Shown here: positions 1-64,000 of the stretch, piece after piece | Position numbering within the stretch: the first letter of the stretch is position 1 | Layout of the letters: every line of letters begins with the position of its first letter | Origin: Bradyrhizobium sp. SZCCT0153 | GTDB lineage: Bacteria; Pseudomonadota; Alphaproteobacteria; Rhizobiales; Xanthobacteraceae | Assembly (NCBI RefSeq): GCF_018129995.1 | Contig: NZ_JAFCKS010000002.1 | Coordinates: 310,001-374,000 of the forward strand | DNA length: 64,000 bases | Direction: 5' to 3' | Notes under the pieces: generated by a model | The model's database searches: none | Told to the model about the DNA's origin: nothing | Seen by the model: only the letters and a program-made list of their open reading frames with translations | Program-made: the position numbers and the translations under genes

Positions 1-495
1 ACCAACGACATGTGCGCGGCCGGCGATCACGCCCGCAACTTCTATCTCTGGGGCGGCATGGGCGGCGCTGCGATGATCGGGCTGGGGCTCGCGCTGGCGC
101 AGCCGAAGCTGCCGGTGCTGGTCATCACCGGCGACGGCGAGATGCTGATGGGCATGGGGAGCCTTGCCACCATCGGCCTGCAGAAGCCGCCCAACCTCTC
201 GATCGTCGTGCTCGACAACGAGGCCTATGGCGAGACCGGCGGCCAGACTAGCCACACCTCGGCGGCCGCCGATCTCGTTGGCGTCGCCAGGGCCTGCGGC
301 ATCGAGGACAGCCGATCCGTCACGACCATGGCCGAGGTCGAAGCCTTCGCCAAAGCCGTCCACGACGTCGCGGCGGGTCCGCGCTTTGCCAATGTGAAGA
401 TCGACAGCGCCAATCTGGAGCGGATCTTGCCCAGCCGGGACGGGACCTACGTCGTCAACCGGATCCGCGGTGACCTCGGCTTCCAACCGATCTAG
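1..495 (+). CDS. Thiamine-pyrophosphate-dependent decarboxylase, C-terminal part (5' end outside window)
   Basis: The reading frame is open from the first base of the window, so this is the 3' part of a longer gene or of a separate TPP subunit. The visible part carries the TPP/Mg motif of the pyrimidine-binding fold: GDGEMLMGMG followed about 25 residues later by VVLDNEAYGETGG. The pattern, including the conserved glycine-rich GGQTSHTS stretch, resembles the C-terminal half of phosphonopyruvate and sulfopyruvate decarboxylases and related thiamine enzymes that decarboxylate 2-oxo acids. The substrate cannot be read from this fragment. The next gene, 135 bases downstream on the same strand, has its own promoter and looks unrelated. 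Confidence 0.75.
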   Translation, partial: TNDMCAAGDHARNFYLWGGMGGAAMIGLGLALAQPKLPVLVITGDGEMLMGMGSLATIGLQKPPNLSIVVLDNEAYGETGGQTSHTSAAADLVGVARACGIEDSRSVTTMAEVEAFAKAVHDVAAGPRFANVKIDSANLERILPSRDGTYVVNRIRGDLGFQPI

Positions 496-593
496 GTGCG
501 CGTTCCGGCGCACTGGTCTGCACGGTGGCCGTGCAGGCGAGGCCGATTTCCACTGAAACTACAACGCACTCAGGTTGCGATGCAGCATAGTGC

Positions 594-625
594 TTGACTT
601 TTGCGTGGGTGAGTGCTTACTCACC
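594..625 (+). promoter_or_regulatory. Promoter with TetR-type palindromic operator over the -10 region
   Basis: TTGACT (594-599) and TTACTC (617-622) are separated by 17 bases and form a plausible sigma-70 promoter. A perfect inverted repeat, GGTGAGT / ACTCACC with a 4-base centre, occupies 608-625 and covers the -10 element. TGAGTNNNNACTCA-type palindromes are typical operators of TetR regulators that control RND pumps, so autorepression by the gene starting at 630 is the natural reading. If the promoter is right, transcription would start close to the ATG, giving a nearly leaderless message. Confidence 0.6.
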
Positions 626-629
626 GCGC

Positions 630-1331
630 ATGAGCTCACTGCGAATGACGAGCGACCTGAGGCGTCAATTGATCCTCGGCGCCGCAAAGCGCTGCTTTGC
701 CCGACACGGCTATACCGGCACCACGACGAAGAGCGTGGCGGCTGCGGCTGCCATTTCCGAGGCGCTGCTATTCAAGCATTTCCCGTCCAAGGCGGCGCTC
801 TACGCCGAGATCCTCAGCGACGAATGCGAGGCGGACCCGGCATTGATGGAGCTGCTCGAGCGGGAGCCCTCGACGGCCACCCTGGTCGAACTGATCCGCG
901 GCATGGTCCAACATTTCCTCCACATCGCCGACGGGCCCGACCAGGAAGAGGCCCAGCGCCTGCGACTGATGGCCACGAGCCATTTGGATGACGGCGAATT
1001 CGCCCGTTTGCTATACGCCAAGATCGAGACGCTGATCGGGGCTGTTTTCGTCGCTTCGCTCGAGCGCGCCGTTGCCGCCGGGGACGCGCGGCCGTGCGCT
1101 GGCGATCCGCTCAACCTGTTCTGGTTCGCGCATCATTCAGTGATGACGGCTGCGCTGACCAGGCTGCCGGCCACGCCCTGCCTCGCCTACGGCAGGGCGA
1201 ACGATCTCGAGCGGCAGCTGTGTGAGTTTCTCCTGAGGGGTATCGGACTTAACGACGCCGCAATTGTTTCGCATTTGGGCCGCAATCAGGCCGGTTGTGC
1301 GGGCAAGACGGCGATTGCAGAAAGTGCATGA
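630..1331 (+). CDS. TetR/AcrR-family transcriptional regulator of the adjacent RND efflux pump
   Basis: This is a DNA-binding repressor of 233 residues. The N-terminal TetR helix-turn-helix runs from about residue 6 to 55 (ARHGYTGTTTKSVAAAAAIS followed by LLFKHFPSKAALY), and the remaining helical part is the variable ligand-binding domain. The ATG at 630 was chosen because a TTG further upstream lies inside the -35 element; an ATG at 645 is also possible. The gene sits directly behind a palindrome at 608-625 and its TGA is one base before the membrane-fusion gene, so regulator and pump form one transcription unit. The ligand is unknown; a pump substrate is likely. Confidence 0.85.
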   Translation: MSSLRMTSDLRRQLILGAAKRCFARHGYTGTTTKSVAAAAAISEALLFKHFPSKAALYAEILSDECEADPALMELLEREPSTATLVELIRGMVQHFLHIADGPDQEEAQRLRLMATSHLDDGEFARLLYAKIETLIGAVFVASLERAVAAGDARPCAGDPLNLFWFAHHSVMTAALTRLPATPCLAYGRANDLERQLCEFLLRGIGLNDAAIVSHLGRNQAGCAGKTAIAESA

Positions 1332-1332
1332 C

Positions 1333-2526
1333 ATGAACATCGTAACCGAACACAAGATTTCGGGCGAACCGATCGACAACAAGGCTCCCAAGCGTCCGGT
1401 CCGGCCGGTGCTCTGGTTCATCATCGTCGGCACGCTCCTGGGCGTGCTCGTGGGCGGCCTCGTCTGGTTCAATTATTTCCGCGGCCAGATGATCAAGCAG
1501 TTCTTCGCCAACAACAAGCCGCCGCCGACGGCAGTCAGCGCGGCCGAAGCGAAGTCCGAGGTGGTGCCGAACCTGCTCACCGCGGTCGGCTCCCTTGTCG
1601 CCGTCCACCAGGTCGATGTCAGCGCCGACGTCAACGGCCGCGTCACCGAAATCAAGTTCGAACCGGGTACCCATATCGAAGCCGGTACGCCGCTGGTGCA
1701 GCTGTTCGACATGCCGGAGCAGGGCGACCTCGCCAATTACAAGGCGCAGGCGACCGTCGCGCAGCTGTCGCTCGACCGCGCCAAGCAATTGGCCTCGCGC
1801 CAGTTCGGTCCGCAGGCGACCGTCGACACCGCGCAGGCCGCCTACGACCAGGCGCTGGCCGGCATCGCCAAGACCGAGGCCTTGATCTCGCAGAAGCTGG
1901 TCCGCGCGCCGTTCTCCGGCGATCTCGGCGTCCGCAAGGTCGAGGTCGGCCAGTATCTGACGGCCGGCACGGCCATCGTGTCGCTGACCGATCTGTCGGA
2001 GCTGTGGGCCAACTTCACGGTGACGGAAAAGGATTCCGGCAACCTCAAGGTTGGTCAGGTCGTCAGGCTGAGGGTCGACGCCTATCCGGGCCGCACCTTC
2101 GAGGGCAAGATCACCACGATCGAGCCGCAGATCGCGACCGATACCCGCAACATCCGCGTGCAGGCGACCATTGCCAATCCGGAGAAGATCCTCAAGCCCG
2201 GCATGTTCGTGACCACCACCGTGGTGCTGCCGGACAAGCCGGCGGTGATCACCGTGCCGGAAACGGCGGTCGACTACACGCTGTACGGCGACTCCGTGTT
2301 CGTGATCACCGAGAAGAAGGATGCGGACGGCAAGACCAGCCTTTCCGCGGTGCGCACCTTCGTGCAGACCGGCAACCGGGTCGAGGGTCGTGCTGAAATC
2401 CTCAAAGGCCTGAAGCCGGGCGACAAGGTCGTCGCCGTCGGCCAGCTCAAGCTGCAATCGGGCGCAGCGGTGTCGATTTCGACCGACCCGGCTCCGGCAA
2501 TCCCGGCGCAACCGCCGCGTTACTGA
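1333..2526 (+). CDS. RND efflux periplasmic adaptor (membrane fusion protein)
   Basis: The product is about 397 residues. A short cytoplasmic N-terminus precedes one membrane anchor (about residues 20-40, PVLWFIIVGTLLGVLVGGLV). It then shows the usual adaptor architecture: a biotinyl-lipoyl-like half motif (VDVSADVNGRVTEIKFEPG), a helical hairpin rich in Ala and Gln, the second lipoyl half (LVRAPFSGDLGVRKVEVGQY), and beta-barrel and membrane-proximal domains. Such proteins link an inner-membrane RND pump to an outer-membrane channel. No outer-membrane TolC-like gene is in this window, so that partner must be encoded elsewhere. The ATG at 1333 follows the TetR stop directly, which indicates tight coupling. 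Confidence 0.9.
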   Translation: MNIVTEHKISGEPIDNKAPKRPVRPVLWFIIVGTLLGVLVGGLVWFNYFRGQMIKQFFANNKPPPTAVSAAEAKSEVVPNLLTAVGSLVAVHQVDVSADVNGRVTEIKFEPGTHIEAGTPLVQLFDMPEQGDLANYKAQATVAQLSLDRAKQLASRQFGPQATVDTAQAAYDQALAGIAKTEALISQKLVRAPFSGDLGVRKVEVGQYLTAGTAIVSLTDLSELWANFTVTEKDSGNLKVGQVVRLRVDAYPGRTFEGKITTIEPQIATDTRNIRVQATIANPEKILKPGMFVTTTVVLPDKPAVITVPETAVDYTLYGDSVFVITEKKDADGKTSLSAVRTFVQTGNRVEGRAEILKGLKPGDKVVAVGQLKLQSGAAVSISTDPAPAIPAQPPRY

Positions 2527-2536
2527 CATGTGCTCG

Positions 2537-2561
2537 CGTGATCCGGCCTGGCCGGATCACG
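2537..2561 (+). terminator. Strong intercistronic hairpin with T-rich tail inside the efflux operon
   Basis: CGTGATCCGGCC and GGCCGGATCACG form a perfect 12-base-pair inverted repeat around a single central T (2549), followed directly by TTTCTT. It lies in the 67-base gap between the adaptor and the pump genes. It could act as a partial terminator that lowers pump expression relative to the adaptor, or as an RNA-stabilising element. The tail is not a pure T run, so full termination is doubtful. Confidence 0.55.
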
Positions 2562-2593
2562 TTTCTTGAGACAAAGAGATCGAGATCGACGCG

Positions 2594-5500
2594 ATGCGCT
2601 TTACCGACATTTTCATCAAACGACCGGTGCTGTCGGTCGTCGTCAGCCTGCTGATCCTGCTGATCGGCCTGCGCGCGGCGATGGTGCTGCCGATCCGGCA
2701 ATATCCGAAGCTTTCGAACACGGTCATCAACATCACGACCGTCTATCCCGGCGCGTCCGCCGACCTGATCCAAGGCTTCATCACCACGCCGATCGAGCAG
2801 GCGGTCGCCTCCGCCGAGGGCGTCGATTACATCACCTCGTCCTCGGTGCTCGGCACCTCGACGATCCAGGTCTACATCAAGCTGAACTTCGATCCGAACC
2901 AGGCACTCACCGAGGTGCTGGCCAAGACGAACTCGGTCAAATACCTGATCCCGAAGGAATCCAACGATCCGATCGTCACCAAGACGACGGGCCAGACTAC
3001 GGCCGTGATGTATCTCGGCTTCTCGTCCGAGGAACTGTCGGGATCGGCAATCTCCGACTATCTGACGCGCGTGGTGCAGCCGGTGCTGTCGACCGTCGAC
3101 GGCGTCGCCTCGGCCGACATCCTCGGCGGCCAGACTTTCGCGATGCGGCTGTGGCTTGACCCGGTAAAGATGGCCGGCCGCAACGTCTCGCCGGCCGATG
3201 TGGCGGCGGCGATCGCCGCCAACAACTTCCAGTCCGCGGCGGGCCAGACCAAGGGCTACCTGATCGTCTCGAACATCTCGACGAATACCGGCCTCACCGA
3301 CGTCAACCAGTTCAAGAAGATGATCGTCAAGGCCAAGGACGGCGGCTTCGTACGGATGGAGGACATCGCGACCGTCGAGCTTGCAGCTCAAAGCACGGAC
3401 GCGAGCGTCGCCTTCAACGGCGAGCACGCGATCTTCATCGGTGTCCAGGCAACCCCGCAGGGCAACCCGCTGACGCTGGTCAAGGGTGTGCGCGCGCTGT
3501 TCCCCGAACTCGAGCGCAATTTGCCGCCGTCGATGAAGATGAAGGTGGCCTACGATTCGACCAAGTTCATCCAATCCTCGATCGACGAGGTCGAAAAGAC
3601 GTTGGGCGAAGCCGTGATCATCGTGATCGTGGTGATCTTCCTGTTCCTGGCGTCGTTCCGTTCGGTCATCATTCCCGTCGTCACCATTCCGCTGTCGATG
3701 ATCGGTGTCTGCACGCTGATGCTGGCGCTCGGCTTCAGCTTCAACCTGCTGACGCTGCTTGCCATGGTGCTCGCGATCGGCCTGGTGGTCGACGACGCCA
3801 TCGTCGTGGTGGAGAACATCCATCGGCATCTGGAAGAGGGCAAGACGCCCGTGCAGTCGGCCTTGGAGGGCGCGCGCGAAATCGTCGGTCCGGTCGTCTC
3901 GATGACGATCACGCTCGCGGCCGTGTACGCGCCGATCGGCTTCCTGGGCGGCCTGACCGGTTCGCTATTCCGCGAATTCGCCTTCACGCTTGCCGGCTCG
4001 GTGATCGTGTCCGGCGTGATCGCGCTGACGCTGTCGCCGATGATGTGCTCGGTGCTCCTCAAGAATGCCGAAGAAGGTCGTTTCGCCAAGCTCGTCAACA
4101 GGGTCTTTGGCGCGGTCACGCGGTGGTACGGCCGCAGGCTCGACCGCTCGCTCGACTACAAGGCCATTACCGGCCTGTTCGCGGTGACCATCCTCGGGCT
4201 CGTCGGCTTTCTCTACATGCACACCTCGAAGGAGCTGGCGCCGGAGGAAGACCAGGGCATCGTGTTCGCGGTGACGAAGGCGCCGAAATACGCCAACATC
4301 GACTATGTCGATTTCTATGGCGAAAAGCTCGACAAGGAGTTCCAGAAATTCCCCGAGACCGATCTGCGCTTCGTGCTGAATGGCATCAACGGCCCGCAAG
4401 GCGGCATCGCCGGCATGCTGCTGAAGCCGTGGGACGAAAGGAAGCGTTCCTCGATTCAGCTGAAGTCACTGGTGCAGGCCGAGCTCTCCAAGATCGAAGG
4501 CGTTCAGGCCTTCGCGTTCAACCTGCCGCCGCTACCGGGCGGGCCGGGCGGCCTTCCCGTGCAGATGGTGATTAACTCGACCGCGGGCTTCCAGGCCGTC
4601 TTTGAGCAGATGGAGAAGCTGAAGGACGCCGCCCGCAAGAGCGGCATGTTCATCGTCTCCGACAGCGATCTCGCCTATAATCAGCCGACTGTAACGGTGA
4701 AGATCGACCGCACCAAGGCTCAGGATCTCGGCGTCAACATGCAGAACGTCGGCAGTGCGCTCGCCGTGCTGCTTGGCGGCAACTATGTCAACCGCTTCAA
4801 TCTCGAGGGTCGTTCCTACCAGGTGATCCCGCAGGTGCCGCGCGGCCAACGGCTCTCGCCGGAAGCGCTCGGCGGCTTCTACGTGACGACCAATACCGGT
4901 CAACAGCTTCCGCTGTCGACCCTGGTATCGATCGAGACGAAGACCGCCCCCAATTCGCTGACCCACTACAATCAGCTCAACTCGGCGACCTTCTCGGCGG
5001 TGCCGATGCCGGGCGTGACTGTCGGCGCGGCGGTCGACTTCCTCGAAAGCGAGGCCAAGAAGCTGCCACAGGGATTCAGCCACGACTATCTCGCAGACAG
5101 CCGGCAGTATGTGCAGGAGGGCAACCAGCTCGCGATCACGTTCGGCTTCGCACTCGTCATCATTTTCCTGGTGCTGGCGGCGCAGTTCGAAAGCCTGCGC
5201 GACCCGCTCGTCATCATGATCTCGGTGCCGATGGCGATCGTGGGCGCGCTGATCCCGCTGTTCTTCGGCGCAGCGACCATGAACATCTACACCCAGGTCG
5301 GTCTGCTGACGCTGGTTGGTCTGATCACCAAGCACGGCATCCTGATGGTGGAGTTCGCCAACGAGCTCCAGGTCAACGAGCGGCTCGACCGCCGCTCGGC
5401 CATCGAGATGTCGGCTCGCATCCGGCTGCGGCCGATCCTGATGACGACGGCCGCGATGGTGACGGGCCTGATCCCGCTGCTGACCGCGACCGGCGCGGGT

Positions 5501-5689
5501 GCGGCCAGCCGTTTCTCGATCGGTCTGGTGGTCGTCGCCGGCATGTCGATCGGCACGCTGTTCACGCTGTTCGTGCTGCCTGCGGTGTACGTGGTGCTGG
5601 CGACCGACCATCGCGCGGCGGCCGATTCCGAGCGGAATAAGCAGGTCAACGATCTCGATCTCGGCAACAAGGCGCTGCGGCCGACCTGA
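2594..5689 (+). CDS. RND-family multidrug efflux permease (HAE1 type)
   Basis: This is an inner-membrane proton/drug antiporter of 1031 residues, the usual length for AcrB/MexB/MexF-type pumps. It begins MRFTDIFIKRPVLSVVVSLL (first membrane helix). The family proton-relay residues are present: adjacent Asp400 and Asp401 in GLVVDDAIVVVEN of helix 4, and Lys913 in LITKHGILMVEFAN of helix 10. Two large periplasmic loops separate the two six-helix halves. The gene is last in the TetR-adaptor-pump operon and is followed by a terminator. Exported substrates cannot be told from sequence. Confidence 0.93.
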   Translation: MRFTDIFIKRPVLSVVVSLLILLIGLRAAMVLPIRQYPKLSNTVINITTVYPGASADLIQGFITTPIEQAVASAEGVDYITSSSVLGTSTIQVYIKLNFDPNQALTEVLAKTNSVKYLIPKESNDPIVTKTTGQTTAVMYLGFSSEELSGSAISDYLTRVVQPVLSTVDGVASADILGGQTFAMRLWLDPVKMAGRNVSPADVAAAIAANNFQSAAGQTKGYLIVSNISTNTGLTDVNQFKKMIVKAKDGGFVRMEDIATVELAAQSTDASVAFNGEHAIFIGVQATPQGNPLTLVKGVRALFPELERNLPPSMKMKVAYDSTKFIQSSIDEVEKTLGEAVIIVIVVIFLFLASFRSVIIPVVTIPLSMIGVCTLMLALGFSFNLLTLLAMVLAIGLVVDDAIVVVENIHRHLEEGKTPVQSALEGAREIVGPVVSMTITLAAVYAPIGFLGGLTGSLFREFAFTLAGSVIVSGVIALTLSPMMCSVLLKNAEEGRFAKLVNRVFGAVTRWYGRRLDRSLDYKAITGLFAVTILGLVGFLYMHTSKELAPEEDQGIVFAVTKAPKYANIDYVDFYGEKLDKEFQKFPETDLRFVLNGINGPQGGIAGMLLKPWDERKRSSIQLKSLVQAELSKIEGVQAFAFNLPPLPGGPGGLPVQMVINSTAGFQAVFEQMEKLKDAARKSGMFIVSDSDLAYNQPTVTVKIDRTKAQDLGVNMQNVGSALAVLLGGNYVNRFNLEGRSYQVIPQVPRGQRLSPEALGGFYVTTNTGQQLPLSTLVSIETKTAPNSLTHYNQLNSATFSAVPMPGVTVGAAVDFLESEAKKLPQGFSHDYLADSRQYVQEGNQLAITFGFALVIIFLVLAAQFESLRDPLVIMISVPMAIVGALIPLFFGAATMNIYTQVGLLTLVGLITKHGILMVEFANELQVNERLDRRSAIEMSARIRLRPILMTTAAMVTGLIPLLTATGAGAASRFSIGLVVVAGMSIGTLFTLFVLPAVYVVLATDHRAAADSERNKQVNDLDLGNKALRPT

Positions 5690-5711
5690 GGTCACAGATC
5701 AGCGAACCGGA

Positions 5712-5745
5712 GGGCGGCGGCGGCCAACCCGTTGCCGCCCTTTTT
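5712..5745 (+). terminator. Rho-independent terminator of the efflux operon
   Basis: GGGCGGC (5712-5718) and GCCGCCC (5734-5740) form a 7-base-pair GC stem, followed by TTTTT (5741-5745). It lies 22 bases after the RND pump stop codon. Confidence 0.75.
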
Positions 5746-5816
5746 CGTTATCGCCCGGGGTCATCCGCGGTTCCGCCGGCGAGACAAGGAGCGGCCTTCT
5801 TGCTAGGTTTGGCAGG

Positions 5817-7859
5817 ATGAGCCTTTCCCTCCATCCCGATACCTCGCAAGCGAGGACGCTGCCAAGCGCGGCACCGGATGGCGCCGCCTCCGGAGCGGCG
5901 GCGGGGCAGGGGATCAGGACGCGACTTTTCACCAAATATGTCGCGCTGTTCGTGGCCGTTGTCGCCATCGCGCTGCTGGCCAACGGCCTGTTCGAGGTCT
6001 TCTTCTACTATCGCGAGCACAAGGCCGCTTTGATCCGGGTCCAGCATGAGCAGGCCGAGGCGGCAGCGGCCAAGATCGGCCAGTTCGTCAAGGAGATCGA
6101 GAGCCAGCTCGGCTGGACCACGCAACTGCCCTGGTCGGGGGGCTCGATCGAGCAGCGCCGGTTCGACGCGCTGCGGCTCTTGCGCCAGGTGCCTGCCATC
6201 ACCGAGCTCGCTCAGGTGGATTCGACCGGCAAGGAGCGATTGCGGGTCTCGCGGCTGGCGATGGATGCGATCGACAGCGGGATCGACCTGTCGGGCGATC
6301 CGAAGTTCACCGAGGCGGTTGCGCACAAAGTATATTACGGGCCGGTCTATTTCCGCAGGGAGTCGGAGCCTTACATGACGCTGGCGCTCGCCGGCCCGCG
6401 CAAGGATGCGGGTGTGAGCATCGCGGAGGTGAACCTGAAGCTGATCTGGGACGTCGTGTCCCAGATCAAGGTCGGCGAGCACGGACATGCCTATGTGGTC
6501 GGCCCGGAGGGACGCCTGATCGCACATCCCGATATCAGCCTGGTCCTGCGCAACACCGACATGTCCGGCCTCGCGCAGGTGCGCGCTGCGCTGGCCGGAG
6601 CTACCGTGGACGCGCTTTCCGAGGCGCGCAACATCCAGGGACAGAAGGTGCTGACCGCGTCGGCGCCGATCGCGCCGCTGCACTGGACCATGTTCGTTGA
6701 GCTGCCGGTCGAAGAGGCCTATGCCGCGCTCTATGCCGCGTTGCAGCGGCTCGCGATCGTGCTGCTCGCAGCCTCGATCTTCGCGGTGCTCGCCGGGATA
6801 TTTCTGGCGCGCCGCATGGTCGGGCCGATCCAGGCGCTGCGTCGCGGCGCCGAGCGGATCGGGGGCGGCGATTTCGCCCAGCGTATCTCGATCAAGACGG
6901 GTGACGAGCTCGAAGGGCTCGCCGACCAGTTCAACGACATGGGCGCGCGTCTGCAGGAATCCTATGCAGACCTCGAGAACAAGGTCGAGCAGCGGACCGC
7001 AGAACTCCGGCAATCTCTGAACGATCTGCGCGCGGCGCAGGATCGTCTGGTCCAGACCGAGAAGCTCGCTTCGCTCGGCCAGCTCACGGCGGGCATCGCG
7101 CACGAGATCAAGAACCCGCTCAATTTCGTCAACAATTTCTCCGCGGTCTCGACCGAGCTGATCGACGAACTCAACGAGGTGCTCGAAGCGGCAAAGCTCG
7201 ACGGCAAGACGAAGCAGGAGGCCGATGAGCTGACCGGCATGCTCAGGGGCAATCTCGAGAAGGTGGTGCAGCACGGCAAGCGCGCCGATTCCATCGTCAG
7301 GAACATGCTGGTGCACTCGCGCCAGGGTTCCGGCGAACATCGCTCCGTCGATATCAATGCGGTCGTGGAGGAGAGCCTCAATCTGGCCTATCACGGCGCG
7401 CGCGCCGAGAAGCCCGGCTTCAACGTCACGCTCGACCGCGACTTCGATCCCGCTGCCGGTATGGTCGATATCTACCCGCAGGAGATCTCGCGCGTCTTTC
7501 TCAATCTCGTCTCGAACGGCTTCTATGCCACCGCCAGGCGCAAGGAGAGGGCCACGGACGGTTTCGAACCCACCCTGCGCGCGACGACGAAGAATCTTGG
7601 CGACAAGGTCGAGGTCCGCATTCGCGACAATGGCACCGGCATTTCACAAGAGGTGAAGGAGAAGATGTTCAATCCCTTCTTCACGACCAAGCCGGCCGGC
7701 GAGGGCACCGGTCTCGGCCTTTCCATGAGCCATGACATCGTCGTGAAGCAGCACGGCGGCACGATCGACGTGAACACCGAGCCCGGTGTATTCACCGAAT
7801 TCATCATCACCCTGCCGCGCATGATGGCGGCAGGCGGAACTACTGGAGACAAGGCTTGA
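5817..7859 (+). CDS. Membrane-bound sensor histidine kinase with extracytoplasmic sensor and HAMP
   Basis: The product is 680 residues. A proline/alanine-rich cytoplasmic N-terminus (about 1-34) precedes a first membrane helix at 41-62, a long periplasmic region with a Cache-like pattern (for example HGHAYVVGPEGRLIAHPD), a second helix at about 310-333, and a HAMP segment (RRMVGPIQALRRGAERIGGG). A coiled coil then leads to the dimerisation domain, with phospho-acceptor His429 in LTAGIAHEIKNPLNF. The ATPase domain has an N box (NLVSNGFYA), DNGTGI, FNPFFTTKP and GTGLGLSM. The ATG at 5817 follows a GGCAGG ribosome site. Its stop overlaps the next gene, so it very likely phosphorylates the two receiver proteins that follow. 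The stimulus is unknown. Confidence 0.9.
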   Translation: MSLSLHPDTSQARTLPSAAPDGAASGAAAGQGIRTRLFTKYVALFVAVVAIALLANGLFEVFFYYREHKAALIRVQHEQAEAAAAKIGQFVKEIESQLGWTTQLPWSGGSIEQRRFDALRLLRQVPAITELAQVDSTGKERLRVSRLAMDAIDSGIDLSGDPKFTEAVAHKVYYGPVYFRRESEPYMTLALAGPRKDAGVSIAEVNLKLIWDVVSQIKVGEHGHAYVVGPEGRLIAHPDISLVLRNTDMSGLAQVRAALAGATVDALSEARNIQGQKVLTASAPIAPLHWTMFVELPVEEAYAALYAALQRLAIVLLAASIFAVLAGIFLARRMVGPIQALRRGAERIGGGDFAQRISIKTGDELEGLADQFNDMGARLQESYADLENKVEQRTAELRQSLNDLRAAQDRLVQTEKLASLGQLTAGIAHEIKNPLNFVNNFSAVSTELIDELNEVLEAAKLDGKTKQEADELTGMLRGNLEKVVQHGKRADSIVRNMLVHSRQGSGEHRSVDINAVVEESLNLAYHGARAEKPGFNVTLDRDFDPAAGMVDIYPQEISRVFLNLVSNGFYATARRKERATDGFEPTLRATTKNLGDKVEVRIRDNGTGISQEVKEKMFNPFFTTKPAGEGTGLGLSMSHDIVVKQHGGTIDVNTEPGVFTEFIITLPRMMAAGGTTGDKA

Positions 7860-8245
7860 ACGTTTACATCCTGGTCGTCGATGACGAGCCTGACGTCGAG
7901 GCGCTGTTCCGGCAGCAGTTCCGGCGCGATCTGCGCGCCGGCCGTTTCCAGATGGAATTCGCGCCGTCCGCGCCGGATGCGCTGAAGCTCGCCGCCGAGG
8001 TGCGCGATCCTTCGCTGATCCTGATTCTATCCGACATCAACATGCCCGGCATGAGCGGGCTCGACATGCTGCCAAAGGTGCGTGACGCGCACCCAAACGT
8101 TCCCGTCATCATGATTACGGCCTATGGCGACGCGGAGACGCGCAGGAAGGCGATCGAGCGCGGCGCGGTCGGACTTCTCACCAAGCCGATCGATTTTGCG
8201 CTGCTGCGGCAGGAAATCGACACGCGGCTCGAGCAGGCCGCATGA
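7856..8245 (+). CDS. Single-domain response regulator (CheY-like)
   Basis: The product is 129 residues consisting only of a receiver domain: acidic pair Asp9/Asp10 (VVDDEPD), phospho-acceptor Asp60 in ILSDINMPGM, the conserved Thr in MITAYGD, and a C-terminal Lys in LLTKPID. The start is a TTG overlapping the kinase stop by four bases, preceded by GGAGA at a normal distance. No output domain is present, so it may pass phosphate on, act as a phosphate sink, or bind a partner protein. The coupling to the kinase and to the cyclase downstream places it in one phosphotransfer pathway. Confidence 0.88.
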   Translation: MNVYILVVDDEPDVEALFRQQFRRDLRAGRFQMEFAPSAPDALKLAAEVRDPSLILILSDINMPGMSGLDMLPKVRDAHPNVPVIMITAYGDAETRRKAIERGAVGLLTKPIDFALLRQEIDTRLEQAA

Positions 8246-9492
8246 CCGCCACCATCCTCTTCGTCGACGACGAGCCGGATCTCGAGGCGCTGGTCCTGCA
8301 AAAATTCCGCAGACAGATCCGTGATGGGCTCATCGACATCATGTTTGCTCGCGACGGTCTCGACGCGCTGCAATCGCTCGAGCGGAATCCGCATGTCGAC
8401 ATGGTGGTCTCCGATATCAACATGCCGCGGATGGACGGGCTGTCGCTGCTGGCGAAGCTCCAGGAAGCCGAGGACAAGAAGTCCACCATCATCGTCTCGG
8501 CCTATGGCGACATGAGCAACATCCGCACGGCCATGAATCGCGGTGCGTTCGACTTCCTGACCAAGCCGATCGACTTCGTCGACCTGGAGATGACGATCCA
8601 GAAGACTGTTCGCCATATCGAGATGCTGCGGGAGGTTCGGCGCCGACAGATGGAGGCGGAGCGCGCTCATGCTGCGCTGTCGCGCCATTTCTCACCCGAG
8701 CTCGCCAAGCGTCTGGCGGCGGGGGGCGAAGGTGAGGGCATCGAGGTGCAGTGGCGCGACGTCGCGACCATCTTCACCGACATCGCCGGCTTCACTTCAC
8801 TGGTCGAGAGCGCGCCGCCCGAGATGCTGGGCGAGCTCCTCAACGAATATGTCGGCGGGATGACCGAAGTCGTCTTCGCGCATGAGGGGACGGTCGCAAA
8901 GATCATCGGCGATGCGATCCAGGTGCTGTTCAACGCGCCCGGCGACCAGCCCGACTATGCGACACGCGCGGTCGCCTGCGCCCATGATCTCGATGCCTGG
9001 GCGCAGGGCTTTTGCGCGCGCCAGAAGGCCAAGGGTTTGAATTTCGGCACCACCCGTATCGGCATTCACGCCGGGCCGGCGCTGGTCGGCAATTTCGGCG
9101 GCAACCGGTTCTTCGACTACACCGCGTATGGGGATTCCATCAACATCGCGGCGCGGCTGGAAGGTGCCAACAAGCATCTGGGGACGCGCATTTGCGTCAG
9201 CGCAAGCGTCGCCAAGGCGGCCGAGAACTTTCAAGGCCGTCCCGTCGGTGAGCTGATGCTGCGCGGACGCAGCGAGCCGTTGCGTGCATTCGAGCCGTTG
9301 CCGCAGAAAAAATTCGAGGCGCCGGAAGCGGCGCTCTATTCCGAGGCTTTTGGCAAGATGGAGGCGGGCGACGTCGCGGCCATGCCGGCCTTTGCCGCGC
9401 TGGTCGGCATGCACGCCGACGATTCCCTGGCCGGCTTTCACCTGAAGCGCCTGCTCAATGGCGCCAAGGGCATTCGCATCCAACTGGACTAG
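8242..9492 (+). CDS. Receiver domain fused to class III adenylate/guanylate cyclase
   Basis: The product is 416 residues. Residues 1 to about 125 form a receiver domain with phospho-acceptor Asp58 (VVSDINMPRM) and LTKPID near its end. A short coiled linker leads to a class III cyclase domain from about residue 165 to 340. The two metal-binding aspartates are Asp180 (FTDIAGFT) and Asp224 (KIIGDAIQVLF), and the lysine before GD fits an adenine-specific site, so cAMP is the likelier product. A downstream FFDYTAYGDSINIAARLE motif is also conserved. The ATG overlaps the preceding regulator's stop (ATGA). Control of cyclase activity by the kinase at 5817 is the direct inference. Confidence 0.88.
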   Translation: MTATILFVDDEPDLEALVLQKFRRQIRDGLIDIMFARDGLDALQSLERNPHVDMVVSDINMPRMDGLSLLAKLQEAEDKKSTIIVSAYGDMSNIRTAMNRGAFDFLTKPIDFVDLEMTIQKTVRHIEMLREVRRRQMEAERAHAALSRHFSPELAKRLAAGGEGEGIEVQWRDVATIFTDIAGFTSLVESAPPEMLGELLNEYVGGMTEVVFAHEGTVAKIIGDAIQVLFNAPGDQPDYATRAVACAHDLDAWAQGFCARQKAKGLNFGTTRIGIHAGPALVGNFGGNRFFDYTAYGDSINIAARLEGANKHLGTRICVSASVAKAAENFQGRPVGELMLRGRSEPLRAFEPLPQKKFEAPEAALYSEAFGKMEAGDVAAMPAFAALVGMHADDSLAGFHLKRLLNGAKGIRIQLD

Positions 9493-9501
9493 GAGTTCAA
9501 G

Positions 9502-10248
9502 ATGAATCGTGACTTCGCCGCCGGTAATTATCGTTTCATTCCGTCCGTGTTCCAGTATTCGGCCGGTGCGGCCGCGGACGACGGCTATGAGATCGAGCGC
9601 GTCCGGTTCGACCGCCTGGTGCCGCTCGCCGAGGGATTTGCGCTCGCGGCAAAGTACATCCAGGAAGCGGGACGGCCGCTGACGGCCTTCTGCGCCTGCG
9701 AACTGCGCTCACCGGCGGCCTTCAGCGAAGAGGGCTTTCGCGCGTTCAACCTGCACTATGTGAAGACACTGTCCGAATGGGGTATCTTCGACGGCAGCAC
9801 CAATCCGGTGGCACGCAGCAATGTCTGCCCCGAGATCGATCCGCCGTCCGAGCCGTCGTTCTATGCCTTCTCCTTCACGCGGCCGACAAGCTCGAAGGCA
9901 CCGAGCTTCGTCATCGCCGGCGGTGCCGAGGCGCGCGAGGGCGGCGGGACCTATGTCGAGCGCACGGTGCGCTACCGCGACCTCAGCCCGGAGGGCCTTC
10001 GCGAGAAGGTGCGCTTCACCACGACGTCGCAGATGGAAAACCGGATGACGGCGTTCGGCTTCGGCTGGAAGGACACCACCGGCGTACAGGCCTATTCGGT
10101 GCACGACTTCCACCACGCGCTGGTCGACGAACTGGTCCGCCGCGGCGCGCTGCGGTCCGGCCTGACCTGGCACTTTGCCCGCCCGCCGGTGGTCGATCTC
10201 GAATACGAGATGGATTGCCGCCGCGTGCTGCGGGAGACCGTGATTTGA
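9502..10248 (+). CDS. Conserved hypothetical protein, function not recognised
   Basis: The product is 248 residues, cytosolic by appearance, with no signal peptide or membrane helix. I do not recognise the family with confidence. Features seen are an N-terminal YRFIPSVFQYSAG stretch, a cysteine pair in AFCACELRSP, an NVCPEIDPPSEPSFYAFSF segment and a C-terminal HDFHHALVDEL motif. The NVxP...PSxPSFYAFSF pattern recalls the RidA/deaminase superfamily, but this is a weak impression. It starts nine bases after the cyclase stop with a usable AGGAGTTCAAG ribosome site, so it is probably the fourth gene of the signalling operon. Codon use looks like that of its neighbours. Confidence 0.6.
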   Translation: MNRDFAAGNYRFIPSVFQYSAGAAADDGYEIERVRFDRLVPLAEGFALAAKYIQEAGRPLTAFCACELRSPAAFSEEGFRAFNLHYVKTLSEWGIFDGSTNPVARSNVCPEIDPPSEPSFYAFSFTRPTSSKAPSFVIAGGAEAREGGGTYVERTVRYRDLSPEGLREKVRFTTTSQMENRMTAFGFGWKDTTGVQAYSVHDFHHALVDELVRRGALRSGLTWHFARPPVVDLEYEMDCRRVLRETVI

Positions 10249-10251
10249 GGT

Positions 10252-10360
10252 CCTCATCCTGAGGAGCGGCCGTCAGGCCGCGTCTCGAAGGATGGCTCCA
10301 GGTGACAGTCGGGCCTTCATGGTTCGAGACGCGCGCAAGAACGCGCTCCTCACCATGAGG
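10252..10360. repeat. Imperfect palindromic intergenic repeat (family C)
   Basis: About 110 bases beginning CCTCATCCTGAGGAGCG and ending CGCTCCTCACCATGAGG, with an internal GTCTCGAA...TTCGAGAC pair, form a long imperfect inverted repeat. It directly follows the stop codon at 10248. Elements with this CCTCA...GAGCGCG pattern are familiar in Bradyrhizobium and Rhodopseudomonas intergenic regions. Only this one copy was seen here. Confidence 0.6.
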
Positions 10361-10412
10361 GAGATCTAAAGTGCGATGAGATTGGGATGAATCGTCATCG
10401 CGCTTTAGGTTC

Positions 10413-10470
10413 TTGTTTGAGCATGATCTTTTCGGAAAACCGCTTCGCACTTTTCCGGATCATGCTCTAG
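10413..10470 (-). repeat. Nested-palindrome repeat overlapping a gene end (family B, copy 1)
   Basis: GAGCATGATC and GATCATGCTC form outer 10-base arms, with an inner CGGAAAA/TTTTCCG pair. Read on the minus strand, the element begins at the TAG stop of the permease gene that ends at 10467. A second copy at 50462-50520 differs at one internal position over the palindromic core. Confidence 0.8.
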
Positions 10471-11354
10471 CGCTGGCGCGGGTCGAGGGCGTCGCGCAGC
10501 CCGTCGCCGAGCAGGTTCAGCGACAGCACCACGAGGAAGATCGCAAGCCCCGGCCAGATCGCTATCCACGGCGCCTGGGTCAGGAAGCGTTGCGCCGCAT
10601 TGAGCATGCTGCCCCAGGACGGCGCCGGCGGCTGCTGGCCGAGGCCGAGGAACGACAGCGCGGCTTCGGCGATGATGGCGGCCGCAATCGACAGCGTCGC
10701 CTGCACCAGCAGCGCAGGCAGGATGTTCGGCAGGATATGCGAGAATGCGATCCGCCACGGTGGATTGCCGAGCGCGCGCGCCGCCTCGACGTAGTCCTCG
10801 GCCTTGACGACCAGTACCTGGCCGCGGGTCAGGCGGATGAAGATCGGCGTTGCCGAGATGCCGATCGCGATCATGGCATTGCCGAGGCTCGGCCCGAGGA
10901 ATGCGGCGAGCGCGATCGCCAGGATCAGGAACGGGCAGGCCAGCATCGCGTCCGTGATCCGGCTGATCAGCGCGTCGGTGAAGCCGCCGCGATAGCCGGC
11001 GACGAGGCCGAGCGGCACGCCGATGCCGAGCGCGATCGCAACCGAGATCAGGCCTGCGAGCAGCGATGCCCGCGCACCATGGACGACGCGGCTCAGGATG
11101 TCGCGGCCGAGCTCGTCGGTGCCGAACCAGTGTGCCGCGGTCGGCGGCTTGCGCACCAGGCTCCAGCTCGTTGCAATGGGATCATAGGGCACGACAAGCG
11201 GCGCGAGCAGCGCGAGGGCAATGAACATCGTGATCACGACGAGTCCAAACACGGCGGCCTTGCGCTTGAACAGCCGCCGCCGGGCGCGGCGTGCCGGGCT
11301 GTCGAGCTCGTAGGCTTGCGTGGCGGGGCTGGCTGGCAGCGCAGCGTCTGTCAT
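10467..11354 (-). CDS. Peptide ABC transporter permease, DppC/OppC type (second system)
   Basis: This is an inner-membrane channel subunit of a peptide importer, 295 residues. The N-terminal cytoplasmic arm (RRLFKRKAAVFGLVVITMFI) leads into the first helix, and the binding-protein-dependent permease domain contains the EAA-like loop VEAARALGNPPWRIAFSHILPN that contacts the ATPase. It starts three bases after the DppB-type gene and is the last gene of the long minus-strand run. Its stop codon TAG lies inside a palindromic repeat (10413-10470). Substrate is inferred only from the system type and from the nearby gamma-glutamyltransferase. Confidence 0.9.
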   Translation of the reverse strand: MTDAALPASPATQAYELDSPARRARRRLFKRKAAVFGLVVITMFIALALLAPLVVPYDPIATSWSLVRKPPTAAHWFGTDELGRDILSRVVHGARASLLAGLISVAIALGIGVPLGLVAGYRGGFTDALISRITDAMLACPFLILAIALAAFLGPSLGNAMIAIGISATPIFIRLTRGQVLVVKAEDYVEAARALGNPPWRIAFSHILPNILPALLVQATLSIAAAIIAEAALSFLGLGQQPPAPSWGSMLNAAQRFLTQAPWIAIWPGLAIFLVVLSLNLLGDGLRDALDPRQR

Positions 11355-11357
11355 CGC

Positions 11358-12299
11358 CTAACCCCTCAGCCGCGGATTGACGAGGACATAGGCGACGTCG
11401 GCAACGAGGTTCAGAGTGATATAGATCGTGGCCGTCACCAGCACCACGCCCTGCACCACCGCATAGTCGCGGTTAAACACGGCGTCCACGATCAGCTTGC
11501 CGAAGCCGGGAATGGAGAAGATCTGCTCGGTCAGCACCGCGCCCGACAACAGCGTGCCGAGCTCGAGCGCGCCGAGCGTGATGATGGGCGTCAGCGCGTT
11601 GCGCATGGCATGCTTGAGGATCACCGAGCGCTCGGACAGGCCCTTGGCGCGCGCGGTGCGGACATAATCGCTCTCCAGCACCTGGAGCATGGCGCTGCGG
11701 GTATGCCGCATCAGGACCGCGGCGATCGCGTTGCCGAGCACGAAGGCGGGCATGATGGTGGCCGCCAGGCTCGCGCGCCAGTTCTCGGTGAGCGGCACGT
11801 AGCCGGAAGCCGGCAGCCAGCCGAGCTCGATCGAGAACAGGAAGATCAGCATGATCCCGAGCCAGAAGTTGGGCATCGAGATGCCCCACAGCGCAAACAG
11901 GTTCGCGCCGTAGTCCCAGGCCGAACCCTTCTTCACGGCGGCGACGATGCCGGCGGGAATGCCGATCAGGAACGCGATCACGATCGCCATCGAGCCGAGC
12001 TGCAGCGTCACCGGCAGCTTCTGTGCGATCAGCTCGCGCACCGGCATCTTGTTGCGCAGCGACTCGCCGAAATCGCCCGACAGTACGCCCTTGATCCAGT
12101 AGGCGTATTGCACGGGGACGGGTTGATCGAGCCGGTACTGGTGACGGATCTGCTCGATTACCGCCGGATCGCGCTCTTCGCCCGCCATCACCAGCGCGGG
12201 ATCGCCCGGCAGCAATTGCTGAAGCGAGAAGATCAGCACCGAGACGAAGAACAGCGTCGGTACGATCTGCGCAAGGCGGCGGGCGATGAAGTTCAGCAT
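11358..12299 (-). CDS. Peptide ABC transporter permease, DppB/OppB type (second system)
   Basis: The product is 313 residues with the typical DppB start MLNFIARRLAQIVPTLFFVS forming the first helix. The periplasmic loop contains LLPGDPALVMAGEERDP and the EAA loop is YVRTARAKGLSERSVILKHAMRNA. About six membrane helices are expected. It pairs with the DppC-type permease that follows after three bases to form the membrane channel. It sits ten bases after the solute-binding protein gene. Confidence 0.92.
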   Translation of the reverse strand: MLNFIARRLAQIVPTLFFVSVLIFSLQQLLPGDPALVMAGEERDPAVIEQIRHQYRLDQPVPVQYAYWIKGVLSGDFGESLRNKMPVRELIAQKLPVTLQLGSMAIVIAFLIGIPAGIVAAVKKGSAWDYGANLFALWGISMPNFWLGIMLIFLFSIELGWLPASGYVPLTENWRASLAATIMPAFVLGNAIAAVLMRHTRSAMLQVLESDYVRTARAKGLSERSVILKHAMRNALTPIITLGALELGTLLSGAVLTEQIFSIPGFGKLIVDAVFNRDYAVVQGVVLVTATIYITLNLVADVAYVLVNPRLRG

Positions 12300-12309
12300 T
12301 CTCGCGGCG

Positions 12310-13818
12310 TCACTTCAGCTTGAGCCCGATGACGCGGACGAGGCCGTCGGGCATCTGCTTGTAGCCTTCGAGCCTCGTCGTATGCGCGATGATGATGCGG
12401 CGGTGGTAGAGGTACAGTAGCGGCTCTTCCTCCTGGACCAGCTTGGCCAGGGTCTCATAGCTGGCCTTGCGCTTGGCGGGGTCGGTGATCGATCGCGCGT
12501 CCTCCAGCGCCTTGTCGGCCTGCGGATTGTTCCACGCGCCGTAATTCTGCGGCGCGCCGCTGTGCAGGAAGACGTAGGTGTTGCCGTCCGGATCGACGCG
12601 CCCGCTCCAGGCGAGCATGTAGGCCTGGTAATCGCCGGCCTCGGCCTGCTTGAGCCCGGTTGCGAATTCGGTGACGCGGAGCTTCATGTCGAACCCGGCT
12701 TCCGCCGCCATCGACTGGATCACCTGCGCCGGCGTCTCGGTCTCCGCGCCCTTGGGCACCAGAAAGTCGACGCTGACGGGCGGTGTCACGCCGGCTTCCT
12801 TTAGCAGCGCCTTGGCCTTCTCGACGTTGCGGGGACGGACTGGAAGCGATTTTTGGTAGTAGGGATGATCAGGGTTGACCCATTGATTGCCGACTTGAAA
12901 CTCGCCGTTGAACACAACCTGGTTGATCGCGTCGCGGTCGATGGCGAGGTCGAGAGCCTGCCGCACCTTGGCGGACTGGCTGAGCGGCCCCTTGGCCTTG
13001 TCCTTGCCGATGTTTAGGGTGATGCCCTGATAGCCGAGCTCGATGGCGGTCGCGACCTTCAGCCGCGAGTCGGCTCGCACCTCCTTCAGATCGGTGGCGA
13101 GCACGCGCTCGATCAAATCGAGGCCGCCGGACTTCAGGTTCGCGAGCCGCACGGTGGCGTCGACGATCGGCTGGAATACGATCTTGTCGATGAAGACGTT
13201 GTCCTTGTTCCAGTAGTCGGCGAATTTCTCGAACACGATGCGATCCTGCTGCACCCGTTCGACGAATTTGTAGGGGCCGGCGCAGACCGGGCGCAGGCCG
13301 AACTTGTCGCCGGCCTCTTTCGCCGCTTTCGGCGACATCATCATGCCGGCGCGGTCGGTGAGCTGGGCGAGCAGCGGCGAGAACGGCGACTTCAGGACCA
13401 GCTTGATCGTGAGCGGATCGACGACCTCGATATGATCGACCGAGGCCAGCTCCGGCTTGCGGAACGAACCGGGCAACGTCAGATGCCGCTCCAGCGAGAA
13501 TTTGGCGGCTTCAGCGTCGAAGGGTTCGCCGTCGTGGAATTTAACGCCGGGCCGCAGCTTGATGACGAGGCCCTTGCCGTCGTCGACGGTTTCGCTCGAC
13601 AGCGCGAGCTGCGGCACGATGTTGAGCTTCTCGTCGATGTCGAACAGCTTGTCGCAGAACGCGGAGAACACGATGCGGCCGACATAGGTGCGCGCCATCG
13701 TGGGATCGAGGATGTCGGGGTCCTCGGCGAGGCCGATGCGCAGCGTGGTCTGGGCCTGTACGGCTCCGATCGACAGCAGGACGGCGGCGGCCGTTACGGC
13801 CAGGCGAAACATCTTCAT
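12310..13818 (-). CDS. Peptide ABC transporter substrate-binding protein (second system)
   Basis: The product is a periplasmic solute receptor of the SBP family 5 type, 502 residues. A signal peptide is clear: MKMFRLAVTAAAVLLSIGAVQAQ with cleavage after AQA or nearby. The mature protein starts TTLRIGLAEDPDILDPTMAR and shows family segments such as VKFHDGEPFDAEAAKFSLER. The start at 13818 was chosen because it gives this signal peptide and is preceded by a GGGGATTG ribosome site; the frame stays open further upstream, but that stretch overlaps the ATPase gene. In this system the binding protein gene follows the two ATPases, the reverse of the upstream system. Confidence 0.92.
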   Translation of the reverse strand: MKMFRLAVTAAAVLLSIGAVQAQTTLRIGLAEDPDILDPTMARTYVGRIVFSAFCDKLFDIDEKLNIVPQLALSSETVDDGKGLVIKLRPGVKFHDGEPFDAEAAKFSLERHLTLPGSFRKPELASVDHIEVVDPLTIKLVLKSPFSPLLAQLTDRAGMMMSPKAAKEAGDKFGLRPVCAGPYKFVERVQQDRIVFEKFADYWNKDNVFIDKIVFQPIVDATVRLANLKSGGLDLIERVLATDLKEVRADSRLKVATAIELGYQGITLNIGKDKAKGPLSQSAKVRQALDLAIDRDAINQVVFNGEFQVGNQWVNPDHPYYQKSLPVRPRNVEKAKALLKEAGVTPPVSVDFLVPKGAETETPAQVIQSMAAEAGFDMKLRVTEFATGLKQAEAGDYQAYMLAWSGRVDPDGNTYVFLHSGAPQNYGAWNNPQADKALEDARSITDPAKRKASYETLAKLVQEEEPLLYLYHRRIIIAHTTRLEGYKQMPDGLVRVIGLKLK

Positions 13819-13840
13819 CGGACAATCCCCATTGCTTCGG

Positions 13841-15932
<2,092 letters not shown>

Positions 15933-15936
<4 letters not shown>

Positions 15937-16643
15937 GATCGTCTTGCACGCGCTGCGGCGATGCTGGCGTCGATGACGCTGCGATCGGTGTTGCCGGCCG
16001 GGTTCTGCCGCGTCGGCATGGAGGCGCGAAAATGCACCCAGAGTTCCTGGCTGACCCCTTCGAGCCGCTCGAGCTCGCCGAGCGGGTCGGGATGATCGTC
16101 GGAGCGAATGTCCAGCGCCGCCCATTCCTCCTCGCCGTGGATCAGCAGCGCCGCCGATTGCTTGCCGCGCTTGTCGCCGCCGGCCGCTTCGCCCGCGCGC
16201 ATGGCAGCGAGCAGGCGGCGCGGGAAGGGCAGGCTGTCATTGGCAATGTAGGTTTTTGCGGTCTCGTCGAGCACGTCAGGGCCGGCCAGCATGTTGCCGG
16301 CGATTGAGAAGCCGCTCCCTGCGATGTGGCCGCACCAGTCGACGCAGTCGCGGCCCGTATGGGCGGCGATCTCGCCGCTCGCATCCATGAGGTGGATTTG
16401 GCGGCTCTCGCGGCCGTCGTCGGTCGCGAGCAGCGCGGCAAGCACGTCATGCGCATTCAGGCCCTCGCGCAGCAGCTTGACGCCGTCGATGCCATAATAG
16501 GGATTGACGAAAGCTTGCGTCGCGATGGCACCGAGGCCGGCCGCGATATAAGGGACCCGTGCGCCGACGGCGAAGAAGCGCGTGGCGACGGCGATGCCGA
16601 ACTGGCCGGTGGCAGGATCGCGCGCGATGATCGACCAGGTCAT
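15933..16643 (-). CDS. DUF1028 family protein (Ntn-hydrolase-like fold)
   Basis: The product is 236 residues. The N-terminus [21 protein letters not shown] and the segments [19 protein letters not shown] and [23 protein letters not shown] are hallmarks of DUF1028, a family with an Ntn-hydrolase-like fold whose function is not firmly established. No signal peptide is visible, so it is probably cytoplasmic. It lies ten bases after the gamma-glutamyltransferase gene and overlaps the peptide-transporter ATPase, which suggests that it acts on an imported peptide or on a product of the transferase. The specific reaction is unknown. Confidence 0.87.
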
Positions 16644-16652
16644 GTGTTGCCT

Positions 16653-18458
16653 TCAACGCCCCGCGGCGTAACCTTGCATGCCGCGCGGGTTGGCCGCGGC
16701 GCGCCGCCGCACTCCGACGCGCGAAGCCGCCGTGAGACGGCCTTCCGACCAGTCGGGGCCGACTTCCACGATATGTCCGCGTTCGCGAAGATTCTCGATC
16801 GTCGCCTTCGGCACGCGGTTCTCGACCACGAGCACGCCGGGGCGTGCGGTGCGCGGCCAGAACGAGATCGGAAAATGCTCGGAATGCCAGGCCGGCGCGT
16901 CGATCGATTCCTGGAGATTGAGATTGCAATGGACGTGGCGCAGGAAGAATTGCGTGATCCACTGGTCCTGCTGGTCGCCTCCGGGCGAACCCCAGGCGAG
17001 ATACGGCTCGCCGTCGCGCAGCGCCATGGTCGGCGACAGCGTGGTGCGCGGCCGCTTGCCCGGCGCGAGCGCGGCGGGATGGTCTTCCTCCAGCCAGAAC
17101 ATCTGAGCGCGGCTGCCGAGGCAGAAGCCGAGCTCGGGTATGATCGGCGACGATTGCAACCAGCCGCCCGACGGCGTCGAGGACACCATGTTGCCGGCCT
17201 TGTCGATGATGTCGAAATGCACGGTGTCGCCGCGTACCTCGCCGAATCGCCCGACCGTCGGCTCGCCGGCGCCAAGCGCGCCGACCGCCTCGCGTTGCCC
17301 CTCGGCGCGGCGCAACTTCACCACACCGCCAAAACCTTCGACCGAACCGGGAAGGAAGTCGAGCGAGGCCTTGTCCGTGACGAGCTTGCGGCGCTCGTCG
17401 TTGTAGGTGTCCGACAATAGCGTCGCGATCGGGATCTCGGTGAACTTGGGATCGCCGTAGAATTTTTCGCGGTCCGCAAAGGCGAGTTTTGCGCATTCGA
17501 TCTGGAGATGGATGAACTCCGGTCCGGTCGGATCGAGTCCGTCGAGCGCAAAGCCCTTCAACAGCGCGAGCTGTTGCAGCGTCACGGGACCCTGGCTCCA
17601 GACGCCGGCCTTGCAGACGGTGTAGCGGCCATAATCGTAGGTCAGCGGCGCCTCGACGGTCGGTTGCCACCGCGCCATGTCGTCGGCCGAGAGCACGCCG
17701 CGATGTGGCGAGCCGCTGACGTCCATCACGTCCTGGGTGCGGCAGAACTTGTCGATGGCTTCCGCAACAAAACCCTGCGACCAGGATTTTCGTGCACGCT
17801 CGATCTCGGCGTCGCGGCCTCCGCCGCCGCTCTCGGCTTCGCTCAGGATGCGGGCGTAGGTTGCCGCCAGCGTCTTGTTGGTGAACAGCGTACCGGGCTT
17901 CGGCACTTCGCCGTTCGGAAGATAGACCGCGGCAGAGGTCGGCCAGTGCTTGCGGAACAATTGTTCGACGGTCTGGATCGTGGCGCAGGCGCGCTCGACC
18001 AGCGGATAACCGTCGCGGGCATAGGAGATCGCGGGCTCCAGCACGTCGCGCACGCGCATCGTTCCGTAGTCGCGGAGCAGCATCATCCAGGATTCGAAGG
18101 TGCCGGGCACGCAGGCGGCGAGCAGGCCGGTGCCGGGCACCATGTCGAGACCCTCGTTCTTGTAATGCGCGATGGTGGCGCGCGCCGGCGCCGGACCCTG
18201 GCCGCAGATCACCTCGGTGCGGCCGCGTTTCACGTCGTGCACGATGATCGGGACGTCGCCGCCGGGGCCGTTCAGATGCGGTTCGACCACCTGCAGCGTA
18301 AAAGCGGTGGCGACGCCGGCGTCGAAGGCATTGCCGCCCTTTTCCAGAATGGCCATGCCGACGGCCGTCGCGATCCAGTGGGTGGTGGCGACGACCCCGA
18401 AAGTGCCTTCGATCTCGGGCCTCGTCGTGAACGGATCGGGATTGACGTTGCTGGCCAT
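16653..18458 (-). CDS. Gamma-glutamyltransferase family Ntn-hydrolase, apparently cytoplasmic
   Basis: The product is 601 residues, the normal length for gamma-glutamyltransferases, which hydrolyse or transfer the gamma-glutamyl group of glutathione and related compounds. They mature by self-cleavage before a catalytic threonine. The N-terminal part has VATTHWIATAVGMAILEKGGNAFDA and the HLNGPGGD oxyanion region. The likely nucleophile is Thr412 in GDTVHFDIID, followed by the SSTPSGG loop. No signal peptide is visible at the N-terminus (MASNVNPDPFTTRPE), unlike most bacterial GGTs, which are periplasmic. The start has a GAGGTAACCC ribosome site. It stands between two peptide importers. Confidence 0.88.
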   Translation of the reverse strand: MASNVNPDPFTTRPEIEGTFGVVATTHWIATAVGMAILEKGGNAFDAGVATAFTLQVVEPHLNGPGGDVPIIVHDVKRGRTEVICGQGPAPARATIAHYKNEGLDMVPGTGLLAACVPGTFESWMMLLRDYGTMRVRDVLEPAISYARDGYPLVERACATIQTVEQLFRKHWPTSAAVYLPNGEVPKPGTLFTNKTLAATYARILSEAESGGGGRDAEIERARKSWSQGFVAEAIDKFCRTQDVMDVSGSPHRGVLSADDMARWQPTVEAPLTYDYGRYTVCKAGVWSQGPVTLQQLALLKGFALDGLDPTGPEFIHLQIECAKLAFADREKFYGDPKFTEIPIATLLSDTYNDERRKLVTDKASLDFLPGSVEGFGGVVKLRRAEGQREAVGALGAGEPTVGRFGEVRGDTVHFDIIDKAGNMVSSTPSGGWLQSSPIIPELGFCLGSRAQMFWLEEDHPAALAPGKRPRTTLSPTMALRDGEPYLAWGSPGGDQQDQWITQFFLRHVHCNLNLQESIDAPAWHSEHFPISFWPRTARPGVLVVENRVPKATIENLRERGHIVEVGPDWSEGRLTAASRVGVRRRAAANPRGMQGYAAGR

Positions 18459-18539
18459 GGGTTACCTCAGTTGCGGCGCGCGCAATTGATCACAGGGAAT
18501 GCCGGGTCGCCAATGCGCTGCTAGCATGGCACGCGCGCG

Positions 18540-19529
18540 TCACGCAGGCACCGGCGCGGTGTTGACGGCGTGGCAGGCGATGCCGTCGATCAGTGCCGGG
18601 ACTTCCTTGCGGCAGAGATCGAACGCCAGCGGACAGCGCGGGTTGAAGGCGCAGCCGGACGGCGGATTGATCGGGTTCGGGATCTCGCCCTTGACCGGGA
18701 TGCGCTGGCGACCGCTCATCGCAAGATCGGGCACGGCGCCCAGCAGCATCTTGGTGTAGGGCATGCGAGGACGGGCGAACAGTTCACGCCCCTCGGCGAT
18801 CTCGACAATGCGGCCGAGATACATCACGCCGACCCGGCTCGCCATGTGGCGGACCACGGCGAGGTTATGGCTGATGAACATGTAGGTCAGGCCGAGCTTG
18901 TCCTGGAGGTCGCGCATCAGGTTCAGGATCTGCGCCTGCACGGAGACGTCGAGCGCGGAGGTCGGCTCGTCGCAGACGATGAACTCGGCGTCGGAGGCGA
19001 GTGCCCGCGCAATCGCGATGCGCTGGCGCTGGCCGCCGGAGAATTCGTGCGGGAACTTCAAGCGGTCGTCGGGATGCAGACCGACGAGGCTGAGCAGCTC
19101 GCCGACCCGGGCCTGGATGTCGCGCTCGCCCTGGATCAGGTCGAAGGCACGGATCGGCTCGGAGATGATGGCATCGACCCGGAAGCGCGGGTTCAGGCTC
19201 GCATAGGGATCCTGGAAGATCATCTGGATGCGGCGGCGCAGCTTTCGCCGCGCTTGGGCCTGCCGCGGATCGGTCATCGAGATGCCGTCGATCAGGACGT
19301 TGCCGGAACTCGGCGGCAGCAGGCCGACGACCATCCGCGCCACCGTGGTCTTGCCCGAACCGGATTCTCCGACCAGCGCAAAAGTCTCGCCCTTCCTGAT
19401 GTCGAAAGTGACGCCGTCGACGGCCTTGAGATATTCGAGATGGCCGCCCTCGAGCACGCGGTTGAGCCAGGGCTTTGAGACGTCGAAGACGCGGCGCAGA
19501 TTTGTGGCCTGGACGAAGGGAGTGCTCAT
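18540..19529 (-). CDS. Peptide ABC transporter ATP-binding protein, DppF/OppF type (first system)
   Basis: The product is a 329-residue ATPase. Walker A is GESGSGKTT, signature FSGGQRQR, Walker B FIVCDEPTSALD, H-loop FISHNLAVV. The oligopeptide-type C-terminal cysteine motif reads SGCAFNPRCPLAFDLC. The start overlaps the DppD-type gene by four bases. It is the last transporter gene before the gamma-glutamyltransferase, which begins 81 bases further on. That gap shows no obvious terminator, so read-through is plausible. Confidence 0.92.
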   Translation of the reverse strand: MSTPFVQATNLRRVFDVSKPWLNRVLEGGHLEYLKAVDGVTFDIRKGETFALVGESGSGKTTVARMVVGLLPPSSGNVLIDGISMTDPRQAQARRKLRRRIQMIFQDPYASLNPRFRVDAIISEPIRAFDLIQGERDIQARVGELLSLVGLHPDDRLKFPHEFSGGQRQRIAIARALASDAEFIVCDEPTSALDVSVQAQILNLMRDLQDKLGLTYMFISHNLAVVRHMASRVGVMYLGRIVEIAEGRELFARPRMPYTKMLLGAVPDLAMSGRQRIPVKGEIPNPINPPSGCAFNPRCPLAFDLCRKEVPALIDGIACHAVNTAPVPA

Positions 19530-20512
19530 GCCGCGCTCTCCGCCGGCACGCTGTCATAGAGATGGCAGGCGACGGATTGCGTGCCGCGCGGCAGCGGCTC
19601 CGGCCTCTCCACGCGGCAGCGATCGAAAACGAATGCGCAGCGCGGATTGAACGAGCAGCCCCGCGGGATCGCCGACAGCCGCGGCATGGAGCCGGGAATT
19701 TGCACGAGACGCTTGTCGTCGCCGGCAAGCGTCGGGATCGCGCCCATCAAGCCCTTGGCGTAAGGGTGCAGCGGATTCCTGACGACGTCCTGTACGGGGC
19801 CGATCTCGGCGACGCGGCCGGCATACATCACCGCCACGCGGTCGGAGGTCTCGGCGATCACGCCCATGTCGTGGGTCACCAGCATCACCGCGGTGCCGTG
19901 GTCGCGCCCGAGCCGCTTGATCAGCGAGATGATCTGCGCCTGCACGGAGACGTCGAGCGCGGTGGTGGGCTCGTCCGCGATGATCAACTCCGGCTCGGCG
20001 CAGATCGCGAGCGCAATCACCACGCGCTGCCGCATGCCGCCGGAGAATTCGTGGGGATAGCCGTCGATGCGTTTCTCCGGCGCTGGGATGCCGACCTCGG
20101 CAAGCAGGTCGATGGCACGACGGCGTGCAGCTGTCTCGGAGAGATTCAGATGCGTTCTGATCGTCTCCACGATCTGGTCGCCGACCCGGTACAGTGGATT
20201 GAGCGAGGTGAGGGGATCCTGAAAGATCATGCCGATGCGTTTGCCGCGAATACGGCGGATCTCCTCCGGCGGCAGATTGTCGATGCGCAGGCCTGCGAGA
20301 CGAATCTCGCCGCCGGCGATGCGGCCGGGCGGATCGATCAGGCCGATCACCGAAAGGCCGGTGACGGATTTGCCGGCGCCGGATTCGCCGACTACGCCGA
20401 GCACCTCGCCCTTGGCAATGTCGAAGGAGACGTCGTCGATGGCGCGCAGCGTGCCGCGGCGGGAGGCGAACTCCACCTTGAGATTGCGTACGGAGAGAAC
20501 AGGTTCGGTCAT
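19526..20512 (-). CDS. Peptide ABC transporter ATP-binding protein, DppD/OppD type (first system)
   Basis: The product is a 328-residue ATPase. Walker A is GESGAGKSV, signature FSGGMRQR, Walker [14 protein letters not shown]-loop LVTHDMGVIAE. The C-terminal cysteine motif is RGCSFNPRCAFVFDRC. It follows the DppC-type permease by 13 bases and overlaps the DppF-type gene by four, as expected for the paired motor subunits of one importer. Confidence 0.92.
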   Translation of the reverse strand: MTEPVLSVRNLKVEFASRRGTLRAIDDVSFDIAKGEVLGVVGESGAGKSVTGLSVIGLIDPPGRIAGGEIRLAGLRIDNLPPEEIRRIRGKRIGMIFQDPLTSLNPLYRVGDQIVETIRTHLNLSETAARRRAIDLLAEVGIPAPEKRIDGYPHEFSGGMRQRVVIALAICAEPELIIADEPTTALDVSVQAQIISLIKRLGRDHGTAVMLVTHDMGVIAETSDRVAVMYAGRVAEIGPVQDVVRNPLHPYAKGLMGAIPTLAGDDKRLVQIPGSMPRLSAIPRGCSFNPRCAFVFDRCRVERPEPLPRGTQSVACHLYDSVPAESAA

Positions 20513-20525
20513 GGGCGACGCACAC

Positions 20526-21497
20526 TCATCGAAGTTTTGGGTTGAGCGCGTCGCGCAGCCAGTCGCCGAGCAGGTTGATGGAGAGGATCAGCGCGGCGAG
20601 CGCGAACCCCGGGAAGGCGACGATCCACCATTCACCAGCGAACAGATAATTGTTGCCGATGCGGATCAGCGTGCCGAGCGAGGGCATGGTGTCGGGCAAG
20701 CCGACGCCAAGGAAAGACAGCGTCGCCTCGGTGATGATGGCGAGCGCGAGATTGATGGTGGCGATGACGAGGATCGGGCCCATTGTGTTCGGCAGCACAT
20801 GCCGCAGCATGATCACGGGGGCAGGCAGGCCGATCAGCTGCGCAGCGGCCACGTAGTCCTTGTTCTTCTCGACCATCACGGAACCGCGCACGGTCCGGGC
20901 GTACCCGACCCAGAAACTCAGGCCGATCGAGATCACCAGCACCACCAGCATGCTGGTGGCATCCAGCCGGTTGCCGAGGATCGATTTCGCGATGCCATTG
21001 ACCAGCAGCGCGATCAGGATGGCGGGGAAGGTGAGTTGGACGTCGGCGATCCGCATGATCACGCTGTCGACCGCGCCGCCGAAATAGCCGGCCATCAGGC
21101 CGAGCGCGATGCCGAGCGCACCGGCGAAGATCACGCCGGCCATGCCGACGGCGAGCGAGATACGCATGCCATAAAGGATGGCGGAGAATACGTCGCGGCC
21201 CTGCTCATCGGTGCCGAGCAGGAACGGGCTCTGGCCGTCGGCTGTCCATAGTGGTGAAATCCGCGAGTTCATCAGCTGAAGTTGCGCCGGATCGAACGGG
21301 TTCTGTACCGCAAGCCATGAGGCAAAGATCGCAAGCAGGAAGAACAAGACCGTGATGGCGGCCGCAACCATGGTGAGCTTGGAGCGGCGGAAAGAATAGA
21401 AGACGTCGCTGTCGAGCGCGCGGCTGAGCCAGCCGCGGGCGGCATGCGCCGGCGGCGCGCCCTGCTTGTCGGAATTGGAGACGACTGCGTCGGACAT
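20526..21497 (-). CDS. Peptide ABC transporter permease, DppC/OppC type (first system)
   Basis: The product is 323 residues. A long cytoplasmic N-terminal arm (about 38 residues, ending FYSFRRSKL) precedes the first helix TMVAAAITVLFFLLAIFASW. The periplasmic FLLGTDEQGRDVFSAILYG motif and the EAA loop YVAAAQLIGLPAPVIMLRHVLPN are typical of DppC/OppC permeases. It starts ten bases after the DppB-type gene. Confidence 0.92.
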   Translation of the reverse strand: MSDAVVSNSDKQGAPPAHAARGWLSRALDSDVFYSFRRSKLTMVAAAITVLFFLLAIFASWLAVQNPFDPAQLQLMNSRISPLWTADGQSPFLLGTDEQGRDVFSAILYGMRISLAVGMAGVIFAGALGIALGLMAGYFGGAVDSVIMRIADVQLTFPAILIALLVNGIAKSILGNRLDATSMLVVLVISIGLSFWVGYARTVRGSVMVEKNKDYVAAAQLIGLPAPVIMLRHVLPNTMGPILVIATINLALAIITEATLSFLGVGLPDTMPSLGTLIRIGNNYLFAGEWWIVAFPGFALAALILSINLLGDWLRDALNPKLR

Positions 21498-21507
21498 GCA
21501 GGCTGCC

Positions 21508-22488
21508 TTACGTGGCGCGGCCGACGGTCGAGCGCAAGCGCGGATCGACCACGGTGTACAGGATGTCGACCACCAGATTGATGGTGACGAAAATCAGCGA
21601 GACCATCAACAGGTAGGCGGCCATGATCGGGATATCGACGTTTTGCACGGCCTGAACGAACAGAAGTCCCATGCCCGGCCACTGGAACACGGTTTCGGTG
21701 ATGATCGAAAATGCAATAACCGAGCCAAACTGGAGGCCTGCTACCGTGATCACGGGAATGAGCGTGTTCTTCAGTGCGTGGCCGAAATGGATGGCGCGTG
21801 TGGTCAACCCCCGGGCGCGCGCGAAGCGGATATAGTCGGTTCGCAGCACTTCCAGCATCTCCGCGCGCACCAGTCGCATGATCAGGGTCATCTGGAACAG
21901 GCCAAGCGTGATCGAGGGCATGATCAGCGCCTTCAGGCCCGACAGCGTGAGCAGGCCCGTGGTCCACCAGCCGAGCTTGACCACCTCGCCTCGGCCGAAC
22001 GAGGGCAGCCAGCCCAATGTCACCGCGAACAGATAGATCAGGAGGATGCCGATCAGGAACGTCGGCAGCGAGATGCCGATCAACGAGACCGCCTGGAATA
22101 ATTTGGCGAGCGCGGTGTCGCGCTTGAGCGCCGAATAGACGCCCATCAGGATGCCGAACACCATTGCGAATATGGTCGCGCAGATCGCGAGTTCGAGCGT
22201 CGCGGGCATGCGCTCCATCAACAGCGTCGAGACCGGCTGGCGGAATTGGTAGGAGACGCCGAACTTGAACTGCGCGGCGTCGCCGAAATAGCGCACGAAC
22301 TGCACCGGCACGGGATCGTCAAGGCCGAGCGACTTGCGCACGGCTTCGCGTTCGGCCGCCGACGTGTCGATCGAGACGATCTGGTTCACGGGGTCGCCGG
22401 CGAAGCGGAACATCGAGAACGCGATGATGCCGACGGCGAACATGACGCCGATGGCCTGAAGGGCGCGGCGAAGAGTGAAAGCGAGCAT
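21508..22488 (-). CDS. Peptide ABC transporter permease, DppB/OppB type (first system)
   Basis: The product is 326 residues from the ATG at 22488; a GTG at 22497 in the same frame would add three residues. The start MLAFTLRRALQAIGVMFAVG is the usual DppB first helix, followed by the FAGDPVN motif and the EAA loop YIRFARARGLTTRAIHFGHALKN. It is separated from the binding-protein gene by about 100 bases that contain a terminator-like hairpin, so it may be expressed at a lower level than the binding protein. Confidence 0.92.
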   Translation of the reverse strand: MLAFTLRRALQAIGVMFAVGIIAFSMFRFAGDPVNQIVSIDTSAAEREAVRKSLGLDDPVPVQFVRYFGDAAQFKFGVSYQFRQPVSTLLMERMPATLELAICATIFAMVFGILMGVYSALKRDTALAKLFQAVSLIGISLPTFLIGILLIYLFAVTLGWLPSFGRGEVVKLGWWTTGLLTLSGLKALIMPSITLGLFQMTLIMRLVRAEMLEVLRTDYIRFARARGLTTRAIHFGHALKNTLIPVITVAGLQFGSVIAFSIITETVFQWPGMGLLFVQAVQNVDIPIMAAYLLMVSLIFVTINLVVDILYTVVDPRLRSTVGRAT

Positions 22489-22537
22489 GCCTTCCACTAT
22501 CCTTGGGTGTGCGTACGGCCAACGTGCCTGTCAGCCG

Positions 22538-22578
22538 AAAAAAGGAAAGGTCCCGGAAGCCTGACGCCGCCGGGACCT
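22538..22578 (-). terminator. Terminator-like hairpin between binding-protein and permease genes
   Basis: On the minus strand AGGTCCCGG and CCGGGACCT form a perfect 9-base-pair stem with a 13-base loop, followed by TTCC and six T residues. It lies 15 bases after the solute-binding protein stop. Such elements often cause partial termination so that binding protein is made in excess over membrane subunits. Confidence 0.7.
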
Positions 22579-22593
22579 CGTGATCAACGGACG

Positions 22594-24189
22594 CTATTCC
22601 TTCTTGGTCGCCCCGCGGAACATGACCAGATTGTCGGCGCGCTGCGGCAGGTCCACCTTCTTCGATACGCCCCAGGCGAGCGCCTGCTGGTGTAGCGGGA
22701 TGTAGGCCCAGTCCTTGATGCTGATCTCATAGGCTTGCTTGATCAGCTGGTTGCGCTTGGCGGCGTCGGTCTCGACCAGCACCTTGTCGGTGATGGCGTC
22801 GAACTCCTTGTTGCAATAGCCGCCGAGATTGGCCTCGCCCCGCGAGGATTTCGCATCGTCGCGGCAGCCCATGATGTCATAGAGCACGTTGTGGGAGTCC
22901 ATCGTGCTCGGAGTCCAGCCCAGCAGGTAGAACGAGGTCTGGTAGCCGCCCTGCTTCAGCACCTTGGCGAAGTACTGCGCCTTCGGCTGCGCCAGCAGGT
23001 TGATCTTGACGCCGATGCGGGCGAGCATGCCGACGACGGCCTGGCAGATCGCGGCGTCGTTGACGTAACGATCGTTCGGGCAATCCATCGTGACCTCGAA
23101 GCCATCCGGGTACCCGGCCTCGGTCAGGAGCTTCTTGGCGCCATCGGGGTCGAATTTCGGCCGCGTGAACTCCTTGGACAGCGCGTACAGCTCCGGCGCG
23201 ATCATCAGTGCCGACGGCGTCGACAGCCCGCGCATCACGCGCGTCTTGATCAGCTCGATGTCGATCGCCTTGTAGAACGCCTCGCGGACGCGGACGTCCT
23301 TGAACGGGTTCTTGCCCTTGATGTTGGAGTAGAGCAGCTCGTCGCGAGTCTGATCGAAGCCGATGAAGATGGTGCGCAGCTCCGGCCCCTTCAGCACATG
23401 GGCATTCGGGCTGGAATCGACGCGGGAAATGTCCTGGACCGGCACCGGCTCGATGACGTCGACCTCGCCCGAGAGCAGCGCGGCGACGCGGGTGGCGTCG
23501 GAGGCGATCGGAGTGAAGATGATCTCTTTCAGGTTGCCTTCGACCTTGCCCCAGTAGTTGGGATTGGCCTTGAACACCGTCTTCACGCCGGGCTGATGGC
23601 TTTCGATGATGAAGGGACCGGTGCCGTTCTCGTGGAGCGAGGCGTAGCTCGGCGTGGTCGCCGCCACCGGCGTCGGATCGACGACGTTGTTCTCCTCGGC
23701 CCATTTCTTGTCCATGATGTACCAGACGTCCCATGCCGAATGCAGGATGGGATTGGGCGAGGGCAGGATGAAATCGACGGTGTAGTCGTCGACCTTGACG
23801 ACCTTGACGTCGGGCGCAAGGCGGGTCTGCATATTGGACCCCTTCTTGCGGACGCGATCGGCGGAGAACAGCACGTCGTCGGCCGTGAAGGGGTCGCCGT
23901 TGTGGAACTTCACGCCCTTCCGCAAATGGAAGCGCCAGCGGGTCGGCTCCAGGGTCTCCCAGCTCTCCGCCAGCGCCGGAATGATCTTTAGATCCTTGTC
24001 GCGGGCGGTGAGGCCTTCATAGGCGTGACCGAGATGGGCGTGGGTGGTGCTCTCGTTGAGCGTATAGGGATCGAGCGACTTCAGGTCGCCCTGGTTGGCA
24101 TAACGTAGCGTCTGGCTCGACGCCGGCGAGACCGCCAACGCAAGCATACCGGCGAGCGTCGCCGCAAACAGACTTCGACCGACTGACAT
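22594..24189 (-). CDS. Peptide ABC transporter substrate-binding protein (first system)
   Basis: The product is a periplasmic SBP family 5 receptor of 531 residues. The signal peptide is MSVGRSLFAATLAGMLALAV followed by SPASSQ, with cleavage near SSQ. The mature part starts TLRYANQGDLKSLDPYTLNE, typical of dipeptide/oligopeptide receptors, with VKFHNGDPFTADDVLFSADR. The start at 24189 gives the signal peptide and has a GGAGAGGGTCAAGA ribosome site. It is the first gene of the minus-strand run. Ligand identity is not visible; glutathione-like or gamma-glutamyl peptides are suggested only by the gene neighbourhood. Confidence 0.92.
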   Translation of the reverse strand: MSVGRSLFAATLAGMLALAVSPASSQTLRYANQGDLKSLDPYTLNESTTHAHLGHAYEGLTARDKDLKIIPALAESWETLEPTRWRFHLRKGVKFHNGDPFTADDVLFSADRVRKKGSNMQTRLAPDVKVVKVDDYTVDFILPSPNPILHSAWDVWYIMDKKWAEENNVVDPTPVAATTPSYASLHENGTGPFIIESHQPGVKTVFKANPNYWGKVEGNLKEIIFTPIASDATRVAALLSGEVDVIEPVPVQDISRVDSSPNAHVLKGPELRTIFIGFDQTRDELLYSNIKGKNPFKDVRVREAFYKAIDIELIKTRVMRGLSTPSALMIAPELYALSKEFTRPKFDPDGAKKLLTEAGYPDGFEVTMDCPNDRYVNDAAICQAVVGMLARIGVKINLLAQPKAQYFAKVLKQGGYQTSFYLLGWTPSTMDSHNVLYDIMGCRDDAKSSRGEANLGGYCNKEFDAITDKVLVETDAAKRNQLIKQAYEISIKDWAYIPLHQQALAWGVSKKVDLPQRADNLVMFRGATKKE

Positions 24190-24574
24190 TCTTGACCCTC
24201 TCCACTCTGCCGCGCCGTGATTTTTGATTGTTCGGCGGGCGTCCCAATCCATGTTGCCCAGAGTTCTCGACCCGTGCAAGCGCCATTCCAGCAAGGAACG
24301 CGCCAAGTTGCACCGCTTTGCAGCAATGCTGACCGACAATTTAGCGGCGAGAGGCGCACGGGCGACATTCGACTTTCGACCTGCGAGGTCCCGGCGTAGC
24401 GAGGGAAATCGCCCCGCAGGCGCCCGGCGGGCATGTACATGGCGAAGCGTTTTGATTGACCATATCCGCCGATAGCCGAGTCCGGCGCCCGGCCACCTGC
24501 CTCAGGTCGCTTGCGTCGCATGCCATGTCGCGGCGATACTGTGCCAGGCAGTTCGAATCTCAACCGGAGGGGAC
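24190..24574. other. Divergent intergenic region, no gene seen
   Basis: These 385 bases separate the minus-strand transporter run from the plus-strand lipid cluster, so they should hold two outward-facing promoters. Short frames here do not look like genes: none has a recognisable protein pattern with a good ribosome site. I could not identify a convincing promoter pair or a clear operator palindrome. Confidence 0.5.
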
Positions 24575-24832
24575 ATGAAAGTTAACATCGAAATCGACTG
24601 CACCCCCCTCGAGGCCCGCCAATTCTTCGGATTGCCGGATGTCTCGCCGATGCAGGTTGCCGTCATGGAAAAACTGCAGCAGCAGGTCTTGAGCAATATC
24701 GACAAGGTCTCGCCGGAATCGCTGATCCAGAGCTGGTTCACCTTCGATCCCAAGATCGCCGAGCGGTTTCAGGACATGTTCGTCACCATGGCCGGCCTCG
24801 GCGGCACGCGCAGCGGCGACAAGAAGAAGTAA
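24575..24832 (+). CDS. Small DUF6489-like protein
   Basis: The product is an 85-residue soluble protein: MKVNIEIDCTPLEARQFFGL, then PDVSPMQVAVMEKLQQQVLSN and a basic GTRSGDKKK tail. It matches my recollection of DUF6489, a small alphaproteobacterial family of unknown function. The ribosome site GGAGGGGAC is strong. Its TAA overlaps the ATG of the hydrolase by one base (TAATG), so the two are translationally coupled. Its sequence somewhat recalls small PHA-associated proteins of the PhaE/phasin kind, and it lies in a lipid cluster, but no role can be assigned. Confidence 0.75.
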   Translation: MKVNIEIDCTPLEARQFFGLPDVSPMQVAVMEKLQQQVLSNIDKVSPESLIQSWFTFDPKIAERFQDMFVTMAGLGGTRSGDKKK

Positions 24833-25632
24833 TGCCGTCCGGGCCGGACGGGCCGCAGACCTCAGACCGGCTGCGGCCGCCGGGCCTTGGCTTGCTGCTC
24901 GCGGAGGCCCGTGGGCTCTTCGAATTCAATGCCAGCCTGCTGCTGTCGCCGGTCCTGATGCGCGCGCCCAAAGGCGATGGCCATCCGGTGCTGGCGCTGC
25001 CGGGCTTTCTCGCCAGCGACCTCTCGATGGCGCCGATGCGGCGTTATCTCAGCGAACTCGGTTATGAGGCACATGCCTGGCGGATGGGCCGCAATTTCGG
25101 CGGGCTTGGACGGATACGGGATTCGCTCCGCGCCCGTCTCGCCGAAATCCACGCTGCGAGCGGACGCAAGGTCAGCCTGGTCGGTTGGAGCCTTGGCGGC
25201 GTCTATGCGCGCGATCTCGCGCTCCAGGCGCCGGAGATGGTCCGTTACGTCATCACGCTCGGTAGCCCTTTTGCCAACGATGTTCGGGCGACCAATGCGA
25301 CGCGGCTCTACGAGGCGCTGTCCGGCGAGCAGGTGGAGGATTTTGCCGAACTGCGCGCGGCGATCGCGGGCGATCTGCCGGTGCCGGCGACGTCGATCTA
25401 TTCGCGCGCCGACGGTGTCGTGAACTGGCGGACCTGCCTGCTGCGTCCTTCCGACCGTGCCGAGAACATCGAGGTGCACCTGGCGAGCCATATCGGGCTC
25501 GGGGTGAACCCTGCGGCGCTGTGGGCGGTGGCGGACCGCCTGGCGCAACCGGAGGGGGAGTTCTGGCCATTTGACCGGGCAGGGCCGTTTGCCATTGCAT
25601 ATGCCCCGCCGGAACAGGCAATATCGGCCTGA
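24832..25632 (+). CDS. Alpha/beta hydrolase, lipase/acyltransferase-like (paralogue of 38347)
   Basis: The product is a 266-residue alpha/beta hydrolase without signal peptide. The strand-loop before the first helix is GHPVLALPGFLASD, and the nucleophile elbow is LVGWSLGGVYARDLA (Ser in GWSLG). A later IYSRADGVVNW supplies the acid and ASHIGLG the histidine. It is clearly related to the protein at 38347-39117. The substrate is unknown; lipid or polyester substrates fit the context of a wax-ester synthase gene 46 bases downstream. Coupled to DUF6489 by a one-base overlap. Confidence 0.82.
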   Translation: MPSGPDGPQTSDRLRPPGLGLLLAEARGLFEFNASLLLSPVLMRAPKGDGHPVLALPGFLASDLSMAPMRRYLSELGYEAHAWRMGRNFGGLGRIRDSLRARLAEIHAASGRKVSLVGWSLGGVYARDLALQAPEMVRYVITLGSPFANDVRATNATRLYEALSGEQVEDFAELRAAIAGDLPVPATSIYSRADGVVNWRTCLLRPSDRAENIEVHLASHIGLGVNPAALWAVADRLAQPEGEFWPFDRAGPFAIAYAPPEQAISA

Positions 25633-25678
25633 CGAGAAGCGCCGGGAAAGGCGCCCGTCAAAACTCGCGGAGGGAACC

Positions 25679-27229
25679 ATGGCCGACGGTAAGAAGCTGT
25701 CGTCGCTGGACGCATCATTTCTTTATCTGGAAACGCCGGAAATGCCGATGCATGTCGGCAGCATGGCGATCTTTCGGTTGCCCGACGACTACAAGGGCGA
25801 CTTCTTCGAAGACTTCAAGGCGATGATCGTCTCGCGCCTGCACATCGCGCCGATCCTGAAGGCGCGGCTGGAGAAGGCGCCGCTCGACATCGATCATCCG
25901 TCCTGGGTCGAGGACGACCAGTTCGACATCGACCGCCACATCTTCCGCGCCAGCCTGCCGGCGCCGCGCGATCGCGCCACGCTCGAGCGCATCGTCGGCT
26001 GGATGCACGCCAAGCTCCTGAACCGCGCCCGCCCGCTCTGGGAGTTCTACGTGTTCGAGGGCATGAAGGACAACGAGGTCGGCCTCTATTCCAAGATGCA
26101 TCATGCCGCCATCGACGGCGGCGCCGGCGCGGCGCTGACCAACATGATCTACGACATCTCGCCGATCCCCCGGAAGGTCGATCCGCCGACGGCAGGAGCC
26201 AAGCCCGGGCAGGAGCCGCGCGATATCGCCGCGAACCTGCTCGATTCCTATCAGCAGCTCTTCACCCAGCCGCTCGATGCCTCGGCGGCCGCCAAGAATC
26301 TCCAGCTGCCGCGCACCGGCAAGAGCGACATCGGCTCGATCCTGTTCGACAACGCGATGTACCAGATCGAGAGCGCGGTACGTTTTGCCGGCAACATCCC
26401 GACCATGGTCAAGAGCGTCTCCGACGTGCTCGGCAAGATTTCCGATCCGAAGTCGCGAGAGAGCCTGGCCAGCATGGTGTCGCCGCCGACCATGCTCAAC
26501 AAGTCGATCTCGTCCGAACGCAGTTTTGCCGGCGTGTCGATCTCGCTGTCGCGATCCAAGGCGCTGGCCAAGCAGGCCGGCGGCAAGCTCAACGACGTGG
26601 TGCTGGCGCTCGCTTCCGGCGTGGTCCGGCGCTACCTTCAGCAATACGGCACGCTGCCGGCGAAGTCGCTGACCGCAGCGGTTCCGATTTCGTTGCGCGA
26701 AGAGGGCAACACCGAAGCCAACAACCAGGTGTTCGGCATGATCTGCTCGATCGCGACCAACATCGACGATCCCAAGGCGCGGCTGGAAGCCATCATCGCG
26801 CAATCGACCAAGTCCAAGGAAATGTCGCATCCATTGCGTGCATTGATGCCGCAGGTCTCCAACATCTCGATGCTGGGTGCGCCGATCATCGTCCAGATCA
26901 TGGCGCTTCTCTACAGCCGCTCCGACCTGTCGGACGTGCTGCCGCCGGCGGCGAATATCACGGTGTCCAACGTGCCGGGACCGCGGCAGACGCTCTATGC
27001 CGCCGGCGCCGAGCTCTTGCACATCTTCCCGGTGTCGATCTCGACGCACGGGCAGGCGCTCAACATCACCGTGCAGAGCTATCGCGATCAGCTCGATTTC
27101 GGCTTCATCGTCGGCGCCAACGTCATTCCGCATGTGCAGGTGATGTGCGATATGCTGCCGGAAGAATTCGCCGCGCTGGAGGCGGCCTATGCGCCGCCGG
27201 CGGCGGACATCAAGGGCGCCGCGGAGTAG
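25679..27229 (+). CDS. Wax ester synthase / diacylglycerol O-acyltransferase (WS/DGAT) family
   Basis: The product is 516 residues, close to the usual WS/DGAT length. These enzymes esterify acyl-CoA with fatty alcohols or diacylglycerol to make storage lipids. The catalytic HHxxxDG motif is His141-His142-AAI-Asp-Gly (MHHAAIDGGAG). Other family segments are LSSLDASFLYLETPEMPMHV at the N-terminus and the ANITVSNVPGPRQTLYAAGA region near the C-terminus. The ATG at 25679 has GGAGGGAACC upstream. Located in a cluster with hydrolases and a fatty-acid-type P450. Confidence 0.9.
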   Translation: MADGKKLSSLDASFLYLETPEMPMHVGSMAIFRLPDDYKGDFFEDFKAMIVSRLHIAPILKARLEKAPLDIDHPSWVEDDQFDIDRHIFRASLPAPRDRATLERIVGWMHAKLLNRARPLWEFYVFEGMKDNEVGLYSKMHHAAIDGGAGAALTNMIYDISPIPRKVDPPTAGAKPGQEPRDIAANLLDSYQQLFTQPLDASAAAKNLQLPRTGKSDIGSILFDNAMYQIESAVRFAGNIPTMVKSVSDVLGKISDPKSRESLASMVSPPTMLNKSISSERSFAGVSISLSRSKALAKQAGGKLNDVVLALASGVVRRYLQQYGTLPAKSLTAAVPISLREEGNTEANNQVFGMICSIATNIDDPKARLEAIIAQSTKSKEMSHPLRALMPQVSNISMLGAPIIVQIMALLYSRSDLSDVLPPAANITVSNVPGPRQTLYAAGAELLHIFPVSISTHGQALNITVQSYRDQLDFGFIVGANVIPHVQVMCDMLPEEFAALEAAYAPPAADIKGAAE

Positions 27230-27239
27230 GAATGTGTCG

Positions 27240-28235
27240 ATGATCGAAATGCCGCCGCTCCAGTTCGCGCAGACGAACGGAATCCGCATGGGCTACTACG
27301 AGGCGGGCCCGGCCGATGACAAGCCGCCGATCGTGCTGTGCCATGGCTGGCCCGAGCTCGCCTTTTCCTGGCGTCACCAGATCAAGGCGCTGAGCGAGGC
27401 CGGCATCCGGGTGATCGCGCCGGACCAGCGCGGCTATGGCGCGACCGACCGGCCGGAGCCGGTCGAAGCGTATGACATAGAACATCTGACAGGCGATCTC
27501 GTCGGACTGCTCGATCATCTCAACATCGATAAGGCGATCTTTGTCGGTCACGACTGGGGCGGCTTCATCGTCTGGCAGATGCCGCTGCGGCACATCGACC
27601 GGGTCGCCGGCGTGGTCGGCATCAATACGCCCCATACCAACCGCGCCTGGGCCGATCCGATCGAGCTCCTGCGCGCGCGCTTCGGCGACAAGATGTACAT
27701 CGTGCAGTTCCAGGACCCGGCGCGTGAGCCTGACAGGATCTTTGGCAGCCGCGTCGAGCAGACCTTTGACGCCTTCATGCGCAAGCCGGCGCCGCGCCCG
27801 GCAGATGCTCCGGCGGAGGAAGTCGTCGCTGGTGTCGGTGCCTCGCCGCGGCTGAACCTGGCATTCCCGCAAATGATCGCGGGCTATGATGCCAAGCACG
27901 ATCCCCGGACGCCGATCCTGTCGGCGGAGGAGAAGAAAGTGTTCGTCGATGCCTTTACCAGGACCGGATTCACCGGCGGCATCAACTGGTATCGCAACAT
28001 GTCGCGCAACTGGGTGCGCTCCGAGGGGCTCGATCATACGGTGCGCGTGCCGTCGTTGATGATCATGGCCGAGAATGATGCGGTGCTGCCGCCGTCGTCC
28101 GCCGATGGCATGGAGAAATTCATTCCCGATCTGGAAAAGTACCTGGTCCGCGACAGCGGCCATTGGACGCAGCAGGAGAAGCCTGAGGAGGTCAGCGCCA
28201 GGCTGATCGAATGGCGTAGAAGGCGGTTCGGCTAA
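27240..28235 (+). CDS. Alpha/beta hydrolase, epoxide-hydrolase-like
   Basis: The product is 331 residues from the ATG at 27240; a GTG at 27234 is an alternative. The pattern is that of soluble epoxide hydrolases: the oxyanion motif HGWPELAFSW, nucleophile Asp105 in GHDWGGFIVW, acid in MAENDAVLPP and His in GHWTQQEKPE. A cap region lies between residues of about 130 and 240, where two tyrosines normally activate the epoxide. It follows the acyltransferase after 10 bases and precedes the CYP102-type P450, a logical pairing if the P450 makes fatty-acid epoxides. Confidence 0.85.
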   Translation: MIEMPPLQFAQTNGIRMGYYEAGPADDKPPIVLCHGWPELAFSWRHQIKALSEAGIRVIAPDQRGYGATDRPEPVEAYDIEHLTGDLVGLLDHLNIDKAIFVGHDWGGFIVWQMPLRHIDRVAGVVGINTPHTNRAWADPIELLRARFGDKMYIVQFQDPAREPDRIFGSRVEQTFDAFMRKPAPRPADAPAEEVVAGVGASPRLNLAFPQMIAGYDAKHDPRTPILSAEEKKVFVDAFTRTGFTGGINWYRNMSRNWVRSEGLDHTVRVPSLMIMAENDAVLPPSSADGMEKFIPDLEKYLVRDSGHWTQQEKPEEVSARLIEWRRRRFG

Positions 28236-28237
28236 TT

Positions 28238-28337
28238 CGTCATTGCGAACTCGTCATTGCGAGGAGCGAAGCGCCGAAGCAATCCAGACTGCTCCGCGGA
28301 TATATTTCTGGATTGCTTCGCTTCGCTCGCGATGACG
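28238..28337. repeat. Palindromic repeat family A, copy 1
   Basis: The element has outer arms GTCATTGCGA / TCGCGATGAC and inner arms GAAGCAATCCAG / CTGGATTGCTTC around a variable centre. The start of the arm is duplicated (GTCATTGCGAAC then GTCATTGCGAGG). It lies between the epoxide-hydrolase stop and the P450 start. Three further copies are at 36764, 42749 and 46878. Confidence 0.85.
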
Positions 28338-28364
28338 ACATTGAGGCAGGGGGACTACATTTCG

Positions 28365-31300
28365 ATGTCATCCAAGAACCGTCTGGATCCGATCCCGCAG
28401 CCGCCGACCAAGCCGGTGGTCGGCAACATGCTGTCGCTGGACTCGGCCGCCCCCGTGCAGCACCTGACGCGGCTTGCGAAGGAGCTGGGCCCGATCTTCT
28501 GGCTCGACATGATGGGCTCGCCGATCGTCGTCGTCTCCGGCCATGATCTCGTCGACGAGCTCTCCGACGAGAAGCGGTTCGACAAGACGGTGCGTGGCGC
28601 GCTGCGGCGCGTGCGCGCGGTGGGCGGCGACGGACTGTTCACGGCCGACACCCGGGAGCCGAACTGGAGCAAGGCGCACAATATCCTGCTCCAGCCCTTC
28701 GGCAACCGCGCCATGCAGTCCTATCATCCGAGCATGGTCGACATCGCCGAGCAGCTCGTCAACAAATGGAAACGGCTCAACGCCGACGACGAGATCGACG
28801 TGGTCCACGACATGACGGCGCTGACGCTGGACACGATCGGCCTGTGCGGCTTCGACTACCGCTTCAATTCGTTCTACCGGCGCGACTACCATCCCTTCGT
28901 CGAGTCGCTGGTGCGCTCGCTCGAAACCATCATGATGACCCGCGGCCTGCCGTTCGAGCAGATCTGGATGCAGAAGCGGCGCAAGACGCTGGGCGAAGAC
29001 GTCGCTTTCATGAACAAGATGGTCGACGAGATCATCGCCGAGCGGCGCAAGAGCGCGGAAGCGATTGACGACAAGAAGGACATGCTGGCCGCGATGATGA
29101 CCGGCGTCGACCGCTCGAGCGGCGAGCAGCTCGACGACGTCAACATCCGCTACCAGATCAACACGTTCCTGATCGCGGGCCACGAGACCACCAGCGGCCT
29201 GCTGTCCTGCACCCTCTATGCGCTGCTCAAGCACCCGGACATCCTGAAGAAGGCCTATGACGAGGTCGACCGCGTCTTCGGCCCTGATGTCAATGCGAAG
29301 CCGACCTACCAGCAGGTGACGCAGCTCACCTACATCACGCAGATCCTCAAGGAGGCACTGCGGCTGTGGCCGCCGGCGCCCGCTTACGGTATCTCGCCGC
29401 TCAACGACGAGACCATTGGCGGCGGCAAGTACAAGCTCCGGAAGGCCACGTTCACCACCATACTGGTGACGGCGTTGCATCGCGATCCCTCTGTCTGGGG
29501 ACCGAACCCCGACGCCTTCGACCCCGAGAATTTCAGCCGCGAGGCGGAAGCCAAGCGGCCGATCAATGCCTGGAAGCCGTTCGGCAACGGCCAGCGCGCC
29601 TGCATCGGCCGTGGCTTCGCCATGCACGAGGCCGCGCTCGCACTCGGCATGATCCTCCAGCGCTTCAAGCTGATCGATCACCAGCGCTACCAGATGCACC
29701 TGAAGGAAACGCTGACGATGAAGCCGGAGGGCTTCAAGATCAAGGTGCGTCCGCGCGCCGATCGCGAGCGCGGCGCCTATGGCGGGCCCGTAGCGGCGGC
29801 TTCGGCGCCGAAGGCGCCGCGTCAGCCGACCGCGCGTCCCGGCCACAACACGCCGATGCTGGTGCTTTACGGCTCCAACCTCGGCACCGCCGAGGAACTC
29901 GCGACGCGGATGGCCGACCTTGCCGAGATCAACGGCTTTGCCGTGCAACTCGGCCCGCTCGACGATTACGTCGGCAAGCTGCCGCAGGAGGGCGGCGTGC
30001 TGATCATCTGCGCCTCCTATAACGGCGCGCCGCCGGACAATGCGACGCAGTTCGTCAAATGGCTCGGCGACGATCTGCCAAAGGATGCCTTCGCCAATGT
30101 GCGCTATGCCGTGTTCGGCTGCGGCAACAGCGACTGGGCGGCGACCTATCAATCGGTGCCGCGTTTCATCGACGAGCAATTGTCGGCGCATGGCGCGCGC
30201 GCAGTCTATCCGCGCGGCGAAGGCGATGCGCGCAGCGATCTCGATGGCCAGTTCCAGAAATGGTTCCCGGCGGCCGCGCAGGTCGCGACCAGGGAATTCG
30301 GCATCGACTGGAATTTCACCCGCACCGCCGAGGACGATCCGCTCTACGCGATCGAGCCGGTGGCGGTGACCGCGGTCAACACCATCGTAGCCCAGGGCGG
30401 CGCGGTGGCGATGAAGGTGCTGGTCAATGACGAGCTGCAGAACAGAGGTGGGTCCAATCCGTCCGAGCGTTCGACGCGTCACATCGAGGTGCAGCTGCCG
30501 TCCAACATCACCTACCGCGTCGGTGATCATTTGAGTGTCGTTCCGCGCAATGACCCGACACTGGTGGATTCGGTCGCCCGCCGCTTCGGCTTCCTGCCGG
30601 CAGACCAGATCAGGCTTCGCGTCACTGAGGGCCGCCGTGCGCAATTGCCGGTCGGCGATGCCGTGTCGGTCGGCCGCCTGCTCAGCGAGTTCGTCGAGCT
30701 GCAGCAGGTGGCGACACGAAAGCAGATCCAGATCATGGCCGAGCACACCCGCTGTCCGGTCACCAAGCCGAAGCTGCTGGCCTTCGTCGGTGAGGAAGCA
30801 GAGGCGGCCGAGCGCTACCGAACCGAGATTCTGGCGAGACGCAAATCGGTGGTCGACCTGCTGCTCGAATACCCGGCCTGCGAATTGCCGTTCCACGTCT
30901 ATCTGGAGATGCTCTCGCTGCTGGCGCCGCGCTACTACTCGATCTCGTCCTCTCCGTCGGTCGACGCGTTACGTTGCAGCGTCACCGTCGGCGTGGTCGA
31001 GGGGCCGGCCGCCTCCGGGCGCGGCACTTACAAGGGCATCTGCTCGAACTATCTCGCCAACCGGCGCACGGGCGATGCGATCTACGCCACCGTGCGCGAG
31101 ACCAAGGCCGGCTTCCGACTCCCGGATGATTCGTCCGTGCCGATCGTCATGATCGGCCCGGGCACGGGACTGGCGCCGTTCCGCGGCTTCCTCCAGGAGC
31201 GCGCCGCGCGCAAGGCGAAGGGCGCCACGCTCGGCCCGGCCATGCTGTTCTTCGGCTGCCGCCATCCTGATCGGGATTTTCTCTACGCGGACGAGCTGAA

Positions 31301-31598
31301 GGCGTTCGCGGCCGATGGCGTCACCGAGCTGTTCACGGCCTTCTCGCGCGCAGATGGACCAAAGACCTACGTGCAGCACGTGCTCGCCGCGCAGAAGGAC
31401 AAGGTCTGGCCGCTGATCGAGCAGGGCGCCATCGTCTATGTCTGCGGCGACGGCAGCAGGATGGAGCCCGACGTGAAGGCGGCCCTCGTCGCGATCCACC
31501 GCGAGAAGAGCGGCAGCGACGCCGTGGCGGCTGCGCGCTGGATCGAGGAGATGGGCGCGACGAACCGGTATGTGCTGGACGTCTGGGCGGGAGGGTGA
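28365..31598 (+). CDS. Self-sufficient cytochrome P450-reductase fusion, CYP102 (P450 BM3) type
   Basis: The product is 1077 residues, similar to P450 BM3. Residues 1 to about 465 are the P450 domain: oxygen-activation helix AGHETT at 271-276, ExxR in LKEALRLWP, and heme ligand Cys413 in PFGNGQRACIGRG. Residues of about 500-640 are a flavodoxin-like FMN domain (LVLYGSNLGTAEELA). The rest is a ferredoxin-reductase FAD/NADPH module (RYYSISSSP, GTGLAPFRGF, YVCGDGSRM). Family members hydroxylate or epoxidise medium- to long-chain fatty acids with NADPH. The ATG at 28365 follows GGCAGGGGGAC. Confidence 0.94.
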   Translation: MSSKNRLDPIPQPPTKPVVGNMLSLDSAAPVQHLTRLAKELGPIFWLDMMGSPIVVVSGHDLVDELSDEKRFDKTVRGALRRVRAVGGDGLFTADTREPNWSKAHNILLQPFGNRAMQSYHPSMVDIAEQLVNKWKRLNADDEIDVVHDMTALTLDTIGLCGFDYRFNSFYRRDYHPFVESLVRSLETIMMTRGLPFEQIWMQKRRKTLGEDVAFMNKMVDEIIAERRKSAEAIDDKKDMLAAMMTGVDRSSGEQLDDVNIRYQINTFLIAGHETTSGLLSCTLYALLKHPDILKKAYDEVDRVFGPDVNAKPTYQQVTQLTYITQILKEALRLWPPAPAYGISPLNDETIGGGKYKLRKATFTTILVTALHRDPSVWGPNPDAFDPENFSREAEAKRPINAWKPFGNGQRACIGRGFAMHEAALALGMILQRFKLIDHQRYQMHLKETLTMKPEGFKIKVRPRADRERGAYGGPVAAASAPKAPRQPTARPGHNTPMLVLYGSNLGTAEELATRMADLAEINGFAVQLGPLDDYVGKLPQEGGVLIICASYNGAPPDNATQFVKWLGDDLPKDAFANVRYAVFGCGNSDWAATYQSVPRFIDEQLSAHGARAVYPRGEGDARSDLDGQFQKWFPAAAQVATREFGIDWNFTRTAEDDPLYAIEPVAVTAVNTIVAQGGAVAMKVLVNDELQNRGGSNPSERSTRHIEVQLPSNITYRVGDHLSVVPRNDPTLVDSVARRFGFLPADQIRLRVTEGRRAQLPVGDAVSVGRLLSEFVELQQVATRKQIQIMAEHTRCPVTKPKLLAFVGEEAEAAERYRTEILARRKSVVDLLLEYPACELPFHVYLEMLSLLAPRYYSISSSPSVDALRCSVTVGVVEGPAASGRGTYKGICSNYLANRRTGDAIYATVRETKAGFRLPDDSSVPIVMIGPGTGLAPFRGFLQERAARKAKGATLGPAMLFFGCRHPDRDFLYADELKAFAADGVTELFTAFSRADGPKTYVQHVLAAQKDKVWPLIEQGAIVYVCGDGSRMEPDVKAALVAIHREKSGSDAVAAARWIEEMGATNRYVLDVWAGG

Positions 31599-31628
31599 TT
31601 GTTGGTCCGACCGTGCTAAAGCTCTCGC

Positions 31629-32303
31629 ATGATTCCCTGGGAAAAGATCGATACCGCGAAAATCCCCGGCTCCGACGAGGAGCTCCGCCTGATGCGGCGC
31701 GGCAAGGAGTTTTCCATCAAGCTCGGCACCAACGAGTTGATGAACAACCGACTGTCGGGCTCGGAAGCCGCACTCGCGACGCTTGCGGCGAAGCAGATCG
31801 AGACGGTCGCAAAACCTGTCGTTCTCATCGGCGGCCTCGGCATGGGTTTTACGCTGCGCGCGGCGCTCGCCGTGCTGGGAGGCAAGGCGAAGATCGTGGT
31901 GTCCGAGCTCGTGCCGGCGGTGGTCGCCTGGGCGCGAGGCCCGATGGCGCAGGTTTTTGGCGATAGCCTCGATGATCCCCGGGTGAGCATCCGGGAGACC
32001 GACGTCGGTGAAATCATCCGGGCGCAACGCTCGACCTTCGACGCGATTCTCCTCGACGTCGACAATGGGCCGGAGGGACTGACCCGCAAGGGCAATGACG
32101 CGCTCTATAATGCGAGCGGATTGAAGGCGGCGAAGACCGCGCTGCGGCCGGGCGGGGTGCTGGCTGTCTGGTCCTCTGGGCCCAACCCTGCATTCACCAA
32201 GCGGCTTGGAAGCGCCGGCTTCGACGTCAACGAGGTCAATATCCGCGCCACCGGCAGGGGTGGCGGCGCGCGTCATGTGATCTGGATGGCGAAAAAGAGC
32301 TAG
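31629..32303 (+). CDS. Spermidine-synthase-like SAM-dependent methyltransferase fold protein
   Basis: The product is 224 residues with a Rossmann SAM-binding pattern: VVLIGGLGMGFTLRAAL (motif I), ELVPAVVAWARG (acidic loop) and FDAILLDVDNGPEGL (motif IV). This set is typical of spermidine-synthase-like proteins annotated as class I methyltransferases. The catalytic residues of true aminopropyltransferases cannot be confirmed, so I give only the fold. It follows the P450 by 30 bases on the same strand and may share its transcript. Confidence 0.7.
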   Translation: MIPWEKIDTAKIPGSDEELRLMRRGKEFSIKLGTNELMNNRLSGSEAALATLAAKQIETVAKPVVLIGGLGMGFTLRAALAVLGGKAKIVVSELVPAVVAWARGPMAQVFGDSLDDPRVSIRETDVGEIIRAQRSTFDAILLDVDNGPEGLTRKGNDALYNASGLKAAKTALRPGGVLAVWSSGPNPAFTKRLGSAGFDVNEVNIRATGRGGGARHVIWMAKKS

Positions 32304-32332
32304 GCCGCCTGCGCAGTCCCCAGTTCGATCCG

Positions 32333-32797
32333 TCAGAACATCGTGTTGCTGTTGGCGGGAATTTCGGGGACGGCCTGGACGACGTCCCAGTGTTCCACGA
32401 TCTTGCCGTTCTCCAGCTTGAAGATGTCGACAATCGCATTGCCCCTGGTGCCGGGTTCGCGAACCGCGTGAACGTGCAGGATGACGTAGTCGCCATCCAC
32501 GAAGCTGCGCTTGATCTCGCTGTGCGAGTTCGGGAATTTCTCGCGCAGGAAGCCGATGAACTTTCGGAAGCCGTCCGGACCGTCGGCCGCGTTCGGATTG
32601 TGCTGGACGTAGCGGTCGCCGACATAGGCGAGGGCAGCATCGGCGTCCTTCTGGTTGAGGCCCTTCTCGTAGAAGGCAAGCACGGCGGCGCGGTTGGCTT
32701 CTTCCTGCGCGCTGGCGGCGATCGCGGCGCCGTTGCCGAGGGACAGCATGAGAATGGAAGCCGCAATCATTGCGACGGACCGGACGATGAGACGCAT
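32333..32797 (-). CDS. Exported SnoaL/NTF2-like protein
   Basis: The product is 154 residues. The N-terminus MRLIVRSVAMIAASILMLSL with GNGAAIAASA is a signal peptide, probably cleaved near AIAASA. The rest matches the SnoaL-like NTF2 fold: AVLAFYEKGLNQKDADAALA, a VGDRYVQHNP strand, FPNSHSEIKRSFVDGDYVILHVHA and KIVEHWDVVQAVP. Such small cone-shaped proteins include polyketide cyclases and many of unknown function. It is convergent with the methyltransferase-fold gene and separated from the next minus-strand gene by 125 bases. Confidence 0.8.
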   Translation of the reverse strand: MRLIVRSVAMIAASILMLSLGNGAAIAASAQEEANRAAVLAFYEKGLNQKDADAALAYVGDRYVQHNPNAADGPDGFRKFIGFLREKFPNSHSEIKRSFVDGDYVILHVHAVREPGTRGNAIVDIFKLENGKIVEHWDVVQAVPEIPANSNTMF

Positions 32798-32922
32798 GTG
32801 AGCTCCGAGAGGCCGCGGCCTCTGTCTTGCGATTGAGGGAGGCCTGTATAGCTTTCGTGCCGGCCTGCGTTAAGAGAGTAACCGGAAGCTCACATGGTCA
32901 CCGCGAGGAGACCTCCGCCGGT

Positions 32923-33837
<915 letters not shown>

Positions 33838-33927
33838 GGATGCGTTCCCTCGGCTTTTGATCGATTGTGTATCGCACGGTTTCCCGCCGCAATGAAGCAT
33901 GCGCGACACCGCGCCGCCGCTTGCCGG

Positions 33928-33956
33928 TTGACCGGCACCTCGCAACGGTGTGGTAT
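33928..33956 (+). promoter_or_regulatory. Possible promoter of the PHA synthase operon
   Basis: TTGACC (33928-33933) and TGGTAT (33951-33956) are 17 bases apart, within the divergent region in front of the PhaE-like gene. The -10 match is weak. Confidence 0.3.
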
Positions 33957-34003
33957 GACGGAAAAAGAAGGGCGTCGAAGCTCTCGATTTCAGGAGGACG
34001 CCG

Positions 34004-34387
34004 ATGACCGACAAGACCAACGACCCGGTCGCCATGTGGCAGAAGATGATGGGCGAGATGGAGAAGGGCTTCAACTCCTTCGCCAACCAGGCCATGTCGT
34101 CGCCCGAGTTTTCACAAGCCATGAACCGGGCCGGCGGCGTTGCTGCAGGTGCTCAGAAGCAGCTTGGCGAGCTCATGGAGAAGTATCTGGTCTCGATGAA
34201 CCTGCCGAGCCGGGAGCAGGTCACGGCCCTTGCGGAACGGCTGCAATCCATCGAAGCCCAGGTCGGCGAGATGAAGTCGATGCTGAGCCAGATGGCGGCG
34301 AGTTCCGGCATCTCGCAAGGCCTCGACGGGGCGCCGAAGCCGCCGCGGACGAAGCGTCCGCCCTCGGAAAACGGAGGGCAGACATGA
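34004..34387 (+). CDS. Short PhaE-like subunit of class III PHA synthase
   Basis: The product is 127 residues, mostly amphipathic helix: MTDKTNDPVAMWQKMMGEME, then FNSFANQAMSSPEFSQAMN, YLVSMNLPSREQVTALAER and a coiled-coil-like LQSIEAQVGEMKSMLSQMA, with a basic proline-rich tail. The LPSREQV...L..RL..IE pattern is the C-terminal hallmark of PhaE/PhaR-type synthase subunits. Classic PhaE is about three times longer, so this is a compact version. It overlaps the PhaC start by four bases and has an AGGAGG ribosome site. It probably binds PhaC and raises its activity or granule association. Confidence 0.72.
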   Translation: MTDKTNDPVAMWQKMMGEMEKGFNSFANQAMSSPEFSQAMNRAGGVAAGAQKQLGELMEKYLVSMNLPSREQVTALAERLQSIEAQVGEMKSMLSQMAASSGISQGLDGAPKPPRTKRPPSENGGQT

Positions 34388-35466
34388 ACGCGCCGGCGGG
34401 ACTTGATTTGGCGTCGATCCCGGAGCGCATCCAGTCCGAGGTGCAGCGCGCGATCCAGCGCAGCATCAAGGGCGTCGAATATTTTTCGACCTCCGGGCCC
34501 ACCCTCGGCTCGACGCCGAAGGACGTGCTGCATTCGCGCGGCACGATGAGCCTCTATCACTACCGGCCGATGTCGGACGAGATCTACCGCGTGCCGGTGC
34601 TGATCGTGATGGCGACCACCAACCGCGGCTACATTCTCGACCTCGTGCCGGGCCAGAGCTTCATCGAGTTCCTCTTGAAGCGCGGCTACGACGTCTACAT
34701 GCTGGACTGGAGCGCGCCGCGGCCGGAGGAAAAGAGCCTGCGGATGGAAGACTATGTCCTCGACTTCATCCCGGACTGCGTCCGCCGCGTGCAGCAGGAT
34801 TCCGGCGAGCAGGACGTCTCGGTGATCGGTTACTGCTTCGGTGGCGTGCTGTCGTTGCTCTACGGCTCGATCTTCATGGACGGGCCGATGAAGAATTTGA
34901 TCTGCTTCACCACGCCGATCGACTTCCGCGAGATGAAGCTGTTCTCGAATTTCTCCGACCGCCGTTATTTCGACGTCGACCGCCTCGTCGACAGCGTCGG
35001 CAACGTGCCGCCGGAGATGATCCTGTCGTCGTTCGAGATGCTGCGCCCGGCCTCGCGCGCGGTGAGCCAGATCCAGCTCTGGGAAAACATCTGGAACGAC
35101 GAGTTCGTCAAATCCTACCGGATGTTCGACCGCTGGGCGACCGACACGCTGCCGCTGGCTGGCGAATATTTTCGTACGATCACCAAGGACCTGATGTGGG
35201 ACAACAAGCTGTTCAACGACACCATGTCGGTTGGCGGCCGCGCGGCGAAGCTCGCGAACATCAAGGTGCCGTTCCTGCATGCGGTCGCCGAGCACGACCA
35301 CATCGTGCCCTATGACGCCGCAAAGCACCTGATCGCCAAGATCGGATCCGGGGACAAGGAAGAGGTGATGCTGAAGGGCGGTCACGTCTCGCTCGTCGCC
35401 GGCGCCAATGCGGTGAAGCGGCTGTGGCCGAAACTGGATTCCTGGCTTGGGAAGAGATCGACATGA
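34384..35466 (+). CDS. phaC: Class III poly(3-hydroxyalkanoate) synthase
   Basis: The product is 360 residues, the size of class III PhaC and much shorter than class I enzymes. It polymerises 3-hydroxyacyl-CoA into polyester granules. The lipase-like box is GYCFGG with nucleophile Cys151; the acid is Asp305 (AEHDHIVP) and the general base His334 (GGHVSLVAG), in the order and spacing expected. Other segments are YHYRPMSDEIYRVPVLIV and YDVYMLDWSAPRPEEK. It overlaps the PhaE-like gene at its start and the acetyltransferase gene at its end, four bases each. The genome may carry further phaC copies, as Bradyrhizobium usually does. Confidence 0.9.
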   Translation: MNAPAGLDLASIPERIQSEVQRAIQRSIKGVEYFSTSGPTLGSTPKDVLHSRGTMSLYHYRPMSDEIYRVPVLIVMATTNRGYILDLVPGQSFIEFLLKRGYDVYMLDWSAPRPEEKSLRMEDYVLDFIPDCVRRVQQDSGEQDVSVIGYCFGGVLSLLYGSIFMDGPMKNLICFTTPIDFREMKLFSNFSDRRYFDVDRLVDSVGNVPPEMILSSFEMLRPASRAVSQIQLWENIWNDEFVKSYRMFDRWATDTLPLAGEYFRTITKDLMWDNKLFNDTMSVGGRAAKLANIKVPFLHAVAEHDHIVPYDAAKHLIAKIGSGDKEEVMLKGGHVSLVAGANAVKRLWPKLDSWLGKRST

Positions 35467-36056
35467 GCGAGCAGCGTTCCTATCCGCGTCACGTCAAGAC
35501 CGATGCCGGAGATATCGAGATCCGCCTGATGTCGCCCGCGGACGAGGCCGCCGTGCTCGCCTTCGGCAAGGGCCTGCCGACCCACGATCTCCTTTTCCTG
35601 CCTCGCAACATCAGCGAGCCAAAAGTGCTCTCGGCCTGGGTCAAGGAGATCGAGCGCGGCGCGATCACGAGCCTGCTCGCGGTGAAGGACGGCAAGGTCG
35701 TCGGCTGCGGCACGCTGGTGCGCGATCCTCACTCCTGGTCGCCCCATGTCGGCGAGATCCGGATGGTCGTCTCGCTCGACGTGCGCGGGAAGGGGGTGGG
35801 GCGGGCGTTGTCGCAGGAGACCTTTGCGCTCGCGCTCGGCGCCGGCCTCGAAAAGCTCTCGGTCCAGATGACGGTCGACCAGCAGGCGGCGATTGCCGTG
35901 TTCGAAAGCCTCGGCTTCAAGGCCGAGGCGCTGCTGCGCGACCACGTCCGGGACGTCGACGGCAAGACGCACGACATCGTCGTGCTCGGCCACAACATTG
36001 CGCAGGTCCAGGCACAGATGGAAGCCTATGGGCTTCCGGGCGCCGTCCAGCACTAG
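35463..36056 (+). CDS. GNAT-family N-acetyltransferase
   Basis: The product is 197 residues. The acetyl-CoA binding pattern is IRMVVSLDVRGKGVGRALSQ (Q/RxxGxG/A), preceded by LLAVKDGKVVGCGTLV and followed by QAAIAVFESLGFKAEA. The ATG at 35463 overlaps the phaC stop (ATGA), so it is produced together with the synthase. The acceptor is unknown; a protein or small amine is possible. Its coupling to PHA synthase is notable, since acetyl-CoA is the precursor of PHB. Confidence 0.87.
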   Translation: MSEQRSYPRHVKTDAGDIEIRLMSPADEAAVLAFGKGLPTHDLLFLPRNISEPKVLSAWVKEIERGAITSLLAVKDGKVVGCGTLVRDPHSWSPHVGEIRMVVSLDVRGKGVGRALSQETFALALGAGLEKLSVQMTVDQQAAIAVFESLGFKAEALLRDHVRDVDGKTHDIVVLGHNIAQVQAQMEAYGLPGAVQH

Positions 36057-36137
36057 GTTCCCAGCGGGGCCCGACTGGCTACGAAGGCACCATATTGCCT
36101 ACCCTGAAGGCTGTTCACGATTTCGTGATATCGCAGC

Positions 36138-36180
36138 GCAATATGAATATTGCATCGCACAATTAGCTATGCCATATAAG
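36138..36180 (+). promoter_or_regulatory. Palindromic operator and possible promoter of the phasin gene
   Basis: GCAATAT and ATATTGC form a perfect inverted repeat with a 2-base centre at 36138-36153. It touches a -35-like TTGCAT (36150-36155), and TATAAG follows at 36175-36180 with a long spacing of 19. The flanks hold further TCGCA/GCGCA half-like sites. Phasin genes are commonly repressed by PhaR bound at TGC-rich palindromes, which this may be. Confidence 0.45.
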
Positions 36181-36246
36181 CAGTGCCCCGGGCCAATGAG
36201 GACGGGGTGAGCCCATAGCTCAACCAATGAGGATGGAGAAAACCCC

Positions 36247-36702
36247 ATGACCACCGAAACCAACACCGCTTTCGAGGGCTTCAAAGACGCTTTCAAGAAC
36301 ATCCAGAACCTGGAAGTTCCCGAGGCTGCCCGCGAATTCGTCAAGAAGTCCGCCAGTACCGCCAAGGATCGTGCTGCCGAAGTGTTCGCTGGCTCCGAGC
36401 GCGTGACCGCCGCCGTCGAGAACGCGGTGACCGAGTCCGTCACTGAAGCCGGCAAGATCAGCCGCAACATCCAGCAGGCGATCTTTGAGGACGCCGAGGC
36501 GTTCTTCTCGGGCATCGACAAGCTGGCGTCCGCCAAGTCGTTCAGCGAAGCCGTCGAGATCCAGTCCAGCCTGCTCCGTGCACGCGGCGAAGCCTTCGTC
36601 TCGCGCGCCAAGGCGACCACCGACTATCTCGGCAAGCTCGCCACCAACGGTGCGAAGTCCGCTCAGGACAATTTTGCCAAGGTCTACAACAAGACCGCCT
36701 GA
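36247..36702 (+). CDS. Phasin family protein
   Basis: The product is a 151-residue helical, alanine-rich protein without signal peptide. The phasin pattern is clear: FKDAFKNIQNLEVPEAAREF at the start, then AVEIQSSLLRARGEAFVSRA and a C-terminal TTDYLGKLATNGAKSAQDNF. Phasins coat PHA granules and control their number and size. It has its own upstream region with a palindrome and is followed by a terminator, so it is a single-gene unit next to the PhaC operon. The ribosome site is GGATGGAGAAAACC. Confidence 0.9.
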   Translation: MTTETNTAFEGFKDAFKNIQNLEVPEAAREFVKKSASTAKDRAAEVFAGSERVTAAVENAVTESVTEAGKISRNIQQAIFEDAEAFFSGIDKLASAKSFSEAVEIQSSLLRARGEAFVSRAKATTDYLGKLATNGAKSAQDNFAKVYNKTA

Positions 36703-36728
36703 TCTGTCTGGACGAGAAACTGAATTTG

Positions 36729-36756
36729 AGGCCCGCTTCGGCGGGCCTTGTTTTTT
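36729..36756 (+). terminator. Rho-independent terminator of the phasin gene
   Basis: AGGCCCGC (36729-36736) and GCGGGCCT (36741-36748) form an 8-base-pair stem closed by a TTCG tetraloop, followed by TG and TTTTTT. Confidence 0.85.
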
Positions 36757-36763
36757 GCCTTGC

Positions 36764-36844
36764 CGTCATTGCAAACGAAGCGAAGCCATCCGGACTCTTT
36801 CTGCGGAACGATTCTGGATTGCTTCGCTTCGCCTGCAATGACGG
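36764..36844. repeat. Palindromic repeat family A, copy 2
   Basis: The outer arms are CGTCATTGC / GCAATGACGG. The inner right arm CTGGATTGCTTC is intact, while the left inner arm is diverged (GAAGCCATCCGGAC). It follows the phasin terminator and precedes the DUF445 gene. Confidence 0.8.
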
Positions 36845-36860
36845 GTACTGTGATGCAGTC

Positions 36861-38147
36861 ATGACTCCATCGGGCAGCTTCTCCTTCGACTCCCCCGGCG
36901 ATGCCGAACGCGCGGCCGAACTGCGCCGAGTGAAGGCGCTGGCGACGCTGGTGCTGGCCTCGACGCTTCTGCTGTTCGTCGTCGCGAAATGGCTTCTCCC
37001 CGTGCATCCCGTATTCGGCTTCATCGCCGCCTTCGCGGAAGCTGCGACCATTGGCGGGCTCGCCGACTGGTATGCCGTGGTCGCGCTGTTCAAGCGTCCG
37101 CTTGGCCTGCCGATCCCGCACACCGCGATCATCCAGAGCAACCAGGCCCGCATCGCCGACAAGCTCGGCGAATTCATCCAGGTGCATTTCCTCGAGGCCG
37201 GTCCCGTCGAGGCCAAGCTGCAGGAGATCGACTTCGGCTCGTTCGTTGCGGACTGGCTGCGCGATCGCAAGCGCAGTGACGACCTGGCGCGCTTTGCGTT
37301 GCGCCTGCTGCCCGAAGCCTTCTCCGCGACCGAGACCTCCGGCCTGATGACCTTCATCATCCGCCGCATGTCCTCGCAGCTCCAGGCGATCGACCTGGCG
37401 CCGCTCGCGGCCGGCACGTTGCGCGGCTTTGTTGCGGAGGGGCGGCACCAGATCCTGTTCGACGATCTCCTGCGCGTGATGCACGAGACGCTGAACCAGA
37501 AGGAGACGATGGCGATAATCCGCGACAAGGTGCGCGCGGAGTTGCCGACCCTGCTCAGGCTCTATCGTGCCGACAAGTTTCTGGTGAACAAGATCGTTGC
37601 GTCGGCGACCGCCTTCTTCAATGAGGTGCGCAGCGATCCCAAACATCCGTTCCGGAGTGAGTTCGACCGCATGGTGCTGAGTTTCGTCGACCGGCTCGGC
37701 ACCGACCAGGCCTATGTCGAACGCATCGACGGCTTGAAGCGCGACCTGCTCGCACGGCCCGAGCTTGCCGATCTCGCCCGCACGGTCTGGGCCAACACGC
37801 GGTCCTTCATCGAGCGAAGCGCGAGCGGCGAGACGCAGGTATTGCAGCATCATCTCGCCGGCATGTTCGTCGCCGCCGGCGAAGCGCTCGCCGGCGATGC
37901 CGAACTGCGCGGCGAGATCAACAAGGGCCTGGTGGCGGTGCTGCGCAGTTTCGTCGCGGACCAGAAGAGTGGCGTCTCGACCTTCATCTCCGACCAGGTC
38001 AAGGCGTGGGACATGGCGCAGCTGATTTCGCTGATCGAGATCAACATCGGCCGCGACCTGCAATACATCCGCTTCAACGGTTCGCTGATCGGCGGGCTCG
38101 CGGGACTTGCGCTTTACTCCGTAGAATTCCTGCTTCGATTGTTGTGA
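36861..38147 (+). CDS. DUF445 family membrane-anchored protein
   Basis: The product is 428 residues. An N-terminal membrane helix (about 25-55, ALATLVLASTLLLFVVAKWL) is followed by the DUF445 signature FAEAATIGGLADWYAVVALF and KRPLGLPIPHTAII. A long helical central region follows, then a second hydrophobic helix at the C-terminus (LIGGLAGLALYSVEFLLRLL). The family is widespread, membrane-linked and of unknown function. ATG at 36861; the upstream region is occupied by a repeat, so its promoter must be very short or shared. Confidence 0.87.
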   Translation: MTPSGSFSFDSPGDAERAAELRRVKALATLVLASTLLLFVVAKWLLPVHPVFGFIAAFAEAATIGGLADWYAVVALFKRPLGLPIPHTAIIQSNQARIADKLGEFIQVHFLEAGPVEAKLQEIDFGSFVADWLRDRKRSDDLARFALRLLPEAFSATETSGLMTFIIRRMSSQLQAIDLAPLAAGTLRGFVAEGRHQILFDDLLRVMHETLNQKETMAIIRDKVRAELPTLLRLYRADKFLVNKIVASATAFFNEVRSDPKHPFRSEFDRMVLSFVDRLGTDQAYVERIDGLKRDLLARPELADLARTVWANTRSFIERSASGETQVLQHHLAGMFVAAGEALAGDAELRGEINKGLVAVLRSFVADQKSGVSTFISDQVKAWDMAQLISLIEINIGRDLQYIRFNGSLIGGLAGLALYSVEFLLRLL

Positions 38148-38346
38148 CTTTTGCGTCACGCACGTTGGCATTCACGCGCCGGCCTATTGTGGCCTTTGGC
38201 TTCACCCGCTTGAATGTCGGGAACCGGCGGCCTAGCTGATTCATGTTGCGCTGCGGAACGTTCGAGAAGCGGGCGTGTTGGAATTCAACCCATTTGCCGG
38301 CATCGCAGCCGGTGACCTTTTCAGCAATTCTTCCGAGGGACCATTG

Positions 38347-39117
38347 ATGACCGCTACTGCCCAGACGCTGCGTCCGCCGTCCCGTACTCTGATGTTCCTG
38401 GAAGGGCGCGCGATCCACGAGTTCGGTGCATTCCTCGGCGCACTGCCGTTGCTGAGCCTTGCGTCGCGCGGCGATGGGCATCCGGTGCTGGTGCTGCCGG
38501 GCCTTGTGGCCTCCGACACGTCCACGCGCGCACTGCGCACGTTTCTGGCGGGCAAGGGCTATGCGGTGAGCGGCTGGCGCCAGGGCCGCAACTATGGCCT
38601 GCGCGAGGGCGTGCAGCACGCGATGGTCGATCTGGTCCAGGAGCTCAGCGATACCCATGGCCGCAAGATCAGTCTGGTCGGCTGGAGCCTCGGCGGCCTC
38701 TACGCGCGCCAGCTCGCCAAGATGATGCCGGAGCGCGTGCGCCAGGTGATCACGCTCGGCAGCCCGTTTGCGGGCAATCCCCATTCCACCAATGCCTGGC
38801 GCGTCTATGAATGGGCGAGCGGACGGAAGTCCGACGAGGTCGATCCGCAGTTCGGCGGCGAACTCGCCGTGCCGCCGCCGGTGCCGACCACCGCGATCTT
38901 CAGCCGCACCGATGGCGTCTGCGCCTGGCAGGGCTGCATGGAGAAGGCGGGCGCGCAGACCGAGAGCATCGAGATCGAGAGCAGCCATTGCGGCATGGGT
39001 CATCATCCGGCCGCGGTCTATGCGGTCGCCGATCGCCTCGCGCAGAAGGAAGGCCAGTGGCGGCCCTTCGACCGCAGCGGCTGGCGCAGCCTGGCCTATC
39101 CCGACCCGCATCGGTAG
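38347..39117 (+). CDS. Alpha/beta hydrolase, lipase/acyltransferase-like (paralogue of 24832)
   Basis: The product is 256 residues from the ATG at 38347, which has a GAGGGACC ribosome site; a GTG at 38275 in the same frame is possible but poorer. Shared segments with the protein at 24832 include GHPVLVLPGLVASD, WRQGRNYGLREG, nucleophile elbow LVGWSLGGLYARQLAKMMPE, VITLGSPFAGNPHSTNAWRV and IFSRTDGVCAW. The similarity runs over the whole length, so the two are duplicates or relatives of one family. No signal peptide is seen. The substrate is unknown. Confidence 0.82.
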   Translation: MTATAQTLRPPSRTLMFLEGRAIHEFGAFLGALPLLSLASRGDGHPVLVLPGLVASDTSTRALRTFLAGKGYAVSGWRQGRNYGLREGVQHAMVDLVQELSDTHGRKISLVGWSLGGLYARQLAKMMPERVRQVITLGSPFAGNPHSTNAWRVYEWASGRKSDEVDPQFGGELAVPPPVPTTAIFSRTDGVCAWQGCMEKAGAQTESIEIESSHCGMGHHPAAVYAVADRLAQKEGQWRPFDRSGWRSLAYPDPHR

Positions 39118-39124
39118 TGCACGT

Positions 39125-39155
39125 CCTCACCTCGCCCCGTGACAACGGGGAGAGG
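39125..39155. repeat. Short palindromic repeat family D, copy 1
   Basis: CCTCACCTCGCCCCGT and ACGGGGAGAGG are complementary with imperfections around a GACA loop. It lies just after the hydrolase stop at 39117. Confidence 0.5.
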
Positions 39156-39217
39156 GAGAGCAACAGCGTCGCTTCCGTCCATTGTCGCGCCAGCACCAAA
39201 CGCGCTATGCCTCGCGC

Positions 39218-40084
39218 ATGGCGCATCCGTTGTCCCGCATTATCGACCAGCTCAAGCGCGAGCCGTCGCGCACCGGCTCCATCGTCATCACCGTGTTCGG
39301 CGACGCCATCGTGCCGCGCGGCGGCTCGGTGTGGCTCGGCACGCTGCTGGAATTCTTCGAGAGTCTGGCCATCGACAGCGGTGTGGTGCGCACGGCGATG
39401 TCCCGGCTCGCAGCCGATGGCTGGCTGACGCGCGAAAAGGTCGGCCGCAACAGCTTCTATCGCCTGGCCGACAAGGGGCAGCAGACCTTCGCGGCCGCCA
39501 CGCGCCACATCTACGATCCGCCGCCATCTGACTGGACCGGACGCTTCGAACTGCTCTTGATCGGCAACGGCGAGGATCGCGACGCCTCGCGCGAGGCGCT
39601 GCGCAACGCCGGCTTCGGCAGCCCGCTGCCTGGTGTGTGGGTTGCGCCGTCGGGCGTGCCGGTGCCGGACGAGGCCGCGGGCGCGATCCGGCTGGAAGTC
39701 TCGGCCGAGGATGACAGCGGCCGCCGTCTGCTCAGCCAAAGCTGGCCGCTCGACCGTACCGCGGACGCCTATCTGAAATTCATGAAGACGTTCGAGCCGC
39801 TGCGCGGCGCGCTCGCGCGCGGCACGAATCTGTCCGGGGCCGACGCGTTCACCGCGCGCATTCTCCTGATCCACTATTATCGCCGTGTCGTGCTGCGCGA
39901 TCCCCTGCTGCCCCAGAGCCTGCTGCCGCCGGACTGGCCGGGGCGGGCTGCACGCGAACTCTGCGGCGAGATGTATCGCGCGCTGCTTGCCCCGTCCGAA
40001 CAATGGCTTGATGGCCATGGAACCAACGAAAGAGGGCCATTGCCGCCGGCCCGGAAGCTTCTGGAACGCAGATTCGAGGCCTGA
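39218..40084 (+). CDS. paaX: PaaX-family transcriptional repressor of phenylacetate degradation
   Basis: The product is 288 residues. The N-terminal winged-helix region contains RTGSIVITVFGDAIVPRGGS and SGVVRTAMSRLAADGWLTRE, followed by GRNSFYRLADKGQQTF; this is the PaaX signature. The C-terminal domain has IHYYRRVVLRDPLLPQSLLP. PaaX relatives repress paa operons and are released by phenylacetyl-CoA. The ATG at 39218 was chosen over a TTG at 39182. It lies 76 bases in front of paaA on the same strand, with a promoter in between. Confidence 0.9.
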   Translation: MAHPLSRIIDQLKREPSRTGSIVITVFGDAIVPRGGSVWLGTLLEFFESLAIDSGVVRTAMSRLAADGWLTREKVGRNSFYRLADKGQQTFAAATRHIYDPPPSDWTGRFELLLIGNGEDRDASREALRNAGFGSPLPGVWVAPSGVPVPDEAAGAIRLEVSAEDDSGRRLLSQSWPLDRTADAYLKFMKTFEPLRGALARGTNLSGADAFTARILLIHYYRRVVLRDPLLPQSLLPPDWPGRAARELCGEMYRALLAPSEQWLDGHGTNERGPLPPARKLLERRFEA

Positions 40085-40105
40085 TCGACATGTTACAGAA
40101 ATATC

Positions 40106-40133
40106 TTGCATGAGATAATTCTTGTTATATATT
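40106..40133 (+). promoter_or_regulatory. paaA promoter in an AT-rich segment
   Basis: TTGCAT (40106-40111) and TATATT (40128-40133) are separated by 16 bases. The segment is strikingly AT-rich for this genome, and a small TATCT/AGATA inverted repeat overlaps the -35 element. It is a likely site of PaaX control. Confidence 0.55.
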
Positions 40134-40160
40134 GCCTCCCAATAAAACGGGAGGATGCGC

Positions 40161-41153
<993 letters not shown>

Positions 41154-41163
41154 GGAGATCACG

Positions 41164-41451
41164 ATGACCACGCCGAACACGCCGCTGTGGGAAGTCTTCA
41201 TTCGCAGCCGCAACGGGCTTGCGCACAAGCATGTTGGCTCCCTGCATGCCAGCGACGCCACCATGGCGCTCCAGGCCGCCCGCGACATCTACACCCGCCG
41301 CGGCGAGGGCCTGTCGATCTGGGTCGTGCCGTCGACCGCGATCACCGCCAGCGATCCCGCCGAGAAGGGGATGATGTTCGAGCCCGCGGAATCGAAGATC
41401 TACCGGCATCCGACGTTCTATGAGGTGCCGGAAGAAGTGGGGCACATGTGA
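41164..41451 (+). CDS. paaB: 1,2-phenylacetyl-CoA epoxidase subunit PaaB
   Basis: The product is a 95-residue small subunit: PLWEVFIRSRNGLAHKHVGS, LHASDATMALQAARDIYTRR and IWVVPSTAITAS are characteristic of PaaB. It is needed for the assembled epoxidase although it carries no cofactor. It starts ten bases after paaA, with GGGAGATCACG as ribosome site, and its stop abuts paaC. Confidence 0.94.
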   Translation: MTTPNTPLWEVFIRSRNGLAHKHVGSLHASDATMALQAARDIYTRRGEGLSIWVVPSTAITASDPAEKGMMFEPAESKIYRHPTFYEVPEEVGHM

Positions 41452-42227
41452 TGCCTGTCGCCAACATCCAGGTCTCCGAAACACCGCTGGTGCTCTATGC
41501 GCTGCGCCGCGCCGACGATGCGTTGATCCTCGGTCATCGGCTGTCCGAATGGTGCGGGCATGCGCCGATGATGGAAGAGGACATGGCGCTCTCCAACATC
41601 GCGCTCGATCTCATCGGCCAGGCGCGCGAGCTCTACACCTACGCCGCCAAGGCTGAAGGCAACGACAACGACGAGGACAAGCTCGCCTACCTGCGCGATG
41701 TCAGGCAGTACCGCAATCTGCTGCTGGTCGAGCAGCCGAACGGCGACTTCGCCCAGACGCTGGTGCGGCAGTTCTTCTATTCCGCTTTCGCCGACCTCTA
41801 TTGGCGCGCGATGATGACATCGCGCGACACGACGCTCGCGGCGATTGCCGCGAAGTCGGAGAAGGAGAGTGCCTATCACCTGCGGCACGCCTCGGAGTGG
41901 ATCATCCGTCTCGGCGACGGCACCGAGGAGAGCCATGCCCGTGCGCAGGCCGCGATCGATCATCTCTGGGCGTTCACCGGCGAGATGTTTGCCGTCGACG
42001 ATGGCGAACGCGCCTTGATCCATGCGGGTATCGCCGTCGATCCGGGTGTTCTGCGCGGCCGCTGGCTGAAGATGCTCTCCGATGTCGTCAGCGAGGCCAC
42101 GCTTGAGCTGCCGCAGAACGACTGGATGCAGCAGGGCGGCCGCGTGGGCCGGCACAGCGAACATCTCGGCCATCTCCTGTCCGAGCTGCAGTCGATGCAG
42201 CGCACTTTCCCGGGGCTGGCATGGTGA
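41451..42227 (+). CDS. paaC: 1,2-phenylacetyl-CoA epoxidase subunit PaaC
   Basis: The product is 258 residues, the ferritin-like structural partner of PaaA. Typical segments are LGHRLSEWCGHAPMMEEDMA, LSNIALDLIGQARELYTYAA and ESAYHLRHASEWIIRLGDGT. The ATG at 41451 overlaps the paaB stop by one base; a GTG at 41448 would add one residue. The reading frame overlaps paaD by seven bases. Confidence 0.94.
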   Translation: MPVANIQVSETPLVLYALRRADDALILGHRLSEWCGHAPMMEEDMALSNIALDLIGQARELYTYAAKAEGNDNDEDKLAYLRDVRQYRNLLLVEQPNGDFAQTLVRQFFYSAFADLYWRAMMTSRDTTLAAIAAKSEKESAYHLRHASEWIIRLGDGTEESHARAQAAIDHLWAFTGEMFAVDDGERALIHAGIAVDPGVLRGRWLKMLSDVVSEATLELPQNDWMQQGGRVGRHSEHLGHLLSELQSMQRTFPGLAW

Positions 42228-42724
42228 CGGTGCTGGAACGCGATAGCGAGCTGCGCCAGCGTGCCTGGGACGCCGCGGCCAGCGTTGTCGATCCCGAAAT
42301 TCCGGTGCTGAGCATCGCCGATCTCGGCGTGCTCAGAGACGTCGTTCTCGACGGCGATCATGTCGAGGTCGCGATCACGCCGACCTATTCGGGATGTCCG
42401 GCCATGAACATGATCGCGCTGGAGATCGAGGTCGCGTTGGAGCGCGCCGGATTCCGTGGCTCAAAGGTGCGCACGGTGCTGTCGCCTGCCTGGACCACCG
42501 ACTGGATGAGCGATGAGGGTCGGCAGAAGCTGCGTGCCTACGGCATCGCCCCGCCGCAGGCCTCCAACTCGCGCCGCGCGCTGTTCGGCGAACAGGCCGT
42601 CGCTTGCCCGCAATGCGGCTCGGACAATACCGAACTGTTGTCCGAATTCGGCTCGACTTCCTGCAAGGCGCTGTGGCGCTGCAAGGCCTGTCGCGAGCCC
42701 TTCGATTACTTCAAGTGTCATTGA
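42221..42724 (+). CDS. paaD: PaaD, iron-sulfur/assembly protein of the phenylacetyl-CoA epoxidase
   Basis: The product is 167 residues. An N-terminal MIP18/DUF59-like domain (VVDPEIPVLSIADLGVLRDV, PTYSGCPAMNMIALEI) is followed by a C-terminal cysteine-rich part (CPQCGSDNT, then CKALWRCKACREPFDYFKCH). PaaD is thought to mature the metal or Fe-S centres of the epoxidase. It overlaps paaC by seven bases. A palindromic repeat separates it from paaE. Confidence 0.92.
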   Translation: MVTVLERDSELRQRAWDAAASVVDPEIPVLSIADLGVLRDVVLDGDHVEVAITPTYSGCPAMNMIALEIEVALERAGFRGSKVRTVLSPAWTTDWMSDEGRQKLRAYGIAPPQASNSRRALFGEQAVACPQCGSDNTELLSEFGSTSCKALWRCKACREPFDYFKCH

Positions 42725-42748
42725 GTTGAACGAGATGCCAGCCACATT

Positions 42749-42833
42749 GTCATTGCGAACGCAGCGAAGCAATCCAGACTGTCTCCGCGGAAGCAGTCTG
42801 GATTGCTTCGTCGCAAGAGCTCCTCGCAATGAC
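42749..42833. repeat. Palindromic repeat family A, copy 3, inside the paa operon
   Basis: Arms GTCATTGCGA / TCGCAATGAC and GAAGCAATCCAGACTG / CAGTCTGGATTGCTTC surround a short centre TCTCCGCGGAAG-like sequence. It occupies most of the 135-base gap between paaD and paaE, where all other paa genes are tightly packed. Confidence 0.88.
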
Positions 42834-42859
42834 GGCGGTGAGGCCGATGTAGGGTGTCC

Positions 42860-43945
42860 ATGATGTCCGCAGCCGCCCCCCGCTTCCATCGTCTGGCCGT
42901 CAGCGATCTCCGCCGCGAGGCGTCCGACGCCGTCTCGATGACCTTCGCGATCCCGCGCGAACTCTCCGATGACTATGCTTTCAACCCCGGCCAGTATCTC
43001 ACGCTCCGGACCATGCTCGATGGCGAGGAAGTGCGCCGCTCCTATTCGATCTGCTCCGGTCCCGATGACGGTGAAATCCGCATCGCTGTGAAGAAGATCG
43101 ACGGCGGCGCGTTTTCGAGCTGGGCCGCCGATGAACTCAAATGCGGCGACGAACTCGACGTGATGACGCCGACCGGCCGCTTCGGCGTGGTCGCGCCGGC
43201 CGATACGGGGCGGATCCATGTCGGCTTTGCCGCAGGTTCCGGCATCACGCCGATCCTGTCGATCGTCAAGGGCATCCTCGCACGCGAGCCGGACAGCCGC
43301 TTCTTCCTGTTCTACGGCAACCGCGCGACCGACAACATCATGTTCCTCGAAGCACTCGAGGAGCTCAAGGATCGCTTCATCGACCGCCTCTCGATCTTTC
43401 ACGTCATCTCCGGTGAAGAGCAGGACATCCCGATCCTGCATGGCCGGCTCGACGGCGACAAGGTGAGGGTGCTGCTGCGCTCGCTGGTGCCGGCGGCAAG
43501 CGTCGATCACGTCTTCATCTGTGGTCCGTCCGGCATGAGCGAGGACATCGAGGCGACCTGCCGTGATCTCGGCATCGCGGACGAGCGCATCCACGTCGAG
43601 CGCTTCGTCTCCGAGTTCGGCGGCAAGCCGCGGCCGAAGAAGGCCGTCGCCCCGGATGCGCCGCCGAAGGCGATCGCATCGCTGATCATCGACGGCAAGC
43701 GCCGCGACGTGCCGGTCGCCGAGGACGAGGCCATCCTCGATGCCGCGCTTCGCGCCGGCGTCGATCTGCCCTTCGCCTGCAAGGGCGGCATGTGCTCGAC
43801 CTGCCGGGCAAAACTGGTCGAGGGCGAGGCACCGATGGACATCAACTATTCGCTGGAACCCTGGGAGCTGAAGGCCGGTTTCGTCCTGACCTGCCAGGCA
43901 AAGCCTTCGTCGGCGCGGGTCGTCGTCGATTACGACCACGTTTGA
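42860..43945 (+). CDS. paaE: 1,2-phenylacetyl-CoA epoxidase reductase PaaE
   Basis: The product is 361 residues. The FAD domain has RSYSICSGP, the NAD(P)H domain GFAAGSGITPILSIVKG and FICGPSGM, and the C-terminal plant-type [2Fe-2S] domain has CKGGMCSTCRAKLVEG plus LTCQA. It passes electrons from NADPH to the di-iron site of PaaA. ATG at 42860; an ATG at 42863 also exists. It follows an inserted repeat but is otherwise in operon order. Confidence 0.94.
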   Translation: MMSAAAPRFHRLAVSDLRREASDAVSMTFAIPRELSDDYAFNPGQYLTLRTMLDGEEVRRSYSICSGPDDGEIRIAVKKIDGGAFSSWAADELKCGDELDVMTPTGRFGVVAPADTGRIHVGFAAGSGITPILSIVKGILAREPDSRFFLFYGNRATDNIMFLEALEELKDRFIDRLSIFHVISGEEQDIPILHGRLDGDKVRVLLRSLVPAASVDHVFICGPSGMSEDIEATCRDLGIADERIHVERFVSEFGGKPRPKKAVAPDAPPKAIASLIIDGKRRDVPVAEDEAILDAALRAGVDLPFACKGGMCSTCRAKLVEGEAPMDINYSLEPWELKAGFVLTCQAKPSSARVVVDYDHV

Positions 43946-44000
43946 CAGTGCGAGCCAACCAGAACAACATCATGAGCAAGCCATTGGCCGGGAGAAGCGC

Positions 44001-44450
44001 GTGAACGTCAAAGCCGCCCTGTCGCCTGAGGATGTTGCCCGTGCCTGCGCCGACGCGATGTGGGCGGAGGACGATGCTTCCAAGGGCCTCGGGATGGAGA
44101 TCGTCGAGATCGGCCCAGGCCTTGCAACGCTCGCAATGACGGTCCGGCCGGACATGGTCAATGGCCAGCGCATCGCTCATGGCGGCTTCATCTTCACGCT
44201 GGCCGATTCCGCTTTCGCCTTTGCCTGCAACTCGCACAACGACCGCGTCGTCGCGGCCCAGGGCCAGATCACCTTCATCAAGCCGGGCTTGCTCGGCGAC
44301 CGCCTCGTTGCGAGAGCAAGAGAGATTACTCGGAGCGGCCGCTCCGGCATCTACGACGTGCGCGTCACCGCCGGCGATACCGTCATCGCGGAATTCCGCG
44401 GACATTCGCGCGTCATTCCCGGCAATTGGCTGCCGGCACACGACGAATAA
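44001..44450 (+). CDS. paaI: Hydroxyphenylacetyl-CoA thioesterase PaaI
   Basis: The product is 149 residues with the hot-dog fold: VRPDMVNGQRIAHGGFIFTL ADS-type segment and QGQITFIKPGLLGDRLVARA. The HGGxxxxLADS motif contains the catalytic region of PaaI. It is thought to release CoA from dead-end phenylacetate intermediates. The start is GTG at 44001 with GGGAGAAGCGC upstream. Confidence 0.9.
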   Translation: MNVKAALSPEDVARACADAMWAEDDASKGLGMEIVEIGPGLATLAMTVRPDMVNGQRIAHGGFIFTLADSAFAFACNSHNDRVVAAQGQITFIKPGLLGDRLVARAREITRSGRSGIYDVRVTAGDTVIAEFRGHSRVIPGNWLPAHDE

Positions 44451-44482
44451 AGAAAAGAACAGATCAATGCGGGGAAACCAGG

Positions 44483-45814
44483 ATGGCTCTGACGAGGCTC
44501 AAGGCAGGTGGCGACGCCTATAGCGCCGAGACGGACGCGCACGAGCGCGCCTCGCGCGACGAGATCATGGCGCTCCAGAAGGAGCGGCTGGCCTGGTCGC
44601 TGAAGCACGCCTATGACAACGTCGCGCATTATCGCAAGGCTTTCGACAAGGCCGGCGTGCACCCGTCCGACTTTCGCGAACTGTCCGACCTCGCGAAATT
44701 CCCGTTCACGGTGAAGACGGATCTCCGCGACAACTATCCCTTCAACATGTTCGCAGTGCCGCGCGAGAAGCTGGTACGCGTACATGCCTCCTCCGGCACC
44801 ACAGGCAAGCCGATCGTGGTCGGCTATACGCAGGCCGACATCGATACCTGGTCCGCGGTGATGGCGCGCTCGATCCGCGCCGCTGGCGGCCGCACCGGCA
44901 TGATCATCCACAACGCCTATGGCTATGGGCTCTTCACCGGGGGGCTCGGCGTCCACTATGGCGCGGAGAAACTCGGCTGCACCGTGGTGCCGATCTCCGG
45001 CGGCATGACCGAGCGGCAGGTACAGCTCATCAACGATTTCCGGCCCGACATCATCACGGTGACCCCGAGCTACATGCTGGCGATCCTCGACGAGTTCAAG
45101 CGCCAGAAGCTCGATCCGCGCCAGTGCTCGCTCAAGGTCGGCATCTTCGGCGCCGAGCCCTGGACCAATGCGATGCGCGGCGAGATCGAGGACGCATTCG
45201 ACATGGACGCGACCGACATCTACGGCCTGTCCGAGGTGATCGGCCCCGGCGTCGCGCAGGAATGCATCGAGACCAAGGACGGCCTGCACATCTGGGAGGA
45301 TCATTTCTATCCCGAGGTGATCGACCCCGAGACCGGCGCGGTGCTTCCCGACGGCGAGAAAGGCGAGTTGGTTTTCACCTCGCTCACCAAGGAAGCCTTT
45401 CCGGTGATCCGCTATCGCACCCGCGACCTGACGCGGCTGCTGCCGGGCACGGCGCGGCCGGGCATGCGGCGCATGGAGAAGGTGACCGGGCGCTCGGACG
45501 ACATGATCATCCTGCGTGGCGTCAATCTGTTCCCGACCCAGATCGAGGAGGTGTTGCTCGCGACCGACTGGTGCGGCGGGCATTTCATCATGGAGCTGAC
45601 CCGCGAAGGCCGCATGGACGAGCTGACCATCATTGCCGAAGCGCGGCCGGAGAGCTGGGACGGCCGGGGTCTGGTCGACCACGCGGACCGGATCTCGACC
45701 CACATCAAGAACACCATCGGCATCAGCTCCCGGGTGCAGGTGGTCGCGCCGGCCACGCTGGAGCGTTCGCTCGGCAAGGCCAAGCGCCTCTACGACAAGC
45801 GGCCGAAGGATTGA
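44483..45814 (+). CDS. paaK: Phenylacetate-CoA ligase
   Basis: The product is 443 residues. This adenylate-forming enzyme activates phenylacetate with ATP and CoA, the first step of the pathway. The phosphate-binding loop is VHASSGTTGKPIVVGYT; further segments are HNAYGYGLFTGGLGVHYGAE, IYGLSEVIGPGVAQECIETK and GRSDDMIILRGVNLFPTQIE. ATG at 44483 with an ACCAGG-type upstream region. It follows paaI by 32 bases and ends the catabolic block. Confidence 0.94.
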   Translation: MALTRLKAGGDAYSAETDAHERASRDEIMALQKERLAWSLKHAYDNVAHYRKAFDKAGVHPSDFRELSDLAKFPFTVKTDLRDNYPFNMFAVPREKLVRVHASSGTTGKPIVVGYTQADIDTWSAVMARSIRAAGGRTGMIIHNAYGYGLFTGGLGVHYGAEKLGCTVVPISGGMTERQVQLINDFRPDIITVTPSYMLAILDEFKRQKLDPRQCSLKVGIFGAEPWTNAMRGEIEDAFDMDATDIYGLSEVIGPGVAQECIETKDGLHIWEDHFYPEVIDPETGAVLPDGEKGELVFTSLTKEAFPVIRYRTRDLTRLLPGTARPGMRRMEKVTGRSDDMIILRGVNLFPTQIEEVLLATDWCGGHFIMELTREGRMDELTIIAEARPESWDGRGLVDHADRISTHIKNTIGISSRVQVVAPATLERSLGKAKRLYDKRPKD

Positions 45815-45840
45815 CTTGACCATCCGTAAGGGCGACAAGG

Positions 45841-45864
45841 CCCGCGAGAAATCGCGGGTCTTTT
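45841..45864 (+). terminator. Terminator-like hairpin after paaK
   Basis: CCCGCGA (45841-45847) and TCGCGGG (45852-45858) form a 7-base-pair stem with a GAAA loop, followed by TCTTTT. It ends only two bases before the ATG used for the next gene, so it is either the end of the paa operon or, if the next gene starts at a TTG at 45816, part of that coding region. Confidence 0.6.
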
Positions 45865-45866
45865 CC

Positions 45867-46871
45867 ATGTCACCAGCCGATAGCAAAGCCGTCGAGGCGC
45901 GCTGCGTGCGCCTCAATGCCAAGGCCGAGAGCGCCGCGGCGCTTGCGCCCGCGGTCGAGCGTCAGAATTTAACACGCGGTCCAGGCGACTTCCTGATCGA
46001 GGTGAAGGCAGCCGCCGTCAATCCGTCCGACATCAAGGCCGCGACCGGGCTGATGCCCTATGCCGTATTCCCGCGCACGCCCGGCCGCGACTACGCGGGC
46101 GTGGTGATCGATGGGCCGGCCGATACGATCGGCCGCGAGGTGTTCGGCTCATCCGGCGATCTCGGCATCCGCCGCGACGGCACGCACGCAAGCCATCTCG
46201 TTGTGGAAGCCGACGCGGTGGTGGAGAAGCCGAAGGCGCTGTCCTGGGAGGAGGCGGCCGGCATCGGCGTGCCTTTCGTCACCGCCATGGAGGGCTTTCG
46301 CCGCGCCGGCGTGCCGAAGAATGGCGAGACCGTTCTGGTGTTCGGCGTCAACGGCAAGGTCGGTCAGGCTGCGGTACAGATCGCGACCTGGCAGGGCGCG
46401 CGCGTCATCGGCGTGGTGCGCAAGGCGGAAGCCTATGAAGGCCATGCCAATGGGCCCATCGAAGTGATCGACGCTTCCGTCACCGATGTCGCGACGCGCG
46501 TGCGCGAAGTGACCGGCGGCAAGGGCGCCGACATCGTCTTCAACACGGTCGGCGATCCCTATTTCCAGGCGGCGCACAAATCGCTCGCACTTCGCGGCCG
46601 CCAGATCCTGATCGCCGCGATTGACCGCATCGTGCAATTCAACATCCTCGAATTCTACCGGGGCCAGCACACCTATGTCGGCATCGACACACTCGGCCTG
46701 TCCTCGGTGGCAACGGGCTCCGTGCTGCGCGATCTCGGCCCCGGCTTTGCGAGCGGCCATCTGAAGCCGTTTCCGATCAGGGCGAATGCCGTCTATCCGC
46801 TGGAGCGCGCCAAGGAGGCGTATGTCGCGGTTGCCGGCTCGTCGCGGGATCGCGTGATCCTGAAGCCGTAA
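45867..46871 (+). CDS. Medium-chain dehydrogenase/reductase, quinone-oxidoreductase-like
   Basis: The product is 334 residues from ATG 45867. A GroES-like N-terminal domain (VKAAAVNPSDIKAATGLMPY, TPGRDYAGVVIDG) precedes a Rossmann domain (VLVFGVNGKVGQAAVQIATW). The zinc-binding cysteines of alcohol dehydrogenases are not seen, so it belongs to the zinc-free quinone/enoyl reductase type. A TTG at 45816 with AAGGA upstream gives a 17-residue longer version and a better ribosome site, but would place the hairpin at 45841 inside the gene. A role in phenylacetate metabolism is not shown. Confidence 0.8.
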   Translation: MSPADSKAVEARCVRLNAKAESAAALAPAVERQNLTRGPGDFLIEVKAAAVNPSDIKAATGLMPYAVFPRTPGRDYAGVVIDGPADTIGREVFGSSGDLGIRRDGTHASHLVVEADAVVEKPKALSWEEAAGIGVPFVTAMEGFRRAGVPKNGETVLVFGVNGKVGQAAVQIATWQGARVIGVVRKAEAYEGHANGPIEVIDASVTDVATRVREVTGGKGADIVFNTVGDPYFQAAHKSLALRGRQILIAAIDRIVQFNILEFYRGQHTYVGIDTLGLSSVATGSVLRDLGPGFASGHLKPFPIRANAVYPLERAKEAYVAVAGSSRDRVILKP

Positions 46872-46877
46872 CACGTC

Positions 46878-46956
46878 GTCATTGCGAGCGCAGCGAAGCA
46901 ATCCAGAAATGTATCCGCGGAGACAGACTGGATTGCTTCGCTGCGCTCGCAATGAC
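46878..46956. repeat. Palindromic repeat family A, copy 4
   Basis: Arms GTCATTGCGAGCGCAGCGAA and its near-complement ending in GCAATGAC enclose a GTATCCGCGGAGAC centre, with inner GAAGCAATCCAG / CTGGATTGCTTC. It fills the gap between the oxidoreductase and the transporter gene. Confidence 0.88.
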
Positions 46957-46986
46957 GGAGAATGACGAGAGATCTGAGAACAGCCG

Positions 46987-48042
46987 ATGGAATCCACCCA
47001 ACTCGTCATCCTCGCCGGCCTCGTCATCGGCCTGATCTATGGCGCCGTCGGCCTGCTCAGCGGCTTCTGCCTGATGAGCAGCATGCGTGGCTGGCTGGCC
47101 GGGGGAGACGGGCGGCTGGTGCGCACTTATGCGCTGGCGATCGCGGTTGCGATCGGCGCGAGCCAATTCCTCGCCGGCAGCGGTATGGTCGATCTCGGCA
47201 AGTCGATCTACCTGCAACAATCCTTTTCCGCTCCGGTGCTGTTCCTCGGCGGCCTGCTGTTCGGTTATGGCATGGTGCTGTCGAACGGCTGCGGTTCGCG
47301 TGCGCTGGTGCTGCTCGGCCGCGGCAATCTCCGCTCCTTCGTGGTGGTGATCGTGCTTGGTATTGCCGCTCAGATGAGCCTCAAGGGGCTGATCGCGCCA
47401 GCGCGCATTGCGCTGGTTCAGGCTACGCAAACCACTGTCGCCGCCAATTCGCTGCCGTCGTTGCTGGTGACGTTCGGTCCGGGCGACGCGGTCTCGCGCG
47501 TGCTGGCCGCGACCGTGATCGTCGTTGGGCTGATCCTGTTTGCTTTCGCGCATCCAAAGTTCCGGCGTTCGCCGGGCCAGATCGCGGCCGGCGCTATCGT
47601 CGGTGTCCTCGTCGCCGCCGGCTGGTTCGTCACCGGCTTTCTCGGCGCCGACGACTTCAATCCCGTGCCGGTGACCTCGCTCACCTTTATCGCGCCGATC
47701 GCGGATGCGCTGCAATACGCCATGCTCTCGACCGGCCTGACGCTCAATTTCGGTATCGCGACGGTCGGCGGCGTCTTCGCCGGCAGTCTCGTGACTGCGC
47801 TCGCGACGGGCAGCTTTCATCTCGAAGGCTATTCTTCGCCGCGCCACATGCTGCGCTCGGCCGGTGGGGCCGCGCTGATGGGCATCGGCGGGGTGATGGC
47901 GTTCGGCTGCTCGATCGGGCAGGGGCTCACAGGCGTATCGACGTTGGCGCTGGGCTCGTTCGTCGCGGTTGCCGGCATCCTGCTCGGCACGACGGCTGGC
48001 CTGCGCGGAAGCTTGCGCGTTCAGCCCCTCGCGGTCGCCTGA
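46987..48042 (+). CDS. YeeE/YedE (TsuA-like) sulfur-compound transporter
   Basis: The product is a 351-residue polytopic membrane protein. Two conserved cysteine motifs mark the family: YGMVLSNGCGSRALVLLGRG and MAFGCSIGQGLTGVSTLALG; in TsuA these cysteines line the thiosulfate path. About nine to ten helices are apparent. No TusA-like or rhodanese gene is next to it, so the sulfur substrate is not certain. Its last 22 bases overlap the end of the convergent DMT transporter gene. Confidence 0.88.
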   Translation: MESTQLVILAGLVIGLIYGAVGLLSGFCLMSSMRGWLAGGDGRLVRTYALAIAVAIGASQFLAGSGMVDLGKSIYLQQSFSAPVLFLGGLLFGYGMVLSNGCGSRALVLLGRGNLRSFVVVIVLGIAAQMSLKGLIAPARIALVQATQTTVAANSLPSLLVTFGPGDAVSRVLAATVIVVGLILFAFAHPKFRRSPGQIAAGAIVGVLVAAGWFVTGFLGADDFNPVPVTSLTFIAPIADALQYAMLSTGLTLNFGIATVGGVFAGSLVTALATGSFHLEGYSSPRHMLRSAGGAALMGIGGVMAFGCSIGQGLTGVSTLALGSFVAVAGILLGTTAGLRGSLRVQPLAVA

Positions 48043-48935
48043 CCGCGCAGCAGCCGGTCGCCCAGCGTCGCAAGGCCGATACCGGCGACGATCAGCCCGG
48101 CTGCGACAGCAAGACTGATGTCGATCGGCTCGCCCAGCAGGATCGCGGCACTGGCGATGCCGACGAGCGGTGTCCCGGTGGTGCCGAGCGACGTCGTCAG
48201 CGCCGAGATGCTCTTGTTGACCATCGACATCGCCCAATAGGCCAGCGCCGTCCCGATCAGTCCGGAGTACAGGAACAGCAGGACGAGCCGCCACGACCAT
48301 TCCGCATGCGGCAGGCCGTCCGTGACGGTCGCGCTGACGGTCAGCACGATCGTTGCGACGAGTACCTGCCAAATCAGCAACTGGAGCGGGGATGCGATCC
48401 AGCGATGCGCGCGGATATAGATAATGTTCGCGGCCCAGGACATCGCGGCCAGGATGACCATGCCGGCGCCGAGCACGACGTTGCTATTGGTCCAGTCGAT
48501 CGATGCCGGGTTCAGGATCACGGCAAGGCCGATCAGTCCGAGCAGGGCGCCGGCAAGTTTTGGCGCGGTCAGCGTATCCTTCCCGAGCAGGGGCGCAGCG
48601 ATCGCGACCCAGAGCGGCGTGGTGTAGCCGAGCACGATGGCCTTGCTCGCGGGCAAGAAGCGCACGCCGGCCGCAACCAGGACCGAGAACACCGTCATGT
48701 GCAGCAGCGCGACGCTCAGAACCACAGGAATGTCGCGACGCTCCGGGATCACCAGATTGTTGCTCAGTCCCAGGATCACGAACAATCCGGCCAGCGCGAT
48801 CCAGCTTCGGATCGCCGACGTCCACAGCGGCGGAAGGAACTGGACGAGCTGCTTCGTCACCGACCAGTTCACGCCCCAGGCCAGCACGACGATGAGGAAC
48901 AGGCCGACGGCCGTGCGGGGTGAGAGGAAGTTCAT
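48021..48935 (-). CDS. DMT-superfamily (EamA) transporter
   Basis: The product is 304 residues from the ATG at 48935, with ten predicted helices in two EamA repeats. The segments VVLAWGVNWSVTKQLVQFLPPLW and LGYTTPLWVAIAAPLL are typical of drug/metabolite exporters. Starts further upstream would run into the divergent MocR start region. It is divergent from the MocR-type regulator and most likely its target; exported amino acids or related compounds are the usual substrates. Confidence 0.87.
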   Translation of the reverse strand: MNFLSPRTAVGLFLIVVLAWGVNWSVTKQLVQFLPPLWTSAIRSWIALAGLFVILGLSNNLVIPERRDIPVVLSVALLHMTVFSVLVAAGVRFLPASKAIVLGYTTPLWVAIAAPLLGKDTLTAPKLAGALLGLIGLAVILNPASIDWTNSNVVLGAGMVILAAMSWAANIIYIRAHRWIASPLQLLIWQVLVATIVLTVSATVTDGLPHAEWSWRLVLLFLYSGLIGTALAYWAMSMVNKSISALTTSLGTTGTPLVGIASAAILLGEPIDISLAVAAGLIVAGIGLATLGDRLLRGQATARG

Positions 48936-48994
48936 CGCAAAATCCTTGAAGCAGTCCAGCCCGGCGGATAGCATCTCGATTGGCACCAGAAAAA

Positions 48995-49024
48995 GTGCCA
49001 GATCGGAAAGGAATAAGGTGCCAG
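48995..49024. promoter_or_regulatory. Direct-repeat operator between DMT transporter and MocR genes
   Basis: GTGCCAG occurs at 48995-49001 and again at 49018-49024, a start-to-start distance of 23 bases, close to two helix turns. A related inverted TGGCACC lies at 48981-48987. Direct repeats of this spacing are typical binding sites for MocR/PdxR-type GntR proteins. It lies within the 100-base divergent intergenic region. Confidence 0.5.
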
Positions 49025-49035
49025 TTTCGGAAAGC

Positions 49036-50466
49036 ATGATTTCTGCCCTGATCGACCTGAGGCGGGCCGATGATGACGGGCTGGTGGCTCAGTTGACCAG
49101 CCAGCTCCGAGGCCTGATCGCGACCGGCCGTCTCCACAAGGGTCGTGCGCTGCCGTCGAGCCGCCGGCTGGCGAGCGATCTCGGCGTTTCCCGCAACACG
49201 GTCACCTACGCGTTCGAACAGCTCGCCGCCGAGGGATATCTCGAGGCATCGCATGGCCGTCGCCCGGTGGTGACGGTCGACGGCGGCGCGCACGGTGAAG
49301 GGGTGGGGGCGTTCGTATCCGGCGTGCGCTCCGCAAAGCCGCGGCTCTCCCCGTGGGCTTCGAAGCTCAAGCAGACGGACTGGCCGATGTCCTATCAGGC
49401 ACCGCTCAAGCCGTTGCGTCCGGGGCATGGCGATTTCAGGGAGTTTCCGAGCGAAGTCTGGGCCCGCTGCCTGCGCCGCAGCGCTGTGCGCGCGGCCAAG
49501 CGTGAACTCGGGCCGGTCAACCGGACCCGCCTGCGCGAGGCGCTGGCGCATTATCTGGCGACCAGCAGGGGCGTTCACGCCACTGCGGACCAGATCATGA
49601 TCCTGCCGAGCGCGCAGGCTGCGCTGACGTTGATTGCGGCGTCGCTCATCGCGCCCGGCGATGACGTCTGGGTCGAGAATCCCGGTTATCCCGGCGCCAC
49701 GGCTGCCTTCCTTGCGTCCGGCGCACGCGTCACCGGCATGAGGCTGGACGAGCAGGGTATGCAGCGAATGCCCGGAATAGCCACGCCAAAGCTCATCTTC
49801 ATGACACCATCTCACCAGCACCCGACCGGGCGGCTGATGTCGCTGGCCCGCCGCACCGAGTTTCTCAGGTTGAGCCGGCCCGGCAAGACCTGGATTGTGG
49901 AGGACGATTACGACGGCGAATTCCACTATGACAGCCGGCCAGTGCCGGCCTTGCAGGGCCTCGATGCCCATGGCCGCGTGTTCTATGTCGGCACGTTCTC
50001 GAAGGCGATGACATCGGACATCCGGCTTGGCTATCTCGTCGTGCCGCCGGCGCTGGTCGGGACCCTGGAAATCGCGCAACGGCACATCGGGCTGATTGCT
50101 TCCAGCCATATCCAGGAAGCGCTCGCCGAGTTCATCGCCGACGGGCATTTCCTCGCACATCTGCGCCGCGTGCGCCGGCTCTATCACGCACGCCGCGATC
50201 ATCTCGTCGAGGGCCTGGAGCGCCATCTTGGTGGGGCGCTTTCGGTCGAGGTCCCCTCGGGCGGCATCCAGCTCGTCGCGCGCCTCAAGCGAGGCCGCGC
50301 TGATCAGGCGGCGGTCAAGCTGCTGGTCGAAGCGGGCGTCGAAACGCGTGCCTTGTCCAGCCTGTCGTTGGGTCGGCCGCGCGATCACGGCCTGCTGCTC
50401 GGCTTTGCGGCCTGGCGCGAGAACGAGATCAGCGCGGCACTGCGGACGATGGCGGCGTGCTTCTAG
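49036..50466 (+). CDS. MocR/PdxR-type GntR regulator with aminotransferase domain
   Basis: The product is 476 residues. Residues of about 15-80 are a GntR winged helix (RGLIATGRLHKGRALPSSRR, LASDLGVSRNTVTYAFEQLA). The rest is a fold-type I aminotransferase-like domain that binds pyridoxal phosphate, with probable Lys323 in YVGTFSKAMTSDIRLGYLVV and VENPGYPGATAAF earlier. It is divergent from an EamA exporter, a frequent arrangement in which the regulator controls the exporter. Its stop codon TAG is inside repeat family B. Confidence 0.9.
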   Translation: MISALIDLRRADDDGLVAQLTSQLRGLIATGRLHKGRALPSSRRLASDLGVSRNTVTYAFEQLAAEGYLEASHGRRPVVTVDGGAHGEGVGAFVSGVRSAKPRLSPWASKLKQTDWPMSYQAPLKPLRPGHGDFREFPSEVWARCLRRSAVRAAKRELGPVNRTRLREALAHYLATSRGVHATADQIMILPSAQAALTLIAASLIAPGDDVWVENPGYPGATAAFLASGARVTGMRLDEQGMQRMPGIATPKLIFMTPSHQHPTGRLMSLARRTEFLRLSRPGKTWIVEDDYDGEFHYDSRPVPALQGLDAHGRVFYVGTFSKAMTSDIRLGYLVVPPALVGTLEIAQRHIGLIASSHIQEALAEFIADGHFLAHLRRVRRLYHARRDHLVEGLERHLGGALSVEVPSGGIQLVARLKRGRADQAAVKLLVEAGVETRALSSLSLGRPRDHGLLLGFAAWRENEISAALRTMAACF

Positions 50467-50520
50467 AGCATGATCCGGAAAAGTGTGAAGCGGTTTTCCG
50501 AAAAGATCATGCTCAAACAA
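50462..50520 (+). repeat. Nested-palindrome repeat overlapping a gene end (family B, copy 2)
   Basis: This is the same element as at 10413-10470, here in plus orientation: CTAGAGCATGATC, CGGAAAA, TTTTCCG and GATCATGCTC in order, then AAACAA. The MocR gene's TAG (50464-50466) is the first part of the element. It differs from copy 1 at one position in the core. Confidence 0.85.
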
Positions 50521-50527
50521 TAGGGCG

Positions 50528-51751
50528 CTAGTCCACGGCCTTGGTCACGATGCGGATCTCCGAGGTCAGCGTCCGGTGCACCGGGCACTTGTCGGCGATC
50601 TCCATCAACTTCTTTCGCTGTTCGGCATCGAGCGCGCCGTCCATGGTGATGTCGCGTTCGATCTGGTCGAGCATGCCGTCGCGTGTTTCGCACTCCTCGC
50701 AGTCCTTGGCGTAGATCTTGGAGTGCTTCAGCGTGACCGTGACGCGGTCGAGCGGCAGCGACTTGCGGTCGGCATAGAGGCGCATGGTCATGGAGGTGCA
50801 GGCACCGAGACCGGCGAGCAGGAAGTCATAGGGGCCGGGGCCGGCATCCTCGCCGCCGGCGGCGACGGGCTCGTCCGCCACCAGATGATGCGGCCCGACC
50901 GTGATGATCTGGTTGAATTTGCTCTTGCGCGTCTCCTGCACCACGACCTGGCGCGGCGCCTCAGGGAGATCCATCGCCTTCGCGGGTTTGGCCATCTCGA
51001 TGTACCGGCTCGCCCAGGCCGCGATCACGTCGGCCGCATAGAGCGCGTCGGCGGGCTTGGTCAGGAGATGATCGGCGTGGTCGAGCGAGACGAAGCTCTT
51101 GGGGTGCTTGGCCGTAACGAAGATCTTGGTCGCATTGTCGATGCCGACGGTATCGTCGACCGGTGAATGCATCACCAACAGCGCCTTGTGCAGGCCGGTG
51201 ACGTCCTTCATCAGCTCATGCTCGGCGACGTCGTCGAGAAACTCACGCCTGATCCGGAACGGGCGGCCCGCGAGCGAAACCCCGACTTCGCCTTGGGCGC
51301 GGATGCTGTCGAGATGCTCCTTAAACAGGCCGGTGACGTGCGCGGGATCGGAGGGCGCTGCGATGGTCGCAACTGCCTTGGCTTCGGGGATTTGTCCGGC
51401 TACCGCCAGGACCGCGGCGCCGCCGAGGCTGTGACCGATCAGGATCGACGGCGCCTTGCGGACGCTACGCAGATGATCGGCGGCGCGCACGAGATCGGCG
51501 ACGTTGGAGGAGAACGTCGAATTGGCGAAATCCCCCTCGCTGGAGCCGAGCCCCGTGAAGTCGAAGCGCAGCACCGCGATGCCTCGGGCTGCGAGCGCGA
51601 CCGAGATGCGCTTGGCCGCCAGCGTGTCCTTGCCGCAGGTGAAGCAGTGCGCGAACAGCGCAAAGGCCGCTGGCTCACCGTCCGGCAGTTCGAGTGCGGC
51701 CGAAAGCTGATGGCCGCCTTCACCCGTGAACTGAAAGCGTTCCGTCGACAT
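50528..51751 (-). CDS. Alpha/beta hydrolase fused to an OsmC-family domain
   Basis: The product is 407 residues. The first about 255 form an alpha/beta hydrolase: FALFAHCFTCGKDTLAAKRI, VLRFDFTGLGSSEG and nucleophile Ser in LIGHSLGGAAVLAVAG. Residues of about 270-405 are an OsmC-like domain with Cys in LAGLGACTSMTMRLYADRKS and further cysteines in DCEECETRD. OsmC proteins reduce organic hydroperoxides with a cysteine pair; the second cysteine arrangement here is not certain. ATG at 51751. It is last of five same-strand genes. Confidence 0.86.
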   Translation of the reverse strand: MSTERFQFTGEGGHQLSAALELPDGEPAAFALFAHCFTCGKDTLAAKRISVALAARGIAVLRFDFTGLGSSEGDFANSTFSSNVADLVRAADHLRSVRKAPSILIGHSLGGAAVLAVAGQIPEAKAVATIAAPSDPAHVTGLFKEHLDSIRAQGEVGVSLAGRPFRIRREFLDDVAEHELMKDVTGLHKALLVMHSPVDDTVGIDNATKIFVTAKHPKSFVSLDHADHLLTKPADALYAADVIAAWASRYIEMAKPAKAMDLPEAPRQVVVQETRKSKFNQIITVGPHHLVADEPVAAGGEDAGPGPYDFLLAGLGACTSMTMRLYADRKSLPLDRVTVTLKHSKIYAKDCEECETRDGMLDQIERDITMDGALDAEQRKKLMEIADKCPVHRTLTSEIRIVTKAVD

Positions 51752-51775
51752 GGGCTTTCCCCCCGTTTCCAAACT

Positions 51776-52438
51776 CTAATCGTCGGAGTAGCGCTGTTCG
51801 GCCCAGGGATCGCCGCGGTTATGATAGCCGCGGACTTCCCAGAAGCCAGGCGCATCCTCGGTCAGGAACTCGATGGCCTGGAGCCATTTGGCGCTCTTCC
51901 AGAAATACAGATGCGGCACGACCAGCCGCACCGGGCCGCCATGCTCTTCGGTCAGCGGCTTGCCGGACCAGCTATGGGCGAGCAGCGCGTCCTCGGCGGC
52001 AAAGTCTTCCAGCGCGAGGTTGGTGGTGTAGCCGTCATGGGAATGCAGCACGACGAAGCGTGCATCGTCGCGCGGCTGGCAGGCCGCCAGCAGTTCGCGC
52101 GTCGCAAGCCCTTCCCATTGGTTGTCGTAGCGCGACCAGGTGGTGACGCAGTGGATGTCGGAGGTGAACTGCACCTGCTTCTGGGCGGCAAACTCGGCAA
52201 AGGTCCAGAACACCGGGTTCTCGATCGCACCGTAGACGTCGAGCCGCCAGCGCTCGCGCGAAATCGGTGGCATGACCCCCAAATCGAGGACCGGCCAGTC
52301 CTTGGTGAGATGCTGGCCGGGCGGCAGCCGCTGGTCCTCGGGACGCGTGGTCCTACCGGTGAGGAAGCGGCCTTCGCGCGCCCATTTCTCCTTGGTGCGC
52401 GTCAGCTTGCTGTCGGGCGGCTCGTTGTCGTCGGCCAT
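51776..52438 (-). CDS. Molybdopterin-dependent oxidoreductase, sulfite-oxidase fold, without export signal
   Basis: The product is 220 residues. The SUOX-type molybdopterin domain is seen in WRLDVYGAIENPVFWTFAEF, the probable Mo-ligand Cys in SDIHCVTTWSRYDNQWEG, then EHGGPVRLVVPHLYFWKSAK and GYHNRGDPWAEQRY. It resembles small YedY/MsrP-like oxidoreductases, but no Tat signal is visible at the N-terminus (MADDNEPPDSKLTRTKEKW), so it seems cytoplasmic. It starts three bases after the MFS transporter stop. The substrate is unknown. Confidence 0.85.
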   Translation of the reverse strand: MADDNEPPDSKLTRTKEKWAREGRFLTGRTTRPEDQRLPPGQHLTKDWPVLDLGVMPPISRERWRLDVYGAIENPVFWTFAEFAAQKQVQFTSDIHCVTTWSRYDNQWEGLATRELLAACQPRDDARFVVLHSHDGYTTNLALEDFAAEDALLAHSWSGKPLTEEHGGPVRLVVPHLYFWKSAKWLQAIEFLTEDAPGFWEVRGYHNRGDPWAEQRYSDD

Positions 52439-52441
52439 GAC

Positions 52442-53764
52442 CTACTCGTGGCGGTGCATCGCGGAGGCGTGCTTGGTGTCGCGCATGGTGGAATAGATGA
52501 TCAGCGACAGGCAGATGATGCCGGCAAGATAGTAGTAGAACCACGCCTCATGCCCGATGCTCTTGAAATACAGCGCGATCGCGGGAGCGGTGCCGCCAAA
52601 GATCGAAACCGTGATCGCATAAGGCAGGCCGACGCCGAGAGCGCGGACGTTGGTCGGAAACAGCTCGGCCTTCACGACGGCGTTGATCGAGGTGTAGCCG
52701 GCGACGAACAGCCATGCGGCGCAGATCAGGATGAAGGCCATGAAGGGCGACTTCGACTCCTTCAGCGTCATCAGCAGCGGCACGGTCGCGAGCGTGCCGG
52801 CGACACCGAAGAAGATCAAGAGCGGCTTGCGCCCGATCTTGTCGGAGATCGCGCCATAGATCGGCTGGAGGATGGTCGCGAAGATCAGCGTGCCGAAGAT
52901 CACGAAAGTGGTCTGGTCCTCGGTGAGCCCGACCGAGAGCTTCACGAAGGTCTGCATGTAGGTGGTGAAGGTGTAGAACGCCGCGGTGCCGCCGGCGGTG
53001 AGGCCGACCACGAGCAAAAGCTCCCGCGGATATTTCAGCAAATTGGCGAGCGAGCCGGTCGGCTTCACGACCTTCCTGGCTTCCTCGAACGCCTCGGTCT
53101 CGTGCAGGCCGCGCCGCATCACCGCCGCGAAGATCGCGAGCGCCGCGCCGATCGCGAACGGGATGCGCCAGCCCCAGGCCTTCAGTTCTTCGGGCGTGAG
53201 GAAGACCTTTTGCAGGAGCAGCAGCACGATGATCGCGGTGAGCTGGCCGCCGATCAGGGTGACGTATTGGAAGCTCGAATAGAAGCCGCGGTGCTTGGGA
53301 TCGGCGACCTCGCTGAGATAGGTCGCGCTGGCGCCATATTCGCCGCCGAGGCTCAGGCCTTCGATCACGCGGGCAAGCGCCAGGATCACCGGCGCGGCAA
53401 AGCCGATCGACGCATAGGTCGGCGTCAGCGCAATGATCAGCGAGCCGAAGCACATGAAGACGACCGACAGCGTCAGCGAGATGCGCCGGCCGAAATGGTC
53501 GGCGATATAGCCGAACAGCCAGCCGCCCAACGGGCGCATCAGGAAGGTCGCCGCGAACACCACGGCGACGTTCAATTGTTGCACGACGGGGTCGTTGCCC
53601 GGGAAGAAGGCCGGGGCGAAATAGAGTGCAAACGCCGTGTAGGCGTAGAAATCGTACCATTCGACGAGATTGCCGATCGATCCGATGAAGATCGCCTTGA
53701 TACGGCGCTTGGCGTCGGCGATGTCAATGTGGTCGGAGGCCAGTTGGGTAGCTTGCTCAGTCAC
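52442..53764 (-). CDS. MFS transporter, metabolite:H+ symporter (MHS) type
   Basis: The product is a 440-residue twelve-helix transporter. The N-terminus AIFIGSIGNLVEWYDFYAYT and the loop motif RPLGGWLFGYIADHFGRR are signatures of the MHS branch (alpha-ketoglutarate, citrate, proline/betaine permeases). LGGEYGASATYLSEVA is also conserved. The substrate cannot be read. It follows the P450 gene by 33 bases and precedes the Moco oxidoreductase by three. Confidence 0.9.
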   Translation of the reverse strand: MTEQATQLASDHIDIADAKRRIKAIFIGSIGNLVEWYDFYAYTAFALYFAPAFFPGNDPVVQQLNVAVVFAATFLMRPLGGWLFGYIADHFGRRISLTLSVVFMCFGSLIIALTPTYASIGFAAPVILALARVIEGLSLGGEYGASATYLSEVADPKHRGFYSSFQYVTLIGGQLTAIIVLLLLQKVFLTPEELKAWGWRIPFAIGAALAIFAAVMRRGLHETEAFEEARKVVKPTGSLANLLKYPRELLLVVGLTAGGTAAFYTFTTYMQTFVKLSVGLTEDQTTFVIFGTLIFATILQPIYGAISDKIGRKPLLIFFGVAGTLATVPLLMTLKESKSPFMAFILICAAWLFVAGYTSINAVVKAELFPTNVRALGVGLPYAITVSIFGGTAPAIALYFKSIGHEAWFYYYLAGIICLSLIIYSTMRDTKHASAMHRHE

Positions 53765-53797
53765 GTCCGGCCTCTCCGCATCGCTGTTTGGAGAGGC

Positions 53798-55018
53798 CTA
53801 CATCGCCTTTCCGAGCAGAAATGGCAACTGGCGGGGGCCTCTCACCGTGCCCTGCGACCAGGTCACGGTGCCTGCCGGATCGAGGGCGAAGTCCGGAATC
53901 CGCTTCAGCCATTCCTCCAGCGCAACCTGCATTTCCATCCGCGCCAGGTTGGAACCGACGCAGCGATGGATGCCGAGGCCGAAGGCGGCGTGTCGGTTCT
54001 CGCGGCGGTCGATCACGACTTTGTCAGCGTCCGGAAACACGCTGGGATCGCGGTTGGCAGCCGGGAAGGACAGCAGCACCATGTTGCCCGCCTTGACCGG
54101 GCAGCCGGAGATCGTGGTCTCCTTGACCACCTCACGCGCCATCGTCACCGGCGAGTAGGCCCGCAGCAGCTCCTCCACGGCGGTCGGGATCAGGCCCGGC
54201 TCGGCGATGAGGCGCTCGCGGTCGGCCGGCGTCTTGGCGAGATGCCAGAGCGACGAGCCGATCGCGCTCCAGGTGGTATCGATGCCGGCGATCAGGAGCA
54301 GGCGCAGCGAGCCCAGCACGTGGGACTCTTCCAGCGGCTGGCCTTCCTTGTCCCTGGCATTCATCAGATATGAGATGAGGTCGTTGGTCGGCCTCGATCT
54401 GCGTTCCTCGATGTGTGTCCTGAAATAGGCGCTCATCTCCTGCACGGCCTGGAGCAGCTTGGTCTCGTCCTTGATGCCGAGCTCGAGGATCATGTGAATC
54501 CAGTTGACGAAAAGGTCGCTGTCGCTCTCGGGAATGCCGAGCATGTGGGCGATCGCGCGCACCGGAATGTGCTTGGTGTAGCGCGCTGCCGCGTCTACCC
54601 GGCCTTCGGCGATGAAATCGTCGATCAGCTCGTTGCAGATGGCGCGTACGCGCGGCTCGAGCCTCTTCATTGCGTCCGGCGTGAACGGCGGCAGCAGCAA
54701 TTGCTTGGCCGGCTTGTGCACGGGCGGATCGGAGGTGATCGGCGGTGCGGCGTTCCTGGCGACCTCGGGCCGGACGTCGCGGACGATGATGCGGCGTGAG
54801 GAGAAATGCTCGGTGTCGTTGGCGATCTCGCGCACCGCCTCGTAGGTCGTCGGCATGTAGCATCCGAGAAAACGCTCGGTGTGCACGATCGGGCTCGCGG
54901 CGCGCAAATCGTCCCAGATCGGGAAGGGATCCTCCGTCCATTGCGGATCGGTGTGGTCGAAATCATGGATCCAGTCGGTCACGGGCGGATGGGCGGCGGG
55001 CTGGCTGACGTCGGACAT
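53798..55018 (-). CDS. Cytochrome P450 (class I, ferredoxin-dependent)
   Basis: The product is a 406-residue soluble P450. Helix I has LLLIAGIDTTWSAIGSS, ExxR appears as VEELLRAYSP, and the heme ligand is Cys353 in FGLGIHRCVGSNLARMEM. It lacks membrane anchor and reductase domain, so it needs the ferredoxin encoded 60 bases upstream and a reductase from elsewhere. The sequence looks like bacterial CYPs of terpenoid or aromatic hydroxylation types, but the subfamily is not assigned. Confidence 0.9.
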   Translation of the reverse strand: MSDVSQPAAHPPVTDWIHDFDHTDPQWTEDPFPIWDDLRAASPIVHTERFLGCYMPTTYEAVREIANDTEHFSSRRIIVRDVRPEVARNAAPPITSDPPVHKPAKQLLLPPFTPDAMKRLEPRVRAICNELIDDFIAEGRVDAAARYTKHIPVRAIAHMLGIPESDSDLFVNWIHMILELGIKDETKLLQAVQEMSAYFRTHIEERRSRPTNDLISYLMNARDKEGQPLEESHVLGSLRLLLIAGIDTTWSAIGSSLWHLAKTPADRERLIAEPGLIPTAVEELLRAYSPVTMAREVVKETTISGCPVKAGNMVLLSFPAANRDPSVFPDADKVVIDRRENRHAAFGLGIHRCVGSNLARMEMQVALEEWLKRIPDFALDPAGTVTWSQGTVRGPRQLPFLLGKAM

Positions 55019-55078
55019 GGCAGGAAATCCCTTGGGGCTCGTTCGGGAAAGGCACGTGGGGCGCGGGCAGGGGCTGCG

Positions 55079-55288
55079 CTACTCTTCGATCACGTCGATT
55101 GCGATTTCCGGACAGTTTGATTTGGCAAGCCAGGCCTTGTCTTCGAGGCCGGGCGGGACCGTGCCGTCGCCGGCTTCATGGGCGTTGCCGTATTCGTCGA
55201 GCTCGAACAGCTCCGGCGCGAGCGCCTTGCAGCGTGCGTGGCCCTGGCATTTGTCGGGATCGACGCGAACCCTCAGTCGCTCTGTCAT
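55079..55288 (-). CDS. P450-associated ferredoxin
   Basis: The product is 69 residues from the ATG at 55288, which has a GAGGAAGCCGCC ribosome site. The cluster-binding pattern is CQGHARC followed by a C-terminal Cys in SNCPEIAIDVIEE, as in single-cluster [3Fe-4S] or histidine-containing ferredoxins that serve P450s. It is the first gene of the operon and precedes the P450 by 60 bases. Confidence 0.9.
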   Translation of the reverse strand: MTERLRVRVDPDKCQGHARCKALAPELFELDEYGNAHEAGDGTVPPGLEDKAWLAKSNCPEIAIDVIEE

Positions 55289-55389
55289 GGCGGCTTCCTC
55301 GGTCGTATGCACGCTGGCCCGGAAGGCGGCGCGTTCCTCTTGTCAATCTTTTGTCCACGGCATTTGCCGCTTGTCTTAAGTTATATGCT

Positions 55390-55419
55390 ATTACATTCGT
55401 CGCAGGCTTCCCCTGTCAA
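55390..55419 (-). promoter_or_regulatory. Promoter of the ferredoxin-P450 operon
   Basis: On the minus strand, a consensus TTGACA (55419-55414) is followed after 18 bases by TGTAAT (55395-55390). It leaves a leader of about 95 bases before the ferredoxin ATG and lies in the region shared with the divergent TetR gene. Confidence 0.55.
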
Positions 55420-55445
55420 GTGCAAACTTATAGGCTCGGCGCAAC

Positions 55446-56093
55446 ATGCGTTCACAACTTGCCCGCAAGCCAGGGAATCCCTACCACCATGGCGATCTGC
55501 GCGACGCCCTGATCAAGGCCGCGCTGCGCGAAGCGGAACAGGGTGGGGCCGAGGCGATCAGCATCAAGGCGCTGGCAAAGCAGCTCGGCGTCTCGCAGCC
55601 GGCGCCATACCGGCATTTTGCCGATCGCGAGGCGCTCCTCACGGCGATAACGGCAGAGGCGTTCCGGCAGTTCAGCGCGATCCTGCGCGAGGCGATGGCG
55701 AAGCCGTCCAGGCAATCGAAACTGTCGCGATTGGCGCAGGCGACGCTCGATTTCGGGCTGCGTCGCAACGGTATCTACCGCTTGATGTTCGCGTCCCGCA
55801 CCGTGTCATGCGCCGCCAAGGGCAGCGAGCTGCACGAGGCGACGCGCGAGACCTTTGCGCTGGTGATCGAAGCTTTGGAAGCGCCGGCCGTCGGTTTCTT
55901 GCGCGAACGGCAGGCGCTGAAGATCTGGGCGGCACTGCACGGTGTGGTGATGCTGGCCGAGCAGGGCCTGTTCACCGGCGAGGCCGCGCATGCCACGCGC
56001 GAGGAACTGGTCGAGGATTTCGTCAGCGAAACGAAGGCAGCGCTCGCGGTCGCGATCCGGGGCGCGCGTCAGAAGCCAAAGGTCCGCGCCTAG
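55446..56093 (+). CDS. TetR/AcrR-family regulator divergent from the P450 operon
   Basis: The product is 215 residues. The DNA-binding domain spans about residues 15-65 (YHHGDLRDALIKAALREAEQ, ISIKALAKQLGVSQPAPYRH, FADREALLTAIT), and the C-terminal domain carries the WHG-like pattern (LKIWAALHGVVMLAEQGLF) seen in one TetR subgroup. It is probably a repressor of the ferredoxin-P450 genes, whose promoter lies just upstream. The stop overlaps the racemase-like gene (convergent) by four bases. Confidence 0.88.
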   Translation: MRSQLARKPGNPYHHGDLRDALIKAALREAEQGGAEAISIKALAKQLGVSQPAPYRHFADREALLTAITAEAFRQFSAILREAMAKPSRQSKLSRLAQATLDFGLRRNGIYRLMFASRTVSCAAKGSELHEATRETFALVIEALEAPAVGFLRERQALKIWAALHGVVMLAEQGLFTGEAAHATREELVEDFVSETKAALAVAIRGARQKPKVRA

Positions 56094-56728
56094 GCCTTCG
56101 CCGCAAGCAGCTTCATTAGCTTCTGCACTGCGCTGTCCGGCGTGGTCACGACGGGGCGGCCGGTGGTCTCAGCAACCAGCGGAGCCGTTGCCGCGACGCT
56201 GAACTGCGCCAGCGCGACGACGTCGCAACCGCGCAAGTCCTTTGACGCTTCTGCAATCAGCCGGTCGTGCGTGGCGCGGTCGCCGCGGTCGAGGGCGGCC
56301 AGTGCGCCTTCGGCAAGTTTCGGCACGACCTCGACGGAGGCGGGAAACTCGGGCGGCATCGAGGCCAGGGTCGGTGGGAAGGTGGAGAGCAGGCCGATCC
56401 TTTTGCCCATCGTCACCGCCTGCTCGATCATGGCTTCGTTCGGCTTGAGCACCGGCATCGGCGCATGCGCCTGCGCGACCGCCTCGATGCAGGGGCCGAA
56501 GGCCGAGCAGGTGAACAGGATTCCGTCCGCGCCCGTTGCTGCCGCATAATCGCCGAGCGCGAGGAAGCGATCGGTCATGGCATCGCTGAGCGCGCCGTCA
56601 CGCGCCAGATCCGCCGACAGGCTGTCGTCGAGCAGGTTCATCAGCCGCGCCTCTGGCCACGCCTGCGCGAATGCCGCCTCGATCGGCGCGATGGAATGCT
56701 TGAGGGCGTGGATCAGGGCGATGCGCAT
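56090..56728 (-). CDS. Asp/Glu racemase-superfamily protein, second catalytic Cys not seen
   Basis: The product is 212 residues. The pattern of the aspartate/glutamate racemase fold is visible: MRIALIHALKHSIAPIEAAF, then Cys in GILFTCSAFGPCIEAVAQAH and GKRIGLLSTFPPTLASM. In two-base racemases a second cysteine lies in a late xxCxxF motif; here the equivalent reads VVALAQFSVAA with no Cys. It may therefore be a decarboxylase-, isomerase- or lyase-type member rather than a racemase. It ends a run with an aminotransferase and a binding protein. Confidence 0.72.
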   Translation of the reverse strand: MRIALIHALKHSIAPIEAAFAQAWPEARLMNLLDDSLSADLARDGALSDAMTDRFLALGDYAAATGADGILFTCSAFGPCIEAVAQAHAPMPVLKPNEAMIEQAVTMGKRIGLLSTFPPTLASMPPEFPASVEVVPKLAEGALAALDRGDRATHDRLIAEASKDLRGCDVVALAQFSVAATAPLVAETTGRPVVTTPDSAVQKLMKLLAAKA

Positions 56729-56743
56729 GGGGTTTCTCTTTGT

Positions 56744-56777
56744 CCTCTCCCCGCAAGCGGCCGCAAGCGGGGAGAGG
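56744..56777. repeat. Short palindromic repeat family D, copy 2
   Basis: CCTCTCCCCGC (56744-56754) and GCGGGGAGAGG (56767-56777) form a perfect 11-base inverted repeat with a loop itself containing GCGGCCGC. It lies between the binding-protein stop and the racemase-like start on the minus strand. Confidence 0.75.
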
Positions 56778-56785
56778 TGAACTTC

Positions 56786-57799
56786 CTACTTGAACGGCAC
56801 CGCGTACATCAAGCCGCCCTTGGTCCAGAGGCCGTTGAGGCCGCGGTCGAGCTTGAGCGGGCTGGCCTTGCCGACATTGCGCTCATAGATCTCGCCATAA
56901 TTGCCGGTAGCCTTGATCGCCGTGACCAGCCATTTGTTGTCGAGCCCGAGCCGCGAGCCGAGATCGCCGGAGGCACCGAGCAGCCGCTGGATCGCGGGTG
57001 TCTGCGACTTCGCCATCTCGTCGACATTGGCCTGCGTCACGCCGAGCTCTTCGGCCTCGATCAGGCCGTAATGCAGCCAGGTGATGATGTTGCTCCAGAC
57101 CTCGTCGCCGTTGCGGGTGAAGGGGCCGAGCGGCTCCTTGCTGATGGTCTGAGGCAGCACGACGTAGTCGGCCGGATTTGGCGCTGCGGTCGTCACCGCG
57201 CCCGCGAGGGCGGAGGCGTCCTGGGTCATGGCATCGCAGCGGCCGCCGAAGAAGGTCTGGTACATGGTGTCGACGCGGTCGAACACCAGCGGCTTCCAGT
57301 CGATGCCGTTGGCGCGGCCGTAATCGCCGAGCGTAACCTCGTGCGTGGTGCCCTGCGCGACGCAGACGGTGGCGCCCTTGAGGTCCTTGATCTCCTTTAC
57401 GCCGAGGTCCTTCTTCACGACAAAACCCTGGCCGTCGTAGAAATTGATCGGCCCCTGCTGCAGGCCCAATGTCACGCCGCGCAGATAGGTCTGCGTCGAG
57501 TTGCGGTAGAGCACGTCGATCTCGCCCGATTGCAGCGCGGTGAAGCGGTTCTGCGCGGTCAGCGAGACGTAGCGCACCTTGCTGGCATCGCCCAGCACGC
57601 CGGCCGCGAGCGCGCGGCAATAGTCGACGTCGAGTCCCTTGTAGTTGCCCTGCGAATCCGGCGCGGAGAACCCGGCAAAGCCGGCGCTGACGCCGCATAT
57701 CAGCGTGCCGCGGCTCTTCACCGTGTCGAGCGTCGCTGCCTCCGAGACCACCGCAGATGCCGCGAGCAGGCCCGCCGCAAGAACCACTTTCCTCATCAT
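56786..57799 (-). CDS. Amino-acid ABC transporter substrate-binding protein (AapJ-like)
   Basis: The product is 337 residues. A signal peptide MMRKVVLAAGLLAASAVVSE is followed by AATLDTVKSRGTLICGVSAG, the typical start of general amino-acid receptors (AapJ/BztA). Later segments include FFGGRCDAMTQDASALAG and the DVLYRNSTQTYLRG loop. The start has GGGGAGAGTATC upstream. It probably delivers amino acids to the permeases encoded divergently from 60124. Confidence 0.9.
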   Translation of the reverse strand: MMRKVVLAAGLLAASAVVSEAATLDTVKSRGTLICGVSAGFAGFSAPDSQGNYKGLDVDYCRALAAGVLGDASKVRYVSLTAQNRFTALQSGEIDVLYRNSTQTYLRGVTLGLQQGPINFYDGQGFVVKKDLGVKEIKDLKGATVCVAQGTTHEVTLGDYGRANGIDWKPLVFDRVDTMYQTFFGGRCDAMTQDASALAGAVTTAAPNPADYVVLPQTISKEPLGPFTRNGDEVWSNIITWLHYGLIEAEELGVTQANVDEMAKSQTPAIQRLLGASGDLGSRLGLDNKWLVTAIKATGNYGEIYERNVGKASPLKLDRGLNGLWTKGGLMYAVPFK

Positions 57800-57811
57800 G
57801 ATACTCTCCCC

Positions 57812-59161
57812 TCAGTGATTGACACTACGCAACACGTTGTCGACGGCCGTGCCGAGCTTGTCGACGATCTGGTCGATCTCATCAGTCGAAACGATATAGG
57901 GCGGCGCCAGCAGCACGTGGTCGCCGCGGACGCCATCCACCGTGCCGCCGCCGGGATAGCAGCCGAGCCCGTTGGCGAAGGCCTCTGCCTTGATCTTCTG
58001 GTTCAGCTTGAGCGCCGGATCGAATGAGGTGCGGCTGGCGCGATCGGCGACGAGCTCGATCGCCCAGAACAGCCCGCGTCCCCTGATATCGCCGACATGG
58101 CGGTGATTGCCGAAGCGGTCGATCAGGCGCTGTTCGAGCTGCTTGCCGCGCTCCTTGACGCGCTCGAGAAGACCGTCCTCGCGGATGACATCCTGCACCG
58201 CGAGCGCGGCTGCGCAGGCGAGGGGATGCGCCAGGTAAGTGTGGCCATGCTGGAACGCGCCGGAGCCGGCGCGGATGGTGTCGATGATCCTTCCGCTTGC
58301 GAGCATCGCACCGATCGGCTGGTAGCCTCCGCCGAGACCCTTGGCGATCGCCTGGATGTCGGGCGCGATGCCTTCCTGCTCCCATGCGTGCGTGGTGCAG
58401 GTGCGGCCCATGCCGCACATGACCTCGTCGAGGATGAGCAGCGCACCGTGCCGGTCGCAGATCTCTCGTACCGCCTTGAAGTAGCCGTCCGGCGCGGTTA
58501 CCGCACCGGCGGTGGCGCCGACGACGGGCTCGGCGAGAAACGCTGCAACGGTGTCAGGGCCGAGCCGCTGGAATTCGGCCTCGAGCTCGGCGGCGAGCCG
58601 CGCCACGAATTGCGCATCGGACTCGCCATCGTGCTTCTCGTGATAGGCAAAGGCCGGCGTCACATGGCTGAAAGCGCCGGAGAGCAGCGGCGCATAGGGC
58701 GCGCGACGCCAGGCGTTGCCGCCTGCCGCGAGCGCGCCGAGCGTGTTGCCGTGATAGCTCTGGCGCCGCGCGATGAAATGCTGCCGCTGCGGCTCGCCGC
58801 GCTCGATGAAAAATTGCCGAGCGAGCTTGATGCTGGCTTCGATCGCCTCGGAGCCGCCGCTGACGAAATAAGCGTAGGCGAGACCGCCGGGCTCATGGCC
58901 GACAAGCGTCTCGGCCAGGGCTTCGGCCGGCTCGGAGGAAAAGAAGGCGGTGTGCGCATAGGCCAAGGTCGAGGCCTGCTTCGCCATCGCCGCGATCACG
59001 CGCGAATGCTGGTGGCCGAGGCAGGAGACCGCAGCCCCGCCGGAGGCGTCGATCACGCGCCGTCCGTCCTCGGCAAAAAGATAGACGCCTTCGCCGCCGA
59101 TCGCCTTGGGCGGCGTCTCACGCAACGAGCGGTGCAGCACGCGGCTGGTGCGAGAGGCCAT
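57812..59161 (-). CDS. Class III (fold-type I) PLP aminotransferase
   Basis: The product is 449 residues. The PLP lysine is Lys274 in AIAKGLGGGYQPIGAMLA, and the aspartate of the pyridine ring is in GALLILDEVMCGMGRT. Family segments are ASGGAAVSCLGHQHSRVIAA and ARRQSYHGNTLGALAAGG. It resembles omega-amino-acid/aspartate-type aminotransferases, so the donor could be a beta- or omega-amino acid. The ribosome site AAGGAT overlaps the stop of the RpiR gene, so these are coupled. Confidence 0.88.
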   Translation of the reverse strand: MASRTSRVLHRSLRETPPKAIGGEGVYLFAEDGRRVIDASGGAAVSCLGHQHSRVIAAMAKQASTLAYAHTAFFSSEPAEALAETLVGHEPGGLAYAYFVSGGSEAIEASIKLARQFFIERGEPQRQHFIARRQSYHGNTLGALAAGGNAWRRAPYAPLLSGAFSHVTPAFAYHEKHDGESDAQFVARLAAELEAEFQRLGPDTVAAFLAEPVVGATAGAVTAPDGYFKAVREICDRHGALLILDEVMCGMGRTCTTHAWEQEGIAPDIQAIAKGLGGGYQPIGAMLASGRIIDTIRAGSGAFQHGHTYLAHPLACAAALAVQDVIREDGLLERVKERGKQLEQRLIDRFGNHRHVGDIRGRGLFWAIELVADRASRTSFDPALKLNQKIKAEAFANGLGCYPGGGTVDGVRGDHVLLAPPYIVSTDEIDQIVDKLGTAVDNVLRSVNH

Positions 59162-59164
59162 GGA

Positions 59165-60037
59165 TTAATCCTTCTCCGAGACGTAGGTGGAGGCCGCGGC
59201 GAGCCGCGCCTCGGTATTTTCCAGGCGCTTCTTCGCGGCCGTGCCGCCGAGCGAGAACGTCACCGCGGCGAGCGACTGCGCGATCGCGATGGCGCCGGTC
59301 AGACTCGGGAAGAAGCCGGGCGAGGCGGCGGCCTCGAACAGCAGCACGTGGTCGGCACCCTCTGCCATCGGTGCTGTCACGCTGTCGGCGATCGCGATCA
59401 GCTTCGCGCCGGCGCGATAGGCGGCCTGTGCGACGCGAACGCTCGCATGCGTATAGGGCATGAAGCCGATGACGATGACGATCTCGCCGGGACGGATCGC
59501 GCCGAGATCGAGATCGTCGGGGCCCGATGCACCGACGATCTGCACCTGTTCGGGACGGAACAGCCGCAGCTCGTAGTTCAGCAATTCCGCGACGCTACGG
59601 CAACTTCGGTAGCCCGCAATCCAGATCCGCTTTGCGTCGTGCAGCGTGCGGGCCGCTTCCGCGATCGGAGGCACCGGGATGCGCGGAAGGCCCGCGGCCT
59701 CGGCCTCGAGCTTGTCGGTGACGAGCGTGACGTCGGCATTGGGGCCGTGGCGGCGACCCTTGGCGCGGATGGAGAAGGGCGCTATCTGTGCCGGCCGCCG
59801 CGCCTCCGTCAGCGCCGCGCGCAATTCGTCCCAGCCGGAATAGCCGATCGCCTTCGCAAGCCGCGTGAAGGCCGCAGGGTCGGCGCCAGCAACCGCTGCG
59901 AGATCGCGCATCGAACGGGTGGTGGCGTCGTAATCATTGGCGGCGACGAAGCGTCCGACCTCCTGCAGCCGCATCGGGAGCGATGGCAATGCAATGCGCA
60001 GTTCGCTCAGCGGCGAGGATTTAGCGGGCTCGGCCAT
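59165..60037 (-). CDS. MurR/RpiR-family regulator with SIS domain
   Basis: The product is 290 residues from the ATG at 60037; a longer frame upstream runs through the operator and was rejected. Residues of about 10-75 are the RpiR helix-turn-helix (VGRFVAANDYDATTRSMRDL, AAVAGADPAAFTRLAKAIGY). A SIS sugar-phosphate-like domain follows (IWIAGYRSCRSVAELLNYEL, IVIVIGFMPYTHASVRVA). It probably controls both the minus-strand enzymes and the divergent permeases through the palindrome at 60046-60074. Confidence 0.87.
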   Translation of the reverse strand: MAEPAKSSPLSELRIALPSLPMRLQEVGRFVAANDYDATTRSMRDLAAVAGADPAAFTRLAKAIGYSGWDELRAALTEARRPAQIAPFSIRAKGRRHGPNADVTLVTDKLEAEAAGLPRIPVPPIAEAARTLHDAKRIWIAGYRSCRSVAELLNYELRLFRPEQVQIVGASGPDDLDLGAIRPGEIVIVIGFMPYTHASVRVAQAAYRAGAKLIAIADSVTAPMAEGADHVLLFEAAASPGFFPSLTGAIAIAQSLAAVTFSLGGTAAKKRLENTEARLAAASTYVSEKD

Positions 60038-60045
60038 GAAACATT

Positions 60046-60074
60046 TGTTGCACGATTTGAAGAATGGTGCAACA
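60046..60074. promoter_or_regulatory. Inverted-repeat operator between RpiR and permease genes
   Basis: TGTTGCAC (60046-60053) and GTGCAACA (60067-60074) are perfect complements with a 13-base spacer, centre to centre 21 bases. It lies in the 86-base divergent intergenic region and is the most likely RpiR binding site. Confidence 0.65.
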
Positions 60075-60123
60075 GTTGACGTGCGCCGCCGGAAATCGTT
60101 GTCTTGAGAAGGATTTTTGTGCT

Positions 60124-61311
60124 GTGACTTCGGACGCTCCAAGACCGCCGCCGCGCCGCCGCTTCTTAGGCGCCTTCGGGCGCCGCGAGCTGCAAGGCCT
60201 GTTCTGGCAGGTCCTGGTGGTCGGGATCGTAGTCGGGGTCATCGTCTTCCTCTGGTCCAACACCGTCACCAACCTGTCGGCCCGCCGCATCACCACCGGT
60301 TTTGCCTTTCTGGGCCGCGAGGCCGGCATGCCGATCGCGGACAGCCTGCTCACCTACAATCCGAGAAACACGTATCTGTGGGCCTTCGTCGTCGGCATCG
60401 CCAACACGCTGCGCGTCGCGGTGATCGGCATCGTGCTTGCAACCATTCTGGGGACGCTGATCGGCATTTCGCGGCTGTCGGCCAACTGGCTGTTGTCGCG
60501 GCTGGCAGCCGTCTATGTCGAGACGCTCCGCGACATCCCGCTGCTGCTCCAGCTGCTGTTCTGGTACGTGCTGATGCAGACGCTGCCCGCCGCGCGCGCG
60601 GCGTTCCGGCCCGTTGAGGGCGTGTTCCTGTCCAATCGCGGCCTGATCCTGCCGGCGATCCCGATCGGGGCGCCGCAGCTCTGGGTGCTCGGCACGGCAG
60701 TGCTCGGGCTTGTGGCGTACTTTCTGATCCAGCGATGGCTGGTCGCTCAGCAGCTGCGCGATGGCAAGCCGCGGCCAGCCTGGCCCTTTGCGGTCGGCCT
60801 CGTCCTCGCGCTGCCGACGGCAGTATCCGTGGCGCTCGGCGTGCCCTGGGCGATCGAATGGCCGGAGTTGCGCGGCTTCAACTTCGTCGGCGGGTTGACG
60901 CTCGCGCCGGAATATTTCGCGCTGCTGATCGCGCTCGTCACCTACACCTCGGCCTTCATCGCCGAGATCGTGCGCAGCGGCATCCAGTCGGTGCCGCGCG
61001 GCCAGTGGGATGCCGCCAATGCGCTCGGACTGCGTCGCAGCTTCATGCTGCGGCAGATCATCCTGCCGCAGGCGTTGCGCGTCATCGTGCCGCCGATGAC
61101 GAGCCAGTATCTCAACCTGACCAAGAACTCTTCGCTGGCAGTGGCGATCGGCTACCAGGACGTGGTCTCGATCGCCAACACCACGCTGAACCAGACCGGG
61201 CAGGCGATCGAGGCGATCGCCCTGATCATGGCGGTGTTCTTGACCATCAGCCTCGGCATCAGCTTCTTCATGAACTGGTACAATTCGCGCATCGCGCTGG
61301 TGGAGCGCTGA
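60124..61311 (+). CDS. Amino-acid ABC transporter permease (AapQ-like)
   Basis: The product is 395 residues from the GTG at 60124, with AAGGAT at a normal distance. Large His/Glu/Gln-type permeases of this size are AapQ/BztB relatives. The channel domain holds SGIQSVPRGQWDAANALGLR with the EAA-like loop, and several helices. It is one base-pair family with the next gene and starts two bases before the stop-ATG junction. Likely partner of the binding protein at 56786. Confidence 0.9.
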   Translation: MTSDAPRPPPRRRFLGAFGRRELQGLFWQVLVVGIVVGVIVFLWSNTVTNLSARRITTGFAFLGREAGMPIADSLLTYNPRNTYLWAFVVGIANTLRVAVIGIVLATILGTLIGISRLSANWLLSRLAAVYVETLRDIPLLLQLLFWYVLMQTLPAARAAFRPVEGVFLSNRGLILPAIPIGAPQLWVLGTAVLGLVAYFLIQRWLVAQQLRDGKPRPAWPFAVGLVLALPTAVSVALGVPWAIEWPELRGFNFVGGLTLAPEYFALLIALVTYTSAFIAEIVRSGIQSVPRGQWDAANALGLRRSFMLRQIILPQALRVIVPPMTSQYLNLTKNSSLAVAIGYQDVVSIANTTLNQTGQAIEAIALIMAVFLTISLGISFFMNWYNSRIALVER

Positions 61312-61313
61312 CC

Positions 61314-62418
61314 ATGACGGCGATCACCGACATGCCGGAGGTGCCGCGCGCGGCCCGCCGCCCGCAAATCGGAAACCCGGTGCTGCGCTGGCTGCGCGCC
61401 AATCTGTTCTCGTCGATCCCGAACGGCATCCTCTCGGTCGTGCTGCTGGCGGTGCTTGCCAAGGGTATCTTCAGCTTCGTGCAATGGGGCATCGCCAATG
61501 CGGTCTGGTTGACGCCGGCAAACGATTCCAGCGCTTGCCGGGCGGTGCGCGGCGTCGGCGCCTGCTGGGCGATCATCCCCGAAAAATATCGCTTCATCCT
61601 GTTCGGCACCTATCCGTTCGACGAGCAGTGGCGGCCGGCGCTGTCGGTGCTGGTTTTCATCGCGCTGTTCTATCTCTCCACGCGCCGCGCCCTGTGGCGG
61701 CGCGAGCTGGCCTATCTCTGGATCGGGGCGCTGGCGCTGATCAGCATGCTCATGTGGGGCGGTGTGTTCGGTCTGTCCTTCGTTTCTCAGGACCGCTGGG
61801 GCGGCTTGCCGGTGACGCTGATCCTGGCGACCTTTGGACTGGCCTTCGGCTTCCCGCTCGGGATTCTCGTCGCGCTCGGCCGGCGCTCAAGGCTGCCTGC
61901 GATCCGCTCGCTCAGCGCTCTATGTCGAATTGATCCGCGGCGTACCGCTGGTGAGCCTGCTCTTCATGGCGAGCGTGATGTTTCCGCTGTTCATGCCGAA
62001 CGGATTCAACATCGACAAGCTCTTGCGCGCGCAGATCGCGATCATCCTGTTCGCAGGCGCCTATCTGGCCGAGGTCATTCGCGGCGGCCTCCAGGCGGTG
62101 CCGCGCGGGCAGTATGAGGCGGGCGATGCGCTCGGGCTATCCTACTGGCGCAAGCATCGCCTGATCGTGCTGCCGCAGGCGATCCGCCACGTCATTCCGC
62201 CGCTGGTCAACACCTTCATCGCCTTCTTCAAGGACACCAGCCTCGTGCTGATCATCGGCATCTTCGATCTGCTGACGACGGCGAAGACGGCGATCATCGA
62301 TCCGGCGTGGCAGCAGTTCTCGGTCGAGGTCTACATCTTCGTCGCCGCGATCTATTTTGTCTTTTGCTTTGCGATGTCGCGGTACAGCCGCAGCCTGGAG
62401 GCGACCAGCGGGAGGTGA
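61314..62418 (+). pseudogene. Amino-acid ABC transporter permease (AapM-like), frameshifted
   Basis: The first part (61314 to about 61917) reads MTAITDMPEVPRAARRPQIG through LGRRSRLPAIRSLS in one frame. From about 61918 the homologous continuation LYVELIRGVPLVSLLFMASV to the end (MSRYSRSLEATSGR at 62418) is in another frame. The original frame would stop at 62117. Aligned by memory to AapM-type proteins, exactly one residue is missing at the junction after Ser, so two bases appear to be lost. Both halves keep conserved sequence, so this is a recent mutation, a sequencing error, or rarely a recoded gene. Confidence 0.85.
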
Positions 62419-62425
62419 TCCTCCG

Positions 62426-62451
62426 CCTCTCCCCGCAAGAGCGGGGCGAGG
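62426..62451. repeat. Short palindromic repeat family D, copy 3
   Basis: CCTCTCCCCGC and GCGGGGCGAGG with an AAGA loop form an imperfect inverted repeat directly after the permease pseudogene's restored stop. Similar to 56744-56777. Confidence 0.6.
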
Positions 62452-62483
62452 GAGCGCACCGAGTGCGTGGCGTGCCGATTGTC

Positions 62484-63902
62484 TTACTTCTTCACCTTCG
62501 GGTCGATCGGCGTCGTTTCGCGCAGGCCCAGAATATCCTCCAGCACCTTCGCGCCCGCGATCACCTGCGCATCCGCGCGGGGCGCCCCGACCACCTGCAC
62601 GCCGACGGGCAGGCCCGAAGCCGTGAAGCCGCAGGGCAGCGACAGCGATGGGCAGCAGGCCAGCGTGATCGCATAGACGATGCCGAGCCATTCGACGTAA
62701 TTGTCGAACTTCTTGCCGGCGCATTCGGCGACATAGCGGTGCTCGATCGGGAAGGGCGGCACGATCGTGGTCGGCACCAGCAACAGATCGTAGGTCTTGA
62801 AGAACTCGATCGCGCGTGCGGTCATGCCGACGCGCTGCGCCTCGGCGCGCTCGAGTTGCTCGACGGTGAGCTTGAGACCCTCCTCGATGTTCCAGATCAC
62901 TTCGGGCTTGAGCAGGTCGCGCTTGGTGCGCAGCAACTGCGCCTTGCTGATGGCGAAGTCGAAGGCGCGCAGCACGTGGAAGCACTCATGCGCCTCGCGC
63001 CAGTCCGGATGCGCCTCCTCGACGATCGCGCCGGCTTCCGCGAAGCGTTCAGCCGCCTTGCGCGTGATCGCCTTGACCTCGGGATCGACCGGCGTGATGC
63101 CGAGATCGGGCGAATAGGCGATGCGCTTCGGCTTGTTGCCCGAGCGCGCCGCCGACAGGAACGAGGTCGCCGGCGCCGGCAGCGACAGCGGATCGGCCGC
63201 GTAGTCGCCGCTCATGGCATCCAGCAGCAGCGCGAGATCCTCGACGTTGCGCGCCATCGGGCCGAGGACGCCGAGATTGCGGTCGATCGCCGCTTTCGGC
63301 GTATGTGCAACCCGGCCGATGCTTGGCCGCATGCCGGCGATGCCGCAGAAAGCTGCCGGGCTGCGCAGGCTGCCGCCCATGTCCGAGCCCTGCGCGAGCC
63401 AGGCCATGCCGGTTGCGAGCGCCACGGCGGCGCCGCCCGAGGAGCCCGCGGCGGACTTGGATGTATCCCAGGGATTGAGGGTCGCGCCGAACACCTCGTT
63501 GAAGGTGTTGGCGCCGGCTCCGAACTCCGGCGTGTTGGACTTGGCGTAGACCACCGCGCCGTTACCTTCGAGGTTCTCCACCATGAGGTCGGACTGTTTG
63601 GGCACATTGTCCTTGAAGATCGGCGAGCCCTGCGTGGTCAGAACGCCCGCAACGTCGGTCAGGTCCTTGATGGGCACCGGCAGGCCTGCGAGCAGCCCGC
63701 GTGCGCCGGCCGGCTTCTGCATCAGCGCCTTGGCGCTGTTCCGCGCGCGATCGAAGCACAGCGTCGGCAGCGCATTGACCTTGCCGTCGACGTCGCTGAT
63801 GCGTTTCTCCAGCACATCCAGCAGCTCGAGCGGCGAGACGTCGCCGGACCGCAGCTTGTCGACGACGGCGCATGCGGTTTCACGGATCAACTCTTGAGAC
63901 AA
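62484..63902 (-). CDS. Amidase-signature family hydrolase
   Basis: The product is 472 residues. The amidase Ser-cisSer-Lys triad is visible: Lys in GLPVPIKDLTDV, the GSSGGAAVALATGMA motif, and the Ser in QGSDMGGSLRSPAAFCG. Family enzymes cut amide bonds of aryl, acyl or amino-acid amides. The exact substrate is unknown. It lies 36 bases downstream of the SDR gene on the minus strand and could be co-transcribed with it. The start has no strong ribosome site, so the 5' end is less sure. Confidence 0.9.
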   Translation of the reverse strand: MSQELIRETACAVVDKLRSGDVSPLELLDVLEKRISDVDGKVNALPTLCFDRARNSAKALMQKPAGARGLLAGLPVPIKDLTDVAGVLTTQGSPIFKDNVPKQSDLMVENLEGNGAVVYAKSNTPEFGAGANTFNEVFGATLNPWDTSKSAAGSSGGAAVALATGMAWLAQGSDMGGSLRSPAAFCGIAGMRPSIGRVAHTPKAAIDRNLGVLGPMARNVEDLALLLDAMSGDYAADPLSLPAPATSFLSAARSGNKPKRIAYSPDLGITPVDPEVKAITRKAAERFAEAGAIVEEAHPDWREAHECFHVLRAFDFAISKAQLLRTKRDLLKPEVIWNIEEGLKLTVEQLERAEAQRVGMTARAIEFFKTYDLLLVPTTIVPPFPIEHRYVAECAGKKFDNYVEWLGIVYAITLACCPSLSLPCGFTASGLPVGVQVVGAPRADAQVIAGAKVLEDILGLRETTPIDPKVKK

Positions 63903-63938
63903 TTATTCTACTCCTACTCTTGCAAAAGGTCGGAAATA

Positions 63939-64000
63939 CTAACCCCATCCCGCGCTGATCCCGCCGTCCACCGTGTAGATCACGCCCGACGTGTAGCCCG
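63939..64000 (-). CDS. Short-chain dehydrogenase/reductase, C-terminal end only
   Basis: Only the last 19 residues and a TAG stop are in the window: GYTSGVIYTVDGGISAGWG. This is the typical C-terminus of SDR proteins (TG..ITVDGG pattern). The rest of the gene lies beyond the window end. Confidence 0.75.
   Translation of the reverse strand, partial: GYTSGVIYTVDGGISAGWG

Follow-up and report, generated by a model that had tools for sequence, protein, structure and literature searches.

Why do two unrelated genes of Bradyrhizobium sp. SZCCT0153 terminate at the very same base of the same palindromic repeat? One of them is a DppC-type gene on the minus strand, the other a MocR-type gene on the plus strand, and both lie in the window (the whole stretch of 64,000 nucleotides analyzed here). 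The initial annotation had described a nested palindrome of about 57 bases that supplies the stop codon of both genes, and had suggested an element that inserts, or is selected, at gene ends and may serve there as a signal for 3' end processing or stability. This coincidence of unrelated genes ending on one repeat base leads to a simple rule that is checkable in any genome: a CTAG target together with a purine as the element's first base would make insertion into a stop codon harmless. The features concerned are the following.

10367 to 10469, minus strand: copy 1, the full 99-bp element (10369-10467) with its TAs at 10468-10469 and 10367-10368
10419 to 10467, minus strand: hairpin I of copy 1 (GAGCATGATC ... 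GATCATGCTC), corresponding to the initially annotated palindrome
10369 to 10405, minus strand: hairpin II of copy 1 (AAGCGCGATGA ... TCATCGCACTT)
10467 to 10469, minus strand: TAG stop of the DppC-type gene; the target gives TA, the first base of the element gives G
10467 to 11354, minus strand: DppC-type ABC transporter permease gene (name from the initial annotation), ending on copy 1
50464 to 50520, plus strand: copy 2, a short form that runs from TA through hairpin I and into the spacer as far as CAAACAA, with TAG immediately after it; hairpin II is missing
50464 to 50466, plus strand: TAG stop of the MocR-type gene; the target gives TA, the first base of the element gives G
48637 to 50466, plus strand: MocR-type regulator ORF (name from the initial annotation), ending on copy 2; its true start is probably near 49036

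A left-arm probe allowing up to three mismatches found exactly two sites in the window, both with 0 mismatches (the mean of 100 shuffles was 0.13, and two of the shuffles likewise gave two sites), which confirms both copies at the places originally given. The ORF ends at 10467 (minus) and 50466 (plus) fall on the same base of the element, as had been claimed, and the single core difference between copies 1 and 2 (GTGCG versus GTGTG) was also found again. The palindrome of about 57 bases is present at both sites, but the complete unit is larger, and the palindrome makes up its left half. When 30 copies from this genome were set out next to one another, an element of 99 bp with two hairpins became apparent; it is bounded by TA dinucleotides and measures 103 bp if both flanking TAs are included. 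In the full element hairpin I (49 bases) is followed by a short spacer and by hairpin II with the end TCATCGCGCTT, and a TA lies outside each end. The ends themselves, RAGC.. and ..GCTT, are terminal inverted repeats (left GAGCATGATC, right, when reversed, AAGCGCGATG), and transposase coding capacity is absent from the 99 bp. At the site of copy 2 (window 50464-50522) the short form occurs in this genome and in two relatives (L091, L092), where it ends with CAAACAA before TA or TGA; three further relatives (L093-L095) have the full form at this site. In full copies a TA precedes hairpin II, and hairpin II may have been lost as a unit.

Copies in this genome were collected from 44 fetched places, in 42 of which a copy was located; this number is a lower bound, since the searches scored the best 40 of 78 and the best 40 of 89 candidates. 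Copies in other genomes were taken from a contig pattern scan with 80 loci listed out of at least 117 stretches. The scan pattern required the conserved hairpin I plus part of hairpin II, so that old or damaged copies are represented too sparsely; a single strain, Bradyrhizobium sp. SSUT77, contributes 18 of the 80 scan loci. Orthologous copies across species were filtered by a flank-identity check alone, and the copies are thus partly non-independent. From the resulting 124 loci, L046 and L048, which alignment did not locate, were excluded and 27 partial copies were counted separately, leaving 95 full-length copies (18 from this genome and 77 from the genome collection, nearly all of them Bradyrhizobium records). 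To call gene ends, a small gene finder based on codon usage was trained on the window.

The flanks of the 95 full-length copies define the target. A TA is found on the left of 83 copies, on the right of 87 and on both sides of 77; the left dinucleotide is preceded by C in 79 of 94 cases and the right one is followed by G in 87 of 95, with no comparable preference at bases further outward. Two pairs of filled and empty sites are available: L094 has the element between two TAs and L098 has a single TA between the same flanks, and L093 and L105 repeat this picture (TA[element]TA versus a single TA). The flank counts show a CTAG target with duplication of the TA, and the filled/empty pairs agree. 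The first base of the element is G in 59 copies, A in 35 and C in one, and its last base is T in 93, so that TAG or TAA is restored from TA at either end. The idea of an element that inserts at gene ends hereby gains a mechanism: a CTAG target, a TA duplication and a purine as first base. At three loci (L024, L141, L197) the flanking TA has become TG (CA on the opposite strand); there the A of the element gives TGA and the neighboring gene ends at the same codon.

CTAG itself is scarce in the window, with 12 occurrences found versus 60-66 expected. Among 209 CTAG sites outside the element, drawn from the sampled loci and the window, 43 are in-frame stops, 43 lie inside genes and 123 fall elsewhere, so that roughly one CTAG site in five is a stop codon.

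Did the element create the stops on which it sits? For each of the two window copies, 29 relative loci were read; those for the copy 1 site were the best-matching ones among 60 genomes searched. The element is absent from the copy 1 site in 29 of these 29 loci, and the same codon, located by extrapolation over no more than 9 bases, is a stop in all of them (TAG in 23, TAA in six). At the copy 2 site the element is present in five relatives, three of which have it complete and two in the short form seen in the window. Three of the 24 loci without the element (L112, L115, L116) could not be aligned at the gene end and were excluded; 17 of the 21 alignable empty sites have TAG or TAA at the codon. 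Since empty homologous sites already show TAG or TAA, the alignments indicate that the element landed in existing stops and did not create them. The claim that the palindrome supplies the stop codon consequently holds for a single base only, the codon having been TAG or TAA in the relatives already. In two homologues of the copy 1 site (L067, L074) the same dppC stop is occupied by another palindrome, unrelated to the element and bounded by TAGAGCC and GGGCTCTAG; different elements have thus struck this stop.

Across the full-length copies a neighboring gene stops exactly at the element end in 55 of 95 cases (left end 29, right end 31, both ends five), and a gene reads into the element in one. 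The neighbors of these copies are convergent in 55 cases, run in the same direction in 26 and are divergent in none; the remaining 14 have a gene call on one side. Divergent placement is thus depleted: none of the 81 copies with a gene called on each side has it, compared with 42 of the 153 noncoding CTAG sites flanked by genes on both sides (p 3e-9). The share of copies on stops exceeds that of all CTAG sites (p 4e-10) as well as that of noncoding CTAG sites (43/166, p 4e-7). Broken down by context, copies lie on stops more often than CTAG sites between convergent genes (36/55 versus 11/30, p 0.013) and in one-sided contexts (5/14 versus 0/13, p 0.04), and the difference is not significant between genes of the same direction (14/26 versus 32/81, p 0.26). 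The convergent-gene excess goes beyond target choice plus purging of other contexts. Partial copies are on a stop in ten of 27 cases, and ten gene ends read into their aligned span. By the gene finder, 15 of 18 copies in this genome are on stops versus 40 of 77 in other genomes, a gap that may come in part from the training of the gene finder; at annotated Bradyrhizobium plasmid loci the gene ends exactly on the element in three of three. The tally of stop codons and gene orientation by which the initial annotation proposed to judge its claim accordingly reveals a preference that is real in the sampled copies.

A CTAG preference of IS630 itself is known from the older literature, and several IS630 groups of the genus, about 1,050 bp long, have TA-RAGC at both start and end. 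The right end of the element matches four IS630 ends at 12-13 of 15 bases, and the best among 20,300 other TA sites is 11; the left end does less well, with at most 10 of 15 bases shared with IS630 ends, and ordinary TA sites reach up to 12. The 87 IS630 loci yielded 39 distinct copies in which both ends were recognized; the end filter requires a purine after the TA, by which the purine property of these insertion sequences is predetermined. Of these copies 36 lie in CTAG, 13 on stops (nine of 20 for the RAGC type) and one inside a gene, and their contexts are convergent (16), same direction (8), divergent (2) and one-sided or unclear (12). They are on stops no more often than noncoding CTAG sites are (p 0.32), and a smaller share of them than of CTAG sites lies in divergent regions (2/26 versus 42/153, p 0.03). 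The MITE has a higher stop share than the IS630 copies as a whole (p 0.013) and does not differ significantly from the RAGC type (p 0.33). Further IS630 groups in the genus, of about 1,120, 1,190 and 1,500 bp and with ends unlike those of the MITE, are likewise found in CTAG (L262-L263, L273-L278, L310-L323).

IS630 copies occur in 31 of 40 genus genomes. In this 22-contig genome the DDE_3 domain (PF13358, IS630) gave no match. A transposase in the same genome is dispensable for a MITE that no longer moves, yet its absence weakens the link; the mobilizer would here be absent, lost, or hidden at a contig end.

Taken as a whole, we regard it as highly probable that the element is a non-autonomous MITE of the IS630 family which inserts at CTAG, and that its placement at gene ends results mainly from target choice and the loss of harmful insertions. 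A transposase acting in trans would insert the element at CTAG and duplicate the central TA, the duplication being visible in the filled/empty pairs. As the sequences show, either end of the element restores TAG or TAA from TA, and because of this rebuilding an insertion into a stop codon leaves the protein unchanged; of two convergent genes sharing one CTAG, each retains its stop. Insertions in promoters and coding regions, which are missing from the sample, were probably purged by selection. The scarcity of CTAG, the proportion of stops among CTAG sites, the harmlessness of insertions into stops and this purging would together place over half of the sampled full-length copies exactly on stops. 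Two unrelated genes would end on one base of the element because it enters CTAG and rebuilds the stop. In a transcribed copy the 3' UTR would gain one or two strong hairpins. Autonomous IS630 copies have a similar gene-end profile, so that most of the pattern can be accounted for with no host function. This speaks for target choice and purging as the primary causes, ahead of a function for the host, although part of the excess is left over.

A bolder version of this scenario takes the CTAG target and the purine-first ends as an evolved safe-landing device, with stop codons as the niche of the IS630/MITE lineage: outside stops CTAG is scarce, and genes arriving from either side have TAG or TAA restored in frame by the end they meet. 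If true, the choice of stop codons would not be a by-product but a way of targeting whose effect compares with that of tRNA-gene or attTn7 targeting. We put this forward tentatively and think it rather unlikely.

Three further explanations deserve consideration. The element might be functional at the 3' end, as an mRNA stabilizer, RNase III site or terminator, with copies on stops kept by positive selection, whatever moved them. A strong hairpin is indeed formed on both strands, the empty divergent regions and the stop excess between convergent genes would fit, as would a stop share above that of all IS630 copies, and the Correia elements of Neisseria, a similar class, are described in the text available as RNase III targets. 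However, IS630 copies show a similar profile (few divergent placements, a third of copies on stops) without these hairpins, and their RAGC type does not differ significantly from the MITE in stop share; copy 1 is missing from every relative read, covariation is neutral (two-sided in 2 of 28 pairs, most pairs being invariant) and no T-run was seen after the hairpins. Selection for a 3'-end function is, on this balance, an improbable cause of the pattern. More generally, the 3'-end position of a bacterial repeat is by itself no evidence of RNA function.

The preferred scenario would also have to change if the mobilizer were not IS630 but a transposase of the IS5/IS427 type such as IS711 of Brucella, for which the text available gives a TA duplication at YTAR and an association with Bru-RS repeats (PMC2266754, PMC3163539). 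This genome has three DUF4096 matches and zero DDE_3 matches. A scan around the three DUF4096 genes (L237-L239), however, found neither TA-bounded inverted ends nor a MITE-like end motif, and IS630 copies have them, which leaves the IS5/IS427-type mobilizer very improbable. That a common intergenic repeat merely happens to start with TAG could by no means explain why 55 of 95 full-length copies lie on stops (p 4e-7 relative to CTAG sites in noncoding DNA) and why the empty sites have the same stops; the initial reading rested on two copies, and 26% of noncoding CTAG sites are stops anyway, but a chance coincidence is hardly credible any longer.

How does an IS630-type MITE relate to known repeats? 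In the accessible text of two reports, the Bru-RS1 and Bru-RS2 repeats of Brucella are palindromic, intergenic and 103-106 bp long (PMC2267715, PMC10800456); as far as that text goes, they resemble our element, which has 103 bp with both TAs, in length and in the layout of two palindromes. The Rfam model of the Brucella sRNA CI27 aligns over all of copy 1 (E 5e-4), the parts following one another as they do in the element (TA-AAGC start, hairpin, CCTAAAGCG hairpin, CTTTAG end), at a score of 35.4 bits that lies under the gathering cut-off of 59.8, and we infer that CI27 is a copy of Bru-RS. Copy 2 scores 30.6 bits against Rfam CI408, whose cut-off is 398 bits. Relatives on Rhizobium plasmids have 73-76% identity over at least 97% of the query and the same layout. 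Three of them vary in their gene ends: L333 has annotated stops at both ends, at L330 a gene reads five codons in, and L332 shows neither. RIME elements of Rhizobium have a similar length and two palindromes, and RIMEs appear as annotated intergenic repeats of Sinorhizobium in the record available. The best reading is that the element is related to the Bru-RS repeats of Brucella and to similar Rhizobium repeats. A group of Rhizobiales repeats resembling those of Brucella and Rhizobium would thereby be tied to a likely mobilizer.

The closest working model is RUP of Streptococcus pneumoniae (the IS630-Spn1 MITE), for which the available text gives about 107 bp, a TA duplication, IS630-like ends and a proposed mobilization in trans; size, TA duplication and IS630-like ends are in common with the present element. 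RUP differs in its unrelated host and in being reported near IS elements, and a link to CTAG or stop codons was not found in the RUP text examined. Stop codons provided by repeat ends are already in print for another class, the GTAG REPs: in the accessible part of Di Nocera 2013 (PMC3733652) the ends of these 20-40 bp repeats with a GTAG tag and RAYT transposases often give the TAG stop of flanking ORFs, and the repeats are located mostly at 3' ends. The likeness to our element, within that source, lies in the stops and the 3'-end location. Membership in the GTAG REPs was rejected, given a length of 99 bp, two hairpins and a base before the left dinucleotide that is C in 79 and G in two of 94 copies. 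Br-REP1 and Br-REP2, which in the text available of Hahn 2016 (PMC5082802) are Bradyrhizobium repeats in 3' UTRs, share genus and location with the element; they were rejected as well, the best ungapped matches to the published consensus being 11 of 20 and 18 of 40 bases. Neither a description of the element as a MITE nor the stop-rebuilding rule was found in the open-access literature searched, which is weak evidence of absence, subscription papers being mostly outside its scope. Among the matches listed, a literal 10-mer search of the literature returned unrelated subjects.

As to the hairpins, RNA folding gave z-scores of -6.30 and -6.44 for the two strands, and none of 200 shuffles was as stable in each, which puts the hairpin far outside chance. 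In the 30-copy alignment covariation speaks neither for nor against an RNA structure or role, and it was rejected as proof of RNA function. Nor did inspection of the sequence after the hairpins show the T-run of an intrinsic terminator. In a transcribed copy the hairpins in the 3' UTR may slow decay or lead to RNase III cleavage, most likely as a side effect; the analogy with Correia elements makes an influence on 3' ends plausible.

Further repeats occur in the window. Another repeat, of the CCTCATGGTGAGG ... CGTCTCGAA type, adjoins copy 1 (window 10250-10362), and a repeat of this type also adjoins the empty site in three relatives (L063, L064, L079). For a long inverted repeat at window 46858-46974, Rfam gives a weak match with a plant microRNA family, at 35.6 bits where the cut-off is 100; the match is surely due to chance, and the sequence is probably another palindromic repeat.
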